From Paractinoplanes abujensis (GTDB taxonomy: Bacteria; Actinomycetota; Actinomycetes; Mycobacteriales; Micromonosporaceae), in NCBI RefSeq assembly GCF_014204895.1, contig NZ_JACHMF010000001.1, positions 5,022,001 to 5,086,000 on the forward strand: a stretch of 64,000 bases of DNA. The letters are read 5' to 3'. Position 1 is the first letter of the stretch, and each line of letters begins with the position of its first letter. Position numbers and translations under genes: made by a program. Shown one piece after another: positions 1 to 64,000 of this stretch. Below the pieces are notes generated by a model that saw only the letters and a list, made by a program, of their open reading frames with translations, made no database searches and was not told where the DNA came from.

Positions 1-2
1 CC

Positions 3-1640
3 GTGCACCCGTCGGCCGACGCCGGCGTCCTGCGCCGCAGCTACGCGATCGCGGAGAACATGCATCGCGGTCAGATGCGCAAGTCCGGCGATCCGTACAT
101 CACGCATCCGCTGGCCGTGGCGCAGATCTGCGCCGAGCTCGGCATGGACACGACGACCCTGGTCGCCGCCCTGCTGCACGACACGGTGGAGGACACGAGT
201 TACACGCTCGAGGCGCTGCACGGCGACTTCGGCCCCGAGGTGACCCATCTGGTCGACGGCGTGACCAAGTTCGACAAGGCGTTCTACGGCAAGGCGGCCG
301 AGGCCGAGACGATCCGCAAGATGATCGTCGCCGCCGGCAAGGACGTCCGCGTTCTGGTGATCAAGCTGGCCGACCGGCTGCACAACATGCGCACGCTGGA
401 CGCCCGCTCCGCGTCGTCGCGCGCCCGCATCGCCACGGCCACGCTGGACGTGCTCGTCCCGCTCTGCGACCGGCTCGGCATCCAGGCCCTCAAGCGCGAC
501 CTCGACGACGTGGTGCTTTTCCACCTCGAGCCCGATTCGTACGCGCGGATCGACGAGCACGTGCGCAACCGCCCCGGCTGGTCGGAATACCTCGACGACG
601 TCACCGGCAAGGCGCGCTCGGCCCTGCGCCGCCAGCGGGTGACGGCCGAGGTCACGGCCCGCCCGCGGCACTACTACTCGATCTGGAAGGACACGGTGGC
701 CGGCGGGCACGCCGTCCCCTTCGACCTGCCCCGCATCGCGGTCGTGGTCGACGGCCCCGAGACCGACTGTTACGCCGCGCTGGGCGCGATCCACGGCCAG
801 TGGCGCCCCGTGGCCGGCCGCTTCAAGGACTTCATCGCCTCCCCCAAGAACAATCTCTACCGCTCGCTGCACACGACGGTCACCGGCCCCGACGGGCGCC
901 TGGTCGAGGTGCTGATCCGCACCGAGGCGATGCACCGCTTTTCCGAATACGGCGTCGCCACGACGTATCGCTACCCGAAATACGCGGAGACCGCCGAGGC
1001 CTCGGGCGCCGATCAGCTGACCTGGCTCAAGCGCGTGCTCGACTGGCAGCAGGACACCACCGACGCCGCCCAGTTCCTCGCGTCGCTGCGGTGCGACCTG
1101 GCCGAGGCCCAGATCACGGTCTTCGCCCACGGGCACGCGTTCGAGCTGCCCAGCGGCTCCACCCCGGTCGACCTGGCCTACGAGCTGGGCCCGCAGACGG
1201 GTGACCAGTGCCTCGCCGCCACCATCAACGGCCGGCTGGCCCCGCTCAGCTCGCAGCTGCGCGACGGCGACGTGGTCGAGATCTTCTCCGAGAACGATCA
1301 CCATGTGGAGGTGGAGCCGAACGCTCCTCGCGGCCCGCGCCGCGAGTGGCTCGGCTTCGTGAAATCGAGCCAGGCCCAGCTGCAGATCAACCGGTATTTC
1401 GACGAGAAGAACGAGCCGGGCATCAGCATCGCCGACAAGGTGCGCCTGGGCCGCGCCACGATCGGGCTGACGCTGCGCAAGCACGACCGCGGCCTGGCCA
1501 GCGAGGTGCCGCTGCGCCGCCTGGCCGAGGAGCTGGGCTATCCCGACCTCGAGACGATGCTGGTCGCGGTCTGTGAGCGCACCCTCGAGCCGGACACCGT
1601 GGTCGAGCAGCTGATCGCCCTCGTCGACCACCCTGACTAG
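3..1640 (+). CDS. Rsh-family (p)ppGpp synthetase/hydrolase, 5' end probably outside the window
   Basis: RelA/SpoT homologue that makes and/or degrades (p)ppGpp. Counting from the GTG at 3: an HD hydrolase domain (H35, HD at 59-60, LADRLHNMR at 122-130), a synthetase domain (about 200-325, with RFKDFIASPK, Tyr286 in NLYRSLHT and Glu302 in VEVLIRT) and a TGS domain (about 370-430). It ends about 110 residues later, so the zinc-finger and ACT regions of full-length Rel are absent, which marks it as a short second Rsh rather than the main Rel. Family members usually have some tens of residues before this point, so the true start may lie upstream of the window. Both active sites look intact, so bifunctional activity is possible. 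Confidence 0.85.
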   Translation: MHPSADAGVLRRSYAIAENMHRGQMRKSGDPYITHPLAVAQICAELGMDTTTLVAALLHDTVEDTSYTLEALHGDFGPEVTHLVDGVTKFDKAFYGKAAEAETIRKMIVAAGKDVRVLVIKLADRLHNMRTLDARSASSRARIATATLDVLVPLCDRLGIQALKRDLDDVVLFHLEPDSYARIDEHVRNRPGWSEYLDDVTGKARSALRRQRVTAEVTARPRHYYSIWKDTVAGGHAVPFDLPRIAVVVDGPETDCYAALGAIHGQWRPVAGRFKDFIASPKNNLYRSLHTTVTGPDGRLVEVLIRTEAMHRFSEYGVATTYRYPKYAETAEASGADQLTWLKRVLDWQQDTTDAAQFLASLRCDLAEAQITVFAHGHAFELPSGSTPVDLAYELGPQTGDQCLAATINGRLAPLSSQLRDGDVVEIFSENDHHVEVEPNAPRGPRREWLGFVKSSQAQLQINRYFDEKNEPGISIADKVRLGRATIGLTLRKHDRGLASEVPLRRLAEELGYPDLETMLVAVCERTLEPDTVVEQLIALVDHPD

Positions 1641-1658
1641 CCCGCGGCGGGGCCCGGC

Positions 1659-1664
1659 TAGCCT
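1659..1664 (+). promoter_or_regulatory. -10 element (TAGCCT), leaderless
   Basis: TAGCCT ends 7 nt before the GTG of the Nudix gene, which has no Shine-Dalgarno. This spacing puts transcription start at or next to the start codon. Confidence 0.5.
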
Positions 1665-1671
1665 TGCCGTT

Positions 1672-2169
1672 GTGAATATTCCTCGGCGCGTGCGGGCGTA
1701 CGCCTATCAGACGTTCTATCGCATGCCGAGTTCCGTGCGCCGCACCGTGGCCAGCCTGGTCGCCCCGAAATACCTGGTCGGCGCGGTCGCGGTGATCCGC
1801 GACTCGGAGACGCCGGAGCCGTCGCGGCTGCTGCTGCTGCGGCAGCCGACCAAGCACGGCTGGAGTCTCCCGGCCGGCCTGCTCAAACGGCACGAGCCCG
1901 CGGCCGTCGGCGCCGCCCGCGAGCTGTTCGAGGAGACCGGCGTCCGGGTCGACCCCGACGACCTCACTCCCGGCAACCCGAACGCGATCATCCACCCGGT
2001 CGGCGTGGTCGACACCGTCTGGTTCGCGTCGGTCCCGGCGTCCACCACCCAGTTGCGCGTCGACGGCGGCGAGATCCTCGAGGCGAACTGGTTCCCGGTC
2101 GACGACCTGCCCCGGCTCACCCGCAACACCGCCCAGCTGCTGGCCCGCTACGACATCGGCCGCCCGTGA
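1672..2169 (+). CDS. Nudix hydrolase
   Basis: Cytoplasmic Nudix (MutT-like) pyrophosphohydrolase of 165 residues; the substrate cannot be read from sequence. The Nudix box is perfect: G, five residues, E, seven residues, RE-L-x-EE-x-G, ending RELFEETGV. The GTG start at 1672 has no ribosome binding site but sits 7 nt after a TAGCCT -10 hexamer, so a leaderless message is likely. Its stop overlaps the start of the next gene by 4 nt (GTGA), so the two are probably co-translated. Confidence 0.88.
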   Translation: MNIPRRVRAYAYQTFYRMPSSVRRTVASLVAPKYLVGAVAVIRDSETPEPSRLLLLRQPTKHGWSLPAGLLKRHEPAAVGAARELFEETGVRVDPDDLTPGNPNAIIHPVGVVDTVWFASVPASTTQLRVDGGEILEANWFPVDDLPRLTRNTAQLLARYDIGRP

Positions 2170-2999
2170 CCGCGGTCTGCGGCGTCGTCCTGGCCGCCGG
2201 CGAGGGTCAGCGGCTGCGCCCCCTGACCGAGACGCTGCCCAAGGCGCTCTGCCCGGTCGGCAACGTGGCCCTGCTCGACCGCGCGCTGGCCCGGCTGGCC
2301 GCGCTGGGCCTGACCGGCCCGGCGGGGGTGGCGGTCAACGCGTGCTACCTCGGCGATCAGGTCGTGCGGCATGTCGGCGACCGGGCCCACCTCTCGGTCG
2401 AGCCGGGCGACCCGGTCGGCACGTCGGGCGGCGTGGGCCGGCTCAAGGGCTGGATCGACGGCCGCGGCGCCCTGGTCGGCAACGCCGACGCCTATCTGGC
2501 CGATCCTGCCCGCGACCCCGGCAAGGACGTCGCGGCCCTGCTCGACGGCTGGTCGGGCGAGACGGTCCGGATGCTGACCAAACCCAACCGGCCCGGCGAG
2601 ACAGGCGGCTTCAGCGGCCGCCGCTTCACCGGTTTCTCGCTGCTGCCCTGGCGCTACGTCCGCGACCTCGGCACCGGGCACAGCAACCTCGTCCGTACGG
2701 TCTGGCGCCCGGCCGAAGCCGAGGGTGCTCTCGAGCTGATCAACTACGAGGGCGTCTACATCGACACCGGCACCCCGGCCGACTACCTGAGAGCCAATCT
2801 GCACGCCGCGAACGGCAGCGTCCTCATCGACCCCTCCGCCAGCGTCTCCGGCACCGTCACGGAGTCGGTGGTGGGCCCAGGAGCCCGGGTCGGTGGTTCG
2901 ATCACACGCTGCGTCGTCTGGCCCGGCGCCGAAGTGGCTGCGGGCGAATCCCTCACCGACTGCATCCGTGCTCCGGGCGGGGTCACCGTGCTGGTCTGA
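2166..2999 (+). CDS. sugar-phosphate nucleotidyltransferase with C-terminal hexapeptide repeats
   Basis: NTP-transferase of the GDP-mannose/glucose-1-phosphate nucleotidyltransferase family, 277 residues. The N-terminal nucleotide-binding signature reads AAGEGQRLRPLTETLPKAL (about 10-28) and PVGTSGGVGRLKGWI follows. A product-site Asp lies in NADAY. The C-terminal 60 residues carry left-handed beta-helix hexapeptides (IDPSASVSG, VVGPGARVGG, VVWPGAEVAAG). It activates a sugar phosphate, but sugar and nucleotide are undetermined. It starts at GTG 2166, overlapping the Nudix gene by 4 nt. Confidence 0.82.
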   Translation: MTAVCGVVLAAGEGQRLRPLTETLPKALCPVGNVALLDRALARLAALGLTGPAGVAVNACYLGDQVVRHVGDRAHLSVEPGDPVGTSGGVGRLKGWIDGRGALVGNADAYLADPARDPGKDVAALLDGWSGETVRMLTKPNRPGETGGFSGRRFTGFSLLPWRYVRDLGTGHSNLVRTVWRPAEAEGALELINYEGVYIDTGTPADYLRANLHAANGSVLIDPSASVSGTVTESVVGPGARVGGSITRCVVWPGAEVAAGESLTDCIRAPGGVTVLV

Positions 3000-3115
3000 G
3001 CGAGGCCCAGATCCGAGCAGCGTGGCCGAGCCGTGCTCCAGCCGCCGGCGCGGGCGGGACCAGGGCCCCGGCACCGCCAGCGATGAGTCTCCGGCGCGCG
3101 CCGGGTCCTACTGTC

Positions 3116-3526
3116 ATGGTTGAACACATGCGACAGGACGAGAAGACCATCGCCGGCTTGGTGGAGCGCTGGGCGGCCGCCATCCGGGCCGGCGACCTCG
3201 ACGCCGTAGTCGCGCACCACGCCGACGACATCGTGATGTTCGACGTGCCGCCGCCGCAGGACGGTGTTCGCGGCATCGACGCCTACCGCCGGGTCTGGCC
3301 GCCGTTCTTCGAGTTCATCAGGGCGGGCGCCGCGTTCGACATCGTACGGCTGGACGTGACGGCCGGAGCCGACGTGGCCTACGCCCACGGGCTGCTGCGC
3401 TGCGGCCCGGTCGGCGAGCTCGACGCCCACCCCGGCCGCCGGCTACGCCTGTCCCTGGGCTTCCGGAAGGAGAACGGCCGCTGGCTCGTGACCCACGAAC
3501 ACCACTCGTTCCCGATCGAGGAGTGA
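3116..3526 (+). CDS. SnoaL-like / DUF4440-type NTF2-fold protein
   Basis: Small NTF2-fold protein of 136 residues. The family pattern is clear: an N-terminal helix with LVERWAAAIRAGDLDAVVAHHADDIVMFD, then the GVRGIDAYRRVW segment and a C-terminal strand pair ending in GRWLVTHEHHS. Members include polyketide cyclases, ketosteroid isomerase-like enzymes and pure binding proteins, so the reaction is unknown. ATG at 3116 is used; a second in-frame ATG at 3128 is an alternative, because a TACTGT hexamer at 3109-3114 is too close to 3116 for a standard -10 but fits a short leader before 3128. Confidence 0.7.
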   Translation: MVEHMRQDEKTIAGLVERWAAAIRAGDLDAVVAHHADDIVMFDVPPPQDGVRGIDAYRRVWPPFFEFIRAGAAFDIVRLDVTAGADVAYAHGLLRCGPVGELDAHPGRRLRLSLGFRKENGRWLVTHEHHSFPIEE

Positions 3527-3532
3527 GGCTGG

Positions 3533-3820
3533 TCAGTCGGCGTCGGGCAGGCCGATCGCGAACGCGTCCTCCAGGTCGTGCTTGGAGTAGGCGCGGAACG
3601 CGATGTGCGACTCGGTGTTGAGCACGCCCGGCGTCTTCGAGATCTTGCCCGCGATGACCTCGGCGATGTCCTCGAACTTGGCGACCCGCACGATCGCGAT
3701 CAAGTCGACGTGGCCCGCGACCGAGTAGACCTCGCTCACCCCGTCCAGGGCGGCCAGCGCCTCCGCGACCTCGGGGATGGAGTCGGTTGCGCAGTCGATG
3801 TGCACGATCGCGGTGTTCAC
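3533..3820 (-). CDS. stand-alone Lrp/AsnC ligand-binding (RAM) domain protein
   Basis: A 95-residue protein consisting only of the Lrp/AsnC effector-binding and oligomerisation domain, with no helix-turn-helix. The motif VYSVAGHVDLIAIVRV (residues about 31-46) is the typical RAM core. Such proteins can bind amino acids and modulate a partner, but this one cannot bind DNA alone. GTG start with GAGGAG 7 nt upstream. It follows qcrB on the same strand 142 nt downstream, a neighbourhood I recall as conserved in actinobacteria. Confidence 0.82.
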   Translation of the reverse strand: MNTAIVHIDCATDSIPEVAEALAALDGVSEVYSVAGHVDLIAIVRVAKFEDIAEVIAGKISKTPGVLNTESHIAFRAYSKHDLEDAFAIGLPDAD

Positions 3821-3914
3821 CGGCGAACTCCTCAGCTGGCGGGACGGATGGTCGCGACCATGCTATCCGCCGCTGTGGCCCGCGCACCGGGACGGCCGCA
3901 AGTAGCCCGGACAA

Positions 3915-3950
3915 CGAGCAAGGGGCCCGCCGAAGCGGACCCCTTGCTCG
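3915..3950 (-). terminator. hairpin terminator downstream of qcrCAB
   Basis: An 11-bp perfect stem (CGAGCAAGGGG / CCCCTTGCTCG) closes on an inner 4-bp stem with a CGAA tetraloop. It lies 13 nt beyond the qcrB stop and separates it from the Lrp-like gene. Confidence 0.75.
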
Positions 3951-3962
3951 TGTGCTCGTGCG

Positions 3963-5573
3963 TTACTTACGGCCGGAGGTGATCTCCTCGCGGGTGTCAC
4001 CGCTGACCGGTGGCATGCCGGGCGAGACCGGAGCCTCGGACGGCTTCTCGACCGGGAAGAAGAAACCCTTCACGGCGGGCGCCAGGGCGCCGACCCGGTT
4101 CATCTTCTTCGGGACGACCCAGCCGCCGTACTCCAGCGGGATGGGGTGCCCGTGGTCGTCGACCGGGCCGAGCGGCTGGTGCACCTCGACGAACTGGCCG
4201 TTCGGCAGGCGCCTGATGATGCCGGTCTCGACGCCGTGGGCCAGCACCTCACGGTCGTGCTGCTGCAGGCCCAGGCAGATGCGCACCGAGATGAAATACG
4301 CCAGCGGGGGCAGGACGAGCAATCCGATACGGCCGGCCCAGGTCATCGCGTTGAGGCTGATGTGGAACTTGTCGGCGATGACGTCGTTGGCGCCGGACAG
4401 CGTGGCCACGATGAAGAACGTGAACGCCATCGCGCCGACACCGACGCGCTCCGGGTTGTCGCGCGGGCGCTCCAGCAGGTTGTGGATCCGCTTGTCGCCG
4501 GACTTGCGTGCCTCGAGCCACGGCCAGAAGATCGGACCCGTGGTCAGGGCGCCCAGGCCGACCACCGCCGGCCAGAACAGCGGCGGGATGCTGTAGTCGC
4601 CGATGTAGATCTGCCAGTTCGGCATGAGCCGGACCAGGCCGTCCATGAACATGACGTACCAGTCGGGCTGCGACGCCGAGGAGACCTCGGACGCCCGGTA
4701 CGGACCGAACAGCCAGATCGGGTTGATCTGGAACAGACCCGCCATCAGCGCGACCGTGCCGAAGACGGCCATGAAGAAGCCGCCCTGCTTGAGCGCGTAC
4801 CGCGGGAACATGCGCTCGCCGACCACGTTGGTGTTGGTGCGCATCGGGCCGGGCCACTGCGTGTGCTTCTGCTTGAAGACCAGGCCCAGGTGGACGCTGA
4901 TCAGCGCGAGCAGGCCACCCGGGATGAGCAGCACGTGCGCGATGTAGAAACGGCCGATGATCAGGTGACCCGGGAACTCGCCGCCGAAGATCGAGGCCGA
5001 GAGCCAGGTACCGACGACCGGGATCGACAGCATGATCGCCGAGGCGATGCGCAGGCCGGTGCCGGAAAGACCGTCGTCCGGGAGCGAGTAGCCGGTGAAG
5101 CCGGCCAGGAAGCCCAGGAGGAACAGGATCATGCCGATGGCCCAGTTGGCCTCGCGCGGCTTGCGGTAGGCGCCGGTGAAGAAAACGCGCGCCATGTGCA
5201 CGACGATCGAAGCCATGAACAGCAGCGCCGCCCAGTGGTGCATTTGGCGCATGAACAGACCGCCACGCACCTCGAACGAGAGGTTCAGTGACGACTCGTA
5301 CGCCGCCGACATCATGGTGCCGCGGAGGGCCGAGTAGCTGCCCTCATACGGCACCTCTTTCATCGACGGGTCGAAGAAGAGGGTCAGGAAGACACCGGTG
5401 AGCAGCAGGATGATGAACGAGAAGAGCGCGATCTCACCCAGCAGGAACGACCAGTGATCAGGGAAAACCTTGTTGAGCAGCGCGCGCAGCGGCGTCGCCG
5501 CCTGGAACCGCTCGTCGACGCCCTTGGCTGCATTGACCGGCGCCTGCTGGAGGTCTACTTTCCGGCGCTTCAC
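3963..5573 (-). CDS. qcrB: cytochrome bc1 complex cytochrome b subunit
   Basis: Dihaem cytochrome b of the menaquinol:cytochrome c reductase, an integral membrane protein of 536 residues. The four axial histidines are visible as H112/H126 in one helix and H213/H228 in another. The quinol-oxidation (Qo) site motif appears as PDWY within QPDWYVMFMDGL, the actinobacterial counterpart of PEWY. A long C-terminal extension beyond the b6f-like core is usual for actinobacterial QcrB. The start ATG overlaps the qcrA stop by 4 nt, so expression is coupled in the order qcrC-qcrA-qcrB. A strong terminator follows. Confidence 0.97.
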   Translation of the reverse strand: MKRRKVDLQQAPVNAAKGVDERFQAATPLRALLNKVFPDHWSFLLGEIALFSFIILLLTGVFLTLFFDPSMKEVPYEGSYSALRGTMMSAAYESSLNLSFEVRGGLFMRQMHHWAALLFMASIVVHMARVFFTGAYRKPREANWAIGMILFLLGFLAGFTGYSLPDDGLSGTGLRIASAIMLSIPVVGTWLSASIFGGEFPGHLIIGRFYIAHVLLIPGGLLALISVHLGLVFKQKHTQWPGPMRTNTNVVGERMFPRYALKQGGFFMAVFGTVALMAGLFQINPIWLFGPYRASEVSSASQPDWYVMFMDGLVRLMPNWQIYIGDYSIPPLFWPAVVGLGALTTGPIFWPWLEARKSGDKRIHNLLERPRDNPERVGVGAMAFTFFIVATLSGANDVIADKFHISLNAMTWAGRIGLLVLPPLAYFISVRICLGLQQHDREVLAHGVETGIIRRLPNGQFVEVHQPLGPVDDHGHPIPLEYGGWVVPKKMNRVGALAPAVKGFFFPVEKPSEAPVSPGMPPVSGDTREEITSGRK

Positions 5574-6673
5574 GGCCGCTCCCAGAAGTCAGGTCCGACA
5601 GTGTCCTTGAAGTCGGACGTTGCCACGAAGAAGCCCTCCTCGTCCACCCCCAGCGGCAGCATCGGCAGACGCCGGGTGGCGGGGCCGAAGATCGGCTGGG
5701 CGTTCCGGGTGATGAGGAACTGCGACTGGTGGCAGGGGCACAGCAGGCGGTTGGTCTGCTGCTCATACAGGCTCGCCGGGCAGCCGGCGTGCGTGCAGAT
5801 CTTCGAGTACGCCACGTAGTCGCCCCACATCGAGCCCTTGTTGCGGCGGTCGGCCTCGGCCGCCTCGCGGGTCGTCTGCGCGTCGTCGGCGCGCAGGTGG
5901 ATGAGCAGGGTCGGCGAGTCGGCGTACTCATTGGTCGCACCGTGCGGAATGCCCGGGAAGACCGTCATCTGACCACCGGTGCTGACGTCCTCGGGGCGGA
6001 TCGGCGAGCCGTCCTCCCGTGTCAGCCGGACCGGCCCGCCGTTGGGCACCGGGTCGAACCCGGTGTGGTACATCATCGGCTGGTCGTCTTTGTGCGGGTT
6101 CTCGATCAGGCCGCCGACCAGCGGGGCCGCGGCGACCAGGCCGATCGGCGCCAGGCCGAAGCCGATCGCGCCCTTGAGCAGCGGACGGCGCTGGACGCCG
6201 TTGCCGAGCTCGTCGGCGACGAACATCATCGTCTGGCCGGTGATCTTCTGCTCGTCCGTCGGGGACGCCCCGTCGTGGCGGGCCTGGATCGACACCTCGT
6301 GCGGCAGCAGCTTCTTGGCCCAGGCCAGGATGGCGAAGCCGACCGCGAACAGCGAGATGCCCAGCGTGATGCCCAGCAGCGGGGTGTAGAAGTCGCTCAT
6401 CGTCTCGCCGAGCTCGAAACGCCACGGCCACCAGATGTAGAAGCCGAGGAAGGCCAGGGCGGCCAGGCCGGCGATGATGAACAGGAAGGCGATGTTGCGC
6501 ACGACGCGCTTCTCGGCCTTCGAGTTCGTGCCCTGGAACTGCGACTCGTAGGTGATGATCTCGATCTCGTCGCGGCGCAGGCCCTCTTTGACGATGTCGA
6601 AACGCGACAGCCGCGGGTCGTCGATGTCGACCGGCTTGGCCTCACCGGGCGAGTCGTGGTGCAGCGTGGTCAT
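5570..6673 (-). CDS. qcrA: cytochrome bc1 complex Rieske iron-sulfur subunit
   Basis: Rieske 2Fe-2S protein of 367 residues that passes electrons from menaquinol to the cytochrome c subunit. Three N-terminal membrane segments, as in actinobacterial QcrA, precede the Rieske domain, whose ligand motifs CTHAGC and CPCHQS sit near the C-terminus. I chose ATG 6673 because it overlaps the qcrC stop as ATGA and begins MTTLHHDSPGEAKPVD; an upstream in-frame start at 6691 would run into qcrC. It also overlaps qcrB by 4 nt. Confidence 0.96.
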   Translation of the reverse strand: MTTLHHDSPGEAKPVDIDDPRLSRFDIVKEGLRRDEIEIITYESQFQGTNSKAEKRVVRNIAFLFIIAGLAALAFLGFYIWWPWRFELGETMSDFYTPLLGITLGISLFAVGFAILAWAKKLLPHEVSIQARHDGASPTDEQKITGQTMMFVADELGNGVQRRPLLKGAIGFGLAPIGLVAAAPLVGGLIENPHKDDQPMMYHTGFDPVPNGGPVRLTREDGSPIRPEDVSTGGQMTVFPGIPHGATNEYADSPTLLIHLRADDAQTTREAAEADRRNKGSMWGDYVAYSKICTHAGCPASLYEQQTNRLLCPCHQSQFLITRNAQPIFGPATRRLPMLPLGVDEEGFFVATSDFKDTVGPDFWERP

Positions 6674-7518
6674 GACTTCCCCGCAATCCACAGCGACGTG
6701 AAGACCAGAATCGTGATGCCGACGAGGAAGATCGCGACGCCCTCGGTCGACGGGCCGTAACCGCCGAGGTTAAAGATACCGCCCGGGTCGCGCTCGTCCT
6801 GGAGCTGCACCTTGATGTAGGTGATGATCTCGCGCTTCTCCTCCGGCGTGAGCTGGTTGTCACCGAAGACCGGCATGTTCTGCGGGCCGGAGAGCATCGC
6901 CGCGTAGATCGTCTCGGGAGTGGCGTCGTGCAGGGCCGGGGCGAACTTGCCCGAGCTGAGCGCTCCGCCGGCGCCGGTGAAGCTGTGGCAGGAGGTGCAG
7001 TTGACCCGGAACAGCTCGCCGCCGCGGGCGATCGCCTCCGGGTTCTCCTTCAGGTCCTCGGTCAGGTCGCCCGCGGGCAGCTGGGGGCCTCCACCCAGTT
7101 CCTGGACGTACTGGCCGATCTGCTTGGTCTGGTTCTTGTCGAACTGGGGCTTCTTCTCCTCGGCCTGAGCCTCCTGCCGGGTCATCGGCATGCGGCCGGT
7201 GCCCACCTGGAACTCGACCGACGCCGAGCCGACGCCGATCAGGCTCGGGCCGCGGTCCTCGACACCCTGGCCGTCCCGCCCGTGGCAGGAGATGCAGCTG
7301 TTGTCGTACAGCTGCTTGCCCTCTTGCGCGGTGGCCGACAGCTGCCGCGGTTCGTCGGCGAACGCGCCCGGCGCGAACGCGGTGTATACGCCGCCGGCGA
7401 GCGCGAGCGCGGCGACCATGCGCACGGCCGCTCCGAGGCGCCGCCGCGCCTTGCTGGGCGCGCCACGCCGCCGGGAGAACACCCTGAGGCGCCGGCCGGC
7501 GGGGGTGTCTGAAGTCAT
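6670..7518 (-). CDS. qcrC: cytochrome bc1 complex dihaem cytochrome c subunit
   Basis: Dihaem cytochrome c that replaces soluble cytochrome c in actinobacteria and wires the bc1 complex to the aa3 oxidase as a supercomplex. Two CxxCH motifs are present (CISCH and CTSCH), with an N-terminal membrane or signal segment (MVAALALAGGVYTAFAPGAF) and a C-terminal anchor (VAIFLVGITILVFTSLWIAG). ATG 7518 is chosen because AGAGGG lies 9 nt upstream; the longer ATG at 7554 has no ribosome binding site. That gives 282 residues. It is 52 nt after ctaE and overlaps qcrA by 4 nt. Confidence 0.95.
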   Translation of the reverse strand: MTSDTPAGRRLRVFSRRRGAPSKARRRLGAAVRMVAALALAGGVYTAFAPGAFADEPRQLSATAQEGKQLYDNSCISCHGRDGQGVEDRGPSLIGVGSASVEFQVGTGRMPMTRQEAQAEEKKPQFDKNQTKQIGQYVQELGGGPQLPAGDLTEDLKENPEAIARGGELFRVNCTSCHSFTGAGGALSSGKFAPALHDATPETIYAAMLSGPQNMPVFGDNQLTPEEKREIITYIKVQLQDERDPGGIFNLGGYGPSTEGVAIFLVGITILVFTSLWIAGKS

Positions 7519-7570
7519 GGGTTGTATCCCTCTGCGTTTTGACGAGGAGCTCATGGACGGGCGTGTGGCT

Positions 7571-8170
7571 CTACTGCAGCCAATAGATCATGGCGAACAG
7601 CGCGATCCACACGATGTCCACGAAGTGCCAGTAGTACGACACGACGATCGCCGAGGTGGCCTGCGCCGGGGTGAACCTACCCATCGTCGTGCGGATCATG
7701 TAGACGATGAAGGCGATCAGGCCGCCCGTTACGTGCAGACCGTGGAAGCCGGTGGTCAGGTAGAACATCGAGCCGTACCCGTCGCCGTTGAGCTTGACGC
7801 CCTCGCTGACGAGAGTGCGGTACTCGTTCGCCTGCCCGAGCACGAAGATCAGGCCCATCACGAAGGTGATGGTGAACCAGCGCCGCAGCGCGAACACATC
7901 ACCCTTCTCCGCCGCGAAGACGCCCAGCTGGCACGTGACCGAGGAGAGCACCAGGATCACCGTGAACGTCGTCGCGTACGGCAGGTCCAGATGCTTGGTG
8001 TGCTCTTCCCACATGCTGTAGTCCGCCGCGCGGATCGAGAAGTACATCGCGAACAAGGCCGCGAAGAACATGAGCTCGCTGGATAGCCACACGATCGTTC
8101 CGACGCTGACCATGTTCGGTCGCGTCAGCGAGTGGATCCTGCTCTTGTCGATGGCTGAGGCCGCTGTCAC
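7571..8170 (-). CDS. ctaE: cytochrome c oxidase subunit III
   Basis: Haem-copper oxidase subunit 3 of 199 residues and five predicted membrane helices, the usual short actinobacterial form. Family hallmarks include the [16 protein letters not shown] helix and the conserved [15 protein letters not shown] and WHFVDIVW segments near the C-terminus. First gene of the ctaE-qcrCAB operon. It is divergent from the CtaG-like gene, with 111 nt between start codons for both promoters. The catalytic subunit ctaD is not in this window. Confidence 0.96.
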
Positions 8171-8269
8171 GGGCTCATTATTGCTCCGCGATCAGTCCAA
8201 CGTGCTGCGGGGGGTCGAATTCGCCGCACGAGTTGCAGCCCGGGAAGAAGGGCACCGACCGGATAGGCC

Positions 8270-8275
8270 TAGCCT
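8270..8275 (+). promoter_or_regulatory. -10 element (TAGCCT), leaderless
   Basis: TAGCCT lies 6 nt before the GTG at 8282 of the CtaG-like gene and no Shine-Dalgarno is present, favouring the second of two tandem GTG codons as start. Confidence 0.45.
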
Positions 8276-8281
8276 CGAGTG

Positions 8282-9274
8282 GTGCACCTAGCCGAAACGA
8301 CCACACACGCCGCTCCGGGCAGCGATAATGTTCTTCCGCCGTTCACGCCGGGCGTGATCTTCACGGAGCTCCACCTGGGCAGCCTGATCGCGTTGTTCCT
8401 GCTGATCGCGGCGACGCTGTACGGCTACGGCGTCTACCGGCTGCGCCAGCGGGGCGATCACTGGCCGGTGGGCCGCACTGTGGCGTTCGTCGCCGGTGGA
8501 CTCGGCTCGATCGCGGCGGTCGCCGTGACCGGCATCGAGGCGTACGACACCACGCTGATCTCGGTGCACATGGTGCAACACATGGTGCTCTCGATGGTGG
8601 GACCGATCTTCCTGGCCCTCGGCGCACCGGTCACGCTGGCCCTGCGCACGCTGCCCGCCGCGCCCCGCAAGAAGCTGCTCGCGGTCGTGCACAGCCGGGT
8701 CGCCCGCGTCCTGACGTTCCCGCTGGTCGCGTTCGGCATCTTCGTGGCCAACCCGTTCGTCCTGTACTTCACCGACCTCTACCGGCAGACGCTGCTGCAC
8801 CCGTGGCTGCACGAGTTCGTCCACGTCCACTTCATCGTCACCGGCTGCCTGTTCTTCTGGCCGCTGCTGGGCCTGGACCCGCTGCCCGGCCGCTGGCCCT
8901 ATCCGGGCCGCGCGCTGCTGATGGTGCTGTCGGTGCCGTTCCACACCGTGCTCGGGCTGACGATCATGCAGAGCGCGACGCTCCTGGCCGGTGACTACTA
9001 CCCGAGCCTGGGCCTGAGCTGGCTCGACCCCAAGGCCGACCAGGTCACGGCGGGCGGCATCCTGTGGGCCGGCGGCGAGATCGTCAGCGTCACCATGCTC
9101 GGCATCCTGGTGCTCCAGTGGGTGCGCCAGTCCGAGCGCGAGGCCCGCCGGATCGACCGCGCGCTCGACCGGCAGGAAGCCGAGGAGGCCGCCGAGCAGG
9201 CCCGCAAAGATGAAGCCAGGATCACAAACGGGGCCCCCGCCGACACCGCCGGACCGGGGTCCGACACCGCGTAA
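8282..9274 (+). CDS. CtaG-like cytochrome c oxidase assembly membrane protein
   Basis: Integral membrane protein of about 330 residues of the caa3-type oxidase assembly (CtaG, PF09678-like) family, thought to help copper delivery and oxidase maturation. Several hydrophobic helices are obvious, with the His-rich family motifs VHMVQHMVLSMVGP and HEFVHVHFIVTGCLFFWPLLG. A charged C-terminal tail (SEREARRIDRALDRQEAEE) is probably cytoplasmic. Two tandem GTG codons (8279, 8282) are possible starts; 8282 fits a leaderless message. Its position opposite ctaE supports a role in oxidase biogenesis. Confidence 0.82.
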   Translation: MHLAETTTHAAPGSDNVLPPFTPGVIFTELHLGSLIALFLLIAATLYGYGVYRLRQRGDHWPVGRTVAFVAGGLGSIAAVAVTGIEAYDTTLISVHMVQHMVLSMVGPIFLALGAPVTLALRTLPAAPRKKLLAVVHSRVARVLTFPLVAFGIFVANPFVLYFTDLYRQTLLHPWLHEFVHVHFIVTGCLFFWPLLGLDPLPGRWPYPGRALLMVLSVPFHTVLGLTIMQSATLLAGDYYPSLGLSWLDPKADQVTAGGILWAGGEIVSVTMLGILVLQWVRQSEREARRIDRALDRQEAEEAAEQARKDEARITNGAPADTAGPGSDTA

Positions 9275-9324
9275 ACCGGTCCGTTACGATCGGCGGGCAC
9301 CTACGACGTGAACCGGGGCACATT

Positions 9325-9759
9325 ATGAGCGACGAACCGACTCAGTACACGGTCCTGCTGTACAGCGACGACGCCGCCGTGCGCGACCGCATCCGGATGG
9401 CGATCGGGGTGCGCCCCGCGGCCGACCTCAAGGTCGAGTTCGCCGACGCCGCCACCTGGGAAGACTGCCGGGATCTGCTGGACAAGTACGAGATCGACCT
9501 GATGGTCCTCGACGGCGAGGCGTCGCCCGCGGGCGGCTTGGGCATCGCCCGTCAGACCAAGGACGAGTACGCCACGCCCCCGCCCGTCTGCGTCGTCATC
9601 GCCCGGGCCGCCGACCGCTGGCTCGCGGCCTACGCGCAGGTCGACCAGACCCTGGTCGCGCCGCTCGACCCGGTCACCACCGGGCAGACCGTCGCCGCCA
9701 TGCTCCGCGCCCGCCGCAACGGTGCGATCCCCCTGGGCACGCTCGGCACGCTGGGTTAA
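9325..9759 (+). CDS. degenerate response-regulator receiver (pseudo-receiver) protein
   Basis: A 144-residue stand-alone receiver-like protein. The acidic pair (YSDDAAVRD) and the central Asp in LMVLDGEA match a receiver domain, but the conserved Lys-Pro of the beta5 loop is replaced by APLDP (VAPLDPVTT), so ordinary phosphorylation-dependent switching is doubtful. No DNA-binding domain follows. It lies 50 nt after the CtaG-like gene and 28 nt before trpD on the same strand. No partner kinase is nearby. Confidence 0.65.
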
Positions 9760-9787
9760 TTCCCCGACGAACGAAAGGGCCCCCGCT

Positions 9788-10846
9788 GTGGGCGCACGCA
9801 CCTGGCCGAACCTGACGAGTGCCCTGCTGCGGGGCGAGGAGCTCGGAACCCCCGACACGGCCTGGGCCATGGGCGAGATCATGGCCGGCAACGCCACCCC
9901 GGCCCAGATCGCCGGGTTCGCCATCGCGCTGCGGGCCAAGGGCGAGACCCCGGGCGAACTGGCCGGCCTGGTCGAGGCCATGCTGGCCAACGCCACGCTG
10001 GTCGAGCTGCCCGAGTCCGTGCGCACCGACGCGGTCGACGTGGTCGGCACCGGCGGCGACCGGGCCAACACCGTGAACATCTCCACGATGGCGGCGATCA
10101 TCACAGCCGCCGCCGGTGTGACGGTGGTCAAGCACGGCAGCCGGTCCGCCTCGTCCAGCACCGGCACGGCCGATCTGCTGGAGCATTTCGGCATCCCGCT
10201 CGACCTCGGTCCCGAGGGCGTGGTGAGCACGGTGACCGGCGCCGGCGTGGGCTTCTGTTTCGCGGCCCGGTTCCACCCCGGCATGCGGCACGCCGCCGTC
10301 ACGCGGCGCGAGCTGGGCGTGCCCACGTTCTTCAACATGCTGGGCCCGCTGACCAACCCGGCCCGCCCCACGGCGGCCGCGGTCGGCTGTTTCGATCTGC
10401 GGATGGCCCCGGTGATGGCGGCCGTCTTCGCCCGGCGCGGCGACTCGGCGCTGGTGATGCGGGGCGAGGACGGGCTGGACGAGTTCACCACCTCCGCTCC
10501 CACCCGTCTCTGGCAGGCCAAGGACGGTCAGGTCACCGAGCACGTGATCGACGCCGTCGAGCTGGGCCTGCCGCGCAGTGAGCCGGGCGCCCTGCGGGGC
10601 GGCGACACGCCGTTCAACGCCGACGTGGCCCATCGGACGTTCGCCGGCGAGCCCGGCCCGGTGCGCGACGCGGTGGTGCTCAACGTGGCGGCCGCCCTGG
10701 CCGCGCACGAAGGCTTCCCCGGCGACCTGAGAGACACGCTGCGGGCCGGAATAGCCCGGGCCCAGGCAACGATCGACTCCGGCGCCGCGACGGCTCAGCT
10801 GGCCCGCTGGGTGGATGCGGCGCAGAAGGCCAAAGCCGCCGAGTAG
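9788..10846 (+). CDS. trpD: anthranilate phosphoribosyltransferase
   Basis: Transfers phosphoribose from PRPP to anthranilate in tryptophan synthesis; 352 residues, normal length. The PRPP-binding GTGGD motif is at residues 87-91, followed by [27 protein letters not shown] and [22 protein letters not shown], all family signatures. GTG 9788 is chosen because GAAAGGG lies upstream and the protein then begins at the usual place ([17 protein letters not shown]). It stands alone here, away from other trp genes, next to respiratory genes as I recall for other actinobacteria. Confidence 0.96.
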
Positions 10847-10964
10847 GCCCTCGGAGCAATTTCACAGCGGACACGCCGCCGCGAATGCTCCCATATGCCT
10901 GATTTACGTGGCAGCGTCGGAATCAGTTTCGGGTAATCACCTTCCGGCGAAGAGGAGGCCACCC

Positions 10965-11156
10965 GTGTCGTATCAAGAACCCCGCTGTGTCATCTGCGAC
11001 AGCGACATGATGTTCGAGGTGCCGGCGACCCCGGACGGCGAGGTCGAGGAGCTGGTCTGCCGTCGCTGCGGCGCCGCCGAGGTCGTCACCCCCGTCGTAG
11101 CCCACCTGTGGCCGGGGCGCACCCCGGTCCTCCCCCAGCAACGCCGAGCCGCCTGA
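10965..11156 (+). CDS. small protein with two CxxC zinc-binding pairs
   Basis: A 63-residue protein with two CxxC pairs (CVICD at about 8-12 and CRRCG at about 33-37), the pattern of a zinc ribbon. GTG start with a strong AGAGGAGG 6 nt upstream, one of the clearest ribosome binding sites in the window. A bidirectional hairpin terminator follows at once. It resembles small actinobacterial zinc-ribbon proteins of unknown function; I do not recognise a named family. Confidence 0.7.
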   Translation: MSYQEPRCVICDSDMMFEVPATPDGEVEELVCRRCGAAEVVTPVVAHLWPGRTPVLPQQRRAA

Positions 11157-11166
11157 CAACGAACAC

Positions 11167-11205
11167 GACGAAGCCCGGCGCCCCATGAGGGTGCCGGGCT
11201 TCGTC
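11167..11205. terminator. bidirectional hairpin terminator
   Basis: A 16-bp stem (GACGAAGCCCGGCGCC with GGTGCCGGGCTTCGTC, one G-T pair) around a 7-nt loop, between the convergent zinc-ribbon gene and ctaF. Confidence 0.85.
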
Positions 11206-11216
11206 AAATCTTCGGC

Positions 11217-11642
11217 TCAGTGCTCGGCGGGGTGCCGCGTGCCCGTGTAGTACTCGAAGATCATGGCGCTGGACGAGACGATGACCAGAATCAGGCCGAA
11301 GGCGACCAGCCACCACATCCAGAACACCAGGCCGAGGCCCGCGATCGTGGCCGACAGGGCAATGCCGAACGGCCAGTAGCTGCCCGGGCTGAAGAAGCCG
11401 ATCTCGCCCGCGCCCTCGGCGATCTCGCCGTCCTCACGGTCTTCCGGCCGCAGGTCGATGCGCCGGGCGACGAACCAGAAGAAGCCGCCGCACATCGAGC
11501 AGAGCAGTCCGGACAGGATCAGCGCGACAGTGCCGACCCACTCGACGTGGGTGCCGGTGCCACGGGTGTAGAAGCCGTAGACGATGGCCGCTCCGAAGAG
11601 GAAGACGGCGACGCCGACGAAGATCTTGTATTCGGTACGCAC
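11217..11642 (-). CDS. ctaF: cytochrome c oxidase subunit IV (actinobacterial type)
   Basis: Small membrane subunit of the aa3 oxidase, 141 residues with four hydrophobic helices. The N-terminus (MRTEYKIFVGVAVFLFGAAI) and the conserved FFSPGSYWPFGIALSA segment identify the actinobacterial subunit IV family. It lies 6 nt downstream of ctaC, so the two form an operon. A bidirectional terminator sits directly after its stop. Confidence 0.93.
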   Translation of the reverse strand: MRTEYKIFVGVAVFLFGAAIVYGFYTRGTGTHVEWVGTVALILSGLLCSMCGGFFWFVARRIDLRPEDREDGEIAEGAGEIGFFSPGSYWPFGIALSATIAGLGLVFWMWWLVAFGLILVIVSSSAMIFEYYTGTRHPAEH

Positions 11643-11648
11643 GTTCCC

Positions 11649-12608
11649 CTACTTCCCGGCCGTCGCGGCCGCACCGGTGCCGGCGGCAACCGCGCCGTTC
11701 TGGTTCCAGCCGTTCTTCTGGCGCCGCGAGTCGAACGGCTCGGTCGTGGTGGCGTACGCCTGGTCGCCGGTGAACCCGATCGCGGCCATCGCCTCCTGCG
11801 TGGAGGACCCGTCCCGCTTGGCCGCCAGGAACTGGTCGAACCGCTCGGGAGAGACCACCACGAGCTCGAAGTTCATGAAGGCGTGATAAGTCCCGCAGAG
11901 CTCGGCGCAGCGGCCGACGTAGCGGCCCTCCTTGTCGAGAGTGATCTCGAAGGTGTTGCGCACGTTGCCCGGGAAGACGTCCCGCTTGAACAGGATCTCG
12001 GGGACCCAGAACGAGTGGATGACGTCCTTGCTGGTCTCCTCGAACCGGATCTTCTCGTTGGTCGGGAGGACCAGGATCGGGATGACGTCGGAGGAGCCGA
12101 CCGTCGAGGCGACCGTGTTGGCCTCGGCGCCCATGCCGTCGCGGTAGTTGAACTGCCAGTTCCACTTGAACGCGACGACCTCGACGACCTGGTCGGGGTT
12201 CTTCGAGAGCTTGTCCACGTCGGTCTGCACGATCGCCGTGTAGTAGAAGAGGATCGCCACGATCAGCACCGGGGTGACCGTGTAGAGGACCTCCATCGGC
12301 ATGTTGAACCGGGTCTGCACGGGCAGCTCGTCGCCGCGCTTGCGGTACCGGATGATGCACCAGAAGATCAGGCCCCACACGAAGACGCCGACGACCAGCG
12401 CCGCGATCGTCGAGGCGATCCACAGGTCGTACATCTTGTGCGCCTGCAGGGTGATGCCCTTGCCGGGCCATCCGAAGTGGCCGAAGGCGTTTCCGACGCC
12501 CTCAAGGGAACATCCCGAGAGCAGCATCAGCAGCGCCGTGCCGCTGAGGCCGAGCCCGGCGATCCGGACTGCAGCTCGCGACCGCGCGGCCGAACTCTTT
12601 GCGCTCAC
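11649..12608 (-). CDS. ctaC: cytochrome c oxidase subunit II
   Basis: CuA-bearing subunit II of 319 residues. A lipoprotein signal (LLMLLSGC, Cys33) is followed by two membrane helices (about 60-85 and 107-128) and the cupredoxin domain. The CuA ligands are visible: H198, then C234, E236, C238, H242 and M245 in CAELCGTYHAFM. GTG start with GGAGG 9 nt upstream. Cotranscribed with ctaF. It is divergent from the cysteine desulfurase, with 169 nt between starts. Confidence 0.96.
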   Translation of the reverse strand: MSAKSSAARSRAAVRIAGLGLSGTALLMLLSGCSLEGVGNAFGHFGWPGKGITLQAHKMYDLWIASTIAALVVGVFVWGLIFWCIIRYRKRGDELPVQTRFNMPMEVLYTVTPVLIVAILFYYTAIVQTDVDKLSKNPDQVVEVVAFKWNWQFNYRDGMGAEANTVASTVGSSDVIPILVLPTNEKIRFEETSKDVIHSFWVPEILFKRDVFPGNVRNTFEITLDKEGRYVGRCAELCGTYHAFMNFELVVVSPERFDQFLAAKRDGSSTQEAMAAIGFTGDQAYATTTEPFDSRRQKNGWNQNGAVAAGTGAAATAGK

Positions 12609-12764
12609 CTGCTTTTGCCTCCTTAGCAGCGCCGCCTCCCGCCCGAAACGGACACGAGTGGCCAGGCGTTACCGACGGTCGCACACTACTCGACCAGGCC
12701 CTGACACACCTTTGCGGGGGTCCGATCTTCGACCGTGCGCGTATACCCCTCGACAATCGGACGA

Positions 12765-12770
12765 TACCGT
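12765..12770 (+). promoter_or_regulatory. -10 element (TACCGT), leaderless
   Basis: TACCGT ends 7 nt before GTG 12778 of the desulfurase gene, which has no Shine-Dalgarno. Confidence 0.5.
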
Positions 12771-12777
12771 TCCTGGG

Positions 12778-13923
12778 GTGGAAAACACGGGCGATCCCGC
12801 TGGTCCGGTCGCGTACCTCGACGCGGCCACCGCAAGTCCGCTGCATCCGGTGGCCCGCGAGGCCCTGCTGGCCGCGCTGGCCGACGGCTGGGCCGACCCC
12901 GCGCGCCTCTATTCCGCGGGCCGGCGGGCCCAGCAGCTCTCCGACGCCGCCCGGGCCGCGTTCGCCGAGGTGCTGGGCGTACGTCCCGACGAGGTCTCGT
13001 TCTGGCCCTCGGGCACGGCCGCCGCGCAGGCCGCCGTCCTCGGGGCACTGGCCGGGCGGGCCCGGCAGGGCGACACGCTGGTGCATTCGGCGATCGAGCA
13101 CTCCGCGGTGCTGCACGCGGCCGCCCGCGGCAAGGCGGTCGAGGTGGGCGTGGACCGGCTGGGCCGGCTCGACCTCGACGCCTGGGAGCGGGCCGTGTCC
13201 GCGCCCGGGGTCGCGCTGGCCGCCCTGATCAGCGCGAGTCACGAGGTGGGCACGGTGCAGCCGGTCGCGGCGGCCGCGGCGTACTGCGACGAGGCGGGGG
13301 TTCCGCTGTTCGTCGACGCCGCCCAGTCGGTGGGCCGGGCCGACGTGCCGCCGGGCTGGTCGCTGCTGAGCGCGAGCGCGCACAAGTGGGGCGGCCCGCC
13401 CGGCGTCGGCGTGCTGGTGGTCCGCAAGGGTGTGCGCTGGATCTCCCCGTACCCGCAGGATGATCTTTATCGCCCCGGCCTGCCCGGCAGCGCCGACCTG
13501 CCCGCCGTGGTCGCCGCCGCGGCCGGTCTGCGCGCCGTCCGGGCCGAGGCCGCGACCGAGTCCGTACGGCTGAGCGCGCTCGTCGGCCGCATCCGCGCGC
13601 GCGTGCCCGAGCTGGTGCCGGACGTGGAGGTGGTCGGCGACCCCGACGAGCGGCTGCCCCACCTGGTCACGTTCTCGTGCCTGTACGTCGACGGCGAGGC
13701 CCTGCTGCACGCGCTGGACCGGGCCGGTTTCGCCGTCTCGTCCGGCTCGTCGTGCACGGCGTCGACGCTGCGGCCCAGCCACGTGCTGGAGGCGATGGGG
13801 GTGCTCAGCCACGGCAACGTCCGGGTCTCGCTGCACCGCGGCACGACCGAGGCCGATGTGGAGCGGTTCCTGGCCGTGCTGCCGGGCCTGGTCGAAGGCA
13901 TCCGGCGGGAGGCGGGGATGTGA
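12778..13923 (+). CDS. cysteine desulfurase (NifS/IscS family)
   Basis: PLP-dependent enzyme that takes sulfur from cysteine as a persulfide; 381 residues. The PLP lysine is K203 in SASAHKWGG, the substrate-activating H and the VDAAQSVG Asp precede it, and the catalytic cysteine is C326 in SSGSSCTAST. GTG 12778 gives an N-terminus beginning VENTGDPAGPVAYLDAAT, with a TACCGT -10 element 7 nt upstream. It overlaps the next gene, a TusA-like sulfur carrier, by 4 nt, so sulfur transfer to TusA rather than to an ISC scaffold is the likely role. No scaffold gene is adjacent. Confidence 0.9.
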   Translation: MENTGDPAGPVAYLDAATASPLHPVAREALLAALADGWADPARLYSAGRRAQQLSDAARAAFAEVLGVRPDEVSFWPSGTAAAQAAVLGALAGRARQGDTLVHSAIEHSAVLHAAARGKAVEVGVDRLGRLDLDAWERAVSAPGVALAALISASHEVGTVQPVAAAAAYCDEAGVPLFVDAAQSVGRADVPPGWSLLSASAHKWGGPPGVGVLVVRKGVRWISPYPQDDLYRPGLPGSADLPAVVAAAAGLRAVRAEAATESVRLSALVGRIRARVPELVPDVEVVGDPDERLPHLVTFSCLYVDGEALLHALDRAGFAVSSGSSCTASTLRPSHVLEAMGVLSHGNVRVSLHRGTTEADVERFLAVLPGLVEGIRREAGM

Positions 13924-14132
13924 TCGAGCTGGACTGCCGGGGCCAGAAGTGCCCGCTGCCGGTGATCCGGCTGGCCCAGAACATCGGGCGGGCCGAGATC
14001 GGCGACGTCGTCCGGGTGCTGGCCGACGACCCGGCCGCGGCCAACGACATCCCGGCCTGGTGCCGCATGAAGAAACAAGAGTTCGTGGGCTCGCCGGCGC
14101 CGCACACTTTCGACGTGCGCCGGCTCAGCTGA
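13920..14132 (+). CDS. TusA/SirA-family sulfurtransferase
   Basis: A 70-residue sulfur carrier with the family signature at the N-terminus (ELDCRGQKCPLPVIRL); Cys11 of the CPLP motif would carry the persulfide. GTG at 13920 overlaps the desulfurase stop, so the pair is translationally coupled. In other bacteria TusA relays sulfur to tRNA thiolation, molybdopterin or other acceptors; the acceptor here is not encoded nearby. A second cysteine (C6) lies close to the active site. Confidence 0.88.
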   Translation: MIELDCRGQKCPLPVIRLAQNIGRAEIGDVVRVLADDPAAANDIPAWCRMKKQEFVGSPAPHTFDVRRLS

Positions 14133-14179
14133 CGCAGCCCGTTCCACCACCCCGGCCGGCAGCCGCCCCTTTGCGCGGA

Positions 14180-14683
14180 CTAGCGGCTGATGTAGCTGAC
14201 GATCGCCTCGACCGGTTCGGCGGCCAGGTGCGTGTCGACGACCAGGCGCGGGCCCAGATACGGCTCGTACTCGGCCTGGCGTTCCAGCACCCGCACCCAG
14301 TCGGGCACGCCGTCGTGGTCGCGCGCCTCGAACCGCTTCTCGACCCGGCGGCGGTGCTCGGCGTCGTCGCCCACGACCACCTCGACCACCCGCAGCGGCG
14401 CGCCGGCCCGCTCGGCCACGTCGATCCAGAGCTGACGGGCCGCCCTGACCGGACTGACCGCGTCGATGATCACGTGGTGGCCGATGCGCAGCTGCACCTC
14501 GGCCAGCGCGGCCACCGCCCCGTACGCGGCGAAACCGGGTCTCGGCTCGACGACCTCGTAGCGCTGGAGCGCGGAGTCGACGGTGTCGACCGCGAGCACG
14601 CACGCGGGCAGCTCGGTGGCCACCCGCGCGGCGAGTGAGCTCTTCCCGACACCGGGCAGACCGGCGAAGACCGCTAGAACCAT
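14180..14683 (-). CDS. AAA/zeta-type P-loop kinase-like protein
   Basis: A 167-residue P-loop NTPase starting directly with its Walker A motif (FAGLPGVGKSSLAARVA, residues about 5-21). Later segments (VIIDAVSPVRAARQLW, then WVRVLERQAEYEP) match small kinases that phosphorylate metabolites or nucleosides. The substrate is unknown. The ATG start at 14683 gives the normal distance to the P-loop; longer open frame upstream overlaps the PfkB gene. It lies 25 nt downstream of the PfkB kinase on the same strand and is likely cotranscribed. Confidence 0.75.
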   Translation of the reverse strand: MVLAVFAGLPGVGKSSLAARVATELPACVLAVDTVDSALQRYEVVEPRPGFAAYGAVAALAEVQLRIGHHVIIDAVSPVRAARQLWIDVAERAGAPLRVVEVVVGDDAEHRRRVEKRFEARDHDGVPDWVRVLERQAEYEPYLGPRLVVDTHLAAEPVEAIVSYISR

Positions 14684-14708
14684 GTCTCCGATCAGACCAT
14701 GCGCCTGG

Positions 14709-15731
<1,023 letters not shown>

Positions 15732-15749
15732 CTACCGGCTGGTTACGCG

Positions 15750-15783
15750 CAGCAGGCCGCCCCGTTAACGGGACGGCCTGCTG
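15750..15783 (-). terminator. hairpin terminator downstream of erpA
   Basis: A long palindrome (CAGCAGGCCG / CGGCCTGCTG outer arms, CCCGTTAACGGG core, one mismatch) 25 nt after the erpA stop, separating it from the PfkB kinase gene. Confidence 0.78.
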
Positions 15784-15807
15784 AGAAGTCTCGCGGTGTG
15801 GCGTGGA

Positions 15808-16176
15808 TCAGTGGAACGAGTCGCCACAGGCGCAGGAGTTCTGCGCGTTCGGGTTGTCGATCGTGAAGCCCTGGGCGTCGATCCGGTCGGCGAAGTCGAT
15901 CGTGGCACCGGCCAGGTAGGGCGCGCTCATGCGGTCGACGACGACCTCGACGCCACCGAAGTCGTTGACCACGTCACCGTCGAGCGAACGCTCGTCGAAG
16001 AACAGCTGGTAACGCAGGCCGGAGCAGCCACCGGGCTGGACCGCGATGCGCAGGCGCAGGTCGTCACGGCCTTCCTGCTCGATCAGGGCCTTGACCTTCA
16101 CCGCGGCGACATCGGTCAGGAGGACAGTGGTCGGGGCGGTCGCCTCGGCCGACTCGGTGTGCGATTCAGTGGTCAC
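15808..16176 (-). CDS. erpA: iron-sulfur cluster insertion protein ErpA (A-type carrier)
   Basis: HesB/IscA-family A-type carrier that hands Fe-S clusters to target enzymes; 122 residues. The three conserved cysteines are present as GGCSGLRYQLFF and the C-terminal CACGDSF. I prefer GTG 16176 (GGGAG upstream) over ATG 16194, which adds six residues and has no ribosome binding site. It has its own terminator. The Fe-S enzymes NadA and LipA in this window are plausible clients, by inference. Confidence 0.93.
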   Translation of the reverse strand: MTTESHTESAEATAPTTVLLTDVAAVKVKALIEQEGRDDLRLRIAVQPGGCSGLRYQLFFDERSLDGDVVNDFGGVEVVVDRMSAPYLAGATIDFADRIDAQGFTIDNPNAQNSCACGDSFH

Positions 16177-16276
16177 TGCGTTATCTCCCTGCAAGTGCGG
16201 ACAGATCTGCCGTACTGGCCAACGCTAGCCCCATTCCCGAAGATTCCCAATCCGGGTGGCCCAGTTCACCCCCGGC

Positions 16277-17380
16277 TCAGCGGCTCCACTGGTGGCTCAA
16301 GCGTTCGGCCAGCTCACGCAGCCCTTGGGCGGGCTCGGCGAGCGCCAGTTCGGTGCTGCCGAAGTGGTCGGTGAGGGAATACGTCTCGGTCACACCGGCC
16401 GCGGCGGCCTCCCGATAGCCCGTCTCGTTGCGCCCGGCCAGCACGACGCAGGGCAGTCCGCGATCGCGGGCGGCGCCGGCGATGCCGGCCACCACCTTGC
16501 CGCGCAGCGACTGGTGGTCGAAAGATCCCTCCCCGGTGATCACCAGGTCGGCCGCGTCGAGCTCCTTCTCGAGCCCGATGGCCGTGCTGACCAGGCCGAT
16601 CCCCGACACCACGCGCCCGCCGAGGGCGATCAGGGCCGCACCGATCCCGCCCGCCGCGCCGCCACCGGGCACCCGCTGCAGATCGTCCACCCCGAAAGCC
16701 TTCTCCAGGACACCGGCGAACTGCTCGAGGGCGGCGTCGAGGCGATAGACGTCCTCGCGGCTCGCGCCCTTCTGCGGCCCGAACACGTTGCTCGCGCCCT
16801 GCAGGCCCGTCAGCGGGTTGTCGACGTCGGTGGCGGCGACCAGGCTGACCTGCCGCAGCCGGGGCACGCCGCCCAGCGCGGCGGCGGCGTTGAGATAGGC
16901 CCCGCCGTACGGGAGGGCGTAGCCGGCGATGTCGACCGGCGGGGCGCCCAGCGCGGCCAGCATGCCCGCCCCGGCGTCGTTGACCGCGGAGCCGCCGAGG
17001 CCGATCACGACCTCGGTCGCGCCCGCCTCCACCGCCGCCGTCAGGAGCAGACCCAGCCCGTACGAGGAAGCGGTGTTGGGGTCTCGCTCCTCGGCCGTCA
17101 GCAGGTGCAGACCGCAGGCGTGCGCGCTCTCGATGTAGGCAGTGGGGCCGGAGAGCAGGATCTCGCCGTCGACCGGGCGCCCGAGCGGGTCGACCGTCGG
17201 CACCGGGACGCGGCGGCCGGGCAGCGCGCTCGCGAGCACCTCGACGAACCCGGGGCCACCGTCGGAGAGGGGCCGTTTGATCAGGTCGTCGGGCTTGGCC
17301 CAGCCATCGGCGACCGCGTCGGCGACGTCGGGGGCGGACAGGGTGCCGGCGAACTTGTCCGGACAGATCAGTACGCGCAC
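16277..17380 (-). CDS. glxK: glycerate kinase
   Basis: Glycerate 2- or 3-kinase of the GarK/GlxK family, 367 residues. Family blocks are clear: VLICPDKFAGTLSAPDVADA at the N-terminus, RPLSDGGPGFVEVL, the glycine-rich GLGGSAVNDAGAGML near residue 130, GGGAAGGIGAAL and the ITGEGSFDHQSLRGKVV motif. GTG 17380 fits the usual N-terminus. It is divergent from nadA with only 60 nt between starts. Frame extension upstream of 17380 is antisense to nadA and not coding. Confidence 0.93.
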   Translation of the reverse strand: MRVLICPDKFAGTLSAPDVADAVADGWAKPDDLIKRPLSDGGPGFVEVLASALPGRRVPVPTVDPLGRPVDGEILLSGPTAYIESAHACGLHLLTAEERDPNTASSYGLGLLLTAAVEAGATEVVIGLGGSAVNDAGAGMLAALGAPPVDIAGYALPYGGAYLNAAAALGGVPRLRQVSLVAATDVDNPLTGLQGASNVFGPQKGASREDVYRLDAALEQFAGVLEKAFGVDDLQRVPGGGAAGGIGAALIALGGRVVSGIGLVSTAIGLEKELDAADLVITGEGSFDHQSLRGKVVAGIAGAARDRGLPCVVLAGRNETGYREAAAAGVTETYSLTDHFGSTELALAEPAQGLRELAERLSHQWSR

Positions 17381-17440
17381 GCGTACGAGTGTGGCAGGCC
17401 ACTGTTCACGGAGCCGATACCTGTCCCGCGCTGTGCGACG

Positions 17441-18619
17441 ATGGCGAATGTGACGTCGACCTGGACCGAACCCTCGAACACCGCCACCGCCCTGCTCCTG
17501 CTGGGCCGGGGCACCGACCCCGCCTCGGAGCGCGGCGTGGAATGCCCGGGCGACCTGCCCGCGCCCAGCGACCCCGGCCTGGTCGCCCGCGCCACCGCCG
17601 CCAAGGCCGCGCTGGGTGACCGCGTCTTCGTGCTCGGCCACCACTACCAGCGCGACGAGGTCATCCAGTTCGCCGACGTCACCGGCGACTCGTTCAAGCT
17701 GGCCCAGCAGGCCGCGGCCCGGCCCGGCGCCGAGTTCATCGTGTTCTGCGGCGTGCACTTCATGGCCGAGAGCGCCGACATCCTGACCGGGAAGAACCAG
17801 CAGGTCATCCTGCCCGACCTGGCGGCCGGCTGCTCGATGGCCGACATGGCCGTGCTGGGCCAGGTCGAGGCGGCGTGGGAGCGCTTCGAGGACCTCGGCA
17901 TCACCGGTGAGATCGTCCCGGTGACCTACATGAACTCGTCGGCCGACATCAAGGGCTTCGTGGGCCGCAACAAGGGCGTGGTCTGCACGTCGTCCAACGC
18001 CAAGCGCGCCCTGACCTGGTCTTTCGAGCAGGGCAGCAAGGTGTTCTTCCTGCCCGACCAGCACCTCGGGCGCAACACGGCCGTACTGGAAATGGGTTTC
18101 GGCCTCGACGACTGCGTGCTCTACGACCCGCACAAGCCCGGTGGCGGCCTCACGGACGATGAGCTGCGCAACGCCCGCATGATCCTGTGGCGGGGGCACT
18201 GCTCGGTGCACGGCCGCTTCACGCTCGACAGCGTGCGCGAGGTGCGCGAGCGGGTGCCCGGGGTCAACGTGCTGGTGCACCCCGAGTGCCGCCACGACGT
18301 CGTGCGCGCGGCCGACCAGGTGGGCTCGACCGAATACATCATCAAGGCCCTCGAGGCGGCTCCGCCCGGCTCGGCCTGGGCGGTCGGCACCGAGCTCAAC
18401 CTTGTGCGGCGGATGGCCCTGGCCCACCCGGACAAGCAGATCATGTTCCTCGACCGAACGGTCTGCTACTGCTCGACCATGAACCGGATCGACCTCCCCC
18501 ACCTGGTGTGGGCGCTGGAGGAGCTGGTGGCCGGCCGCGTGCCGAACGTCATCACCGTGGACGAGGAAACCGCCGCCAACGCGCGTGTCGCGCTGGACCA
18601 GATGCTCGCACTGCCGTAA
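17441..18619 (+). CDS. nadA: quinolinate synthase
   Basis: 4Fe-4S enzyme that condenses iminoaspartate with dihydroxyacetone phosphate to quinolinate in de novo NAD synthesis; 392 residues, the long NadA type. The signature VFVLGHHYQRDEVIQFAD and three cysteine motifs (FCGVHFMAESADIL with Cys103, VVCTSSNA, HPECRHD) supply the cluster. ATG 17441 is used; GTG 17450 is an alternative. nadB and nadC are not nearby, which is unusual since these genes are often clustered. Confidence 0.95.
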   Translation: MANVTSTWTEPSNTATALLLLGRGTDPASERGVECPGDLPAPSDPGLVARATAAKAALGDRVFVLGHHYQRDEVIQFADVTGDSFKLAQQAAARPGAEFIVFCGVHFMAESADILTGKNQQVILPDLAAGCSMADMAVLGQVEAAWERFEDLGITGEIVPVTYMNSSADIKGFVGRNKGVVCTSSNAKRALTWSFEQGSKVFFLPDQHLGRNTAVLEMGFGLDDCVLYDPHKPGGGLTDDELRNARMILWRGHCSVHGRFTLDSVREVRERVPGVNVLVHPECRHDVVRAADQVGSTEYIIKALEAAPPGSAWAVGTELNLVRRMALAHPDKQIMFLDRTVCYCSTMNRIDLPHLVWALEELVAGRVPNVITVDEETAANARVALDQMLALP

Positions 18620-18829
18620 CGCACCGTGATCAATAAGATCCGCTGAGCGCGACCGCACCTTTCTGTTGTCTTAATCATCAGGGTTTCGTGCCGGGTCGGG
18701 CGTTTGACGACTGGCGCGTCTGTCACTCAGCGCTATGCTTCCCCGGTTGCAGAAACGGGTACCCCCGCCCGGTCCTGCCCCCTCGATCATTCTCGGGCGC
18801 CCCTTGACGCCCGCCGGCTGGAGGTTACG

Positions 18830-20185
18830 TTGACCGACGACGTCTTGGTCGTGCACGGTGGTACACCGCTGCAGGGTCAGATCCGGGTCCGTGGCGCCAA
18901 GAACCTCGTATCCAAGGCGATGGTGGCGGCCCTGCTGGGCGAGACCCCGAGCGTCCTGTTCGACGTCCCGCGCATCCGCGACGTCGAGGTCGTCCGCGGC
19001 CTGCTCGAACTGCACGGCGTCAAGGTGTCCGACGGCGTCGACGACGGCGAGCTGGTGATGGACCCCACGAACGTGGAGAGCGCCAGCACCGACGAGATCA
19101 ACGTGCACGCCGGCTCGAGCCGCATCCCGATCCTGTTCTGCGGCCCGCTGCTGCACCGCCTCGGGCACGCGTTCATCCCGGACCTCGGCGGCTGCCACAT
19201 CGGCCCGCGCCCGATCGACTTCCACATCCAGGCGCTGCGCGAGTTCGGCGCGGTCGTCGACAAGACGCCCGAGGGCATGCACCTGAGCGCGCCCCACGGC
19301 CTCAAGGGCGCCAAGCTCGAGCTGCCCTACCCGAGCGTGGGCGCCACCGAGCAGGTGCTGCTGACCGCCGTACGGGCCGAGGGTGTGACCGAGCTGCGCA
19401 ACGCGGCCATCGAGCCCGAGATCATCGACCTGATCTGCGTCCTGCAGAAGATGGGCGCGATCATCACGGTGCACACCGACCGGGTCATCGAGATCCAGGG
19501 CGTGCCGCGGCTGCACGGTTACCAGCACAAGCCGATCCCCGACCGGATCGAGGCCGCCAGCTGGGCGGCCGCCGCGCTCGCGACCAAGGGCGAGATCGAG
19601 GTGCTCGGCGCCCGCCAGCAGGACATGATGACGTTCCTCAACGTCTTCCGGTCCATCGGCGGCGAGTTCCAGATCACCGACGACCGGGTCGCCCGCCCCG
19701 GCGTGACCGGCGCCGAGGGCGGCATCAAGTTCTGGCACCCCGGCCACGAGCTGCAGGCCGTCGCGCTCGAGACCGACGTGCACCCCGGCTTCATGACCGA
19801 CTGGCAACAGCCCCTGGTGGTGGCGCTGACCCAGGCCCGCGGACTGTCGATCATGCACGAGACCGTCTATGAGCAGCGGCTGGGCTACACCGACGCGCTC
19901 AACCAGATGGGCGCGACGATCCAGGTCTACCGGGACTGCCTCGGTGGCACCCCGTGCCGGTTCGGCCGCCGCAACTTCAAGCACTCCGCGGTCATCGCCG
20001 GCCCGTCCAAGCTGCACGCGGCTGACCTGGTCATCCCCGATCTGCGGGCCGGCTTCGCCCACCTGATCGCGGCGCTGGCCGCCGAGGGCACTTCGCGCGT
20101 CTACGGCGTCGACCTGATCAACCGGGGCTACGAGGACTTCGAGGGCAAGCTGTCGGCGCTCGGCGCCCACGTCGAGCGTCTTTAG
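18830..20185 (+). CDS. murA: UDP-N-acetylglucosamine 1-carboxyvinyltransferase
   Basis: First committed enzyme of peptidoglycan precursor synthesis: adds enolpyruvate from PEP to UDP-GlcNAc. 451 residues. The RGAKN motif is at residues 21-25, and the loop Cys attacked by fosfomycin is C122 in GGCHIGPRP, so the enzyme should be fosfomycin-sensitive in principle. The C-terminal arginine motif reads DLRAGFAHLIAALAAEG, slightly divergent from the usual RAS. TTG 18830 has GGAGG 5 nt upstream, and the protein then starts like Streptomyces MurA as I recall it. A perfect hairpin terminator follows. Confidence 0.93.
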   Translation: MTDDVLVVHGGTPLQGQIRVRGAKNLVSKAMVAALLGETPSVLFDVPRIRDVEVVRGLLELHGVKVSDGVDDGELVMDPTNVESASTDEINVHAGSSRIPILFCGPLLHRLGHAFIPDLGGCHIGPRPIDFHIQALREFGAVVDKTPEGMHLSAPHGLKGAKLELPYPSVGATEQVLLTAVRAEGVTELRNAAIEPEIIDLICVLQKMGAIITVHTDRVIEIQGVPRLHGYQHKPIPDRIEAASWAAAALATKGEIEVLGARQQDMMTFLNVFRSIGGEFQITDDRVARPGVTGAEGGIKFWHPGHELQAVALETDVHPGFMTDWQQPLVVALTQARGLSIMHETVYEQRLGYTDALNQMGATIQVYRDCLGGTPCRFGRRNFKHSAVIAGPSKLHAADLVIPDLRAGFAHLIAALAAEGTSRVYGVDLINRGYEDFEGKLSALGAHVERL

Positions 20186-20206
20186 GTCCTCAGTTTCATC
20201 ACTATC

Positions 20207-20237
20207 AGCGGCGCGGTGTGAATCACACCGCGCCGCT
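20207..20237 (+). terminator. hairpin terminator after murA
   Basis: A 15-bp perfect inverted repeat (AGCGGCGCGGTGTGA and its complement) around a single base. It ends 4 nt before the -10 element of the next gene. Confidence 0.8.
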
Positions 20238-20241
20238 TGGC

Positions 20242-20247
20242 TACTCT
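20242..20247 (+). promoter_or_regulatory. -10 element (TACTCT), leaderless
   Basis: TACTCT ends 6 nt before GTG 20254. It is packed directly against the murA terminator. Confidence 0.5.
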
Positions 20248-20253
20248 CTGAGC

Positions 20254-20874
20254 GTGCCCTCGCTTTTTCGCCGCAAGCAGTCCGACGTCGCCACTCGAGA
20301 CATCGAGGAGGAGGTGACGCCGGCCGAGCCGCGCCCCAAGGGCTACACCCCCAGCAAGAAGGAACTCGGCGTCGTCACGCCCAAGCGCACCGCGACCGGC
20401 CGCCGGGTCGGCGCCGAGCCCGCCCCGGCCAACCGCCGCGAGCAGCTCAAGCAGATGCGTGAGCGCCAGCGGGCCGAGCGGGCCGAGGCTTCCGCGGGCA
20501 TGCGGGCCGGCGACGAGCGTTACCTGCTGGCGCGTGACCGGGGCCCCGAGCGCTCGCTGGTCCGCGACATCATCGACAGCCGCCGCACGGTCGGCACCTA
20601 CTTCTTCGGTGGCGCGCTGATCGTGCTGATCGGCTCCACCGTGCAGATCCCCGCCGTCCAGCTCGCCAGCAACCTGCTGTGGCTGATGCTGGCCCTCGGC
20701 GTGATCATCGACAGCGTCCTGATCTCGCGCAAGGTGAAGCGCCTGGTCAACGAACGCTTCCCCAACACCACCCAGCGCATCGGCTCGCTGCAGATCTACG
20801 GCGTGATGCGGGGCCTGACGTTCCGCCGCATGCGGGTTCCCAAGCCGAAGGTCGAACTCGGTCAGGCTCTCTAG
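20254..20874 (+). CDS. DUF3043 family membrane protein
   Basis: A 206-residue protein of the actinobacterial DUF3043 family, function unknown. The first 115 residues are highly charged (RREQLKQMRERQRAERAEAS); two membrane helices follow (about 118-135 and 140-160), then a basic C-terminal tail. The conserved ERSLVRDIIDSRRTVGTYFF segment precedes the first helix. GTG 20254 starts MPSLFRRKQSD; an upstream GTG at 20218 lies inside the terminator stem and is rejected. Confidence 0.85.
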   Translation: MPSLFRRKQSDVATRDIEEEVTPAEPRPKGYTPSKKELGVVTPKRTATGRRVGAEPAPANRREQLKQMRERQRAERAEASAGMRAGDERYLLARDRGPERSLVRDIIDSRRTVGTYFFGGALIVLIGSTVQIPAVQLASNLLWLMLALGVIIDSVLISRKVKRLVNERFPNTTQRIGSLQIYGVMRGLTFRRMRVPKPKVELGQAL

Positions 20875-20923
20875 ACTTCTTGCGGTTATGGCAAGGATTA
20901 GTGCCTTCACTGCAAACAGCCTC

Positions 20924-20929
20924 TAGCTT
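20924..20929 (+). promoter_or_regulatory. -10 element (TAGCTT), leaderless
   Basis: TAGCTT ends 6 nt before ATG 20936 of the methyltransferase gene. Confidence 0.5.
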
Positions 20930-20935
20930 CGAGGC

Positions 20936-21694
20936 ATGGCACACGACCACCTGATCGAAATGCTCGACCTGGACGCCCAGGTCCTCAGCGACTACCACCG
21001 CGACCTGATCGCCTGGGTCGGCCGCGAAGCCCCCGCGAACCCGCACGTCGTCGACCTGGGCGCGGGTAGCGGCACCGGCTCCCTGGCCCTGGCCCGCGAC
21101 CTGCCCGGCGCCCGGGTCACCGCGGTCGACGTCTCCCCCGACATGCTGGCCCACCTGCGAGCTCGCGCCGAGGCGGCCGGGCTGGGCGACCACATCGCCA
21201 CGGTCGAGGCCGACCTGGACCGGCCGTGGCCTGCCCTCGGCCCGGTCGACGTGGTCTGGGCCGCATCGTCGATGCACCACATGGCCGACCCGGGGTTCGC
21301 GCTGCGCTCCGCCCACGCCGCACTCCGCCCCGGCGGGCTGCTGGTGATCGCCGAACTCGACTCGTTCCCGCGCTTCCTGGTGGGCACGCCGGACGAGGAG
21401 GTCGAGGCGCAGGCCCACGCCGAAGCGGACAAGGCCCGGCACGAGGCCGGCATGCACATGCACGAGAACTGGGGCGCACTGGCCGGGCGGGCCGGCTTCA
21501 CCGACGTGGTCGAGCGGAAATTTGAGATCGCTCTGGAGCCGCCGCTGGACTCGGGGGTCGTGCGCTACGCGGAGGTGTCGCTGGGACGGCTGGGCGAGCG
21601 GGTGCCGGGGCTGGACGGGGTGGTCTCGGGGCTGCGCGGACGGGAGGATCTGAGCGTGCGCACCGAGCGAACCGTCTGGCTGGCGCGTCGCTGA
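20936..21694 (+). CDS. class I SAM-dependent methyltransferase
   Basis: A 252-residue SAM-dependent methyltransferase. Motif I (VVDLGAGSGTGSLALA, residues about 38-53) and motif II (VTAVDVSPDMLAHLR) bind SAM; the post-II Asp and the loop VWAASSMHHMADPGFALRSAHAALRPGG are typical of UbiE-like small-molecule methyltransferases. Acceptor unknown. Likely leaderless from TAGCTT. No linked biosynthetic genes, so it appears to be a stand-alone unit. Confidence 0.85.
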   Translation: MAHDHLIEMLDLDAQVLSDYHRDLIAWVGREAPANPHVVDLGAGSGTGSLALARDLPGARVTAVDVSPDMLAHLRARAEAAGLGDHIATVEADLDRPWPALGPVDVVWAASSMHHMADPGFALRSAHAALRPGGLLVIAELDSFPRFLVGTPDEEVEAQAHAEADKARHEAGMHMHENWGALAGRAGFTDVVERKFEIALEPPLDSGVVRYAEVSLGRLGERVPGLDGVVSGLRGREDLSVRTERTVWLARR

Positions 21695-21837
21695 TGTTCC
21701 TACGTCCCTGCTGACTCGAGCACAGGGGCCCGCCCCACCGGGGGACCCCCGCCCTCGGCCATTTTACTGAGCTGGGGCGATCTTGGACGGGTCGCGGGCG
21801 GTGACCTGTGGACGACGCGGGATTGTGGATATCGGCG

Positions 21838-22146
21838 TCAGTCGATTCCAGCCAGGCGGAGCAGGGCGGCGGCGGCCGCGGCGGCCACGACCACGACCAC
21901 GAACGGGGCTTTGCGCCAGGCCAGCAGGGCCCCGACCATGACGCCGGCCGGGCGGGCCACGCCGGCGAAGCCGCTGCCGGCCATCAGGGTCGACGTGGCG
22001 GCCAGGGCGGTCAGCAGGGCGGTGGCGGCCATGGGGAGCAGGCGCTGCAGGTTGTCGGAGAGTTCGATGCGCTCGCGGAGCAGGACGCCGCCGAGGCGCA
22101 TCAGGTACGTGCCGACACCCAGCACGACGATCGCGGCGAGCATCAT
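21838..22146 (-). CDS. azlD: AzlD-family branched-chain amino-acid exporter small subunit
   Basis: Small membrane partner of AzlC, 102 residues with three or four hydrophobic helices. The family pattern GTYLMRLGGVLLRERIELSDNLQRLLP appears near the N-terminus. ATG 22146 is preferred (ATG 22143 is adjacent); the longer frame from 22215 adds a non-hydrophobic leader. It follows azlC on the same strand after 85 nt. AzlCD pairs export branched-chain amino acids in Bacillus; the substrate here is by analogy. Confidence 0.82.
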   Translation of the reverse strand: MMLAAIVVLGVGTYLMRLGGVLLRERIELSDNLQRLLPMAATALLTALAATSTLMAGSGFAGVARPAGVMVGALLAWRKAPFVVVVVAAAAAAALLRLAGID

Positions 22147-22231
22147 GCGGCGGCCCGCCACGAGTGGCGACGGACCTCGGCGGCCATCAGACGGCGGCCC
22201 CGCAAAGAGCGGCAATGGATTTCGGCGGGCA

Positions 22232-23047
22232 TCAGCCGGCTGCCTTCCGCGTGCGAAACGGGTGAATCGGGCGGTCCGGCCGGTCAGGGTGATCCGGTCG
22301 GTCCGGGTGATCCGGCCGGTCAGGGTGATCCGCGCGATCCGGGCTTTCCACGTAATCCGGGCTTTCCACGTAATACGAGCGATCCGGGCTGTCCGGGCTG
22401 TCCGGGCGGAGCAGGGTGAACAGGCCGAGCAGGGCGCACAGGACGGGCAGGCCGGCAGGCAGCCAGGGAGTGACTGCCACGGCCACGGCGGCGCCGGTGA
22501 GGGCGGCCAGGCGGGTGGTGCGGTCGCGCAGCGAGGGCAGGATCAGGGCGATCAGCGCGGCCGGGAAGGCGGCATCGAGGCCGAGCGTCTCGTAGTCGCC
22601 GACGGCCGTGCCGAGCAGGACGCCGAGGGCGGTGCCGAGGTTCCACGACGTGAACAGGGTGACGCCGATCAGCCAGTACGTGCGGCGGCGCTGGACCGGG
22701 TCCTGTTCGGCCAGGGTGAAGGCGACCACCTCGTCGGTCATCAGGTGGCTGCCGATCAGGCGGTCACGCCAACTGGTGCCCATGCTGCTGCCGATCGCCA
22801 TGCCGAACGGCAGGTGGCGGGCGTTGAGCAGCAGGCCGGCCAGCACCGCGGCGACGGGGCCGGCGGCGAGCAGGCCGACGGCGAGGAACTGGGCGCCCCC
22901 GGCGAAGACGACCGTGGACATGAGGAACGGCACCCAGACCGGGAGCCCGTACGCGATGGCGATGGCCCCGAACGAGGCCCCGACCGCCACCATGGCGGCG
23001 GCGATGGCGGCCGCGTCCCGGAGCAGCGTTCGCTGTATCGTACGCAT
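22232..23047 (-). CDS. azlC: AzlC-family branched-chain amino-acid exporter large subunit, with repetitive C-terminal tail
   Basis: Membrane permease of the AzlC family, 271 residues. Family motifs are visible in AAAMVAVGASFGAIAIAYGL, FAGGAQFLAVGLLAAG, LNARHLPFGMAIG and SHLMTDEVVAFTL. The last 45 residues are unlike the family: a hydrophilic run of DHPDRPDHPDRP-type repeats and a duplicated YVESPD, matched by short tandem repeats in the DNA at about 22255-22400. The tail probably arose by repeat expansion into the 3' end. Divergent from an XRE-cupin regulator over a 55-nt gap with two dyads. Confidence 0.85.
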   Translation of the reverse strand: MRTIQRTLLRDAAAIAAAMVAVGASFGAIAIAYGLPVWVPFLMSTVVFAGGAQFLAVGLLAAGPVAAVLAGLLLNARHLPFGMAIGSSMGTSWRDRLIGSHLMTDEVVAFTLAEQDPVQRRRTYWLIGVTLFTSWNLGTALGVLLGTAVGDYETLGLDAAFPAALIALILPSLRDRTTRLAALTGAAVAVAVTPWLPAGLPVLCALLGLFTLLRPDSPDSPDRSYYVESPDYVESPDRADHPDRPDHPDRPDHPDRPDRPIHPFRTRKAAG

Positions 23048-23048
23048 A

Positions 23049-23092
23049 GTTCGAGATACTGAACGACCGCACCAGCGTTCGTCAAACCGAAC
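23049..23092. promoter_or_regulatory. paired operator candidates GTTC-N8-GAAC between azlC and the XRE-cupin gene
   Basis: Two 16-bp dyads, GTTCGAGATACTGAAC (23049-23064) and GTTCGTCAAACCGAAC (23077-23092), are spaced 28 bp start to start in the 55-nt gap between divergent start codons. The left dyad abuts the azlC start codon. They are good candidates for binding by the adjacent XRE-cupin protein. Confidence 0.55.
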
Positions 23093-23102
23093 AACTCGAT
23101 CG

Positions 23103-23669
23103 ATGGAGCGAACATTGCATCAGCCGGCGCCTCCGCTCGCCACGATCGCCGCCGCTCTGCGCCGTGAACGGGAACGGGCCGGCATCTCACTGGCCGAGCT
23201 AGCCCGCCGGGCCGGGCTGGCCAAGTCGACGCTGTCGCAGCTCGAGGCGGGCACGGGCAACCCGAGCATCGAGACGCTGTGGTCGCTCGGGGTGGCCCTC
23301 GGTGTGCCCTTCAGCCGCCTGGTCGAGCCGCCCGAGACACAGGTGCGGGTGATCCGGGCCGGCGAGGGGCCGCGCCTGCAGGCCGACGAGGCCGAGTTCG
23401 TGGCGACCCTGCTCGCGGCCGGGTCCCCGCACACCCGGCGCGACCTCTACGTGATGGAGCTCGAACCGGGCCCGGCCCGTGACGCGCTGGCCCACATCCC
23501 GGGCAGCGTCGAGCACATCGTGCTGGCCTCCGGGCGGATCAAGGCGGGCCCGGTCGGCGAGCAGGTCGAGCTGGGCCCGGGCGACTACGTGACGTTCCCG
23601 GGCGACGTCGACCACCACTACGAGGCGCTCGAACCCTCATGGGCCGTGCTGGTCATGGAGCACCGCTAG
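23103..23669 (+). CDS. XRE-family transcriptional regulator with C-terminal cupin domain
   Basis: HTH-cupin regulator of 188 residues. The XRE helix-turn-helix occupies about 10-65 (ISLAELARRAGLAKSTLSQLEAG), and a cupin fold follows (VEHIVLASGRIKAGPVGE, GDYVTFPGDVDHHYEAL). Such regulators often control a divergent transporter gene in response to a small molecule, and azlCD is divergent here across two dyad sequences. Its stop shares the palindrome CTAG with the stop of the convergent GH16 gene. Confidence 0.85.
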   Translation: MERTLHQPAPPLATIAAALRRERERAGISLAELARRAGLAKSTLSQLEAGTGNPSIETLWSLGVALGVPFSRLVEPPETQVRVIRAGEGPRLQADEAEFVATLLAAGSPHTRRDLYVMELEPGPARDALAHIPGSVEHIVLASGRIKAGPVGEQVELGPGDYVTFPGDVDHHYEALEPSWAVLVMEHR

Positions 23670-24940
23670 AAGGGCACGCCGCCTTTCCACACCGACACCG
23701 GGCCGACCGTCATGCTGCGGGGGAAGGTGGTGGCCGAGCTGTCCACGGTGCCCGCGATCGCCACGTTGGCGACGAGGAAGAAGGACTGACCGAAGGGCCA
23801 GGTGCGGCCGGCGGCGAGCGCGTCCGAAGCCCACAACGTCATCGTGGGCCTGCGGTCGATATAGAAGCGGACCGTACGCGCGTCGAAGTACACACCGAAC
23901 TGGTGCGGACCCGAGTCGAGCGGCGCGCCGAGATCCGTGGTGCCGCCCGGTTCGTCCCATCCGTACTGCTGATCGGCCCCGGGGTTGCGCGCGATCGCCA
24001 TGTGCGCCGCCGCCCGGGCCACCGTGGGCTGCGCTCCCGTGCCCTCGAAGATGTCCAGCTCGCCGCACGCCGGCCAGCCCACCCGGGGCATGGACGTGCC
24101 GAGCATCCAGAAGGCCGGCCACACCCCCGCCCCGACGGGAGCGGTGATGGTGGCCTCCACGTACGACCCGGTGGGCACCGAGACCTTGCCCAGGGTGTCG
24201 AGGCGGGCGCTGGTGAAGCCGTCCGCAGTGCGGTCGGCCGTGATGCGCAGCCGGCCGGCCTCGTCGACGCGGGCGTTCTGAGGCTGATAGGTCTGCAGCT
24301 CGCCGTTGCCCCAGCCGCCACCGCCCGTACGGGCGGTCCACGTGCTGTCCGAGAACCCGATCACCTGCGACGGCTTGCCACGCACGGTGGCCGGCGCGTA
24401 CGAGACCGCACTCTCCACGCTCGCTCCCGTCACCTGGACCGCGAACGCGCCCGCGGGCGGCAAGGCGAGGTAGAACGCGGTCCCGGCCGCCCCGGTCGCG
24501 GTGGCCACGAAGGTGCGCGTGACCCGCTGCCAGCCGGAGCCGGCCGGGGTGACGTACTCCGTGACCGCCGTGGGCTGGTTCTGCAGGTAGCCGTCGGCCA
24601 GCCGGATCCCGTACGTCCGGCCGGCCCCGGCCAGGTCCCGCAGCCAGACGCTCATCCGGTAGGTCCGGCCGACGACGAACGACGACTGCAGAGCGCCCAC
24701 CGCGTACGCCCATGCGCCGTCCCCGCCGTCACGGGTGATCGACAGACCGGTCGTGGCGGGACCTCCGCGTAGCCCGGTGACCCGCTTCAGCTCCACGGCT
24801 CCGGACTCCGACTGGGCCCGCCAGCCGCTCACATCCGTACGGGCGGAGGGGTTGAGCACCATCTCGGAACTCGCCGCGGAGGCAGGCCCGGGTGCGGCCA
24901 GGAACAGCATCGACAGGACGGCGGCAAGCAGGGACCTCAT
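23666..24940 (-). CDS. secreted glycoside hydrolase family 16 protein with N-terminal carbohydrate-binding-like domain
   Basis: Secreted beta-glucanase-type enzyme of 424 residues. A Sec signal peptide (about 1-22, cleavage near ASA-ASS) is followed by a CBM4/9-like beta-sandwich (about 27-165) and a GH16 catalytic domain. The GH16 ExDxxE catalytic motif is intact as GELDIFEG (E294, D296, E299), and WPAFWMLG precedes it. Substrate (laminarin, lichenan or another beta-glucan) is undetermined. ATG 24940 gives the signal peptide; open frame upstream is not coding. Confidence 0.88.
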   Translation of the reverse strand: MRSLLAAVLSMLFLAAPGPASAASSEMVLNPSARTDVSGWRAQSESGAVELKRVTGLRGGPATTGLSITRDGGDGAWAYAVGALQSSFVVGRTYRMSVWLRDLAGAGRTYGIRLADGYLQNQPTAVTEYVTPAGSGWQRVTRTFVATATGAAGTAFYLALPPAGAFAVQVTGASVESAVSYAPATVRGKPSQVIGFSDSTWTARTGGGGWGNGELQTYQPQNARVDEAGRLRITADRTADGFTSARLDTLGKVSVPTGSYVEATITAPVGAGVWPAFWMLGTSMPRVGWPACGELDIFEGTGAQPTVARAAAHMAIARNPGADQQYGWDEPGGTTDLGAPLDSGPHQFGVYFDARTVRFYIDRRPTMTLWASDALAAGRTWPFGQSFFLVANVAIAGTVDSSATTFPRSMTVGPVSVWKGGVPF

Positions 24941-24983
24941 GGTGGTTCGTGATCGGCCGGGACGGAGCGGTCCTGACGTTTTG

Positions 24984-25937
24984 TCAGCGGCGGTCGGTGT
25001 AGAGGCGGGCCACGACGTCCTCGATCTCGGGTTCGACAACCGACAGATCCCGTACGGGGGCCGCATTGACCAGGGCCGCCACCGCCGCCCCGGCCGTGAT
25101 CGACTCGAGCGTGAACGTCACCCGGTGACCGTCGGCCTCGCTCGCGACCAGGGTGGCGCCGGGCAGGGCGAAACCGGGGGGCAACGGCGCGTCCAGGTCG
25201 GCGACCAGCCGGCGCCGGGAACCGTACCGGGAATGCAGGTCCTCGATCGTGCCGTCGTGGACCACCCGCCCGTGGTCGATCACGACCAGCCGCCGGCACA
25301 GACGCTCGATGTCGGCCAGGTCGTGGGTCGTCAACACCAGCGTGGTGTGGCCGGCCTGGCCCAGCTCGCCCAGGAACGAGCGCACGGCCTGCTTGCTGAC
25401 GACGTCCAGCCCGATCGTGGGCTCGTCGAGGAACAGCACCTCGGGGCCGTGCAGCAGGGCCGCCGTCAGCTCACCGCGCATGCGCTGGCCGAGCGACAAC
25501 TGCCGTACGGGGGTGTCCAGGAACGCGTCGAGATCGAGCAGCTCACGGCAGCGGCGCAGGCGGGACTCGTGGTCGCTCGCGGGCACCCGGTAGACGTGGC
25601 GGAGCAGCCGGAACGACTCGCGCAGGGGCAGATCCCACCACAGCTGCGAGCGCTGCCCGAAGACGACGCCGATGCGCAGGGCCAGCCGGGTCCGCTGCGG
25701 CACGGGGCGGAGCCCGCACACCGAGACCTCACCGCCGGACGGGGACAGCACGCCGGTCAGCATCTTCAGCGTGGTCGACTTGCCGGCGCCGTTGGGCCCG
25801 ATGTAGCCCACCATTTCGCCCGCGGCTATCGACAGGCTCACCCCGTCGACGGCCGGGATCAAGCGTTTCTCCCGGCGGAAGCGGCCGGCTTTGACCCGTA
25901 CGGTGAACTCCTTGCGCAGGCCGTTCATCTCGATCAT
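24984..25937 (-). CDS. ABC transporter ATP-binding protein
   Basis: ATPase of an ABC-2 type exporter, 317 residues. Walker A is GPNGAGKST (47-55), the Q-loop is VVFGQRSQLWWD, the signature is LSLGQRMR, Walker B is VLFLDEPTIGLD, and the His switch is LTTHD. A C-terminal extension of about 85 residues follows, as in the NatA/DrrA-like group. It overlaps the upstream permease gene by 4 nt and forms a three-gene operon transcribed towards the GH16 gene. Substrate unknown. Confidence 0.92.
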   Translation of the reverse strand: MIEMNGLRKEFTVRVKAGRFRREKRLIPAVDGVSLSIAAGEMVGYIGPNGAGKSTTLKMLTGVLSPSGGEVSVCGLRPVPQRTRLALRIGVVFGQRSQLWWDLPLRESFRLLRHVYRVPASDHESRLRRCRELLDLDAFLDTPVRQLSLGQRMRGELTAALLHGPEVLFLDEPTIGLDVVSKQAVRSFLGELGQAGHTTLVLTTHDLADIERLCRRLVVIDHGRVVHDGTIEDLHSRYGSRRRLVADLDAPLPPGFALPGATLVASEADGHRVTFTLESITAGAAVAALVNAAPVRDLSVVEPEIEDVVARLYTDRR

Positions 25938-26734
25938 GAGCCGGTACTCCGGTAGTGCCGCACGCCGGTCCTCCAGACGAGCCCGGCGATCCCCGCGGCG
26001 GCCAGCGCCACCAGCGGCGACAGGTAACCCGCCCAGGCCGGCAGACCGAGCGGGTCCGCGCGCCCGAGCAGCGTCAGCGCCGGGTGATAACTCACAAAAC
26101 CGAAACCCAGCCCGTACGCGAAGAGCGTGCGGAACCAGGTCCCGTACACCGTGATCGGGTACGAGGTGAAGTCACGCCCGCCGTACGTGAAAGCCGCCCC
26201 GACCTCGCCCGACTCGACCCACCAGAAGGCCAGGCCGGCGCTCAGCACGAAGATCGCCCCGAAGAACACGGCACCGGCCAGCGGGGCTGTGACCAGCAGG
26301 ACGACCTTGCCCGCGGTCCACGCGATGTCGTTGCGCGCGATCGCGACGATCAGGACGGCCGAGCCGACGACGAACCGCATCAGCTTGCGCAGCGGCAGGT
26401 CGGCGATCACCAGCTGGGGCAGGACACCCAGCGGACGCACCAGCACGGCGTCCAGCGTGCCCATCCGAATGTACGTCTTGAGCTGGTCGATGTTGCCGAC
26501 GGTGAGATCGGCCAGCACGAAACCCGACGCGGTCAGCCCGGTCATCATCAGCGCCTCACCGAGGGTGAACCCGCCCACGACCTTGGCCGCGTGGAAAAGC
26601 ACGAAGACAGTGGAGACGTCGACCGCCGTGCCGCCGGCGTTGGTGATCAGTTCAACGGCGAACGAGGTCCGGTACGCCGTGGCGCTGCGGAACCGGCCCC
26701 CGATCAACGCCACGTACGGCTTGAGGTCAGCCAC
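25934..26734 (-). CDS. ABC-2 type transporter permease
   Basis: Integral membrane permease of 266 residues with about six hydrophobic helices, of the ABC-2 group in which two similar permeases accompany one ATPase. The N-terminal soluble segment (ALIGGRFRSATAYRTSFAVELITN) and the loop GNIDQLKTYIRMGTLDAVLVRPLGVLPQL match its partner encoded upstream (RTGDIAADLLRPVPP). It overlaps the ATPase gene by 4 nt and the other permease gene by 8 nt. Confidence 0.85.
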   Translation of the reverse strand: MADLKPYVALIGGRFRSATAYRTSFAVELITNAGGTAVDVSTVFVLFHAAKVVGGFTLGEALMMTGLTASGFVLADLTVGNIDQLKTYIRMGTLDAVLVRPLGVLPQLVIADLPLRKLMRFVVGSAVLIVAIARNDIAWTAGKVVLLVTAPLAGAVFFGAIFVLSAGLAFWWVESGEVGAAFTYGGRDFTSYPITVYGTWFRTLFAYGLGFGFVSYHPALTLLGRADPLGLPAWAGYLSPLVALAAAGIAGLVWRTGVRHYRSTGS

Positions 26735-27587
26735 CCTGCACCACCAGCCTGCGCTCGGCCCGGCGCTGCACCAGGCCCGCCAGTGCGACCATGATCACTG
26801 CCCAGATCGCCTGCAGCGCGACCAGCCCCGCCTGCAGCGCCGGACCGTCCCGCTCGACCAGCACGTCGAGCGGTGTCTGCAACAACCCCGGAATCGGCGT
26901 GGCCACCCAGAGCGTGATCGTCAGCCACTCCGGGAGCAGGCGCAGCGGGAAGTAGAGACCGGCCAGCACACCCGCGCCGAGCGTCCAGAACATGAGCGGG
27001 CCGCGGGCGTCGCCGAGCCAGTACGCGGTCGCGTTGACCAGATAACGGCACCCGAAGCTGCCGACGACGGCCAGCATCACAGAAGCTGCGAAAAGCGGCA
27101 CAGTCTGCCAGCGCGACGGCGCGACCAGCGGAAACGCCAACGCTCCGACAACTACCGGCGGCGCGAACCGGGTGAGCATCTGATAGCCGCTGCGGCCCAG
27201 GTCAGCGGCCAGATAGGCGGTCACCGGCGGGACCGGGCGCAACAGGTCGGCGGCGATGTCGCCCGTACGGATCCGCTCCGCGAGGTCGTTCCAGCCCCAG
27301 ATCCCGACCACGTTGAGTAACCCCTGGCCCACCCAGACGAACGTCGCGAGCTGCCGCGGGCCGTAACCACCGGCCAGGCCCCCGGCCGCGCTCGCGGCCA
27401 CGGCCAGGAGCACGTAGCAGCGAAGAAAGCCGAAGACTATGTTGGTGAACGATCCGGCCACCGTGGCTTGCCGATACGTCGCGTAGCGCCGGAAACCCGA
27501 CCACATCAAGGCACCGAAAGTAGCGACGGAGACGCTCAACGGACGGTGCGGGGAGATCGTCGGCACGCTGGCGTCGAGCCCGTCCAC
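26727..27587 (-). CDS. ABC-2 type transporter permease
   Basis: First gene of the exporter operon, 286 residues with about six hydrophobic helices. It shares with the downstream permease the early soluble segment (FRRYATYRQATVAGSFTNIVFGF) and the RIRTGDIAADLLRPV loop, so the two likely form a heterodimer. GTG 27587 has GGAG 8-9 nt upstream. Nothing in the neighbourhood tells what is exported. Confidence 0.83.
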   Translation of the reverse strand: MDGLDASVPTISPHRPLSVSVATFGALMWSGFRRYATYRQATVAGSFTNIVFGFLRCYVLLAVAASAAGGLAGGYGPRQLATFVWVGQGLLNVVGIWGWNDLAERIRTGDIAADLLRPVPPVTAYLAADLGRSGYQMLTRFAPPVVVGALAFPLVAPSRWQTVPLFAASVMLAVVGSFGCRYLVNATAYWLGDARGPLMFWTLGAGVLAGLYFPLRLLPEWLTITLWVATPIPGLLQTPLDVLVERDGPALQAGLVALQAIWAVIMVALAGLVQRRAERRLVVQGG

Positions 27588-27726
27588 GCCGTTAATCTCC
27601 TTCCCTGAAGTAGAGCCGGGCGACTCTACCCATCTTGGCCGGACGCCCGCCGCACAATTTCGACCAGAAGTGGAAGTTCGCCGTGACGGAGCGTCGCCAT
27701 TCGCCGGGCCTCACCTCGGGTGCCCG

Positions 27727-30700
27727 ATGAGCGGCTGGGGCGCTTGGGCCGACGAACCGGCCTGGGTGTACGAGATCACCTGGGAGTGGGAGCCGCAGCC
27801 CGGGCAGCGCTATCCGGGCGATCCGGGCAAACGCAAGGCCGTGCACACACCGGTCTACGAGGCGTCGCCCGACTCGGCCTCGGCGCCGGCCTCCTGGTCC
27901 GACGCTCCCGAGACGCAGCCGTCGCCGCCGCTGCGGGAAGAACCGTTGTGGAATCGGCCCGCCGGGGCTGTGCCGGAGCAACGGCGTGCCGACGCACCCG
28001 CCTACGGCGGTCAGACCTCGTACGGTGGTCGACCCGCCGCGGCGTCGGGTGGCTCCTACCGCGACGCCGTGCAGTTCCGCGAGGCCCAGATGCGAGAAGC
28101 CGCGCCACCGCCGTCCCGCAGCGGCGGTCACGTACCCGTCACGCCCGGCCCGTCCACGGTCCCCGCCGCCACGCCGCCGAGCACGTACGGGTCCGCGCGA
28201 CCGCCCTACCAGGAATCCCCGGGTGGGCCACGCCCGGTCTCGCCGTCGGCCGGCGTCTACGGCAGCGCCCGATCGGCGCCTTCCGACGCTTTCCCGTCCC
28301 GCCCCCACCCGGCCTCCGGGCAGCGCGACGAGACGCCTTTCGACCTGCGGCCCGCACCGTCCGAGCGCGGCGCCCCGGCCCCGGCCCGGCCCGCGCCGCA
28401 GCCCACGCGGATGACCCCGGCCCGGCCCTCGACGCCTGCCTACCCTCAGACGCCGGGGCGCACCCCCGCTTACGAGCCCACGCCGCCGGGGCGCGCTCCC
28501 CGGCACGGGTCGGCGTCGCCGGGTGAGGCTGCTGGACGCTCGCCCGCGGCACCGTCGCAGCCCGGCCCCAACCGGCCGCCGTCCGACGAGCCCCGCGACT
28601 GGCGGCCCGGTCACCATCCGCGGCCCGACGCCGTGCGTCCCACCTCAGCCCAGCCCGTCCCGCCGCGCTCGGCGAACGCCGCCGGATACCCGCAGTCCGG
28701 CCCGCCGTCGCCGCGCGAGAGTTACCCGTCGGACGATGCCCGGCCGACCTCCGCGCTGCCGCGTCCCGGCTACCAGGGGCCCGGGCCGTCGCGTCCCGGT
28801 GTCCATCCGAGTTCCGGCCAGCCGTACGGGGGCAGGTCCGGTCCTGCGCCGGCCACGCCATCGTCCTCCGCGGCACCGGGCAGCTACGCGCCCACGGGTC
28901 CCACGTCCGGGCCGCCGAACGCCGGACGGCCCCCATCCGGGCAACCGGGCAGCGCGCAGCCTGCGTCCCGGCAGCCGGGCGGAGTGCGACCCACGTCCGG
29001 GCAGCCGGGCAGCTCGCAGCCGACGCCCGGACAGCCGGGTGGGGCATGGCCGACTCGTGAACAGCCGCGCGAAGGGCGGCCGACCTCCGGACAGCTGGAT
29101 GACATGCGGCAGGCATCCGGACAGCCAGGTGCGGCATGGCCGACGCCTGGGCAACCGCGCGAAGTGCGACCGACGTCCGGGCAGCCGGGCGGCTCGCAGC
29201 CTGCGGCCGGGCAGCCGGGCAGCTCACAGCCGGCGTCCGGTGCGTCGTCGGCCGGTTACCCGCGTGCCGGATCGGCCCGGAACGGGCCGGTGGGTGGCGC
29301 TCCCACGTCGGGGCAGCCTTTCCCGGCGGTGGAGGATGCGCGCCGCGTTCAGCATGCGGACGGTTCGGCGGGGCAGGGCGAGAGCCGGGCCGGGTACGAC
29401 GGCGCCGGTTCTGCGGCTGAGGTCCCGCCCGTCACCGCGCCGCCGGCCGGGCCGGGCGAGGGCTACGACCCGTCGGTGGGCCCGGTCTCGACGCTTCCCG
29501 GCGGACGGACGGCCGAAGGCATCGAGCCGGTCACCGGTCCGCCGAACTCGGAGCCGCGGGCCGGCGACGCCACGGGGAACGGTTCGGTGTGGGACCGCCC
29601 CGCGCCCGATCCGCGCCCGGCCTCGGCCACCCCCGCACCGGCGTCGCCCGAGGAGGACGAGCCGCACGGTCTGGGCTGGCTGCTCTCCCAGAGCGGCCTC
29701 GGCGCGATCACGCCGCTGCCGCCGCCGATCCCCCAGCCCATCACCGGATCACCCGTCGCTCAGCCCGTCGTCATCGAACCCATCGACGAACCCGGCCCCG
29801 CACCGGTGTCCGCCTCGCCGTCCATGTTCCAGCCCACGTCAGCCCCGCCCGCCACGGCTCACCCCGTCTCCGGGCAGCCGGCCGCATTCCCCGCCCCGAT
29901 CTCGGCACAGCCCACGGCGCCGGAGCCGGCCTCGGGACCACCCGTGGCCGGGCCGGTCTCCGCGCAACCCTCCGGCTTCGTCCCGGTTTCCGCGCCACCG
30001 TCCGCCGCCGTCCCGCTTCCGGCGCAGCCGGCCGCTGGGCCGGTCTCCGCGCCACCGTCCGCCGCCGTCCCGCTTCCGGCGCAGCCGGCCGCTGGGCCGG
30101 TCTCCGCGCCACCGTCCGCCGCCGTCCCCCTTCCGGCGCAGCCGGCGCCTGGGCCGGTCTCCGCGCCACCGGCCGCCGCGACGCCTCCCGGCTTCAGCCC
30201 GGTTTCGGCGCAGCCCGCCGCTGGGCCGGTCTCCACGCCGCCCGGCTTTGTGCCGATTTCGGCGCAACCCTCCGCTGGGCCGGTCTCCACGCAGCCGTCC
30301 GCGTTCCAGGGCCCGGAGCGGGACGCCGGACCTCAGCACACCTTCGGGCAGCCCGGCGCGGCTCAGCCGATTTCCGGTCGGCCTTTCGAGCAACGGCCGG
30401 AGGACTCCGGGCCGGTTGCGGGACGGCCGGCTGCAGAGGACGCCGTCACTCCACGACCGGACTCGGAACAGCCGTCGGCCGGACGTCTTGGGCAGCCCTT
30501 CACCGCTCGGGGCGGCTCGGCGCAACCCGTCAGCGGTGAGCGGATACGGGCGGATTCCGGTGGGGCTTGGCCCGTTTCGGCGCAGCCCGCTGCAGATGAC
30601 TCGGGGTGGGGCTCGGACGGTCCGCGGGCCGGTTCGGGCGTGGCCGGGGTTCGGCCGGCCGGTGGTGTGGCGGAGACTCCCGACTGGGTCGCGTTGTCGG

Positions 30701-33225
30701 GCGCGCAGCCCGTCGTGGTCCCGGCGCAGGGCGACAACGATGTCAGCGAGGACGCCACCGAAGCGGCAGAGACGCGGCCCGACGCGGACCTTCCCTATGC
30801 CGGCAACGAGTCGATTTCCGTGCAGCCGACAGCGGTGCGGCCGGTGTCCGCTGACCCGGTTCCGGAGGCGCCGTCCACGGTCGGCCCGGCCTCGGACCAG
30901 CCGGTTTCCGGGCAGGCGGCCTCCGCGCCGGTCTCGGCGCAGCCCGTCTCGGCCCAACCGGTGTCGGCCCAGCCGATGACCGCCCACCCCGTGTCGGCCC
31001 AGCCGGTGTCGACCCACCCCGTGTCAGCCCAGCCGGTGTCGGCCCACCCCGTGTCAGCTCAGCCGGTGTCAGCCCACCCCGTGTCAGCTCAGCCGGTGTC
31101 GGCTCAGCCGGTGTCGGCCCACCCCATGTCGGCCCAGCCGATGACCGCCCAGCCCGTGTCAGCCCAGCCGATGACAGCGCAGCCGATGCCGGCCCAGCCC
31201 GTGTCGGCCCACCCCGGGACGACGCAAACCGCACCATCGCTGCTGGACTCCGGCAATTCGACGGTGATGCACGGCGACTCGGCGCAGTCGGCACCGAGCC
31301 AACCCGCGCCCGTCTCCGGGCAGCCGTTTTCCGCCGCTCCGGTCTCGGCGCAGCCCGTGTCGGCGCCGCCGGTGGCTGAGGACGGTCCGGATCCGGACGG
31401 AGAGCCGGAGCCACGGTTCTCGGGGCCGGCGGGCGGGTTCGACGACGACGAGGCGATCGATGCCGAGATCGTCGAGCCGGAGATCGACGATGACGAGCCG
31501 GTGGTTCTGCGCGCGGCGGAGATGCCGGGCAACGACGACATCGTGGACGTCGAGCTGATCGAGGACCCGCCGCAGGCCATTGCGGCGCCGGGGGTCCCGC
31601 ACGCGATCACGGCCGAGGCGTACGGGGAAGCAGGCCAGGACGTCACCGCGGTCCCGGCGGACAGCGAGCCGGCGCACGGCGAAAGTGCGGCCGGCCCGGC
31701 GAGCGAGACGGCCGCGCCGGACCACGCAACCAAAACGGGCCACGACATCGAGCCCGGCACGGAAGCAGCCGGCGCCCGGCCCGAGGAACGCGACGACGCC
31801 GGCGCGGACGTGGACGGCCCGGGCGGGACGGCGGCTGCCCCGAGCAGCGAGCGCGGGAGGCCCGGGGACGGCTCCCCCGCGTACGAGGGGTTCATCAAGC
31901 AACGCCGCGAGCAAGTGGCTGATCCGCGCAACCGCCGCACCGACCCGGAGCAGATCCTCGCCGCCTACCCGGTGACGTACGACCCGCGGACGCTGCGGGA
32001 GCAGATCGAGGACGACGAGCCGATGTGGGTGGTCATCGACCGGCTCACCGACAAGCTCGAGTACGCCGAGCGCGACTCCGACCGGGCGCGGCTGCTGAGC
32101 CTGCGCGCGGTGGCCGAGCGGCTGCTCGACGATCTGGACGCGGCGCTCGAGGACGCGCAGGCGGCGTTGCGGCACGCGGAGGCGGCCGGTGATCTCGTAC
32201 GGCTGGCCACGGTCAAGGCCCGGCTCGGGCACGTGCTGTTGTGGCGCGGGGAGTACGCCGAGGCCGACCGGATCTTCGAGGAGACCAACTCGCCCGAGCT
32301 GCCCGCCCGGTTGCGGGCCGAGATGCAGGAGCTGGCCGGGCGGTCCGCGTTCGAGCAGGGCCGGCACCTGGAGGCCGTGAACCACCTGGAGGGCGCGCTC
32401 GATCTGCGCAAGGGGGCCGACCCGGACCTGGTCGAGCGGATCGAGCTGGCCCTGGACACGATCACCGGGCGGGCCGCGGACGGCTGGGGCCCGTACCCGC
32501 GCACCCGCGAGGAGATCGTGGGCCAGCGCGTACAGCCGCGGCCGTTGAAGGATGAGACGTCGGGGTTGTGGGGGTATCCGGGGTCGTTGACGCCGCAGTT
32601 CGCGCAGGCGCAGCCGTTCGCGGACGGGCTGGCCTGGGTGCGGCGGCCGGAGGCGCAGGCCTGGGAGCTGATCGACGCGGCGGGCGAGGTGCTGATCGAC
32701 GCGTCGTCGGGTTATCGGGCGGCGGGGCGGTTCGCGGACGGGCTGGCCTGGGTGTCGCGGGACGACGCGGGTGGCTGGTACGCGATCGACCAGCAGAACC
32801 GGGTCATCGTGCCGGGCGGGTTCGACGACGCGCGGCCGTTCCACAATGGGCTGGCCCTGGTGCGCCGGGGTGGCTGGGGTGTGGTCGACAACCATGCGCG
32901 TCTTGTCGTGCAGCCGCACTACCGGGCGTTCGCGACGATGCTGGCCACCGGTGAGCCGGTCGACGGTTTCACCGAGGAGGGGCTGGCCGTCGTCGATGCG
33001 GGCGAGCTGTACGGGGTCGTCGACCGTACGGGGCAATTGCTGGTGCAGCCGGTGCACGCGGCCCTGCTGATCCATCCGGCGGCGTTCCTGGTGGCCGACA
33101 AGTTCGGGTTGTGGGGCGCGCTCGACCGTAAGGGCGACATGCTGGTCGAACTCAAGTATCGGGAACGGGCCGACGTGCTCGACGAGATCGACAAGTTGAT
33201 CAAGGACACTCGGCCGGTGCTCTGA
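27727..33225 (+). CDS. giant Pro/Gln-rich protein with C-terminal TPR-like and WG repeats
   Basis: About 1,832 residues, no signal peptide. Residues 1 to about 1170 are low-complexity Pro/Ala/Ser/Gln/Gly sequence built from nested repeats: SGQPG-type units (about 380-505), three 19-residue units at 759-815 and nineteen PVSAQ-like pentapeptides at 1068-1162. An acidic stretch (DDDEAIDAEIVEPEIDDDEP) follows near 1240. The folded C-terminus has helical TPR-like sequence (about 1380-1595, LEYAERDSDRARLLSLRAVAER) and five or six WG repeats (about 1612-1818, e.g. FADGLAWVRR, GGWGVVDNHARLVVQPHY). The ATG at 27727 begins MSGWGAWADEPAWVYEITWE, a compact Trp-rich head. WG repeats are protein-protein modules; the role is unknown. 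Confidence 0.8.
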   Translation: MSGWGAWADEPAWVYEITWEWEPQPGQRYPGDPGKRKAVHTPVYEASPDSASAPASWSDAPETQPSPPLREEPLWNRPAGAVPEQRRADAPAYGGQTSYGGRPAAASGGSYRDAVQFREAQMREAAPPPSRSGGHVPVTPGPSTVPAATPPSTYGSARPPYQESPGGPRPVSPSAGVYGSARSAPSDAFPSRPHPASGQRDETPFDLRPAPSERGAPAPARPAPQPTRMTPARPSTPAYPQTPGRTPAYEPTPPGRAPRHGSASPGEAAGRSPAAPSQPGPNRPPSDEPRDWRPGHHPRPDAVRPTSAQPVPPRSANAAGYPQSGPPSPRESYPSDDARPTSALPRPGYQGPGPSRPGVHPSSGQPYGGRSGPAPATPSSSAAPGSYAPTGPTSGPPNAGRPPSGQPGSAQPASRQPGGVRPTSGQPGSSQPTPGQPGGAWPTREQPREGRPTSGQLDDMRQASGQPGAAWPTPGQPREVRPTSGQPGGSQPAAGQPGSSQPASGASSAGYPRAGSARNGPVGGAPTSGQPFPAVEDARRVQHADGSAGQGESRAGYDGAGSAAEVPPVTAPPAGPGEGYDPSVGPVSTLPGGRTAEGIEPVTGPPNSEPRAGDATGNGSVWDRPAPDPRPASATPAPASPEEDEPHGLGWLLSQSGLGAITPLPPPIPQPITGSPVAQPVVIEPIDEPGPAPVSASPSMFQPTSAPPATAHPVSGQPAAFPAPISAQPTAPEPASGPPVAGPVSAQPSGFVPVSAPPSAAVPLPAQPAAGPVSAPPSAAVPLPAQPAAGPVSAPPSAAVPLPAQPAPGPVSAPPAAATPPGFSPVSAQPAAGPVSTPPGFVPISAQPSAGPVSTQPSAFQGPERDAGPQHTFGQPGAAQPISGRPFEQRPEDSGPVAGRPAAEDAVTPRPDSEQPSAGRLGQPFTARGGSAQPVSGERIRADSGGAWPVSAQPAADDSGWGSDGPRAGSGVAGVRPAGGVAETPDWVALSGAQPVVVPAQGDNDVSEDATEAAETRPDADLPYAGNESISVQPTAVRPVSADPVPEAPSTVGPASDQPVSGQAASAPVSAQPVSAQPVSAQPMTAHPVSAQPVSTHPVSAQPVSAHPVSAQPVSAHPVSAQPVSAQPVSAHPMSAQPMTAQPVSAQPMTAQPMPAQPVSAHPGTTQTAPSLLDSGNSTVMHGDSAQSAPSQPAPVSGQPFSAAPVSAQPVSAPPVAEDGPDPDGEPEPRFSGPAGGFDDDEAIDAEIVEPEIDDDEPVVLRAAEMPGNDDIVDVELIEDPPQAIAAPGVPHAITAEAYGEAGQDVTAVPADSEPAHGESAAGPASETAAPDHATKTGHDIEPGTEAAGARPEERDDAGADVDGPGGTAAAPSSERGRPGDGSPAYEGFIKQRREQVADPRNRRTDPEQILAAYPVTYDPRTLREQIEDDEPMWVVIDRLTDKLEYAERDSDRARLLSLRAVAERLLDDLDAALEDAQAALRHAEAAGDLVRLATVKARLGHVLLWRGEYAEADRIFEETNSPELPARLRAEMQELAGRSAFEQGRHLEAVNHLEGALDLRKGADPDLVERIELALDTITGRAADGWGPYPRTREEIVGQRVQPRPLKDETSGLWGYPGSLTPQFAQAQPFADGLAWVRRPEAQAWELIDAAGEVLIDASSGYRAAGRFADGLAWVSRDDAGGWYAIDQQNRVIVPGGFDDARPFHNGLALVRRGGWGVVDNHARLVVQPHYRAFATMLATGEPVDGFTEEGLAVVDAGELYGVVDRTGQLLVQPVHAALLIHPAAFLVADKFGLWGALDRKGDMLVELKYRERADVLDEIDKLIKDTRPVL
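30001..30171 (+). repeat. three tandem 57-bp repeats inside the WG-protein gene
   Basis: Three in-frame copies (30001, 30058, 30115) encoding SAAVPLPAQPAAGPVSAPP-like units. The copies are nearly identical, so the expansion is recent and copy number may vary. Confidence 0.9.
30928..31212 (+). repeat. nineteen tandem 15-bp repeats encoding PVSAQ/PVSAH/PMTAQ
   Basis: A 285-bp array of 15-bp units, always in frame, with variation confined mainly to Gln/His and Val-Ser/Met-Thr changes. Confidence 0.92.
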
Positions 33226-33263
33226 AGGCCGGCGCTCCGAAGGCCGGTTCTCTGGAACAGGCA

Positions 33264-33269
33264 TAGGGT
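33264..33269 (+). promoter_or_regulatory. -10 element (TAGGGT), leaderless
   Basis: TAGGGT ends 6 nt before ATG 33276 of the aldo/keto reductase gene. Confidence 0.48.
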
Positions 33270-33275
33270 CGGGGC

Positions 33276-34274
33276 ATGGAACATCGTCATCTCGGCCGTT
33301 CCGGCTTGCTGATCAGCGAGCTCGCCTACGGCAACTGGATCACCCATGGTTCCCAGGTCGAGGAGGAGGCCGCCGTCGCGTGCGTGCGGGCCGCCCTCGA
33401 GGTGGGCATCACGACTTTCGACACCGCCGACGCGTACGCCGGTGGCCGCGCCGAGGAGGTGCTGGGCCGGGCGCTGAAGGGTGAGCGCCGTGCCGGTCTG
33501 GAGATCTTCACCAAGGTGTTCTGGCCGACCGGGCCCGGCCCGAACGACCGCAGCCTGTCCCGCAAGCACATCATGGAGTCGATCGACGCGTCGCTGGGCC
33601 GCCTGCAGACCGACTACGTCGACCTCTACCAGGCGCACCGCTACGACTACTCGACCCCGCTCGAGGAGACCATGCAGGCGTTCGCCGACGTGGTGCGGCA
33701 GGGCAAGGCGCTCTACATCGGTGTCTCGGAGTGGACGGCGTCGGAGATCCGCGCGGGCTGGGAGATGGCCCAGGACCTGAAGATCCCGTTCGTGTCGAAC
33801 CAGCCGCAGTATTCGGCGTTGTGGCGGGTCATCGAGGCCGAGGTGGTGCCCACGTCGATCGAGCTGGGTGTCGGTCAGGTGGTCTTCTCGCCGATCGCGC
33901 AGGGTGTGCTGACCGGCAAGTACAAGGTGGGCGAGCAGCCGCCGGCGGGGTCGCGAGCCACCGACGAGAAGTCGGGCGCCAACTTCATCTCGCGGCTCAT
34001 GCGCGACGAGGTGCTGGAGGCGGTGGCGCAGCTCAAGCCGCTGGCCGACCAGGCCGGGCTGTCGATGGCGCAGCTGGCCGTGGCCTGGGTGCTGCAGAAC
34101 GACAACGTCGCCGCGGCCATCATCGGCGCGTCGCGGCCCGAGCAGGTGCACGACAACGCCAAGGCTTCGGGTAAGAAGCTCGACGCCGACCTGATGAAGG
34201 CCATCGACGCCGCCCTCGACCCGGTCGTCGAGCGGGACCCCGCGAAGACGCAGAGCCCCGCCCAACGTCCCTGA
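33276..34274 (+). CDS. aldo/keto reductase (voltage-channel beta-subunit-like group)
   Basis: NADPH-dependent oxidoreductase of 332 residues. The catalytic tetrad is complete: D49 and Y54 (TFDTADAYAGG), K80 (IFTKVFW) and H121 (YQAHRYD). The C-terminal nucleotide-binding motif AAIIGASRPEQVHDNAKA is typical of the Kv-beta/YghZ group. Physiological substrate unknown. Probably leaderless. It ends against a perfect hairpin terminator shared with the convergent protease gene. Confidence 0.9.
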   Translation: MEHRHLGRSGLLISELAYGNWITHGSQVEEEAAVACVRAALEVGITTFDTADAYAGGRAEEVLGRALKGERRAGLEIFTKVFWPTGPGPNDRSLSRKHIMESIDASLGRLQTDYVDLYQAHRYDYSTPLEETMQAFADVVRQGKALYIGVSEWTASEIRAGWEMAQDLKIPFVSNQPQYSALWRVIEAEVVPTSIELGVGQVVFSPIAQGVLTGKYKVGEQPPAGSRATDEKSGANFISRLMRDEVLEAVAQLKPLADQAGLSMAQLAVAWVLQNDNVAAAIIGASRPEQVHDNAKASGKKLDADLMKAIDAALDPVVERDPAKTQSPAQRP

Positions 34275-34284
34275 CGACGTACGG

Positions 34285-34320
34285 GATTCTGGTCCGGCTC
34301 CTACGAGCCGGACCAGAATC
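34285..34320. terminator. bidirectional terminator overlapping the 3' end of the protease gene
   Basis: A 16-bp perfect stem (GATTCTGGTCCGGCTC / GAGCCGGACCAGAATC) with a CTAC loop. The right arm and part of the loop are the last codons and stop of the convergent site-2 protease gene. Confidence 0.85.
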
Positions 34321-35134
34321 TCATCAACTCCAGGCCGACCTGGATCAGCACCTGGTCCAGGCCGAGCTTGTCGGTGATCCAGAAGACCAGGTCGTAGAAG
34401 TAGTCGCCGACGGGCGTCTGCCACAGCAGCAGGAAGAGCAGGATGAATCCGTACGGGGCGAAGAGGTTCCACGCCCGCTGATAGGCCGGGCTCATCCACG
34501 GCGCGATGATGCCGCCGCCGTCGAGGCCGGGGATCGGCAGCAGGTTGAGGATCGTCGCGGTGACCTGCAGGAACGCCAGCGCCGCGAGGGCCGCCCAGAA
34601 CTCGGCGTGGGCCCCGTCGCCGCTGTTGAACGCGTAACCCCCGGCGACCTCGACGAACGGCGGATCGACCACCCCGATCAGGAACGGGAACGCCGCGAGG
34701 ACCGCGAGGACCACGTTGGTGAGCGGGCCGGCCGCGCTGATCAGCGAATCCTTGAGGCGGCTGTTGATGTGGCGGTGGTCGACCCAGACGGCGCCGCCGG
34801 GCAGGCCGATGCCGCCGAGGATCACCACGACCACCGGCAGCACGATCGACAGCAGCGGGCTCGTGTATTTGAGCGGGTTGAGCCGCAGGTAGCCGCGGTC
34901 GGCCACGCTGCGGTCGCCGGAGAAGAAGCCCAGCAGCGCGTGCGCGTACTCATGCAGGCACAGCGAGACCAGCCAGCCCGACACGATGAACAGGAAGACG
35001 TCGACCCGGACGTTGCCGAAGCCCGTCCACGTCATCCAGCCGCTGACCGCGAAGACAGCGACGATGCCCACGAAGACGGGGCTGGGCACGAAGGCGTTGC
35101 GAGGCGTCCTGGTGGAGACCGGCTCGTATGTCAC
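34301..35134 (-). CDS. site-2 protease family (M50) membrane metalloprotease
   Basis: Intramembrane zinc metalloprotease-like protein of 277 residues with about six helices. The zinc motif HEYAH (H61, E62, H65) and the second ligand motif NLLPIPGLDGG (D205) are intact. It belongs to the compact, PDZ-less group common in actinobacteria; the substrate is unknown (anti-sigma factors in known S2Ps). ATG start at 35134. Its final codons form one arm of the shared terminator. Confidence 0.9.
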   Translation of the reverse strand: MTYEPVSTRTPRNAFVPSPVFVGIVAVFAVSGWMTWTGFGNVRVDVFLFIVSGWLVSLCLHEYAHALLGFFSGDRSVADRGYLRLNPLKYTSPLLSIVLPVVVVILGGIGLPGGAVWVDHRHINSRLKDSLISAAGPLTNVVLAVLAAFPFLIGVVDPPFVEVAGGYAFNSGDGAHAEFWAALAALAFLQVTATILNLLPIPGLDGGGIIAPWMSPAYQRAWNLFAPYGFILLFLLLWQTPVGDYFYDLVFWITDKLGLDQVLIQVGLELMRFWSGS

Positions 35135-35144
35135 GGCTGCGCGC

Positions 35145-35342
35145 TCACTCGGCCGGGCGCAGGCTCATCCGGTAGTCGACCCGGTCGTCCTCGAGCAGCA
35201 CGACACCGGCGACCCCCTGCTCGGACAGCTGCCGCCATTCCTGGCCGATCCACGACTCGGCGTCGGCCTGGCTGCTGAACGTCTCCTGCGGCCCGGCGAC
35301 CGGCTGGCCCTCGACGTTCTCGTACCGCCAACTCCACGGCAT
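35145..35342 (-). CDS. conserved small hypothetical protein
   Basis: A 65-residue protein (MPWSWRYENVEGQPVAGP at the start, VVLLEDDRVDYRMSLRPAE at the end). The sequence looks like a small actinobacterial family I recall as adjacent to S2P or cob genes, with no assigned function. It lies 10 nt upstream of the S2P start on the same strand, so the two are likely cotranscribed. ATG 35342 has a G-rich tract upstream; ATG 35357 is an alternative. It is divergent from cobU. Confidence 0.65.
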   Translation of the reverse strand: MPWSWRYENVEGQPVAGPQETFSSQADAESWIGQEWRQLSEQGVAGVVLLEDDRVDYRMSLRPAE

Positions 35343-35410
35343 TCGCCGCCCCCTCACGTCCTCGGTCGGTGCGCCTCCACCCTACGGCGTCCGCGTGTGC
35401 GCTCCGGCCT

Positions 35411-35416
35411 TAAGGT
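35411..35416 (+). promoter_or_regulatory. -10 element (TAAGGT), leaderless
   Basis: TAAGGT ends 7 nt before ATG 35424 of cobU-cobT. The short gap to the divergent gene leaves no room for a cobalamin riboswitch. Confidence 0.5.
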
Positions 35417-35423
35417 ACGGGGC

Positions 35424-37214
35424 ATGTCCGATGATCGGTGGCACACGGTCCTGGTGCTCGGCGGGATCCGTTCCGGCAAGTCCGAGTTCGCCGAGTCGCT
35501 GGTGGCCGACGCCCCCGCGGTGCGCTACGTGGCGACGGCGGCGGGTGGCGAGGACGACCCCGAGTGGCTGGGTCGCATCGAGGCCCATCAGCGGCGGCGG
35601 CCGCAGTCGTGGTCGACCGAGGAGACCGGGGCCGACCCGGCCCGGCTGACCGAGCTGCTGACCGAGGCCAAGCCCGACGACACGCTGCTCGTGGACGACC
35701 TGGGCGGCTGGGTGGCGGCGCTGCTCGACCCGGCCCGGCAGCCCAACGACGACGAGGCCGACGTGGCGGCGCTGGCCGCGGCGGTGCGCGCCTGCGCGGC
35801 CCGGGTCGTGCTGGTGAGCCCGGAGGTGGGCCTGTCGCTGGTGCCGGCCACGCCGGTGGGGCGGGCCTTCGCCGACGCGCTGGGCACGACGAACCAGGCC
35901 CTGGCCGACGCCTGCGACCGGGTCGCCCTGGTCGTGGCGGGCCGCGTGGTCTGGCTGAAGGAGCCGGCCGAGGTCGCTCCGCCCGCGCCGGCGCCGGCCC
36001 CGGTGAGGGAGACGCCTGTTGTCCCGTCTGAGCCTGTCGAGGCCCACGTCGTCAGCCCCGTCGTCGAGGAACCGGCCCCTTCCCCCCGTACGGCGGGGGT
36101 GCTCAACGAGCCGACCATGGTGCTCCCGCTCGTGGCGTCCAACACCGTGATCGAGGCCGGCATGGAGTTGCCGCTGCCCGACAGCGACGCCGGCCCCGAC
36201 GCGCGCGACCGCCTGACCACCGTCGACTTCCCCGGGGCGGGGCTGGGACGCCTCGTCGAGGCCGTCGAGTTCGCCGCGGCCACCCAAGCCACCGTCACCC
36301 CGCAGGCCTGGTCGGCCCCGCGCGTGCTGCTGCTCTCGGGCCGGCACGCGGGCGGCGCCGCGGCCGGTGACGACATCGAGGACGTGGAGCGCCGGGTCGC
36401 GCAGGTCGAGGCGGGCGAGGGCGTGCTGAGCCGGCTGGCCGGTTCGGCCGGGGCCGACATCGCCGTGCTGCGCACCGAGGAGTCGGGCCCCATCGAGGAC
36501 GGCCCGGCCGCCACCGACGAGGAGGTCGAGCGCGCGCTCCGGCAGGGCTGGCACCTGGCCGACGCGGCCGCCGAGGCGGGCAAGGACCTGCTGGTGCTGG
36601 CCTCGATCGGCGTCGGCACGGACGCGGTGGCCACGGCCGTCTCGGTCGCCACCACCGGGTCGGAGGCCGTCGCGGTGCTGCCCCGGGTGCTGCTGCCCGG
36701 CGGCGTGTTCGACGACGAGTCGTGGATGCTGCGCTGTGCCGCCGTGCGGGACGCGCTGCACCGCATCCGCCGGGAGCCCCGCGGGGCCAAGGACATCCTG
36801 CGCGAGCTGGGCGGTCACGATCTCGCCGTGGCCACCGGGGCGCTGCTGGGCGCGGCCGCCCGCCGGCTTCCGGTCGTGCTCGACGGGCCGGTCGGTGTGG
36901 CGGCCGGCCTGATCGCCCGCGACCTGGCCGGCCAGACCCGGCACTGGTCGCTGCTGGTCGACACGGGCGACCTGGAACTGGTGCGCCAGGCCGGTGACGT
37001 GCTCGGGCTCAACCCCGTACTGGAGCTCGGTCTGGGTCTGGGCGAGGGGGCCAACGCACTGGCCGCTCTGCCGCTGCTGCGCACGGCTGTGGGTCTGGCG
37101 TCGGCGGTCGGGGCGCACCCGGCGCTGGCCGCCTCCTCGGACGAGAACGAGGACGAGGACGACGCCGAGTTCGTGGAGCCGGAGCCGGACGGCCCGGGAC
37201 CGGCCAGCACGTGA
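35424..37214 (+). CDS. cobU: CobU-CobT fusion: adenosylcobinamide kinase with a degenerate phosphoribosyltransferase-like domain
   Basis: 596 residues. The N-terminal 180 residues are CobU (kinase/guanylyltransferase for adenosylcobinamide): P-loop LGGIRSGKSEF (about 12-22), H55 in RIEAHQRRRP, and the DDLGGWV and NQALADACDRVALVVAGR segments. A Pro/Glu-rich linker (about 180-230) leads to a CobT-like domain (dimethylbenzimidazole phosphoribosyltransferase). There GIGNTT reads GVGTDA and the AGHRSAEPGH region reads VDTGDLELVRQ, although the terminal LELGLGLGEGANAL with the catalytic-type Glu remains. Activity of the second half is therefore uncertain. It overlaps cobS by 4 nt. Confidence 0.82.
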   Translation: MSDDRWHTVLVLGGIRSGKSEFAESLVADAPAVRYVATAAGGEDDPEWLGRIEAHQRRRPQSWSTEETGADPARLTELLTEAKPDDTLLVDDLGGWVAALLDPARQPNDDEADVAALAAAVRACAARVVLVSPEVGLSLVPATPVGRAFADALGTTNQALADACDRVALVVAGRVVWLKEPAEVAPPAPAPAPVRETPVVPSEPVEAHVVSPVVEEPAPSPRTAGVLNEPTMVLPLVASNTVIEAGMELPLPDSDAGPDARDRLTTVDFPGAGLGRLVEAVEFAAATQATVTPQAWSAPRVLLLSGRHAGGAAAGDDIEDVERRVAQVEAGEGVLSRLAGSAGADIAVLRTEESGPIEDGPAATDEEVERALRQGWHLADAAAEAGKDLLVLASIGVGTDAVATAVSVATTGSEAVAVLPRVLLPGGVFDDESWMLRCAAVRDALHRIRREPRGAKDILRELGGHDLAVATGALLGAAARRLPVVLDGPVGVAAGLIARDLAGQTRHWSLLVDTGDLELVRQAGDVLGLNPVLELGLGLGEGANALAALPLLRTAVGLASAVGAHPALAASSDENEDEDDAEFVEPEPDGPGPAST

Positions 37215-37948
37215 GCTTCGGGGCCGGCCTCCGGCTCTCGATCACCACGCTGACGGTCCTGCCGGTCCGGGCCGGACGGGTCGACCGGGCGGCGGCCGCG
37301 GTGGCGATGAGCGTGGCGCCGGCCGTGGGCGCGCTGCTCGGCGCGCTGCTGGCCGGGCTGTTGTGGCTGCTGCGCGAGGCTCACGCGCCCGCGCTGGTCG
37401 CCGCCGCGGTCACGGTGACCGCGGCGGCCCTGCTGACCCGTGGCCTGCACCTGGACGGGCTGGCCGACACGATCGACGCGCTGGGCTCCTACCGCCGGGG
37501 TGACGCCGCCCTGGAGATCATGAAGAAGCCGGACATCGGGCCGTTCGGGGTGGCCGCGATCGCCTGCGCGCTGCTGCTGCAGGCGGCCGCGGTGACCGCG
37601 CTCCCGCTGCTCGCGGTGGTCGTGGCGTTCGCGGCCGGGCGGGTCGCGATCCCGCTCGCCTGCCGCCGCGGGGTGCCGGCGGCCCGGCCCGGAGGGCTGG
37701 GCGCGCTGGTGGCGGGCACGGTGCCGCTCCCGGTGGCGGTCGTGGGAGCGGCGCTGGTCATGGCGGCCGCCGCGGTGATTCCGGGCCGGACGTGGCAGGG
37801 GCCGCTCGCCGTCGCCGTCGCGCTGCTGACGGTGGTCCTGCTGGTGCGCCACGCCGTACGCCGTTTCGGCGGCATCACCGGCGACGTGCTGGGCGCCGCC
37901 GTGGAGGCCGCCACGACGCTGACGCTGGTCGGTCTGACCCTCGGCTAG
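37211..37948 (+). CDS. cobS: adenosylcobinamide-GDP ribazoletransferase (cobalamin synthase)
   Basis: Membrane enzyme joining adenosylcobinamide-GDP to alpha-ribazole in the last steps of B12 assembly; 245 residues, six or seven helices. The metal-binding motif [17 protein letters not shown], then [13 protein letters not shown] and the terminal [12 protein letters not shown] motif are all present. GTG start overlaps the cobU-cobT stop (GTGA). Its stop shares CTAG with the stop of convergent gcvT. Confidence 0.93.
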
Positions 37949-39027
37949 CGGACCGAGGGCTGCACGAACGGCGGCTTCACGACGCGGGCCTCCGTGCGCC
38001 GGCCCCGAATGTCGATCTCGACCAGGTCGCCGTCGGTGAGGCCGGCCGCCGTGTCGAGCAGGGCCAGTGCGATGCCGGCCTTCTTGGTGGGCGAGAACGT
38101 CCCGCTCGTGGTCTCGCCGATGAGCGACTCACCGGCGTACACGGGCATGTGGCCGCGTGGAATGCCCCGGCCGGTCAGCTCGAGCCCACGCAGGGTGCGA
38201 CGGGGACCCGCGGCCTTCTCGGCGACCAGCGCGTCGCGCCCCCAGAACGCCGGCTTGCCCCAGCCCACGGCCCAGCCCGAGCGCGCCTGCACCGGCGTGA
38301 TGTCGAGCGACAGGTCCTGGCCGTGCAGCGGGTAGCCCATCTCGGTGCGCAGCGTGTCGCGGGCGCCGAGGCCGCACGGGCGTACCCCGGCGCCGATCAG
38401 CGCGTCCCAGATCCCGGTGGCCGCGGACCAGGGCACGACCAGCTCGTAGCCGTGTTCGCCGGTGTAGCCCGTACGGCAGACGATCAGCTCGCCGGAGGGC
38501 ACGAACGCCATGTACTCGCCGGGGGTGGGCAGGCCCAGCTCGGCCAGCACCCCGGGCGACTGCGGACCCTGCACGGCCAGCACCGCGTACGAACGGTGCT
38601 CGTCGGTCACGGTCACGCCGGACGGCGCGGCGGCCTGCAGGAGCCGTACGACGGAGGCGGTGTTGGCGGCGTTCGGGATCAGGAAGACCTCGTCGTCGGA
38701 GATCAGGTACGCGATCAGGTCGTCGACCACGCCGCCGTTCTCGTCGCAGCACAGCGTGTACTGCGCCTTGCCGGGAGCGATCCGGCCCAGGTCGTTCGTC
38801 AGGCACGCGTTGACGAAGGCGGCTGCGCCCGCACCCCGTACGCGGGCCTTGCCCAGATGCGACACGTCGAACACGCCGGAGGCCTCGCGCACCGCCGTGT
38901 GCTCCTTGATCACGCCGCCGCCCGCGTACTCCAACGGCATCTCCCAGCCCCCGAAAGCGGCGAACTTCGCACCGAGGGCGACATGACGCTCGTGCAGCGG
39001 GGAACGAGAAAGGGCGTCGGCAGACAT
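37945..39027 (-). CDS. gcvT: glycine cleavage system T protein (aminomethyltransferase)
   Basis: Tetrahydrofolate-dependent aminomethyltransferase of the glycine cleavage system; 360 residues. Family blocks: [52 protein letters not shown], and the folate-site region [16 protein letters not shown] and [21 protein letters not shown] 39027 is preferred over TTG 39036 because a TAAGTT -10 element sits 7 nt upstream. The other gcv genes are not in this window. Confidence 0.94.
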
Positions 39028-39034
39028 GAGAGTC

Positions 39035-39040
39035 AACTTA
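39035..39040 (-). promoter_or_regulatory. -10 element (TAAGTT), leaderless, for gcvT
   Basis: On the minus strand TAAGTT ends 7 nt before ATG 39027. No glycine riboswitch-like structure is apparent in the short gap to pepA. Confidence 0.45.
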
Positions 39041-39167
39041 CCCGTGACCTTGGGTGTGGTTAGAGTCGCGGGGACACCCCACCTCCGGCGTCAGTCCGCC
39101 GGGGAACCACCGACCAGCCGGCGTGGCCCATCAGGCGCCCGGCCCCGAAGTCCGCGGAGAGCCTTCA

Positions 39168-40703
39168 GTGAGCCAGCCCAGCCTCAGCCTGGTCGACACC
39201 GATCCAGCCGAATTGGCCGTCGACGCCATCGTGATCGGCCTGCACAGCCAGCCCGACGAGGGCGGCGCCCTGCTGCCCGCAGCCGGCGCCGAGAGCATCG
39301 CCGCCGCGTTCGACGGCAAGCTGACCTCGACGTTGGCGCTGCTCGGGGCGAGCGGCGCGCCCGGTGAGGTGACCAAGCTGGCCACCCTGGGCACGATCGC
39401 CGCCCCGCTGGTGGTGGCGGTCGGCCTCGGTGACGAGCCGTCCGGTTCGGCGCCCGAGCGGGAGATGCTGCGCCGGGGCACCGGTGCCGCGGTGCGCGCG
39501 CTGGCCGGCAGCGCCACCGTCGCGCTCGCCCTGCCGCTGCCCGACGACGAGGACGCGCCGCCGGTGCTGCGCGCGATCCTCGAGGGTGCGCTGCTCGGGT
39601 CGTACAAGTTCGCCGGTTACAAGACCAAGCCGCAGCCGAATCGCCGTGACCCGGTGTCGGCGCTGCAGGTGCACGTGCCGGACGCGAGCGACGCGGCGGC
39701 GGTGGCCGAGGTGAGCCGGGCCGAGGTGGTGGCGCGGGCCGTGCGCCTGACCCGCGACTGGGTCAACACCCCGCCCAACTCGCTGCGCCCGCCGCAGTTC
39801 GCGGACGCCGTGGTGGCGGCGGCCGAGGGCACCGGCCTGCAGGTCGAGGTGCTCGACTTCGACGAGCTCAAAGCGGGCGGCTACGGCGGCATCGTGGCCG
39901 TGGGCCAGGGTTCCGAGGCCCCGCCGCGGCTGGTCAAGCTGACCTATGTGCCCGAGGGCGTCGAGTCGCCGAAGCGGGTCGCGCTGGTCGGCAAGGGCAT
40001 CACGTTCGACACCGGCGGCATCAGCATCAAGCCGGCCGCGGGCATGTGGGAGATGAAGTCCGACATGGCCGGTGCGGCCGCGGTCGGCGCCACCATGCTG
40101 GCCGTGGCGGCGCTCAAGCCCAAGGTGGCGGTCAGTGCCTACCTGGCAATGGCCGAGAACATGCCGTCCGGTACGGCGTACCGCCCCGGCGACGTCATCA
40201 CGATGTTCAACGGCAAGCGGGTCGAGGTCTTCAACACCGACGCCGAGGGCCGGATGGTGCTGGGCGACGCGATCGCCCGGGCCTGCGCCGACGGCACCGA
40301 CTACGTGTTCGAGGCGTCGACGCTGACCGGCGGCCAGGTCATCGCGCTCGGCAAGCGCATCGCGGGCCTGATGGGCTCGGACGCGGCGACCGAGCTGGTG
40401 CGCGCGGCGGGCGACGAGGTCGGCGAGCCGGCCTGGCCGATGCCGCTGCCGGAGGAGGTGCGCAAGGGCATGGAGTCGGACATCGCCGACATCTGCCAGA
40501 CGAACGCGAACCTCGACCGGGCCGGGCACATGCTGCAGGGCGGCGTCTTCCTGCGCGAGTTCGTGGCCGAGGGTGTCGAGTGGGCGCACATCGACATCGC
40601 GGGCCCGAGCTACCACACGGGCGAGGCCACCGGCTACTGGACGAAGGGCGGCACGGGCGTCCCGGTTCGTACGCTTCTGTCGGTTATCGACCGGTTGGGG
40701 TAA
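39168..40703 (+). CDS. pepA: leucyl aminopeptidase (M17)
   Basis: Two-metal cytosolic M17 aminopeptidase of 511 residues, releasing N-terminal amino acids. Catalytic-domain motifs are intact: LVGKGITFDTGGISIKP (metal and catalytic Lys/Asp), WEMKSDMAGAAAV, and the family signature NTDAEGRMVLGDA. GTG 39168 has GGAGAG upstream. The N-terminal 170 residues form the poorly conserved macro-like domain. Followed by a strong bidirectional hairpin. Confidence 0.95.
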   Translation: MSQPSLSLVDTDPAELAVDAIVIGLHSQPDEGGALLPAAGAESIAAAFDGKLTSTLALLGASGAPGEVTKLATLGTIAAPLVVAVGLGDEPSGSAPEREMLRRGTGAAVRALAGSATVALALPLPDDEDAPPVLRAILEGALLGSYKFAGYKTKPQPNRRDPVSALQVHVPDASDAAAVAEVSRAEVVARAVRLTRDWVNTPPNSLRPPQFADAVVAAAEGTGLQVEVLDFDELKAGGYGGIVAVGQGSEAPPRLVKLTYVPEGVESPKRVALVGKGITFDTGGISIKPAAGMWEMKSDMAGAAAVGATMLAVAALKPKVAVSAYLAMAENMPSGTAYRPGDVITMFNGKRVEVFNTDAEGRMVLGDAIARACADGTDYVFEASTLTGGQVIALGKRIAGLMGSDAATELVRAAGDEVGEPAWPMPLPEEVRKGMESDIADICQTNANLDRAGHMLQGGVFLREFVAEGVEWAHIDIAGPSYHTGEATGYWTKGGTGVPVRTLLSVIDRLG

Positions 40704-40710
40704 ATCTTGC

Positions 40711-40739
40711 CGGTTCCGGGCGCACGGCGCCCGGAACCG
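40711..40739. terminator. bidirectional hairpin terminator
   Basis: A 13-bp perfect stem (CGGTTCCGGGCGC / GCGCCCGGAACCG) with a 3-nt loop between the convergent pepA and the small hypothetical gene. Confidence 0.85.
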
Positions 40740-40741
40740 TG

Positions 40742-41071
40742 TCAGCTTTCCTGAGCGGGACGGCGCTTCTTGCGCTCGTTGTAGTCGCGCATCCGCTGCG
40801 GATAACCCATGAGCCGCACGTCATAGATGGGAACGCTCAGCTGATGAGCCCACCGCCGGGCGATCTCGGGAGTCTCGGTGCGCCGGCGCGTCCACTCGCC
40901 GTCGTGTGCCACGAGCAACACCGTGGTCTCGGTCACGTTGGTGCGCGGCTCGATGAAGGCCTCGACCCCGCGACGGGTGCGGACGAACTCCGCGAGATAC
41001 TCAAGATCGGCACGGTCAACAGCCCGTCCGGCCGCGGCCCGCGGCTCCTGGCGACGCCGAAACCAGGCCAC
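40742..41071 (-). CDS. conserved hypothetical protein
   Basis: A 109-residue protein beginning (M)AWFRRRQEPRAAAG. The middle reads FIEPRTNVTETTVLLVAHDGEWTRRR and the end is basic (MRDYNERKKRRPAQ). I recall similar actinobacterial proteins next to lpd, without known function. GTG 41071 is chosen because GAGGAG lies 6 nt upstream. Divergent from lpd. Confidence 0.7.
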   Translation of the reverse strand: MAWFRRRQEPRAAAGRAVDRADLEYLAEFVRTRRGVEAFIEPRTNVTETTVLLVAHDGEWTRRRTETPEIARRWAHQLSVPIYDVRLMGYPQRMRDYNERKKRRPAQES

Positions 41072-41235
41072 CCCATGCTCCTCACGTCCAATTGCGGCAA
41101 GAGTACGTCGAGCAGGGCCGCCGCGGGGAACCTGAGTGCATCGGCCGGTTCGCAAAGTGACAAGATGGCGTGGACATACTGTGACCGTTTCCATTGTGTG
41201 ACCCGCATGGCAACGACGCGAACACTGGAGTCAAC

Positions 41236-42624
41236 GTGAGCCAGCCGAACGGCGGAACCTTCGACATCGTCATCCTCGGCGCCGGCAGCGGTGGTTATGC
41301 GGCCGCCCTGCGCGCGGCCGAGCTCAACCTCTCCGTCGCGCTGATCGACAAGGCCGAGCTGGGCGGCACCTGCCTGCACCGCGGCTGCATCCCGACCAAG
41401 GCGCTGCTGCACGCGGCCGAGATCGCCGACCAGACCCGCGAGAGCGAGCAGTTCGGCGTCAAGGCCGACCTGGTCGGCATCGACATGGCCGGCGTCAACG
41501 CCTACAAGGACGGCGTGGTCGCGCGTCTCTACAAGGGCCTGCAGGGTCTGCTCAAGCAGGACAAGATCACTGTGGTCCAGGGCGCCGGCAAGCTGGTCGG
41601 CAAGGACACGGTCGAGGTCGACGGCAAGCGCTACACCGGACGCAACGTGATCCTGGCGACCGGCTCCTACTCGCGGACCATCCCCGGCCTCGAGGTCGAC
41701 GGCAAGCGGGTCATCACCAGCGAGCACGCCCTCAAGCTGGACCGTGTGCCGTCCTCCGCGATCGTGCTGGGCGGCGGCGTGATCGGCGTCGAGTTCGCCA
41801 GCGTGTGGAAGTCGTTCGGCGCCGACGTCACCATCATCGAGGCCCTCCCCCGGCTGGTCGCGGCCGAGGACGAGGAGATCTCGAAGACGGTCGAGCGCGC
41901 CTTCCGCAAGCGCAAGATCAACTTCAAGGTCGGCAAGCCGTTCGAGAAGGTCGAGCACACCGCCAACGGCGTGCGGGCCACCATCGCGGGCGGCGAGACC
42001 GTCGAGGCCGAGGTGCTGCTGGTCGCGGTCGGCCGCGGCCCGACGACGGCCAACCTGGGTTACGAGCAGCAGGGCATCACGCTCGACCGGGGCTTCGTCA
42101 TCACCAACGAGCGCCTGCACACCGGCGTCGGCAACATCTACGCCGTCGGCGACATCGTGCCCGGCCTGCAGCTCGCGCACCGCGGCTTCCAGCAGGGCAT
42201 CTTCGTGGCGGAGGAGATCGCGGGCCTGCGCCCGGCCCCGATCGACGAGGCGGGCATCCCGCGGGTCACCTACTCCGACCCCGAGGTCGCGTCGGTCGGC
42301 CTGACCGAGACCAAGGCCAAGGAGCAGTACGGCGCGGACAAGGTCTCGACGTACAACTACAACCTCGGCGGCAACGGCAAGAGCCAGATCCTCAAGACCG
42401 CGGGCTTCGTCAAGCTCGTGCGCCTCAACGACGGCCCGGTCCTGGGCGTCCACATGGTCGGCGCGCGCATGGGTGAGCTGGTGGGCGAGGCCCAGCTGAT
42501 CTACAACTGGGAGGCGTTCCCGGAGGAGGTCGCCCAGCTGGTCCACGCGCACCCGACGCAGAACGAGGCGCTCGGCGAGGCGTTCCTGGCCCTGTCGGGC
42601 AAGCCCCTGCACGCACACAGCTGA
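41236..42624 (+). CDS. lpd: dihydrolipoyl dehydrogenase (E3)
   Basis: FAD enzyme that reoxidises dihydrolipoyl groups of 2-oxo acid dehydrogenase E2 components; 462 residues. FAD motif ILGAGSGGYAAALRA (13-27), redox disulfide C46/C51 in GTCLHRGCIPTK, NAD motif VLGGGVIGVEFASVW and the active-site pair H439/E444 in HAHPTQNEAL are present. GTG 41236 is chosen because GGAG lies upstream. It precedes sucB by 52 nt and forms an operon with it. Confidence 0.96.
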   Translation: MSQPNGGTFDIVILGAGSGGYAAALRAAELNLSVALIDKAELGGTCLHRGCIPTKALLHAAEIADQTRESEQFGVKADLVGIDMAGVNAYKDGVVARLYKGLQGLLKQDKITVVQGAGKLVGKDTVEVDGKRYTGRNVILATGSYSRTIPGLEVDGKRVITSEHALKLDRVPSSAIVLGGGVIGVEFASVWKSFGADVTIIEALPRLVAAEDEEISKTVERAFRKRKINFKVGKPFEKVEHTANGVRATIAGGETVEAEVLLVAVGRGPTTANLGYEQQGITLDRGFVITNERLHTGVGNIYAVGDIVPGLQLAHRGFQQGIFVAEEIAGLRPAPIDEAGIPRVTYSDPEVASVGLTETKAKEQYGADKVSTYNYNLGGNGKSQILKTAGFVKLVRLNDGPVLGVHMVGARMGELVGEAQLIYNWEAFPEEVAQLVHAHPTQNEALGEAFLALSGKPLHAHS

Positions 42625-42676
42625 TCACCTGATCTACGCCGAGCCGGACCAAAACGTGGTTAAGGAGTTCTGAGAC

Positions 42677-44515
42677 ATGCCGACATCGGTCACCATGCCG
42701 CGGCTGGGTGAGAGCGTCACCGAGGGCACCGTCACTCGCTGGCTGAAGCAGGAGGGCGAGCGGGTGGAGGCCGACGAGCCGCTGCTCGAGGTCTCCACCG
42801 ACAAGGTCGACACCGAGATCCCGTCGCCCGCGGCCGGTGTGCTGTCGCGCATCGTCGTCGGCGAGGACGAGACGGCCGACGTCGGCAGCGAGCTCGCGGT
42901 CATCTCGGGCGACGGCGAGGACGCGGGCACCTCCGCCCCGGCTCCCGCGCAACAGCAGCAGCAGGAGGAGCCCGAGCCTCCCGCCCCGACCGAGCCCTCG
43001 ACCGAGAAGCCGGTCGAGGAGGAGGCCCCGGCCCCGCAGGCCCAGGCCGCCGCGCCGTCGAGCGGCGAGGGCACCGCGGTCAAGATGCCGGCGCTCGGCG
43101 AGAGCGTCACCGAGGGCACCGTCACCCGCTGGCTCAAGGCGGTCGGTGACTCCGTCGAGGTCGACGAGCCGCTGCTCGAGGTCTCCACCGACAAGGTCGA
43201 CACCGAGATCCCCTCGCCGGTCGCGGGCACGGTGCTCGAGATCAAGGTGCAGGAGGACGAGACGGCCGACGTCGGCGCCGACCTGGCGATCATCGGCGCC
43301 GAGGGCGCGGCCCCGGCCCCGGCTGAGGAGAAGCCGGCTCCGGCTGAGGAGAAGCCGGCTCCGGCTCCCGCGCCGCAGCAGCAGTCCGCTCCCAAGATCG
43401 AGTCGGCCCCCGCCCCCGACTTCGCGCCGTCCGGCGAGTCCTACGCCGACCCGGCCCCCGAGGCCGAGACGGCCAAGGACCCGGTCGCCGCCGAGGCCAA
43501 GGCCGAGCCGCCCGCCCCGTCGCAGCCGCGCGTCGAGCAGGCCAGCCCGAACGGCGCCGGCGACGCCGGCTACGTCACCCCGCTGGTCCGCAAGCTGGCC
43601 GCCGAGAAGGGCGTCGACCTGTCGACCCTGACCGGCACCGGCGTCGGCGGCCGCATCCGCAAGCAGGACGTGACCGACGCGGCCGACAAGGCCGCCGCGG
43701 CCAAGGCGGCCCCGGCTCCGGCCGCTTCGGCCCCGGTGTCCTCCGCTGCGGCTCCGGCGGCCCCCAAGGCCAAGCCCGAGCCGAGCCCGCTGCGCGGCCG
43801 CACCGAGAAGCTGACCCGCACCCGCGCGACGATCGCCCGTCGCATGGTCGAGTCGCTGCAGATCTCGGCCCAGCTCACCACGGTCGTCGAGGTCGACGTC
43901 ACCAAGATCGCCCAGCTGCGGCAGAAGGCCAAGGCCGACTTCCAGGCCCAGCACGGCGTGAAGCTCAGCTTCCTGCCGTTCTTCGCGCTGGCCGCGGTCG
44001 AGGCGCTGCGCCAGCACCCGGTGGTCAACTCGTCGATCGACCAGGAGGCCGGCACGGTCACCTACCACGACGCCGAGCACCTGGGCATGGCCGTCGACAC
44101 CCCGAAGGGCCTGATCGTCCCGGTCATCAAGGACGCCGGCGACCTCAACCTGGCCGGGCTGGCCAAGCGGATCGCCGACGTGGCCGACCGCACCCGCAAC
44201 AACAAGATCGGCCCGGACGAGATCTCGGGTGGCACGTTCACGCTGACCAACACGGGCAGCCGGGGCGCGCTCTTCGACACGCCGATCATCAACCAGCCGC
44301 AGGTCGGCATCCTGGGCACCGGCGCCGTGGTCAAGCGGGCCGTGGTCATCAACGACCCCGAGCTGGGCGAGGTCATCGCGCCCCGCTCGATGGTCTACCT
44401 GGCCCTCAGCTACGACCACCGGATCGTGGACGGCGCTGACGCCGCCCGCTTCCTGGTCACGCTGAAGGAGCGTCTCGAGGGCGGGCACTTCGAGGGTGAC
44501 CTCGGCCTGGCCTGA
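42677..44515 (+). CDS. sucB: 2-oxoglutarate/pyruvate dehydrogenase E2 component (dihydrolipoyl acyltransferase)
   Basis: E2 core subunit of 612 residues. Two lipoyl domains at the N-terminus have lipoylation sites K43 and K173, each in [14 protein letters not shown]. Ala/Pro/Glu linkers follow, then an E3-binding domain ([20 protein letters not shown]) and the acyltransferase domain ending in [15 protein letters not shown] with catalytic H581. Actinobacterial SucB/DlaT proteins serve the pyruvate dehydrogenase complex, so the 2-oxoglutarate label is conventional. LipB and LipA, which make its cofactor, are encoded a few kilobases downstream. Confidence 0.94.
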
Positions 44516-44532
44516 CAGTCAGCAGCGACAGG

Positions 44533-44569
44533 GAGCGTCCGGGATCACCCCGGGCGCTCTCTTCGTTTT
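44533..44569 (+). terminator. intrinsic terminator after sucB
   Basis: An 11-bp stem (GAGCGTCCGGG / CCCGGGCGCTC, one G-T pair) with a 5-nt loop, followed by the T-rich tail TCTTCGTTTT. Confidence 0.85.
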
Positions 44570-44589
44570 GAACGGGTTCACTTCGGGGC

Positions 44590-45510
44590 ATGATGGGAGC
44601 CATGCGGATCCTGATCTCCGGCGGCTCCGGCTTTCTCGGCGCGCCCCTCGTCGAGCGGCTGCGCGGCAGCGGCCACGATGTGACCCGGCTGGTGCGCCGG
44701 CCCGCTCAGGCAGCCGACGAGGCCACCTGGCAGCCCGCCCAGGGTCAGCTCGACCCGCACCTGGTCGCGGCGGCCGACGTGGTGATCAACCTGTCCGGCG
44801 CCAACGTCGGCGGCAAGCGCTGGACGGCCCGCTACAAGAGCGAGCTGCGCTCCAGCCGGGTCGACACCACCGGCACGATCGCGCGAGCGATCCGCAACCT
44901 GCCCGAGGGCGACCGCCCGCACACACTGCTGCAGGCCTCCGCCGTCGGGTGGTACGGCGACACCGGCGACGACCCGGTCACCGAGGAGGCGCCCGCGGGC
45001 AACACCTTCCTGGCCGACCTGTGCCGGGTCTGGGAGGCCGCCGCCCGCCCGGCCGAGGACGCCGGCGTCCGGGTCGTGCTGCTGCGCACCGGCATCGCCG
45101 TCGAAACCCTGGTCGAGCGGTTGCTGCCGGTCTTCAAACTGGGCGCGGGCGGCAAGCTGGGCGGCGGCAAGCAGTGGATGCCGTGGACCAGCGCCCCCAA
45201 CTGGCTCGCCGCGGCCGAGTTCCTGCTCGAACGCGAGGACATCGCGGGCCCGGTCAACGTCACCGCGGCCGAGCAGGCCACCAACGCGCACTTCACCAAG
45301 GCCTTCGGCGAAGCCGTGCACCGCCCGGCCCTGCTCACCGTGCCCAGCCCCGCGCTCTACGTGGTGCTGGGCGAGCTGGCCGGCGAGTCGCTGCGCAGCT
45401 CCCGGGTCGTCCCCGCGGTGCTGGACCGGGCCGGCTTCAGCTGGCCGCACCCGACCATCGAGGCGGCGCTGCAGGCGGCGGTGGGCCGGGAAGCGGCGGC
45501 GTCCGCTTGA
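44590..45510 (+). CDS. TIGR01777 family epimerase-like protein
   Basis: NAD(P)-binding Rossmann protein of 306 residues in the TIGR01777 group of SDR epimerases. The nucleotide motif ILISGGSGFLGAPLVERL opens the protein; INLSGANVGGKRWTARYKSELRSSRV and ASAVGWYGDTGD (in place of YxxxK) follow. A DUF1731-like C-terminus ends it. Function unknown; some relatives influence cell division. Start is ATG 44590 or, trimming four residues, ATG 44602. Gene order beside sucB and lipB is conserved in actinobacteria as I recall. Confidence 0.85.
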   Translation: MMGAMRILISGGSGFLGAPLVERLRGSGHDVTRLVRRPAQAADEATWQPAQGQLDPHLVAAADVVINLSGANVGGKRWTARYKSELRSSRVDTTGTIARAIRNLPEGDRPHTLLQASAVGWYGDTGDDPVTEEAPAGNTFLADLCRVWEAAARPAEDAGVRVVLLRTGIAVETLVERLLPVFKLGAGGKLGGGKQWMPWTSAPNWLAAAEFLLEREDIAGPVNVTAAEQATNAHFTKAFGEAVHRPALLTVPSPALYVVLGELAGESLRSSRVVPAVLDRAGFSWPHPTIEAALQAAVGREAAASA

Positions 45511-45534
45511 TCGCAGGCGCAGGCTTGCTAACCT
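45507..45534 (+). promoter_or_regulatory. promoter TTGATC-16-TAACCT, leaderless
   Basis: A -35-like TTGATC (45507-45512) and -10 TAACCT (45529-45534) with a 16-nt spacer end 7 nt before ATG 45542. The -35 overlaps the stop of the preceding gene. Confidence 0.55.
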
Positions 45535-45541
45535 GCGCCTG

Positions 45542-47392
45542 ATGTCCGTCGCCGTTCCCACCACCACGTCCGCCGCCGATGAGCCGGCCCCGCCCGACGC
45601 CCCACCGGCGACCCGGCGGTGGCGCTCGCATCTGTTCGTCGCGCTGGCCGCCCTCGTTCTGGGGGGTTATGTCGTCAGCCGGCTCTGGCAGGACCCGTTC
45701 GAGCACGCCGTCGCCGAGAACGTGGGCGATCAGGCGTTCTTCGAGTGGGTGCTGTCGTACGGCGTGCACCTGCTCCACCACGGCGGCGACCCGTTCTTCA
45801 CCGACCTGCTCAACGTGCCGGACGGCGTCAACCTTGCCGCCAACACGTCCATCACGGTCTACGCGATCGTGTTCGCGCCGCTCACCATGCTGGCCGGCCC
45901 GCAGATCACGTTTCTGACGATCCTCACGCTCAACCTGGCCGGTTCGGCGTACGGGTGGTATCTGTTCCTCAGCCGCTGGATCACCCCCAACCGGGCCGCG
46001 GCCGCGCTGGCCGGCCTGTTCTGCGGGTTCGCGCCGGGCTTCATCGCGCACGCCAACGGCCACCTCAACTGGACGGCGGGCTGGATCGCGCCGCTGGTGC
46101 TGTGGCGGCTGCTCAAGATGCGCGACCCCGGGCGGTGGCTGCGCAACGGGCTGCTGCTCGGGCTGACACTGGCCGTCGGTTTCTCGATCGCCGCCGAGGG
46201 CCTGTTCTTCGCGGCGATGGCGGGCGGGGTGTTCGTGATCGTGTGGGCGCTGGCCCCGGTCAACCGGTCCGAGGCGCGCACGGCGGGGCCGAAGTTCCTG
46301 GCCGGGCTGGGCGTCACCGCAGTGGTGGCCGGAGCCCTGCTGGCCTATCCGCTCTACATGCACTTCGCGGGGCCGCAGACCTTCAAGGGCACCGGGTTCA
46401 ACCAGCGGCACTACTCCGAGGATCTGTTCTCGTTCTTCGCGTTCGCCGACCGCTCGCTGGCGGCCTGGGCCGGGCTGGGCAACGACCTCGCGGCCAACCG
46501 CACGGAGGAGCAGAGCTTCTTCGGTCTGCCGCTGATGCTGCTGATCATCGTCTCGCTGGTGGTGCTCTACCGGCACGCCGACGACCGGCGCCGCGCCACC
46601 CTGCGCGCCCTGATGGTGGTGGGCGGCCTGTTCCTGCTGATCTCGCTCGGCCCCCGCCTGCGGATCTCGGGGCAGGAAACCGACATTCCCCTCCTGTACG
46701 CCCTCCTGCAGCACGCGCCGTTGTTCGACGCCGCACTTCCCGCCCGTTACGCCTTGGTGCTGGTGGGCGTGTTCGGCGTGATCCTGGCCCTGGCCTGCGA
46801 GCGCGCGTTCAACGCCACCCGGCCGCAGCCCCTGTTCACGATGGGCCTCGTGATCGCCCTCGTGCCGATCTTCCCGATCCCGCTCGAGTACCGGCACCGG
46901 GCGCCCGAACCGCGGTTCATCGCCGACGGGACGTGGCAGCGGTACGCGCCGGACGGCGGGGTGATCAGCGCGCTGCCGTTCGCGATCAACGTGGCCGCCG
47001 ACGGGCAGCGCTGGCAGGCGTACACGATGGCCCGCGGGGCCGAGACGTTCCGCATCCCCGACGGCTACTTCCTGGGCCCCGACGTCGACGGCTCCGCGGG
47101 CAAGGGCCGCATCGGCTCGATCCCGCGCGCCACCGACTGGCTGTTTCTGCGGGCCGCCCTCTACGGCTACATCGCCGAACTCGACAACGCCGACCGGGCC
47201 ACGGCCCGCGCCGACTTCCAGCGCTGGGACATCCAGGCGCTGTTCCTGCCCGACCAGATCACCGGGCCCGAGGGGCCGCTGTTCCGCTCGGCCGTCGAGA
47301 TCACCGCACGCGACCTGCTGGGCGAGCCGGAGCGGGTGGACGACGTGCTGGTGTGGCGCATCCGTCCCGGAGTGGACCCGGTCGACCGGTGA
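45542..47392 (+). CDS. polytopic membrane protein, GT-C glycosyltransferase-like
   Basis: A 616-residue membrane protein with about ten to eleven hydrophobic helices and an extracytoplasmic C-terminal domain of about 150 residues. The first large loop contains [20 protein letters not shown] and [14 protein letters not shown], with an acidic residue early, as in GT-C lipid-linked sugar transferases. No defining motif makes this certain. It sits between the TIGR01777 gene and lipB with its own leaderless promoter, and appears to be an insertion into that conserved order. Confidence 0.6.
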
Positions 47393-47401
47393 GGAGGGGA
47401 C

Positions 47402-47407
47402 TACCGT
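47402..47407 (+). promoter_or_regulatory. -10 element (TACCGT), leaderless, for lipB
   Basis: TACCGT ends 7 nt before GTG 47415, favouring that codon over GTG 47406, which overlaps the hexamer itself. Confidence 0.5.
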
Positions 47408-47414
47408 GGACGGC

Positions 47415-48050
47415 GTGACAACTTCCACGCTCACTGTCCTGCGGCCCGGCCTGGTCGACTATCGCGAGGCCTGGGACGAGCAGCGGCGCCTGCACGACGC
47501 CGTGGCGGACGGCACCCAGCCCGACACCGTGCTGCTGCTGGAGCACCCCAGCGTGCTCACGGCGGGCAAGCGCACCGAGCCCGCCGACCTGCCGATCGAC
47601 GGCACCCCCGTCGTCGACGTCGACCGTGGCGGCAAGATCACCTGGCACGGCCCGGGCCAGCTGGTCGGCTACCCGATCCTCAAGCTGCCCGACCCGATCG
47701 ACGTGGTGGCCTACGTCCGCCGTACGGAACAGATGTTGATCGACGTGTGCGCCGAGTTCGGGGTCACCGCCGCCCGCTCCGACATCAAGGGCCGCAGCGG
47801 CGCCTGGGTCCTGGCCGACGACCGCGGCCCCGACCGCAAGATCGCCGCGATCGGCATCCGGGTCGCCCGCGGCGTCACCCAGCACGGCTTCGCCATCAAC
47901 GCCGACTGCGACCTGACCAATTTCGACCGGTTCACCCCGTGCGGCATCCGCGACGCGGGCGTCACGTCGCTCAGCGCCGAACTGGGCCGCGACGTGACCG
48001 TGGCCGAGGTGCTGCCGGTGGTCGAGAAGCACCTCACTACCCTGCTCTGA
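47415..48050 (+). CDS. lipB: octanoyl-[ACP]:protein octanoyltransferase
   Basis: Transfers octanoate from ACP to lipoyl domains, the first step of lipoate synthesis; 211 residues. Motifs: [34 protein letters not shown]142 in KIAAIGI and C176 in FTPCGI, which form the catalytic Cys/Lys pair. GTG 47415 is preferred to 47406 on promoter spacing. Its stop overlaps the start of a tiny membrane protein gene (TGATG). Confidence 0.95.
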
Positions 48051-48214
48051 TGGCTCTCTATCGGGACCCGCAGGACAAACGCGTCTTCGTCCCCAAACGC
48101 GGCGGTGGGGTGTCCCTCAACTTCGGCCACCCCGTCGCCTGGGTGATCCTGGTCTGCACGACGATCATTCCGTTCGCCATCGTGATCGGCATGACCATCG
48201 CCGTGCTGGCCTAA
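48050..48214 (+). CDS. small single-helix membrane protein (DUF5808-like)
   Basis: A 54-residue protein: a basic head (ALYRDPQDKRVFVPKRGGG), the short motif SLNFGHPVAW and one membrane helix (VILVCTTIIPFAIVIGMTIAVLA). The head and NFG motif resemble DUF5808. It starts at ATG 48050, sharing one base with the lipB stop, so it is translationally coupled to lipB. Its stop overlaps that of the convergent gene (CTAA). Confidence 0.72.
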   Translation: MALYRDPQDKRVFVPKRGGGVSLNFGHPVAWVILVCTTIIPFAIVIGMTIAVLA

Positions 48215-49368
48215 GGCTTGATCCGCCAGACGGTCACGGTCAGGTCGTAGCGCAGGCAGGACAGCAGGTCGCCGGCCGTCTGGCAGGCGTCCGGCGTGAC
48301 CCGGGGGATGACCCCGCGCACGCGGCCGTCGTCCGCGCCGACCAGCGTCGTGCGGTTGCCCTCGGGATAGAACAGCAGGTGGTCGATCGGGCGGCCGCGG
48401 CCGAAGTCGTGCTCGATCCGGCCCGTGGCGACGTCGACGCGCGCCGACCGGCCGTTCTCGTCGGTCAGCACCCGGCCGCCGGCCAGCGTGCGCCACTGCG
48501 GCCCCCGCCACCGCACCTTTCCGCTCGCCGGGTCGAGCACGGTCAGCCCTTCGAAGCCGATCGCACACAACAGTCCGCCGCCGCAGGCGGCCATCCCGAA
48601 CGGCGAGACCACCGGCGTCAGCCATTCGCCCTGGAGCCCGTCGAGCCGGAAAGCCGCGACCTGCTGGGCGTCGAAGACGATCAGCCGCTCCCCCACGATC
48701 TGCGCCGCTGCCGTGCCGGGGGAGAAAAATCGCAATTCACCCCGTACGCCCAGATCGCGCCACCCGGTGAGCTCACGTCCACTGTCAGCGGCGTAGACGG
48801 CCGCGCGTCCCTCGTCCAGCAGCACCACACGCTTGTCGTCGCCGACGAACGCCTCCGCCGGGCGCTGCCAGAACAGCCGCCCGGTGCGCAACTCCCGCAG
48901 CCGGAGCATGCCGTCGTCAGGGCTCCACTCGGCGACCCGCCCACCGACGAGCTCGACGATCGGGAAGCCGCTGCGACTCCACAACACCGCACCCGTACGC
49001 GCGTCGAGGAACGTGACCACGCCGGCCTCGTTCTCGTCGACCACGAGCGTGCCGCCGTCACCCATCCGCAGCCGCTGCCCCGTGGTGATCTGGGCGCTCC
49101 AGGCCGGGCAGCCCGCACAGAGCGGAGTGGCCTCGATCTGCCCGTCGGCCCGCACGATGTAGGTGGCCTCGGTGGTCAGCAGGCCCGCCGACAGCCCCGT
49201 CCCGTCGGCCTTGAGCACCTCGACGACCCCGGCGCCCCGCGGCAGCACGGCCGAGCCCCCGAGCAGCAGCAGGGCCAGCGCGGCCACCGCGACCACCACG
49301 TACGCAACCGGCCTGGTCGCACGGACCCGCTCCCGCTCCGCGGGCACGACGTCGAGGTCGATCAGCAC
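48211..49368 (-). CDS. membrane-anchored PQQ-like beta-propeller protein
   Basis: A 385-residue protein with one N-terminal membrane helix (VAYVVVAVAALALLLLGGSAVL, about 21-42) and a beta-propeller outside, recognised by repeating units such as VTFLDARTGAVLWSRSG and LTVLDPASGKVRWRGPQ. No cofactor ligands are evident, so a structural or binding role is more likely than a PQQ enzyme. Four cysteines occur in pairs (ATPLCAGCPAW, AACGGGLLC). Convergent with the DUF5808-like gene, with stops overlapping by 4 nt. Confidence 0.75.
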   Translation of the reverse strand: MLIDLDVVPAERERVRATRPVAYVVVAVAALALLLLGGSAVLPRGAGVVEVLKADGTGLSAGLLTTEATYIVRADGQIEATPLCAGCPAWSAQITTGQRLRMGDGGTLVVDENEAGVVTFLDARTGAVLWSRSGFPIVELVGGRVAEWSPDDGMLRLRELRTGRLFWQRPAEAFVGDDKRVVLLDEGRAAVYAADSGRELTGWRDLGVRGELRFFSPGTAAAQIVGERLIVFDAQQVAAFRLDGLQGEWLTPVVSPFGMAACGGGLLCAIGFEGLTVLDPASGKVRWRGPQWRTLAGGRVLTDENGRSARVDVATGRIEHDFGRGRPIDHLLFYPEGNRTTLVGADDGRVRGVIPRVTPDACQTAGDLLSCLRYDLTVTVWRIKP

Positions 49369-49463
49369 GTGCGGGACTTTACGCCTCGGGGCCGATCAAC
49401 GACCGTTGTCCGCAGCCCGGCCCCGCTGGTCGCCACCCGTGGACGACCAGGCCTGATCCATCT

Positions 49464-49500
49464 GCGTCGTGGGCCCCTCGAACACCGGGGCCCACGACGC
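49464..49500 (-). terminator. hairpin terminator after aspS
   Basis: A 14-bp perfect stem (GCGTCGTGGGCCCC and complement) with a 9-nt loop, 15 nt beyond the aspS stop. Confidence 0.82.
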
Positions 49501-49515
49501 GTACGGGATCAGGGG

Positions 49516-50766
49516 TTACGGGGTCACGCGGTTGAGGTCGCGCGGGAAGGCGGTCACCTCGCGCACGTTCGGGGTCTCGGTCAGGCGGGCCACCAGGCGT
49601 TCCAGGCCGATCGCCCACCCGCCGTGCGGGGGCATGCCGTAGCGGAAGCCGTCCAGGTAACCGGCGTAGGGCGCCAAGGGTTCGCCGGCCCGGGTCAGAG
49701 CGTCCACATAGTCCTGGTGACTGTGCAGACGCTGGCCGCCGGTGACGATTTCGAGGCCGCGGAAGAGCAGGTCGAAGCCGTTGGAGTAGGTGGGGTCGGC
49801 CGGGTCGGGATGGGTGTAGAAGGGACGTTTGCGCATCGGGTAACCGGTGACGTAGACGAACTCGGACCCGTGCTCGCGAAGCGCCCATTCCCCCAGTGCG
49901 CGCTCGTGGGCCGGGGCCAGGTCGGGTTCGTCCGCGGGCGCCCCGGCAATGCGCAGCGCCTCGGTGAAGTGCACAGCCGGGATCTCCGACGGCACGATCG
50001 GCTGCTCGAACAGGCCGGCCGTCATGACGGCGAGCGTGCGGGTCAGCGCGGCCATCACGTCGCGGTGGTCGGCGATGAACCCCATCTCGGCGTCGAGCGA
50101 CGTGTACTGCGCGAGGTGACGCACGGTGTCGCTGGGTTCGGCGCGAAAGACCGGGCCCACCTCGAAGACCCGCTCGAAGACGCCGACCATGAGTTGCTTG
50201 TAGAACTGCGGCGACTGCGCGAGGTAGGCCGGGCGGCCGAAATAGTCGAGCTTGAACACGTTCGCGCCGGACTCGGTGGCCGAGGCGACGATCTTCGGCG
50301 TCTGGATCTCGACGAAGCGCTGCTCGGTCAGGGCCGCCCGGAAACCCGCCGTGACCTGAGCCGCGATCCGCAACGCGGAGCGGCGGGCGGGATGCCGCAG
50401 GGCCAGCGCCGCATGGTCGAGCTGGGTCGGCAGCGCGGCGCCGAGGGCCGGGCGGTGCAGCTCGAACGGCAGCGGCTCGCGCACGGCGGAAAGCACCCGG
50501 ATCTTGGGCTCGGTGAGCTCGACCCCGCCGGGGGCCTGCTCGTTCGGGCTCACGGTGGCGATTACCTCGACGACGCTTTCCTCGGTGAGCTGTTCGAGCT
50601 GCTCCCGGGTCTCCGGTGCGGTGACGACGACCTGCGAGAGGCCCTCGGCGTCGCGGACGATCAGGAAGGCCACCGACTTGAGCAGGCGGCGGCGATGAAT
50701 CCAGCCGGCGATCGTCACGGTCTCGTGCGGATGCGCCGTGAGCCGGGAAGAGAGGATGCGTTGCAC
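49516..50766 (-). CDS. aspS: archaeal-type aspartyl-tRNA synthetase (aspartate--tRNA(Asn) ligase type)
   Basis: Class II aminoacyl-tRNA synthetase of 416 residues. An N-terminal OB-fold anticodon domain (VTIAGWIHRRRLLKSVAFLIVRD) leads to a catalytic domain with motif 1 (VEIQTPKIVASATESGANVF), motif 2 (FEVGPVFRAEPSDTVRHLAQ) and motif 3 (GGWAIGLERLVARL). It lacks the GAD insertion of bacterial AspRS and so belongs to the archaeal/eukaryotic type, whose bacterial members are often non-discriminating. A standard AspRS probably exists elsewhere in the genome (inference). GTG start with GAGGAGG 9 nt upstream, sequestered in a hairpin at the end of a T-box leader. Confidence 0.93.
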   Translation of the reverse strand: MQRILSSRLTAHPHETVTIAGWIHRRRLLKSVAFLIVRDAEGLSQVVVTAPETREQLEQLTEESVVEVIATVSPNEQAPGGVELTEPKIRVLSAVREPLPFELHRPALGAALPTQLDHAALALRHPARRSALRIAAQVTAGFRAALTEQRFVEIQTPKIVASATESGANVFKLDYFGRPAYLAQSPQFYKQLMVGVFERVFEVGPVFRAEPSDTVRHLAQYTSLDAEMGFIADHRDVMAALTRTLAVMTAGLFEQPIVPSEIPAVHFTEALRIAGAPADEPDLAPAHERALGEWALREHGSEFVYVTGYPMRKRPFYTHPDPADPTYSNGFDLLFRGLEIVTGGQRLHSHQDYVDALTRAGEPLAPYAGYLDGFRYGMPPHGGWAIGLERLVARLTETPNVREVTAFPRDLNRVTP

Positions 50767-50975
50767 GGCTAGGACCTCCTCTGGTTTGCTGCAACGCGGC
50801 CCCAGGGAGGCGTGGGCGAGCGGGATCCTCGCGGTGCCACCACACCTTCGCGCCTTGGCAGGCGCCTCTTGTCGTGCTGCGGCTCGGGAGTGTCTTCCCG
50901 CCCCGGCGCCGGGCCACCTTCACAGCACGCGGTGGCTCTCTCGGCCGGCGGATCGAGGCGGTACTCGGTTCCTTC
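50767..50975 (-). promoter_or_regulatory. T-box leader (Asp specifier) of aspS
   Basis: Read on the minus strand: GAGTA (50966-50962) opens Stem I, the opposite strand gives GGCGG-GAA-GAC-A-CTC, and GAC (50894-50892) sits where the specifier codon belongs and matches tRNA-Asp. The conserved T-box core TGGCACCGCG is at 50839-50830; UGGC can pair with GCCA, the acceptor end of a tRNA with discriminator G as in tRNA-Asp. CCTCCCTGG (50810-50802) then pairs with CCAGAGGAGG (50784-50775), covering the ribosome binding site. This indicates translational control: uncharged tRNA-Asp would free the RBS. Confidence 0.82.
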
Positions 50976-51107
50976 AACGCCGTCCGCCGACGTTAACAAG
51001 GGGCAACGTCCATGCGAAAGGCATTTAACACGTTTCATGTGGCGGCGGTCACACGAGACGCCACGTGAGCCTCGTCGCCCCTGTCTAGGCAGGGGCCTAT
51101 TCAGGCG

Positions 51108-51113
51108 TAACCT
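51108..51113 (+). promoter_or_regulatory. -10 element (TAACCT), leaderless, for lipA
   Basis: TAACCT ends 7 nt before GTG 51121. Confidence 0.55.
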
Positions 51114-51120
51114 CGACCCT

Positions 51121-52044
51121 GTGACTATTGCTCCCGAGGGCCGCCGCATGCTGCGCATCGAAGCGCGCAACGCCGAAACTCCCATCGAGCGGAAGCCGCC
51201 GTGGATCAAGGTCAAAGCCAAGATGGGCCCGGAATACACGCAGATGCGTGGGCTCGTGCAGAAGGAAGGCCTGCACACGGTCTGCCAGGAGGCCGGGTGT
51301 CCCAACATCTACGAATGCTGGGAAGACCGCGAGGCCACCTTCCTCATCGGCGGCGACCAGTGCACCCGGCGTTGTGACTTCTGCCAGATCGACACGGGCA
51401 AGCCCGCCGAGTTCGACGCCGACGAGCCCCGCCGCGTGGGCGAGTCCGTCGCCACGATGGGCCTCAAATACGCGACCGTCACCGGTGTCGCCCGTGACGA
51501 CCTGCCCGACGGCGGCGCCTGGCTCTACGCCGAGACCGTCCGCCAGATCCACAAGCTCCAGCCCGACTGCGGCGTCGAGCTGCTGATCCCCGACTTCAAC
51601 GCCGAGCCCGACCAGCTGGCCGAGGTCTTCGGGGCCACGCCCGAGGTGCTGGCGCACAACGTCGAGACCGTGCCGCGCATCTTCAAGCGCATCCGCCCCG
51701 GCTTCCGTTACGAGCGCTCCCTCGACGTGATCACCCAGGCCCGCGCGGCCGACCTGGTCACGAAGAGCAACCTGATTCTGGGCATGGGCGAGGAGCGGGC
51801 CGAGATCTCCCAGGCCCTGCGCGACCTGCACAACGCGGGCTGCGAGCTGATCACCATCACGCAGTATCTGCGGCCGACCCCGCGGCACCACCCCGTCGAG
51901 CGCTGGGTCAAGCCGGAGGAATTCGTCGAGCTGCGCGAGGAGGCCGAGCAGATCGGCTTCGCCGGCGTGATGAGCGGGCCGCTGGTGCGCTCGTCCTACC
52001 GGGCCGGCCGCCTCTACAAGCAGGCCCTCGAAGCCCGCGGCTGA
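51121..52044 (+). CDS. lipA: lipoyl synthase
   Basis: Radical-SAM enzyme inserting two sulfurs into octanoyl-lipoyl domains; 307 residues. Both cluster motifs are complete: auxiliary cluster C55/C60/C66 ([12 protein letters not shown]) and radical-SAM cluster C81/C85/C88 (CTRRCDFC). The C-terminal RSSY motif that ligates the auxiliary cluster is present ([12 protein letters not shown]). Likely leaderless from TAACCT. A canonical terminator follows. lipB lies 3 kb away, with aspS and two small genes inserted between them. Confidence 0.96.
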
Positions 52045-52056
52045 CCGTTTCGGCCG

Positions 52057-52093
52057 ATGCCCCGGTTCTCGCGCTGAGAGCCGGGGCATTTTC
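52057..52093 (+). terminator. intrinsic terminator after lipA
   Basis: A 14-bp stem (ATGCCCCGGTTCTC / GAGAGCCGGGGCAT, one G-T pair) with loop GCGCT and the tail TTTTCC. Confidence 0.88.
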
Positions 52094-52129
52094 CTGTACG
52101 CCGGGTCGCCGTCCGCCTTGCACCTGACC

Positions 52130-52385
52130 CACCGCGCCCACGCGCCTCCCCGCGCTGCCCACCGCCTTCCGCCGCCGGTCTCGTCCAGCGCCTCCCCACG
52201 CTGTCCACCCCCTCCCGCCACCGTCCACGCCTCCCACGCTGTCCACCACTTCCCCGCCGCCGCGGCGCCGTCCACCGCCTCCCCGCGCCGTCCACCGCCT
52301 TCCGCCGCCGGTCTCGTCCAGCGCCTCCGCACGCTGTCCAACGCCTCGGCCACTCGCCGCCGTCCACCGCCTCTCCGCCGCTCGA
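52130..52385. repeat. C-rich degenerate tandem repeat tract
   Basis: About 250 bp of imperfect units around GTCCACCGCCTCCCC, strongly C-rich on the plus strand. It contains a near-exact 49-bp direct repeat (52159-52207 and 52292-52340, one or two mismatches). No credible gene lies in the 343 nt between lipA's terminator and the surface-protein start. Confidence 0.75.
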
Positions 52386-52432
52386 CATTCGCTCGGCTAA
52401 GCAAGTCGGATATTTCCGCCGATCAGTGCTTT

Positions 52433-53419
52433 ATGAGGCTGCGTCGGTTCATGCTCCTGCTTGCCGGGGCCACGGCCTTTGCCGCGCCCGCCGCCGCCTC
52501 GGCCGCCGAGACGTGCACCTCCGCCGCGTCCGCCACCTTCCGCCACACATTCGCCGGCAATTCGGGCAAGACAACCATTTCCTCCGTACGCCCCCTGTGC
52601 GCCGGCCAGACGCAGACGTTCGGGCTGATCGCCTACACGGCGGGCACCGGCAGCACCGGCCAGTTCGTGTACTCGTCCGACCGCAAAACGATCACCGCGA
52701 CCAACCGCACCGTCAACCTCGACGTGGTCGTCCCGCCCTGCCACGCCGCGGTCGACGCGATCATCGGCGGCGACCTGCTCGACGAGGTGACCAGCGACCA
52801 GAACCCGTACGGGGAAAAGACCTTGGGCGCCCCGGGCAGCCGCTCGTCGGGCCCGTTCGCCCACTACCGCGGCGGATCCTCCGACTGCTCCCCCGCGCCG
52901 CGGGTCACGTTCGCCAACGCCTGCGACGGCTCGTTCACAGCCACCCTGACCAACGCCGCGAGCGCCCGCGTCAGCGCCGTGTTCCTGATCGGCGGCCGCC
53001 TCACCCGCCTGGCCCCCGGCCGTTCGACCACGGTCAAGGCCCCCGCGGGCGGTTCACTGACGATCCGCGACAGCAGTTTCACCTCGTACGTGGGAACCTG
53101 GCGCCCACCGGTGAGCGGCTGCGACTCCGCGGCGCCACCACCGTCCGCGCCCGCCGCCGGAACCACCACCACGCCACCGCCTGCGGCCATCGCGCCCCCG
53201 CCCGTCCCCGGCTCCAGCGGTCCGTCCTCAACAGTCACGACCGCCGATGCCCCCGCCGCCGTCTACGGCAACCCCACCACCACGTCCGAGTCGCTGGTAG
53301 CCGTGGCCAAGAAAAGCATGAGCGCCGGCAGCGTCATCGCGATCGCGTTCGGCCTGGTGCTGATCGGCGGCGGCATCATCCTGCTGGTGCGGGTAATGCG
53401 GTCGATCCGGGAACCCTGA
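52433..53419 (+). CDS. secreted, C-terminally anchored surface protein
   Basis: A 328-residue exported protein. A signal peptide (MRLRRFMLLLAGATAFAAPAAASA, about 1-25) is followed by a Cys-containing beta-type region (about 26-230), a Pro/Thr/Ala linker (about 235-285) and one membrane helix near the C-terminus (VIAIAFGLVLIGGGIILLVRVM) with a short basic tail. Anchoring is by this helix; no LPXTG motif is present. No family recognised. It lies just downstream of the C-rich repeat tract and has no obvious ribosome binding site. Confidence 0.72.
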   Translation: MRLRRFMLLLAGATAFAAPAAASAAETCTSAASATFRHTFAGNSGKTTISSVRPLCAGQTQTFGLIAYTAGTGSTGQFVYSSDRKTITATNRTVNLDVVVPPCHAAVDAIIGGDLLDEVTSDQNPYGEKTLGAPGSRSSGPFAHYRGGSSDCSPAPRVTFANACDGSFTATLTNAASARVSAVFLIGGRLTRLAPGRSTTVKAPAGGSLTIRDSSFTSYVGTWRPPVSGCDSAAPPPSAPAAGTTTTPPPAAIAPPPVPGSSGPSSTVTTADAPAAVYGNPTTTSESLVAVAKKSMSAGSVIAIAFGLVLIGGGIILLVRVMRSIREP

Positions 53420-53425
53420 CCGTCC

Positions 53426-53431
53426 TACCGT
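53426..53431 (+). promoter_or_regulatory. -10 element (TACCGT), leaderless
   Basis: TACCGT ends 6 nt before ATG 53438 of the methyltransferase gene and starts 7 nt after the preceding stop. Confidence 0.5.
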
Positions 53432-53437
53432 CCGGGT

Positions 53438-54097
53438 ATGAGCCTTCTCGACGAGCAGCGCGCCTACTACCAAGCCCGAGCCGGCGAGTACGACGAGTGG
53501 TGGTACCGGCAGGGCCGCTACGCCCTGACCCCCGACGAGGAGGACCGCTGGTTCGCCGCCGTCGCCTACGCCGAGCAGGCCCTTCTCTCTTTCAACCCGA
53601 CCGGCGACGTGCTCGAATACGCCTGCGGCACCGGCCTGTGGACCCGCCACCTGGCCCGGTACGCCACAACGGTCCTGGCCGTGGACGCCTCCCCCGCCAT
53701 GCTCGACCGCAACCGATCCCGCTCTCTGGGCGATCACGTCCGCTACCGGCAGGCCGACATCTTCACCTGGGACCCGCCCCCGGCCACCTTCGACGTGGTC
53801 TTCTTCAGCTACTGGCTGTCGCACGTGCCGACCGACCAGTTCGCCCCGTTCTGGCACCGGGTCAACGCAGCCCTCCGCCCCGGCGGCCGCGTCTTCCTGC
53901 TCGACAGCTACCACCACGAGGAACTCCCCGGCCACACCCAGCCCCGAACGCTCAACGACGGCCGCCAGTTCCAGATCGTCAAACACTTCTGGCAGCCGTC
54001 CGCCCTGACCGCCGCGGTAGCCGCCCTCGGCTGGCGCATGACAGCCGACGTCGCCCCGGACGGCCACATCCTCTACGCCACCGCCGAACGCCCCTGA
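53438..54097 (+). CDS. class I SAM-dependent methyltransferase
   Basis: A 219-residue methyltransferase. Motif I is VLEYACGTGLWTRHLA (about 58-73), followed by VLAVDASPAMLDRNR, the post-motif Asp region and LRPGGRVFLLDSYHH. The N-terminal YYQARAGEYDEWW pattern is typical of small-molecule methyltransferases of the Methyltransf_25 type. Acceptor unknown. Transcribed from its own leaderless promoter 18 nt after the surface protein gene. Confidence 0.85.
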   Translation: MSLLDEQRAYYQARAGEYDEWWYRQGRYALTPDEEDRWFAAVAYAEQALLSFNPTGDVLEYACGTGLWTRHLARYATTVLAVDASPAMLDRNRSRSLGDHVRYRQADIFTWDPPPATFDVVFFSYWLSHVPTDQFAPFWHRVNAALRPGGRVFLLDSYHHEELPGHTQPRTLNDGRQFQIVKHFWQPSALTAAVAALGWRMTADVAPDGHILYATAERP

Positions 54098-54179
54098 CGG
54101 TGGAGCCCTTCAAACGCCTCCACCTGGTCAGACAGCGACGCAAACGGTGGCGCGCCGCTACGACGCAGACTGACTGACG

Positions 54180-55379
54180 GACCCCTCACCTGCGGCCGAA
54201 AGCGGTCACCAAGCTGGACGCAGCAGGCCAGTGCCTCCCAACCCCAACCCGACCGGCCGCAACACAAGACCGCGAGGCACGGAAGGGGTGTGGGCCGCGA
54301 CTGCAAAAGCGGAGGCGGGGGGCGCGGGGCGGGGGCGCCGAGCTCGGGCGCGGGGCTCGGACGCCGGACGCAGATCGGACTCGGTCGCGAGACGCTGGTG
54401 CAGATCGAGGGCACGCGCCGGGCGCAGGCACGGATCGCGGGCAAAGGTCGGGCGCGGGACGCGGGTGCGGTACGCGGGATGCGGGTGCGGGACGCGGGTG
54501 CGGGACGCGGGTGCGGGACGCGGGTGCGGGGTGCAGAGGCGAATGTAAGACGCATGCGGGGCGCGGAGCGAACGCAAAGACGCAGGGCACGGGTGTCGGG
54601 CACATGGCGCGGGCAAAGGGCCGGAGCTCGGGCCCTGGGGGAGGTCGCAGGCACCGGCACCGGCACCGACACAGGCGCGAGGCTCGGGCGTCAGGCGCAG
54701 GGCGCGAGTGTCGGGCGTAAGGCGGCACGAGGCGCGGATGCCGGACGCGGGGGCGGCGCGGGTCTGGGCGCGTGTGCAGGACGCAGGCGCAAGGGCGCGG
54801 GCGGGGCGCGAGTGCAGGGCATGCGCGCGGGGCATGGAGGTCGGATGCGGGCTGTCGGCGCGAGGTGCGGGCACGGGCCATCAGCGTGGGCGCCGGACAG
54901 TCGGCGCAGGGACCGGGCGCGGGCGCGAGGGCAACACGGCGCGGGCGCCGTTGAAGGGAGCTGGCTGGGGCGCGGGGCGCGGGAAGCGGATGTGGGACCG
55001 TCGGCGCGGGTGCGGCGCGGGCCATCGCCACAGGCACCGGACACTCGGCGCAGGCGTCAGGGCGCAGGCGTCAGGGCGCAGGCGTCAGGGCGCAGGCGTC
55101 AGGGCGCAGGCGTCAGGGCGCAGGCGTCAGGGCGCAGGCGTCAGGGCGCAGGCGTCAGGGCGCAGGCGTCAGGGCGCAGGCGTCAGGGCGCAGGCGTCAG
55201 GGCGCAGGCGTCAGGGCGCAGGCGTCAGGGCGCAGGCGTAAAGGGCGCAGGCGTAAAGGGCGCAGGCGTAAAGGGCGCAGGCGTAAAGGGCGTCGGCTCA
55301 GGCGTGAAGGCACGCGGCGCGGGAGCGGGTTCAACGAGCGCTCTCGGAACGGTCTGCCCGAAGTACGGGGGTGTGGACG
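54180..55379. other. 1.2-kb low-complexity, G-skewed region without a credible gene
   Basis: The stretch between the methyltransferase and the LuxR regulator is built of degenerate GGGCGCGGG-type words on the plus strand. It includes 13-nt units GGGACGCGGGTGC (about 54487-54532) and the 14/15-nt minisatellite at 55047. Long open frames occur on both strands only because stop codons are rare in such sequence. Their translations are almost pure Arg/Ala/Gly or Pro/Arg, overlap each other and run into the 3' end of the regulator gene, so none is called. Confidence 0.75.
55047..55288. repeat. minisatellite: 13 x 14-bp then 4 x 15-bp units
   Basis: Thirteen exact copies of GGCGCAGGCGTCAG (55047-55228) run directly into four exact copies of GGCGCAGGCGTAAAG (55229-55288). 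The two units differ at the 3' end (TCAG against TAAAG). The perfect identity within each block indicates very recent expansion. Confidence 0.95.
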
Positions 55380-58253
55380 TCAGGGCAGCTCGTCGAGCAG
55401 GCCCAGCCTGCGGGCTACGGCCGCTGCCTCGCCGCGGTTGGAGACCTGCAGTTTGGCGATGATGCGGGACACGTGGACGCTGGCCGTCTTGGGGGAGATG
55501 TAGAGGCCGGCGGCGATGCGGCTGTTGCTGTGGCCTTCGGCGACCAGGCGCAACACCTCGCGTTCGCGGACTGTCAGGAGTTCGTCGCGGTGGGCGGACG
55601 GGCGGATGCCGAGGCGGCGGCTGAGCGTGTCGGCCGCCTCGGTCAGCGGGACCGCGCCCAGGGCGGCGGCGATCGCGACCGACTCGGCGATCGCGCCGGC
55701 CGCGGCGGCCCGGTCGCCGGTGGCGGCCTGAGCCTCGGCCTGCCGCAGCAGGGCGGAGGCCAGCTCGTGGCGGTGCCCGTCGGCCCGCCACGCCTCAACG
55801 GTCTCGGCCCAGCGGCCGGCCCCGCCTTCGAGGTGGGCCCGCGTCTGGGCGGCGAAGGCGACCTGGGCCGGGTAGCGCTGCGGCAGACCCGCGGCGACCC
55901 CGGCCACCTGCGCCGCCAGCTCGGTGTCGCCGGCGTCGGCGGCGGCCTCGGCGGCGTGGGCCAGGATCGCCCAGGCGTAACGCGGCAGCACGGTCAGGTT
56001 GGGCTCGGCCAGGGCGGCCCGGGCGGTCTCAACCGCGGTCGTCGCCGGCGCCGAGCCGAGGGCGGCCGTCAAGCGCAGATCAACGGTGGCCAGGCGGCCC
56101 TCGGTCGAGAGGTAGGGCCGCCGCAGAAAGGTGGCGGCCCGGGTGACCAGGGTTTCCGCGTCTTCCCGGCCGCGGGCCAGGCGGATGCGGGCGCGCAGGC
56201 GCAGCCAGGGCAGGGCCATCGTCTCGGGCGGGTCGAGCCGGGCGGCCTCGGCCAGGCGGGCGTCGGCCTCGTCCCAGCGGCCCAGGGCGATCAGCGCCTC
56301 GGCGTGGTTGGCCAGCAGGTAGACGCCTGTGGTGCGGCCGACGCCGATGCGGTCGGCCTCGGGCAGGCCCTCCGCCGCGGCGTCGGCGGACTCCGCGTAG
56401 CGGCCGAGCTCGAACAGCGAGTCGGAGACGCTGATCAGCCCGCGGGTGAAGCTCGGGAAGTCGCCCGCGGCCCGGGCCCGGTGGGTGGCTTCGCGCATCA
56501 CGGGCAGGGCTTCGACGGCGGTCTGCCGGCCGGAGCAGGACGACCCGTACGCCACTTCGGCCGACACGATGGCGATGAGATCGCCGGATTCGTTGGCGCC
56601 GGCCATCGCGAGCTGGGCCACCTCGAAGCCGCGGGCGGCGTCGACGGAGCTGATCAGGTGGGCCAGCTCGGCCAGCAGCCGCACCTGCTCGGGGCTGTGC
56701 GGGGCGCTGGTGAGCAGCCGCAGCGCCTCGTCACACTCGGGCCTGGCGTCGGACTTGCCCGCGGTGCGCAGCAGTTTGGCCCGGCGCACGAGCAGGCGGC
56801 CGGCCCGCAGCGGCTCGGCCTCCGCGTCGAGGTCACCGAGGGCGGCCTTGGTCAGCATGAGCGCGCGCGAATACTCCCCCGAGTGGAGTGCGGCCAGCGC
56901 CGACTCCTCGAGCAGGTCGAGGTGGTCGAGGCCGAGCAGGCTCCGGGCGTCGGGCACCTCTTCCCACAGCTGGAGCACCCGGTCGAGCAGGCGCACCTGT
57001 TCCCCGTACGCGAAGCGGCACTTGGCCTCGTCGGCGGCGATCTTGGCGGTGACCAGGGCGCGCGGGCGGTCGTGGGCGGCGTGCCAGTGGTGGGCGATCT
57101 CGGCCGGGGCCCGGCCCGCCGCGACGAGGTGGGGCTCGGCCTCGACGGCCTGGGCGTAGCGCGCGTGGAGCCGGGCGTGCTCACCGGGCAGCAGGTCGTC
57201 GTGCACGGCCTCGCGCACGAGGGCGTGGCGGAACTCGTAATCCCCGTCGGCGTCGACGACCACGACGAGCTGGGCGGCGACGACCGCGCGGAGCGCCGAC
57301 TCGAGATCGGCCTCGGGCATGCCGGCCACGCGGGCCAGCAGCTCGTGGCCGAACCGGGTGCCACCGACCGCGGCCACCCGCAGCACGCGCTGGGCCGGCT
57401 CGGGCAGCTGGTCGACGCGGGCCAGCAGCAGGTCGCGCAGGGTGGCCGGGAAGTCGCAGGACGGGTCGGCGGCGGCCGCGAACTGCTCGATGAAGAACGG
57501 GTTGCCCTGGGCGCGCTCGTTGACGGCGTCGACCGTGCGCGGGTCGGGCTCGGCGCCGACCAGGTGGGTGAGCAGCTCGGAGGTGCCTTCGCGGTCGAGC
57601 CGGTCGAGCTCGAGGCGCAACACCCCCCGTACGCGATCGAGCTCGCCCAGGAAGGGCCGGAGCGGATGGCCGCGGTGCAGCTCGTCGGTGCGATAGGTGG
57701 TGATCAGCAGCAGCTGGGGCAGGCGGGCCGCGCGCACCAGGAAGGCGATGAGGTCACGGGTGGAGCGGTCGGCCCAGTGCAGATCCTCGATGACCAGCAC
57801 GAGCGGCGCGCGGCCGAGCACGGCGGCGACCGCGTTGAAGAGCAGGCCACGGCGGGCCTCGCCCTCGGGCGGCGGGCCCAGCTCGGGCAGCAGACGGGCC
57901 AGCTCGCGCTCGTGGCCGTCGAGCACCTCGGGGCCTTCGGCCCGCAGCAGGTCACGCAGGGCGCCGGCGAACGGGGCGAACGGCAGCCCCTCCTCCCCCA
58001 GCTCGAGGCACTGACCGGCCAGGACCCGGACGGGATCGGTGGTCAGGCTTTGGCAGAACTCCTCGACCAGACGGGTCTTGCCCACCCCCGCCTCGCCGCC
58101 GACCAGCACGGTCGACGGCTCGGCGTGGCGGGCCCGCTTGAGTGCGTCGCGCAGCACGGCCAGGTCGGCCTCGCGACCGACGAGCACCTCGCTGTGCGCA
58201 TGCCCCGTCATGAGGTCGAGCATGGCACGCGGGTACGACAAGAAAGCACTCAC
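55380..58253 (-). CDS. LuxR-family (LAL) transcriptional regulator with AAA ATPase domain
   Basis: Large ATP-binding LuxR regulator of 957 residues. Walker A is GGEAGVGKT (about 52-60), the Walker B region reads LVLVIEDLHWADRSTRDL, a long TPR-like helical middle follows, and the C-terminal 65 residues are a GerE/LuxR helix-turn-helix (LTVREREVLRLVAEGHSN, then SVHVSRIIAKL). Such proteins are often activators of catabolic or secondary-metabolite genes; no target is evident here. GTG 58253 overlaps the stop of the small upstream gene (GTGA), indicating coupling; ATG 58223 is an alternative. Confidence 0.9.
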   Translation of the reverse strand: MSAFLSYPRAMLDLMTGHAHSEVLVGREADLAVLRDALKRARHAEPSTVLVGGEAGVGKTRLVEEFCQSLTTDPVRVLAGQCLELGEEGLPFAPFAGALRDLLRAEGPEVLDGHERELARLLPELGPPPEGEARRGLLFNAVAAVLGRAPLVLVIEDLHWADRSTRDLIAFLVRAARLPQLLLITTYRTDELHRGHPLRPFLGELDRVRGVLRLELDRLDREGTSELLTHLVGAEPDPRTVDAVNERAQGNPFFIEQFAAAADPSCDFPATLRDLLLARVDQLPEPAQRVLRVAAVGGTRFGHELLARVAGMPEADLESALRAVVAAQLVVVVDADGDYEFRHALVREAVHDDLLPGEHARLHARYAQAVEAEPHLVAAGRAPAEIAHHWHAAHDRPRALVTAKIAADEAKCRFAYGEQVRLLDRVLQLWEEVPDARSLLGLDHLDLLEESALAALHSGEYSRALMLTKAALGDLDAEAEPLRAGRLLVRRAKLLRTAGKSDARPECDEALRLLTSAPHSPEQVRLLAELAHLISSVDAARGFEVAQLAMAGANESGDLIAIVSAEVAYGSSCSGRQTAVEALPVMREATHRARAAGDFPSFTRGLISVSDSLFELGRYAESADAAAEGLPEADRIGVGRTTGVYLLANHAEALIALGRWDEADARLAEAARLDPPETMALPWLRLRARIRLARGREDAETLVTRAATFLRRPYLSTEGRLATVDLRLTAALGSAPATTAVETARAALAEPNLTVLPRYAWAILAHAAEAAADAGDTELAAQVAGVAAGLPQRYPAQVAFAAQTRAHLEGGAGRWAETVEAWRADGHRHELASALLRQAEAQAATGDRAAAAGAIAESVAIAAALGAVPLTEAADTLSRRLGIRPSAHRDELLTVREREVLRLVAEGHSNSRIAAGLYISPKTASVHVSRIIAKLQVSNRGEAAAVARRLGLLDELP

Positions 58254-58417
58254 GCGACGGCGGCCCGCGCGGCCCGGCGGGGCCACCGGCCGAACCGGCG
58301 CACTTCGGGTTGCGCGGTCTCCCGCGCCCGCCGGGCCGAGGCCGCCTGCTCAGCCAGCCGGTTGGCCCGCTGCAGGTGCAGATCGAGCATGGCGTACGGG
58401 TCGTTGTACGGAAACAT
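58250..58417 (-). CDS. small basic protein upstream of and coupled to the LAL regulator
   Basis: A 55-residue protein, MFPYNDPYAMLDLHLQRANR at the start and strongly Arg/Ala-rich at the end (RRFGRWPRRAARAAVA). ATG 58417 is supported by GGGAG 6 nt upstream. Its stop overlaps the regulator start by 4 nt. The sequence YAMLDL recurs as RAMLDL near the start of the regulator. No family recognised; it may be a small partner or a translated leader for the regulator. Confidence 0.6.
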   Translation of the reverse strand: MFPYNDPYAMLDLHLQRANRLAEQAASARRARETAQPEVRRFGRWPRRAARAAVA

Positions 58418-58570
58418 GTCCACTCCCTCGAAGAGCCGTCCTCTTGCTGACCTCGACTCTTCGCCGGAAGGCACCGTCCGGGCATGGGGAAGCTGCCCCA
58501 TCTTGGGCCCCGCCCCTCCTTACTTACCTAGCTGAGACCTCCCGCCCCGCGTAAGACCCGCCCGCCCCAC

Positions 58571-58576
58571 TACACT
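58571..58576 (+). promoter_or_regulatory. -10 element (TACACT), leaderless
   Basis: TACACT ends 8 nt before ATG 58585 of the DUF4191 gene. Confidence 0.48.
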
Positions 58577-58584
58577 TTCGAGCT

Positions 58585-59274
58585 ATGGCAAAACCCGAGG
58601 AGAAGGTGTCGTTCGGCACGCGCCTGAAGCAGATCGGTCAGGTGTTCTCGTTCACGGCGAAGCAGGACAAATGGTTCGTTCCGCTGTTGCTGGCGGCGAT
58701 TCTGATCCCGCTCGCCCTGACGGTTCTCCTGGTGATCCTGTTCGGCTGGATCTACCTGCCGATCGGCATCATGGTCACGCTGCTGGCCGCCGTGATCGTG
58801 CTCAACCTGCGCTCGAACGCCGCGATGATGAACGCGGCCGAGGGCCAGCCCGGCGCCGCGGCCTCGCTGATCGAGAACATGCGGGGTGACTGGCGGGTGC
58901 GTCCCGCCGCCGCGTCGACCACGCAGTTCGACATGGTGCACGTGGTGATCGGCCGGCCCGGCGTGATCCTGCTGGCCGAGGGCAACCCGCAGCGCGTCCG
59001 CGGCCTGCTCGGCCAGGAGAAGAGGCGCCTGTCCAAGGTCATCGGCAACGCGCCGCTCTACGACTACGTGATCGGCAGCGACGAGGGCCAGCTCCCGGTC
59101 AAGAAGCTGCGCACGACGATGATGCGCCTGCCCCGCAACCTCACGGGCAAGGACGTCAACTCGCTCGACAAGCGCCTCGGCGCCCTGATGGCCCGCCCGC
59201 AGATGCCCAAGGGTGCGATCCCCAAGAACATGCGCCCCAGCAAGGGCGCGTTCCGCCAGCAGCGCCCCCGCTGA
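58585..59274 (+). CDS. DUF4191 family membrane protein
   Basis: A 229-residue actinobacterial DUF4191 protein, function unknown. Two adjacent membrane helices (about 31-53 and 56-75) follow a charged N-terminus; the cytoplasmic C-terminal region carries the conserved DMVHVVIGRPGVILLAEGNP and ends in a basic tail (PSKGAFRQQRPR). It sits between lipA and glnA next to an RDD protein, an order I recall as conserved in mycobacteria. Confidence 0.88.
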   Translation: MAKPEEKVSFGTRLKQIGQVFSFTAKQDKWFVPLLLAAILIPLALTVLLVILFGWIYLPIGIMVTLLAAVIVLNLRSNAAMMNAAEGQPGAAASLIENMRGDWRVRPAAASTTQFDMVHVVIGRPGVILLAEGNPQRVRGLLGQEKRRLSKVIGNAPLYDYVIGSDEGQLPVKKLRTTMMRLPRNLTGKDVNSLDKRLGALMARPQMPKGAIPKNMRPSKGAFRQQRPR

Positions 59275-59276
59275 CG

Positions 59277-59384
59277 GCCCACTCGTCGCCGAGCAAGATC
59301 AACCGCGTTTTCCCGTACGCCATGAGCCCGGCCCACGCGTCGCTCAGCAAGATCAACCACGTTTTCCCGTACGCCGTGAGCCCG
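59277..59384. repeat. two tandem copies of a 54-bp intergenic repeat
   Basis: Copies at 59277-59330 and 59331-59384 share GCCCACNCGTCGC, AGCAAGATCAACC, CGTTTTCCCGTACGCC and TGAGCCCG with few differences. A third copy begins and breaks off, and an inverted partial copy lies at about 59407-59434. Confidence 0.88.
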
Positions 59385-59432
59385 CCCACGCGGCGCGCGC
59401 CTGACCGCCGTACGGGGGAACGGGTTTGATCT
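59350..59432. terminator. imperfect long hairpin formed by direct and inverted repeat copies
   Basis: AGATCAACCACGTTTTCCCGTACG (59350-59373) can pair with the strand at 59409-59432 over 24 positions with about six mismatches. It lies between the convergent DUF4191 and RDD genes and touches the RDD stop codon, so it may act as a two-way terminator. Confidence 0.5.
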
Positions 59433-59827
59433 CAGGGACGCGGACGCTGAACCATGACCGACTTGGCCGCACGATCATGCAGCCCTCGCCCGTCGCCGTC
59501 ATTGATCATCGCGGGGATGACGAGGGCCAGCAGCACCGCCCGCACCGCGGCCCGGGGCAGGCCGATCGCGCCACCGTCCGTTATGGAGATGCAGCGGATG
59601 CCGGCCAGCAGCATGCCCAAGGTCTGTCCGAACAGGCCGACGAACACCGCGTGCACCAGCACGAACAAGCCGAGCTGAGGCCACGGGTTGGTCCGCAGGT
59701 CGTCGACGAGCACAGCCGCGATCACCGTCGCCAGCGCCCAGTCGATGAAGAGCGCCCCCAGCCGCCGGCCGAACGACGCCGTCTCGGTGGTGCCCGGATC
59801 GGTCACGCCGTCCGCCTTGCCTGCCAT
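59432..59827 (-). CDS. RDD family membrane protein
   Basis: A 131-residue membrane protein with the RDD hallmark: FGRRLGALFIDWALATVIAAVL at the first helix and a QTLGMLLAGIRCISI block before the second. RDD proteins are small transport-like or accessory proteins of mostly unknown function. ATG 59827 is chosen because TACGCT lies 6 nt upstream as a leaderless -10 and the earlier frame is not hydrophobic. Divergent from glnA. Confidence 0.87.
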   Translation of the reverse strand: MAGKADGVTDPGTTETASFGRRLGALFIDWALATVIAAVLVDDLRTNPWPQLGLFVLVHAVFVGLFGQTLGMLLAGIRCISITDGGAIGLPRAAVRAVLLALVIPAMINDGDGRGLHDRAAKSVMVQRPRP

Positions 59828-59833
59828 GCGACC

Positions 59834-59839
59834 AGCGTA
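59834..59839 (-). promoter_or_regulatory. -10 element (TACGCT), leaderless, for the RDD gene
   Basis: On the minus strand TACGCT ends 6 nt before ATG 59827. Confidence 0.48.
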
Positions 59840-59919
59840 GCCGGGGCGGTTTCGGCGACCCCGCACGCGGGCCGGGCCGGCGCGATAGCCTCGCCAGGCA
59901 AGGCTGATCAACCGACGCC

Positions 59920-59957
59920 GTAACACGACGGAAACAATAGGGATACGCCTGGGCAAC
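59920..59957 (+). promoter_or_regulatory. GlnR-box-like operator upstream of glnA
   Basis: GTAAC-N6-GAAAC (59920-59935) matches the GlnR a-site/b-site consensus GTnAC-N6-GAAAC exactly. A weaker second pair GATAC-N6-GCAAC follows in phase after 6 nt (59942-59957). This 22-nt periodic arrangement is the known actinobacterial GlnR operator layout. It ends 85 nt before the glnA start. Confidence 0.68.
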
Positions 59958-60042
59958 TCCGGCCCCATAGCGTCGCGACCAGCCTAGCCATGCGGCGGAA
60001 CCACGCCGCCCCGGTATTGAAATCGTGTGCCAGGAGGACGTG

Positions 60043-61467
60043 TTGTTCGCCAATCCCGAGGAACTCCTGCGATACCTCAAAGACGAGGACGTCAAGTTCG
60101 TAGACGTACGGTTCTGTGACCTGCCCGGCGTGATGCAGCACTTCAACATGCCGGTCGAGTCCTTCGACGACAGCGTCGTCACTGACGGTCTCGCCTTCGA
60201 CGGTTCGTCGATCCGCGGGTTCCAGGCCATCCACGAGTCCGACATGATGCTTCTGCCGGACGTCTCCACGGCCTTCATCGACCCGTTCCGGATCCAGAAG
60301 ACGCTGGCCCTCAACTTCTTCATCCACGACCCGTTCACCCGCGAGCCCTACTCGCGCGACCCGCGGAACGTGGCCAAGAAGGCCGAGACCTACCTGGCGT
60401 CCAGCGGCATCGCCGACACCGCCTACTTCGGCGCCGAGGCGGAGTTCTACATCTTCGACTCGATCCGCCACTCCACCGCCGCGCACCAGTCGTTCTACTA
60501 CATCGACTCGATCGAGGGCGCCTGGAACTCCGGCCGTGAGGAAGAGGGCGGCAACCGCGGCTACAAGACCGCGTACAAGGGCGGCTACTTCCCCGTCGCC
60601 CCGGTCGACCACTACTCGGACCTGCGCGACGCCATGGTTCGCCGCATGATCGACGTCGGCTTCACCGTCGAGCGCTCGCACCACGAGGTCGGCACCGCCG
60701 GCCAGGCCGAGATCAACTACAAGTTCTCGACCCTGCTGCACGCCGGCGACCAGATGCAGATGTTCAAGTACATCATCAAGAACACCGCCTGGGAGCACGG
60801 CAAGACCGCCACGTTCATGCCGAAGCCGCTGTTCGGCGACAACGGCTCGGGCATGCACACCCACCAGAGCCTGTGGCTGAACGGCGAGCCGCTGTTCTAC
60901 GACGAGACCGGTTACGCCGGCCTGTCCGACACGGCCCGCTGGTACATCGGCGGCCTGCTGCACCACGCGCCCAGCCTGCTGGCCTTCACCAACCCGACGG
61001 TCAACTCGTACCGGCGCCTGGTGCCCGGCTACGAGGCCCCGGTCAACCTGGTCTACTCGCAGCGCAACCGCTCGGCCTGCACCCGCATCCCGGTCACGGG
61101 CAGCAACCCCAAGGCCAAGCGCGTCGAGTTCCGCGTGCCCGACCCGTCGTCGAACCCGTACCTGTCGTTCTCGGCCCAGATGATGGCCGGCCTGGACGGC
61201 ATCAAGAACAAGATCGAGCCCCCGGCCCCGATCGACAAGGACCTGTACGACCTGCCGCCGGAGGAGTGGGGCAGCGTCAAGCAGGTGCCGGGCTCGCTCG
61301 ACGCGGTGCTCAACAGCCTCGAGAACGACCACGAGTTCCTCACGGCCGGCGGCGTCTTCACCGACGACCTGATCTCCACGTGGATCGACTGGAAGCGCGC
61401 CAACGAAATCGACCCCGTGCGCCTGCGCCCGACCCCGCACGAGTTCGAGATGTACTACAACGTCTGA
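60043..61467 (+). CDS. glnA: glutamine synthetase type I
   Basis: Makes glutamine from glutamate and ammonia; 474 residues, the usual GSI-beta length. Substrate and metal motifs: [20 protein letters not shown] (about 52-60), [20 protein letters not shown] and NPYLSF. The adenylylation tyrosine is Y402 in [11 protein letters not shown], so GlnE control is expected. TTG 60043 has AGGAGG 5 nt upstream and gives the standard N-terminus ([18 protein letters not shown]); GTG 60040 is too close to the ribosome binding site. A GlnR-like box lies upstream. Confidence 0.96.
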
Positions 61468-61536
61468 CCCTCGCTAGGCCAGGACCAGCGGAAACAGCCG
61501 CCGGATCCATCTTGGGCACAAGTTGCGCGACGGCGG

Positions 61537-61848
61537 TCATGCTCGGCTCACAGCCGACGTGGCCGCCGTTTCGCGTTCACCGGGCGCCCCGTTGACCAGC
61601 GCTCGATTCCGGTCGAGGGCATCCGGCCACTCGTGTACGCACTCGTTGAGCGTCAGCGTCGGCGTGGAATGTCCGAGCGTCAACTGGACCGTCTTGACGC
61701 TTGCACCCGCGTGAATCAGCAAGGTCGCGTAGTAGTGCCGTAGGCCGTGGATCCCCCAACGCGACGGCAACACCGGGCCGGGAGCAGTTGCGCTGTTGAA
61801 ACTCAGCGCGAGGCCTCCGGCCCACCTGGGCTCGGTTCGGTTCCGCAT
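61537..61848 (-). pseudogene. tyrosine recombinase (phage integrase) C-terminal fragment, catalytic Tyr lost
   Basis: About 100 residues from the end of a tyrosine integrase. The box II motif HGLRHYYATLLIHAG and the following VQLTLGHSTPTLTLNECVHEWPD are clear, but the nucleophile expected in TLNxYVHxWPD is Cys (TGC for TAC). The N-terminal arm-binding and core domains and box I Arg are missing. Remnant of an integrated element; no tRNA gene or att repeat is evident beside it. Confidence 0.78.
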
Positions 61849-61866
61849 CTCGTGGTTCAGCCCGAG

Positions 61867-62268
61867 CTACCAGTCCCGCCATTCGTCGGTCAGCTCGCTG
61901 CGATCCACGCCGCGTCTGGCCGTCAGCCCGTTGACGTCGATCCCGGCCGAGGCCAACGCTCGATCGATGTAGTCGCAGAGTTCCTCCCTCTCGCCGGTCT
62001 CGATGTGACCCTCTTCGTCGGCGGCGTTCAGGGCCAGCACGACTCGCTCGACCGCGGTCCAGGCCGCGTCGTCCGCTGAGTCGGCCGACAGATCCGCTAC
62101 TTCGTCATCGAAGGCGTCCAGCGCCCGGTCGACTGCCGCCGTGAAGTCCGGGGGCCATAGAGCTGGTGCCCACGCTTCTTCGGCGGTGAGGCCGCCCGCA
62201 TCGACCGCTGCCTGTTGGGTCGCCGTTTCCCGGCGCCAGCGTTCGGTGGGTCTCGCAATCATGATCAT
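61867..62268 (-). CDS. hypothetical acidic protein beside the integrase remnant
   Basis: A 133-residue acidic helical protein (LDAFDDEVADLSADSADDAAW, then ALNAADEEGHIETGEREELC, ending RSELTDEWRDW). No family recognised; size, charge and site next to an integrase fragment would fit element cargo such as an immunity-type protein, but this is speculation. ATG 62268 or the second ATG 62262 is the start; a longer frame upstream is antisense to two real genes and rejected. Confidence 0.55.
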   Translation of the reverse strand: MIMIARPTERWRRETATQQAAVDAGGLTAEEAWAPALWPPDFTAAVDRALDAFDDEVADLSADSADDAAWTAVERVVLALNAADEEGHIETGEREELCDYIDRALASAGIDVNGLTARRGVDRSELTDEWRDW

Positions 62269-62300
62269 GAGGGTAAAGGCCGGCCGGCGGTGTGCGTTGC

Positions 62301-62306
62301 TAGCTT
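62301..62306 (+). promoter_or_regulatory. -10 element (TAGCTT), leaderless
   Basis: TAGCTT ends 7 nt before ATG 62314. Confidence 0.5.
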
Positions 62307-62313
62307 GGCCGGT

Positions 62314-62997
62314 ATGACCGTGAGCCACCCGCTGGACGCGTTTCGTTGTGAGGCTGAGAGTCTCGGCCGGGCGGTGGCGGGCCTGTCCGAGGAGGAATGG
62401 AACCTCCCGACGCGGTGTGAGCCGTGGACGGTCCGGGAGTTGCTGGGGCACATCCGGGTCGCGATCGCCTGGCTGCCGGGCATGGTGGCGGCCCCGGAGC
62501 CGGAACGGGCCGAGGTTTCCGCGGTCGCGTACTACCGGCCGGACGAGCGTTTCGCCGCGCGGACCAACACGGCCCGGATCGGGTTGGCGCGGGACCATGC
62601 GGCCGGGTTGACCGACGGCGCCGCGCTCGTCGACGACTTCACGGCCACCTGGCAAACGGCGGTTCGGCTGTGCGGGGCCGAGCGGGAGGACCGGGTGGTG
62701 CGTACCCGGCACGGGGATGCGATGCTGCTGTCGCAGTTCCTGCTCACCCGCGTGGTCGAGGTCGCCGTGCACGGTCTGGACATGGCGGATGCCCTGGGCC
62801 GCGCGCCTTGGACGACTCCGCAGGCCGGCGAGGTCGTGACCGAGTTGCTGCTCGGACCGGACCGGGCGATCACGCTCCGGGAGCTGGGCTGGGCGCGGCT
62901 GGAGTTTCTGCGGAAGGCGACCGGGCGCGAGCCGCTGATGCCCGCCGACGTCGCCCGTGTCGACCGGCTCGGCGTCCGGTGGCTCACCCTGGGCTGA
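62314..62997 (+). CDS. maleylpyruvate isomerase-family (mycothiol-dependent, DinB-like) protein
   Basis: A 227-residue four-helix DinB-like metalloprotein of the actinobacterial TIGR03083 group. The hallmark WNLPTRCEPWTVRELLGHI (about 29-47) supplies a metal His, and a second His lies in VVEVAVHGLDMADALG. Relatives act with mycothiol on maleylpyruvate or in detoxification; the substrate is unknown. Likely leaderless. Supports an actinobacterial host. Confidence 0.85.
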   Translation: MTVSHPLDAFRCEAESLGRAVAGLSEEEWNLPTRCEPWTVRELLGHIRVAIAWLPGMVAAPEPERAEVSAVAYYRPDERFAARTNTARIGLARDHAAGLTDGAALVDDFTATWQTAVRLCGAEREDRVVRTRHGDAMLLSQFLLTRVVEVAVHGLDMADALGRAPWTTPQAGEVVTELLLGPDRAITLRELGWARLEFLRKATGREPLMPADVARVDRLGVRWLTLG

Positions 62998-63056
62998 CAC
63001 GCCGCCGGCCGACGGCCGCGGGGATAAATCGGATGCGCGGGCGACCTGCCCGGTTC

Positions 63057-63062
63057 TACATT
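63057..63062 (+). promoter_or_regulatory. -10 element (TACATT), leaderless
   Basis: TACATT ends 7 nt before ATG 63070. Confidence 0.48.
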
Positions 63063-63069
63063 GCGGGGA

Positions 63070-63999
63070 ATGGACCTTTCCTCCCTCGGCGCGCCGCTCG
63101 GGCCGATGAGACGTGTGCACGGCGGTTACGCCAACCGGCTGTTCCGGCTCGACACCGATCACGGTTCGTTCGCGGTCAAGGAGCTCAACGTTCTCGACCG
63201 GCGCCACGCATACCACGTCGAGGATGTGTTCCGGTTCGAGCGGGCCGCGTTCGCGGCGGGGATTCCGATGCCTGAGCCGGTCGCGGCCGGCCACGACACG
63301 CTTGTTCACCGGTGGGTCGAGGGTGACAAGGTGCCTGAGGAACCTGTCGAACCGGCTTACGCGTACGAGGTCGGGAAGATCCTCGCGCAACTGCACACGC
63401 TGGATGTGGCGTGGCCCCACGACGCGGCCGAGGAAGGGACACCGCGGGGCTGGGCCGAGCTGGCGGAGCGGGCGACGGAAACCGGGCAGGAGTGGGCGGG
63501 CGAGCTGAGCGCCCAGGCCGGGACGTTCGCGGCGATCGCCGACTTCGTCGACACCTGTGAGCGGCCGGGGCCTGTCGTGCTGACCCACAAGGACATCCAG
63601 CCGTGGAACCTGCTGGCCCGGAAGGGGCGGCCGGTGGTGCTCGACTGGGAGCTCTCCGGGCTGCTGGATCTGTCGGGCGAGCTGGGCTCGACCGCGCTGA
63701 GCATCGCCAAGGGGCCCGGGTTCGACGACATCCGGCCGGCCGTCTTCCACGCGGTGCTGGACGGCTACGTCGCGGGCGGTGGAGAGCTGCCGCCGCCGGG
63801 AGCGAGCTGGTTCGTCTACATGATCGGGGGCTGGCTGGGGCACGTACGGTGGAACATCTCTCGGTGCCTGGCCGGAGTGGAGGCGGGCAGCGGGCCCGAG
63901 CTCGCGTTGTCGCAGGAAGTCGCCCGCGGCGGGGTTCGCGGCCTGCCCGAGTTGTGGCGGCGGCTGCCCGACCTGGTGGCGCTGACTAGACGCGGTTGA
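63070..63999 (+). CDS. aminoglycoside phosphotransferase-like (APH/choline kinase fold) protein
   Basis: Kinase-fold protein of 309 residues. The nucleotide-site Lys lies in FAVKELNVL (about 35-43); the Brenner motif is HKDIQPWNLL and the metal-binding motif is VLDWELSG. The catalytic Asp is present in both. The substrate may be a small molecule such as homoserine, choline or an antibiotic; nothing in context decides. ATG 63070 is used; TTG 63061 overlaps the -10 hexamer. The gene ends just before the window edge. Confidence 0.83.
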   Translation: MDLSSLGAPLGPMRRVHGGYANRLFRLDTDHGSFAVKELNVLDRRHAYHVEDVFRFERAAFAAGIPMPEPVAAGHDTLVHRWVEGDKVPEEPVEPAYAYEVGKILAQLHTLDVAWPHDAAEEGTPRGWAELAERATETGQEWAGELSAQAGTFAAIADFVDTCERPGPVVLTHKDIQPWNLLARKGRPVVLDWELSGLLDLSGELGSTALSIAKGPGFDDIRPAVFHAVLDGYVAGGGELPPPGASWFVYMIGGWLGHVRWNISRCLAGVEAGSGPELALSQEVARGGVRGLPELWRRLPDLVALTRRG

Positions 64000-64000
64000 A

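Follow-up and report, generated by a model that had tools for sequence, protein, structure and literature searches.

The locus analysed here raises the question of what controls aspS2, a gene for an aspartyl-tRNA synthetase (AspRS) that lies beside lipB and lipA, and to which signal this control would respond. From sequence and comparison, we consider it very probable that the aspS2 leader is a tRNA-Asp-sensing T-box by which translation of a second AspRS, of archaeal type and probably non-discriminating, is controlled. All coordinates given are positions in the window, i.e. the whole stretch of 64,000 nt that was analysed, and the leader and aspS2 are read on its minus strand. The genes concerned are:

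49516-50766, minus strand: aspS2, archaeal-type AspRS of 416 aa with a GTG start (family models, structure match)
51154-52044, plus strand: lipA, divergent neighbour, start codon provisional
47406-48050, plus strand: lipB, neighbour of aspS2

The product of aspS2 is a complete archaeal-type AspRS. In the family-model search it reaches 513 bits with NF003483, "aspartate--tRNA(Asn) ligase" (cut-off 353), and 346 bits with TIGR00458, slightly below the cut-off of 368. The sequence-only reading that preceded this analysis had called it a second AspRS, and indeed another AspRS-like frame, of 604 aa, is present at 9.15 Mb of the genome with 33% identity over residues 14-287; because of its length and where the match falls, we take it for an AspRS of the bacterial type. 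The nearest solved structure of AspRS2 is the AspRS2 of T. thermophilus (1n9w, 3kfu; E 3.2e-97 over residues 3-416), which is named as non-discriminating. Both enzymes share the His in GWIH and the Pro in QAPGG, where 1b8a and 3nel have Trp and Lys, and we presume these sites to be functionally meaningful. An asparaginyl-tRNA synthetase (AsnRS) above the cut-off was found in none of 59 genomes, a set that includes the window's genome and covers both genomes that have aspS2 and genomes that lack it, while the same search found one in 7 of 14 control genomes; T. thermophilus, in contrast, has an AsnRS as well, according to an excerpt of PMC4206432. GatB was detected with 467 bits, and tRNA-Asn has a U1-A72 pair. 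As no AsnRS scores above the cut-off and the nearest structure is non-discriminating, AspRS2 probably charges both tRNA-Asp and tRNA-Asn. The search for asnS and gatCAB that had been proposed along with an "Asn-tRNA-charging paralogue" thus leaves that idea plausible, given the missing AsnRS matches, GatB and the structure match. In L195, a locus of genome G689 from the window's genus without a strict AspRS2 match, a 441-aa frame reaches 227 bits for AsnRS, which is below the cut-off; it is perhaps a diverged class IIb synthetase.

The T-box leader sits between the divergent lipA (plus strand) and aspS2 (minus strand), and the following elements were located in it:

50990-50995, minus strand: TAACGT, likely -10 promoter element of the leader, as predicted from its sequence
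50881-50981, minus strand: Stem I with its base at 50981-50979, the GAGTA motif at 50966-50962 and the specifier loop (Rfam match; covariation in helices 1-5)
50892-50894, minus strand: specifier codon GAC (Asp), followed by A50891
50850-50865, minus strand: Stem III (helix 6, two-sided changes in 4 of 5 pairs)
50808-50847, minus strand: antisequestrator, with helix A1 (50847-50840 with 50815-50808) and helix A2 (50832-50828 with 50820-50816)
50833-50839, minus strand: T-box bulge UGGCACC, of which UGGC complements the tRNA-Asp acceptor end GCCA; the T-box core TGGCACCGCG, in which the bulge reads TGGCACC (50839-50833), extends to 50830
50775-50810, minus strand: sequestrator hairpin masking the Shine-Dalgarno (SD) sequence, with the strands CCUCCCUGG and CCAGAGGAGG; 9 bp are formed between CCTCCCTGG (50810-50802) and CCAGAGGAGG (50784-50775), and A50780 is bulged
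50775-50781, minus strand: SD sequence GAGGAGG of aspS2

The elements on which the sequence-only reading was built, namely GAGTA, GAC followed by A, the T-box core and a hairpin with a bulged A on GAGGAGG, could thus all be found. Its span of 50764-50975 captured the leader and was too short at the 5' end, since the base of Stem I, the Rfam match from 50986 and TAACGT at 50995-50990 lie beyond it. Of 151 long-type leaders, 147 carry a TANNNT-type hexamer within the 34 nt that surround the beginning of Stem I, a count for which a second, longer pattern was also allowed, and 5 carry one in a control stretch 70 nt farther upstream. Between this promoter region and lipA, a GC-rich hairpin is found at 51077-51096; a THF-II-like match at this position has an E-value of 1.6, which is sub-threshold, and was treated as chance. 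Elsewhere in the window, at about 54900-55400, there is a tandem repeat that shows up in the ORF list as repeats of GAGVRAQASGRRRQ in one reading frame.

As had been suggested as a check, the leader was compared with the Rfam T-box covariance model. RF00230 matches 50809-50986 on the minus strand over model positions 1-219 with 47 bits, which is significant at E 2.4e-9 for the 451-base stretch searched. Because 47 bits falls under the gathering score of 93 bits, no T-box is listed by the default Rfam scan of the window. For a comparison of relatives, an alignment was made of 16 of 33 representatives, those without an extra Stem II, leaving out the misanchored L100. Pairs were counted in a structure written by hand from the window sequence, so that the resulting 96.3% of 656 cells paired is biased upward, the structure being taken from one of the aligned sequences; two-sided changes occur in 17 of 41 pairs. 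In 500 shuffles none of the five measures was reached, and controls with slid partners gave 34-50% paired cells and 0-4 pairs with two-sided changes. Related sequences can exceed shuffles, and the two-sided changes in several helices therefore carry more weight. Helix A1 varies in step in several ways over 184 entries, as GGTGTGG/CCACACC, GGTGCGG/CCGCACC, AGTGCGG/CCGCACT, GATGTGG/CCACATC and GGCGCGG/CCGCGCC. Of 187 entries, 184 have the T-box core ahead of aspS2; the entries are not all distinct organisms, some named and unnamed records being identical. The core is also present in 53 of 54 upstream regions from other genera. No core was found within 260 nt of the assumed start in L047, L110 and L162; in L110, where a core is visible farther upstream, the protein match starts within the gene. 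Covariation and conservation together rule out a chance resemblance or a decayed relic.

The conservation that had been named as a further check, that of the GAC and TGGCACC elements upstream of aspS2 orthologues, holds for GAC and for TGG[C/T]ACC. A first script assigned 151 of the 184 entries to the long type with a pattern that itself contains GAC, and this count alone is no proof of conservation. An open-codon pattern, made up of GAA, an unspecified codon and the flank, fits 155 of the 184 entries and yields GAC in all 155: the 139 single matches are all GAC, the 16 entries with multiple matches have GAC among them, and none lacks it. A second open pattern, anchored in the 3' flank, proved too loose, with several matches in 125 entries; its matches lack GAC in L021 and L116 alone, and in both the first open pattern finds GAC. 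Of the 29 entries unmatched by the first open pattern, all but L064 were read by eye, giving 24 ultrashort leaders with TGAC, a short motif that is weak evidence alone (some of the 24 are rather intermediate forms), and four long leaders with GAC (L018, L142, L146, L177). An Asn specifier (AAC) is ruled out by the open-codon reading, in which GAC occurs throughout. In the 151 script-placed entries, GAC is followed by C (84), A (66) or G (1); a purine is usual after the specifier codon of a T-box.

The tRNA side fits this specifier. The main tRNA-Asp gene (L211) has the anticodon GTC and an unpaired discriminator G73, and because this G precedes the point of CCA addition, the acceptor end is GCCA and fits UGGC; a second tRNA-Asp gene is predicted in the genome (L235), and the acceptor match refers to L211. 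Many relatives carry UGGU in the bulge, which requires a G-U pair with G73. Two tRNA-Ile genes that were read have A73, and the bulges of both ileS T-boxes of this genome are UGGU. The bulge alone cannot separate Asp from Asn, since tRNA-Asn has G73 too, but the specifier does separate them. The claim that specifier, acceptor match, downstream gene and the hairpin over the ribosome-binding site agree on Asp was therefore borne out in every part: GAC, UGGC/GCCA, the AspRS and the hairpin. Among the tRNA genes of the genome, 14 are predicted within about 1.4 kb in L229 (G000:C1:4528050-4529520), including two Leu tRNAs of 74 nt.

What sequence and comparison show comprises the T-box fold with its specifier, the hairpin, the matching tRNA, which gene lies downstream and that the leader is conserved; tRNA binding, the switch with its direction and the physiological trigger are predicted from these. 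Uncharged tRNA-Asp would pair at two places, through its anticodon GUC with the specifier GAC and through its acceptor end GCCA with the bulge UGGC. This would stabilise the antisequestrator, the 3' strand of which has bases in common with the anti-SD strand. With the antisequestrator held, the ribosome-binding site would open and AspRS2 would be made. Charged tRNA-Asp could not enter the bulge, the sequestrator would form, and translation of aspS2 would stay low, so that the spare AspRS would be made when Asp-tRNA(Asp) is scarce. Control of translation is the best reading, because the SD sequence lies inside a 9-bp hairpin after which there is no U-run.

The predicted folds were examined with RNAfold. 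The minimum-energy fold of the window's leader includes the sequestrator, with 10 pairs owing to an extra G-U; in this fold, calculated without tRNA, the 5' strand of A1 pairs with the T-box bulge and the antisequestrator is not formed. The sequestrator and the antisequestrator overlap by about 3-4 nt (50811-50808), their exclusion thus looks partial on paper, and the switch in the window may be softer given this overlap. In L182 and L183 the anti-SD strand is the 3' strand of helix A1 itself (ACACCUCC/GGAGGUGU), and this larger overlap would make a clean switch. When the 3' strand of the antisequestrator is removed, the start codon ends up in another hairpin, which in this shortened segment would also hinder initiation. 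Over 140 distinct rows, some with a mis-set start, the anti-SD/SD duplex has a mean of -14.8 kcal/mol versus -10.4 for shuffled SD sequences, and in 65 of the 140 it is equalled by at most 5 of 100 shuffles. The start is mis-set, the protein match beginning inside the gene, in L100-L110, L142-L144, L147, L164-L167, L174 and L191, which affects the counts for this duplex and for the linker pairing below, and partly those for codons and promoter. A subset of Micromonospora leaders (e.g. L042, L054, L077) has a hairpin of about 30 nt inserted between anti-SD and SD, which places the core at about -105 instead of -74. Upstream of aspS2 in L083, L136 and L139, long GC-rich stretches lie just upstream of the T-box core, apparently setting Stem I at a greater distance from the antisequestrator.

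The linker between the two sequestrator strands holds one further element, for which the evidence is suggestive:

50790-50797, minus strand: GCGUUGCA, complementary to UGCAACGC (50765-50758), candidate second lock

The complementarity is exact and runs from the second base of the start codon through codon 3. The GCGUUGC in this element could do no more than fold into a local hairpin, a spacer that gives the SD sequestrator its geometry, a reading that we take seriously while giving it somewhat less than an even chance. Many Micromonospora leaders have AUCGC-GUU-GCGAU, L170-L172 have AUCGCG-UUG-CGCGAU, and RNAfold draws a small hairpin at this place within the sequestrator loop; Actinoplanes leaders, however, keep the 7-mer while its flanks vary, and only 3 bp and a mismatch can be drawn there. 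It is possible, if rather doubtful, that the leader has two locks, with the SD sequence hidden and, in addition, GCGUUGC(A) paired with the start codon and codons 2-3. As these two pairings cross, an H-type pseudoknot would be possible, as would an alternation between them. RNAfold forms the GCGUUGCA/UGCAACGC helix in the window once the 3' strand of the antisequestrator is removed, and among the 105 leaders chosen for the tree of this element, 59 have both 7-mers, 29 have neither and 17 have one only. Eight leaders keep GCAACGC without the 7-mer (L152, L168, L183, L187, L189, L190, L042, L066), nine have the 7-mer without GCAACGC, and the joint change seen in 3.7 of 6 independent tree pairs (opposite change 0.1, median p 0.125) is not significant. 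In L163 both sides are altered, to CGCGCCA/UGGCGCG, with 7 bp kept. Over 108 ORFs, CAA encodes Gln at codon 2 in 93 of 93 cases, versus 48 of 1057 Gln codons when counting starts at codon 11, and Arg at codon 3 is CGC in 89 of 99 versus 1238 of 3840; early codons often favour low structure anyway, which has to be counted against this bias. In 81 of 128 distinct cases the start is a better pairing partner for the linker than every control window downstream, but in the other 47 such a window pairs equally well or better, and in Micromonospora GCGUUGC can form the local hairpin instead.

At E 1e-90, aspS2 was found in 151 of the 200 genomes sampled from the window's family, at E 1e-60 in 25 of 150 genomes of the order, and at E 1e-70 in 3 of 396 genomes of the phylum, a search that scored four first-look candidates per genome; two of these three belong to the window's family and one is 42% identical. 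Named relatives, the best 80 of 195, are Actinoplanes, Paractinoplanes, Micromonospora and kin, and in these best 80, with flanks reaching 3 kb, lipA is divergent in 80 of 80 loci and lipB lies downstream in 71 of 80. The view of aspS2 as inserted between lipB and lipA thus survives as far as the lip setting is concerned and fails as a local insertion; the 151 of 200 family genomes and the shared lip locus rule out an insertion private to the window's strain. They also bear on an improbable alternative, close to the resistant or inhibitor-induced AspRS that the sequence-only reading had suggested, in which AspRS2 would resist an inhibitor, would confer immunity to a natural product that targets AspRS, and would be induced when AspRS1 is poisoned. 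Its support is one of logic only, in that a sensor of uncharged tRNA-Asp would respond to the poisoning of AspRS1, and in that T-boxes also precede the two IleRS-like genes of the genome; but a gene kept in that share of the family at one stable lip locus is unlike a cluster-bound immunity gene, and a cluster-bound resistance gene is not favoured.

Within this distribution Stem I occurs in two forms. On a tree of AspRS2 with 86 chosen rows, the labels long and ultrashort, which were given partly by eye, with all rows off the by-eye ultrashort list counted as long and L162 and L191 unlabelled, need at least 6 changes, of which 3 are forced by well-supported branches. The ultrashort leaders L121 and L133 fall in the window's own genus by the grouping used in the genome search, and their sequences read like the long form minus its distal arm. 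We propose only tentatively the wider picture of a double-lock T-box in many Micromonosporaceae, in which the coding sequence would be part of the riboswitch and Stem I would have changed repeatedly between long and ultrashort while the tRNA stayed constant.

The actinobacterial ileS T-boxes are among the closest known systems. In the genomes then surveyed, and as far as the excerpt of PMC1262725 (Seliverstov et al. 2005) goes, actinobacterial T-boxes were found only at ileS; they share with the aspS2 leader the phylum, Stem I, the T-box bulge and an SD-sequestering hairpin instead of a terminator. Translational ileS T-boxes were treated by Sherwood et al. 2015, as cited in the portion seen of PMC7583486, which also gives truncated Stem I forms among them. 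The aspS2 leader differs in its specifier GAC, its bulge UGGC or UGGU and its gene, a second AspRS. That it acts by transcription termination as in Firmicutes, the mode of most annotated T-boxes (PMC7583486, in part), is very improbable and not favoured, as a U-run is absent from the sequence after the hairpin, the 3' strand of the hairpin is the SD sequence itself, and the actinobacterial ileS T-boxes are likewise SD-sequestering (excerpt of PMC1262725). In the window's genome, a whole-genome search with the T-box model gave three places, none above the gathering score: the aspS2 leader and two others (L001, 1501-1717; L003, 1501-1656), both upstream of IleRS-like frames that we take for IleRS from their translations; one of them has a long Stem I, the other an apparently ultrashort one.

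The T-box control of tRNA-dependent Asn formation in C. acetobutylicum (Saad et al. 2012, 2013; excerpt of PMC4206432) shares the T-box, an extra AspRS and the GatCAB route. It belongs to another phylum, and the title of the 2013 paper names a two-codon T-box, whereas the aspS2 leader has the single specifier Asp. In the same excerpt, extra AspRSs are noted in Actinomycetales and "T-box" occurs only in the titles of two C. acetobutylicum references. Counts from the part seen of PMC2494555 are 32 T-boxes in 12 of 19 actinobacterial genomes, with eighteen in Symbiobacterium alone. Since TBDB scanned actinobacterial reference genomes with its class II (translational) model, copies of the aspS2 leader may already be in it as predictions, for which sequestrator stems are not predicted (PMC7778990, in part). 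Among the matches listed from the open-licence literature, none could be recognised by its title or the start of its abstract as dealing with an Asp T-box in actinomycetes. The Asp-specific translational T-box is a fresh example of an established type of switch, not a new kind, which we regard as solid.

For the biology of the family, this T-box would add aspartate to isoleucine as an amino acid served by translational T-boxes in actinomycetes, and a spare AspRS that is common in the window's family gains a predicted trigger, empty tRNA-Asp. If the pairing at the start codon is true, the first codons of aspS2 would belong to the regulator. With one gene and one cognate tRNA, the long and ultrashort forms of Stem I within the family and within the window's genus provide a natural series on the role of the distal part of Stem I.
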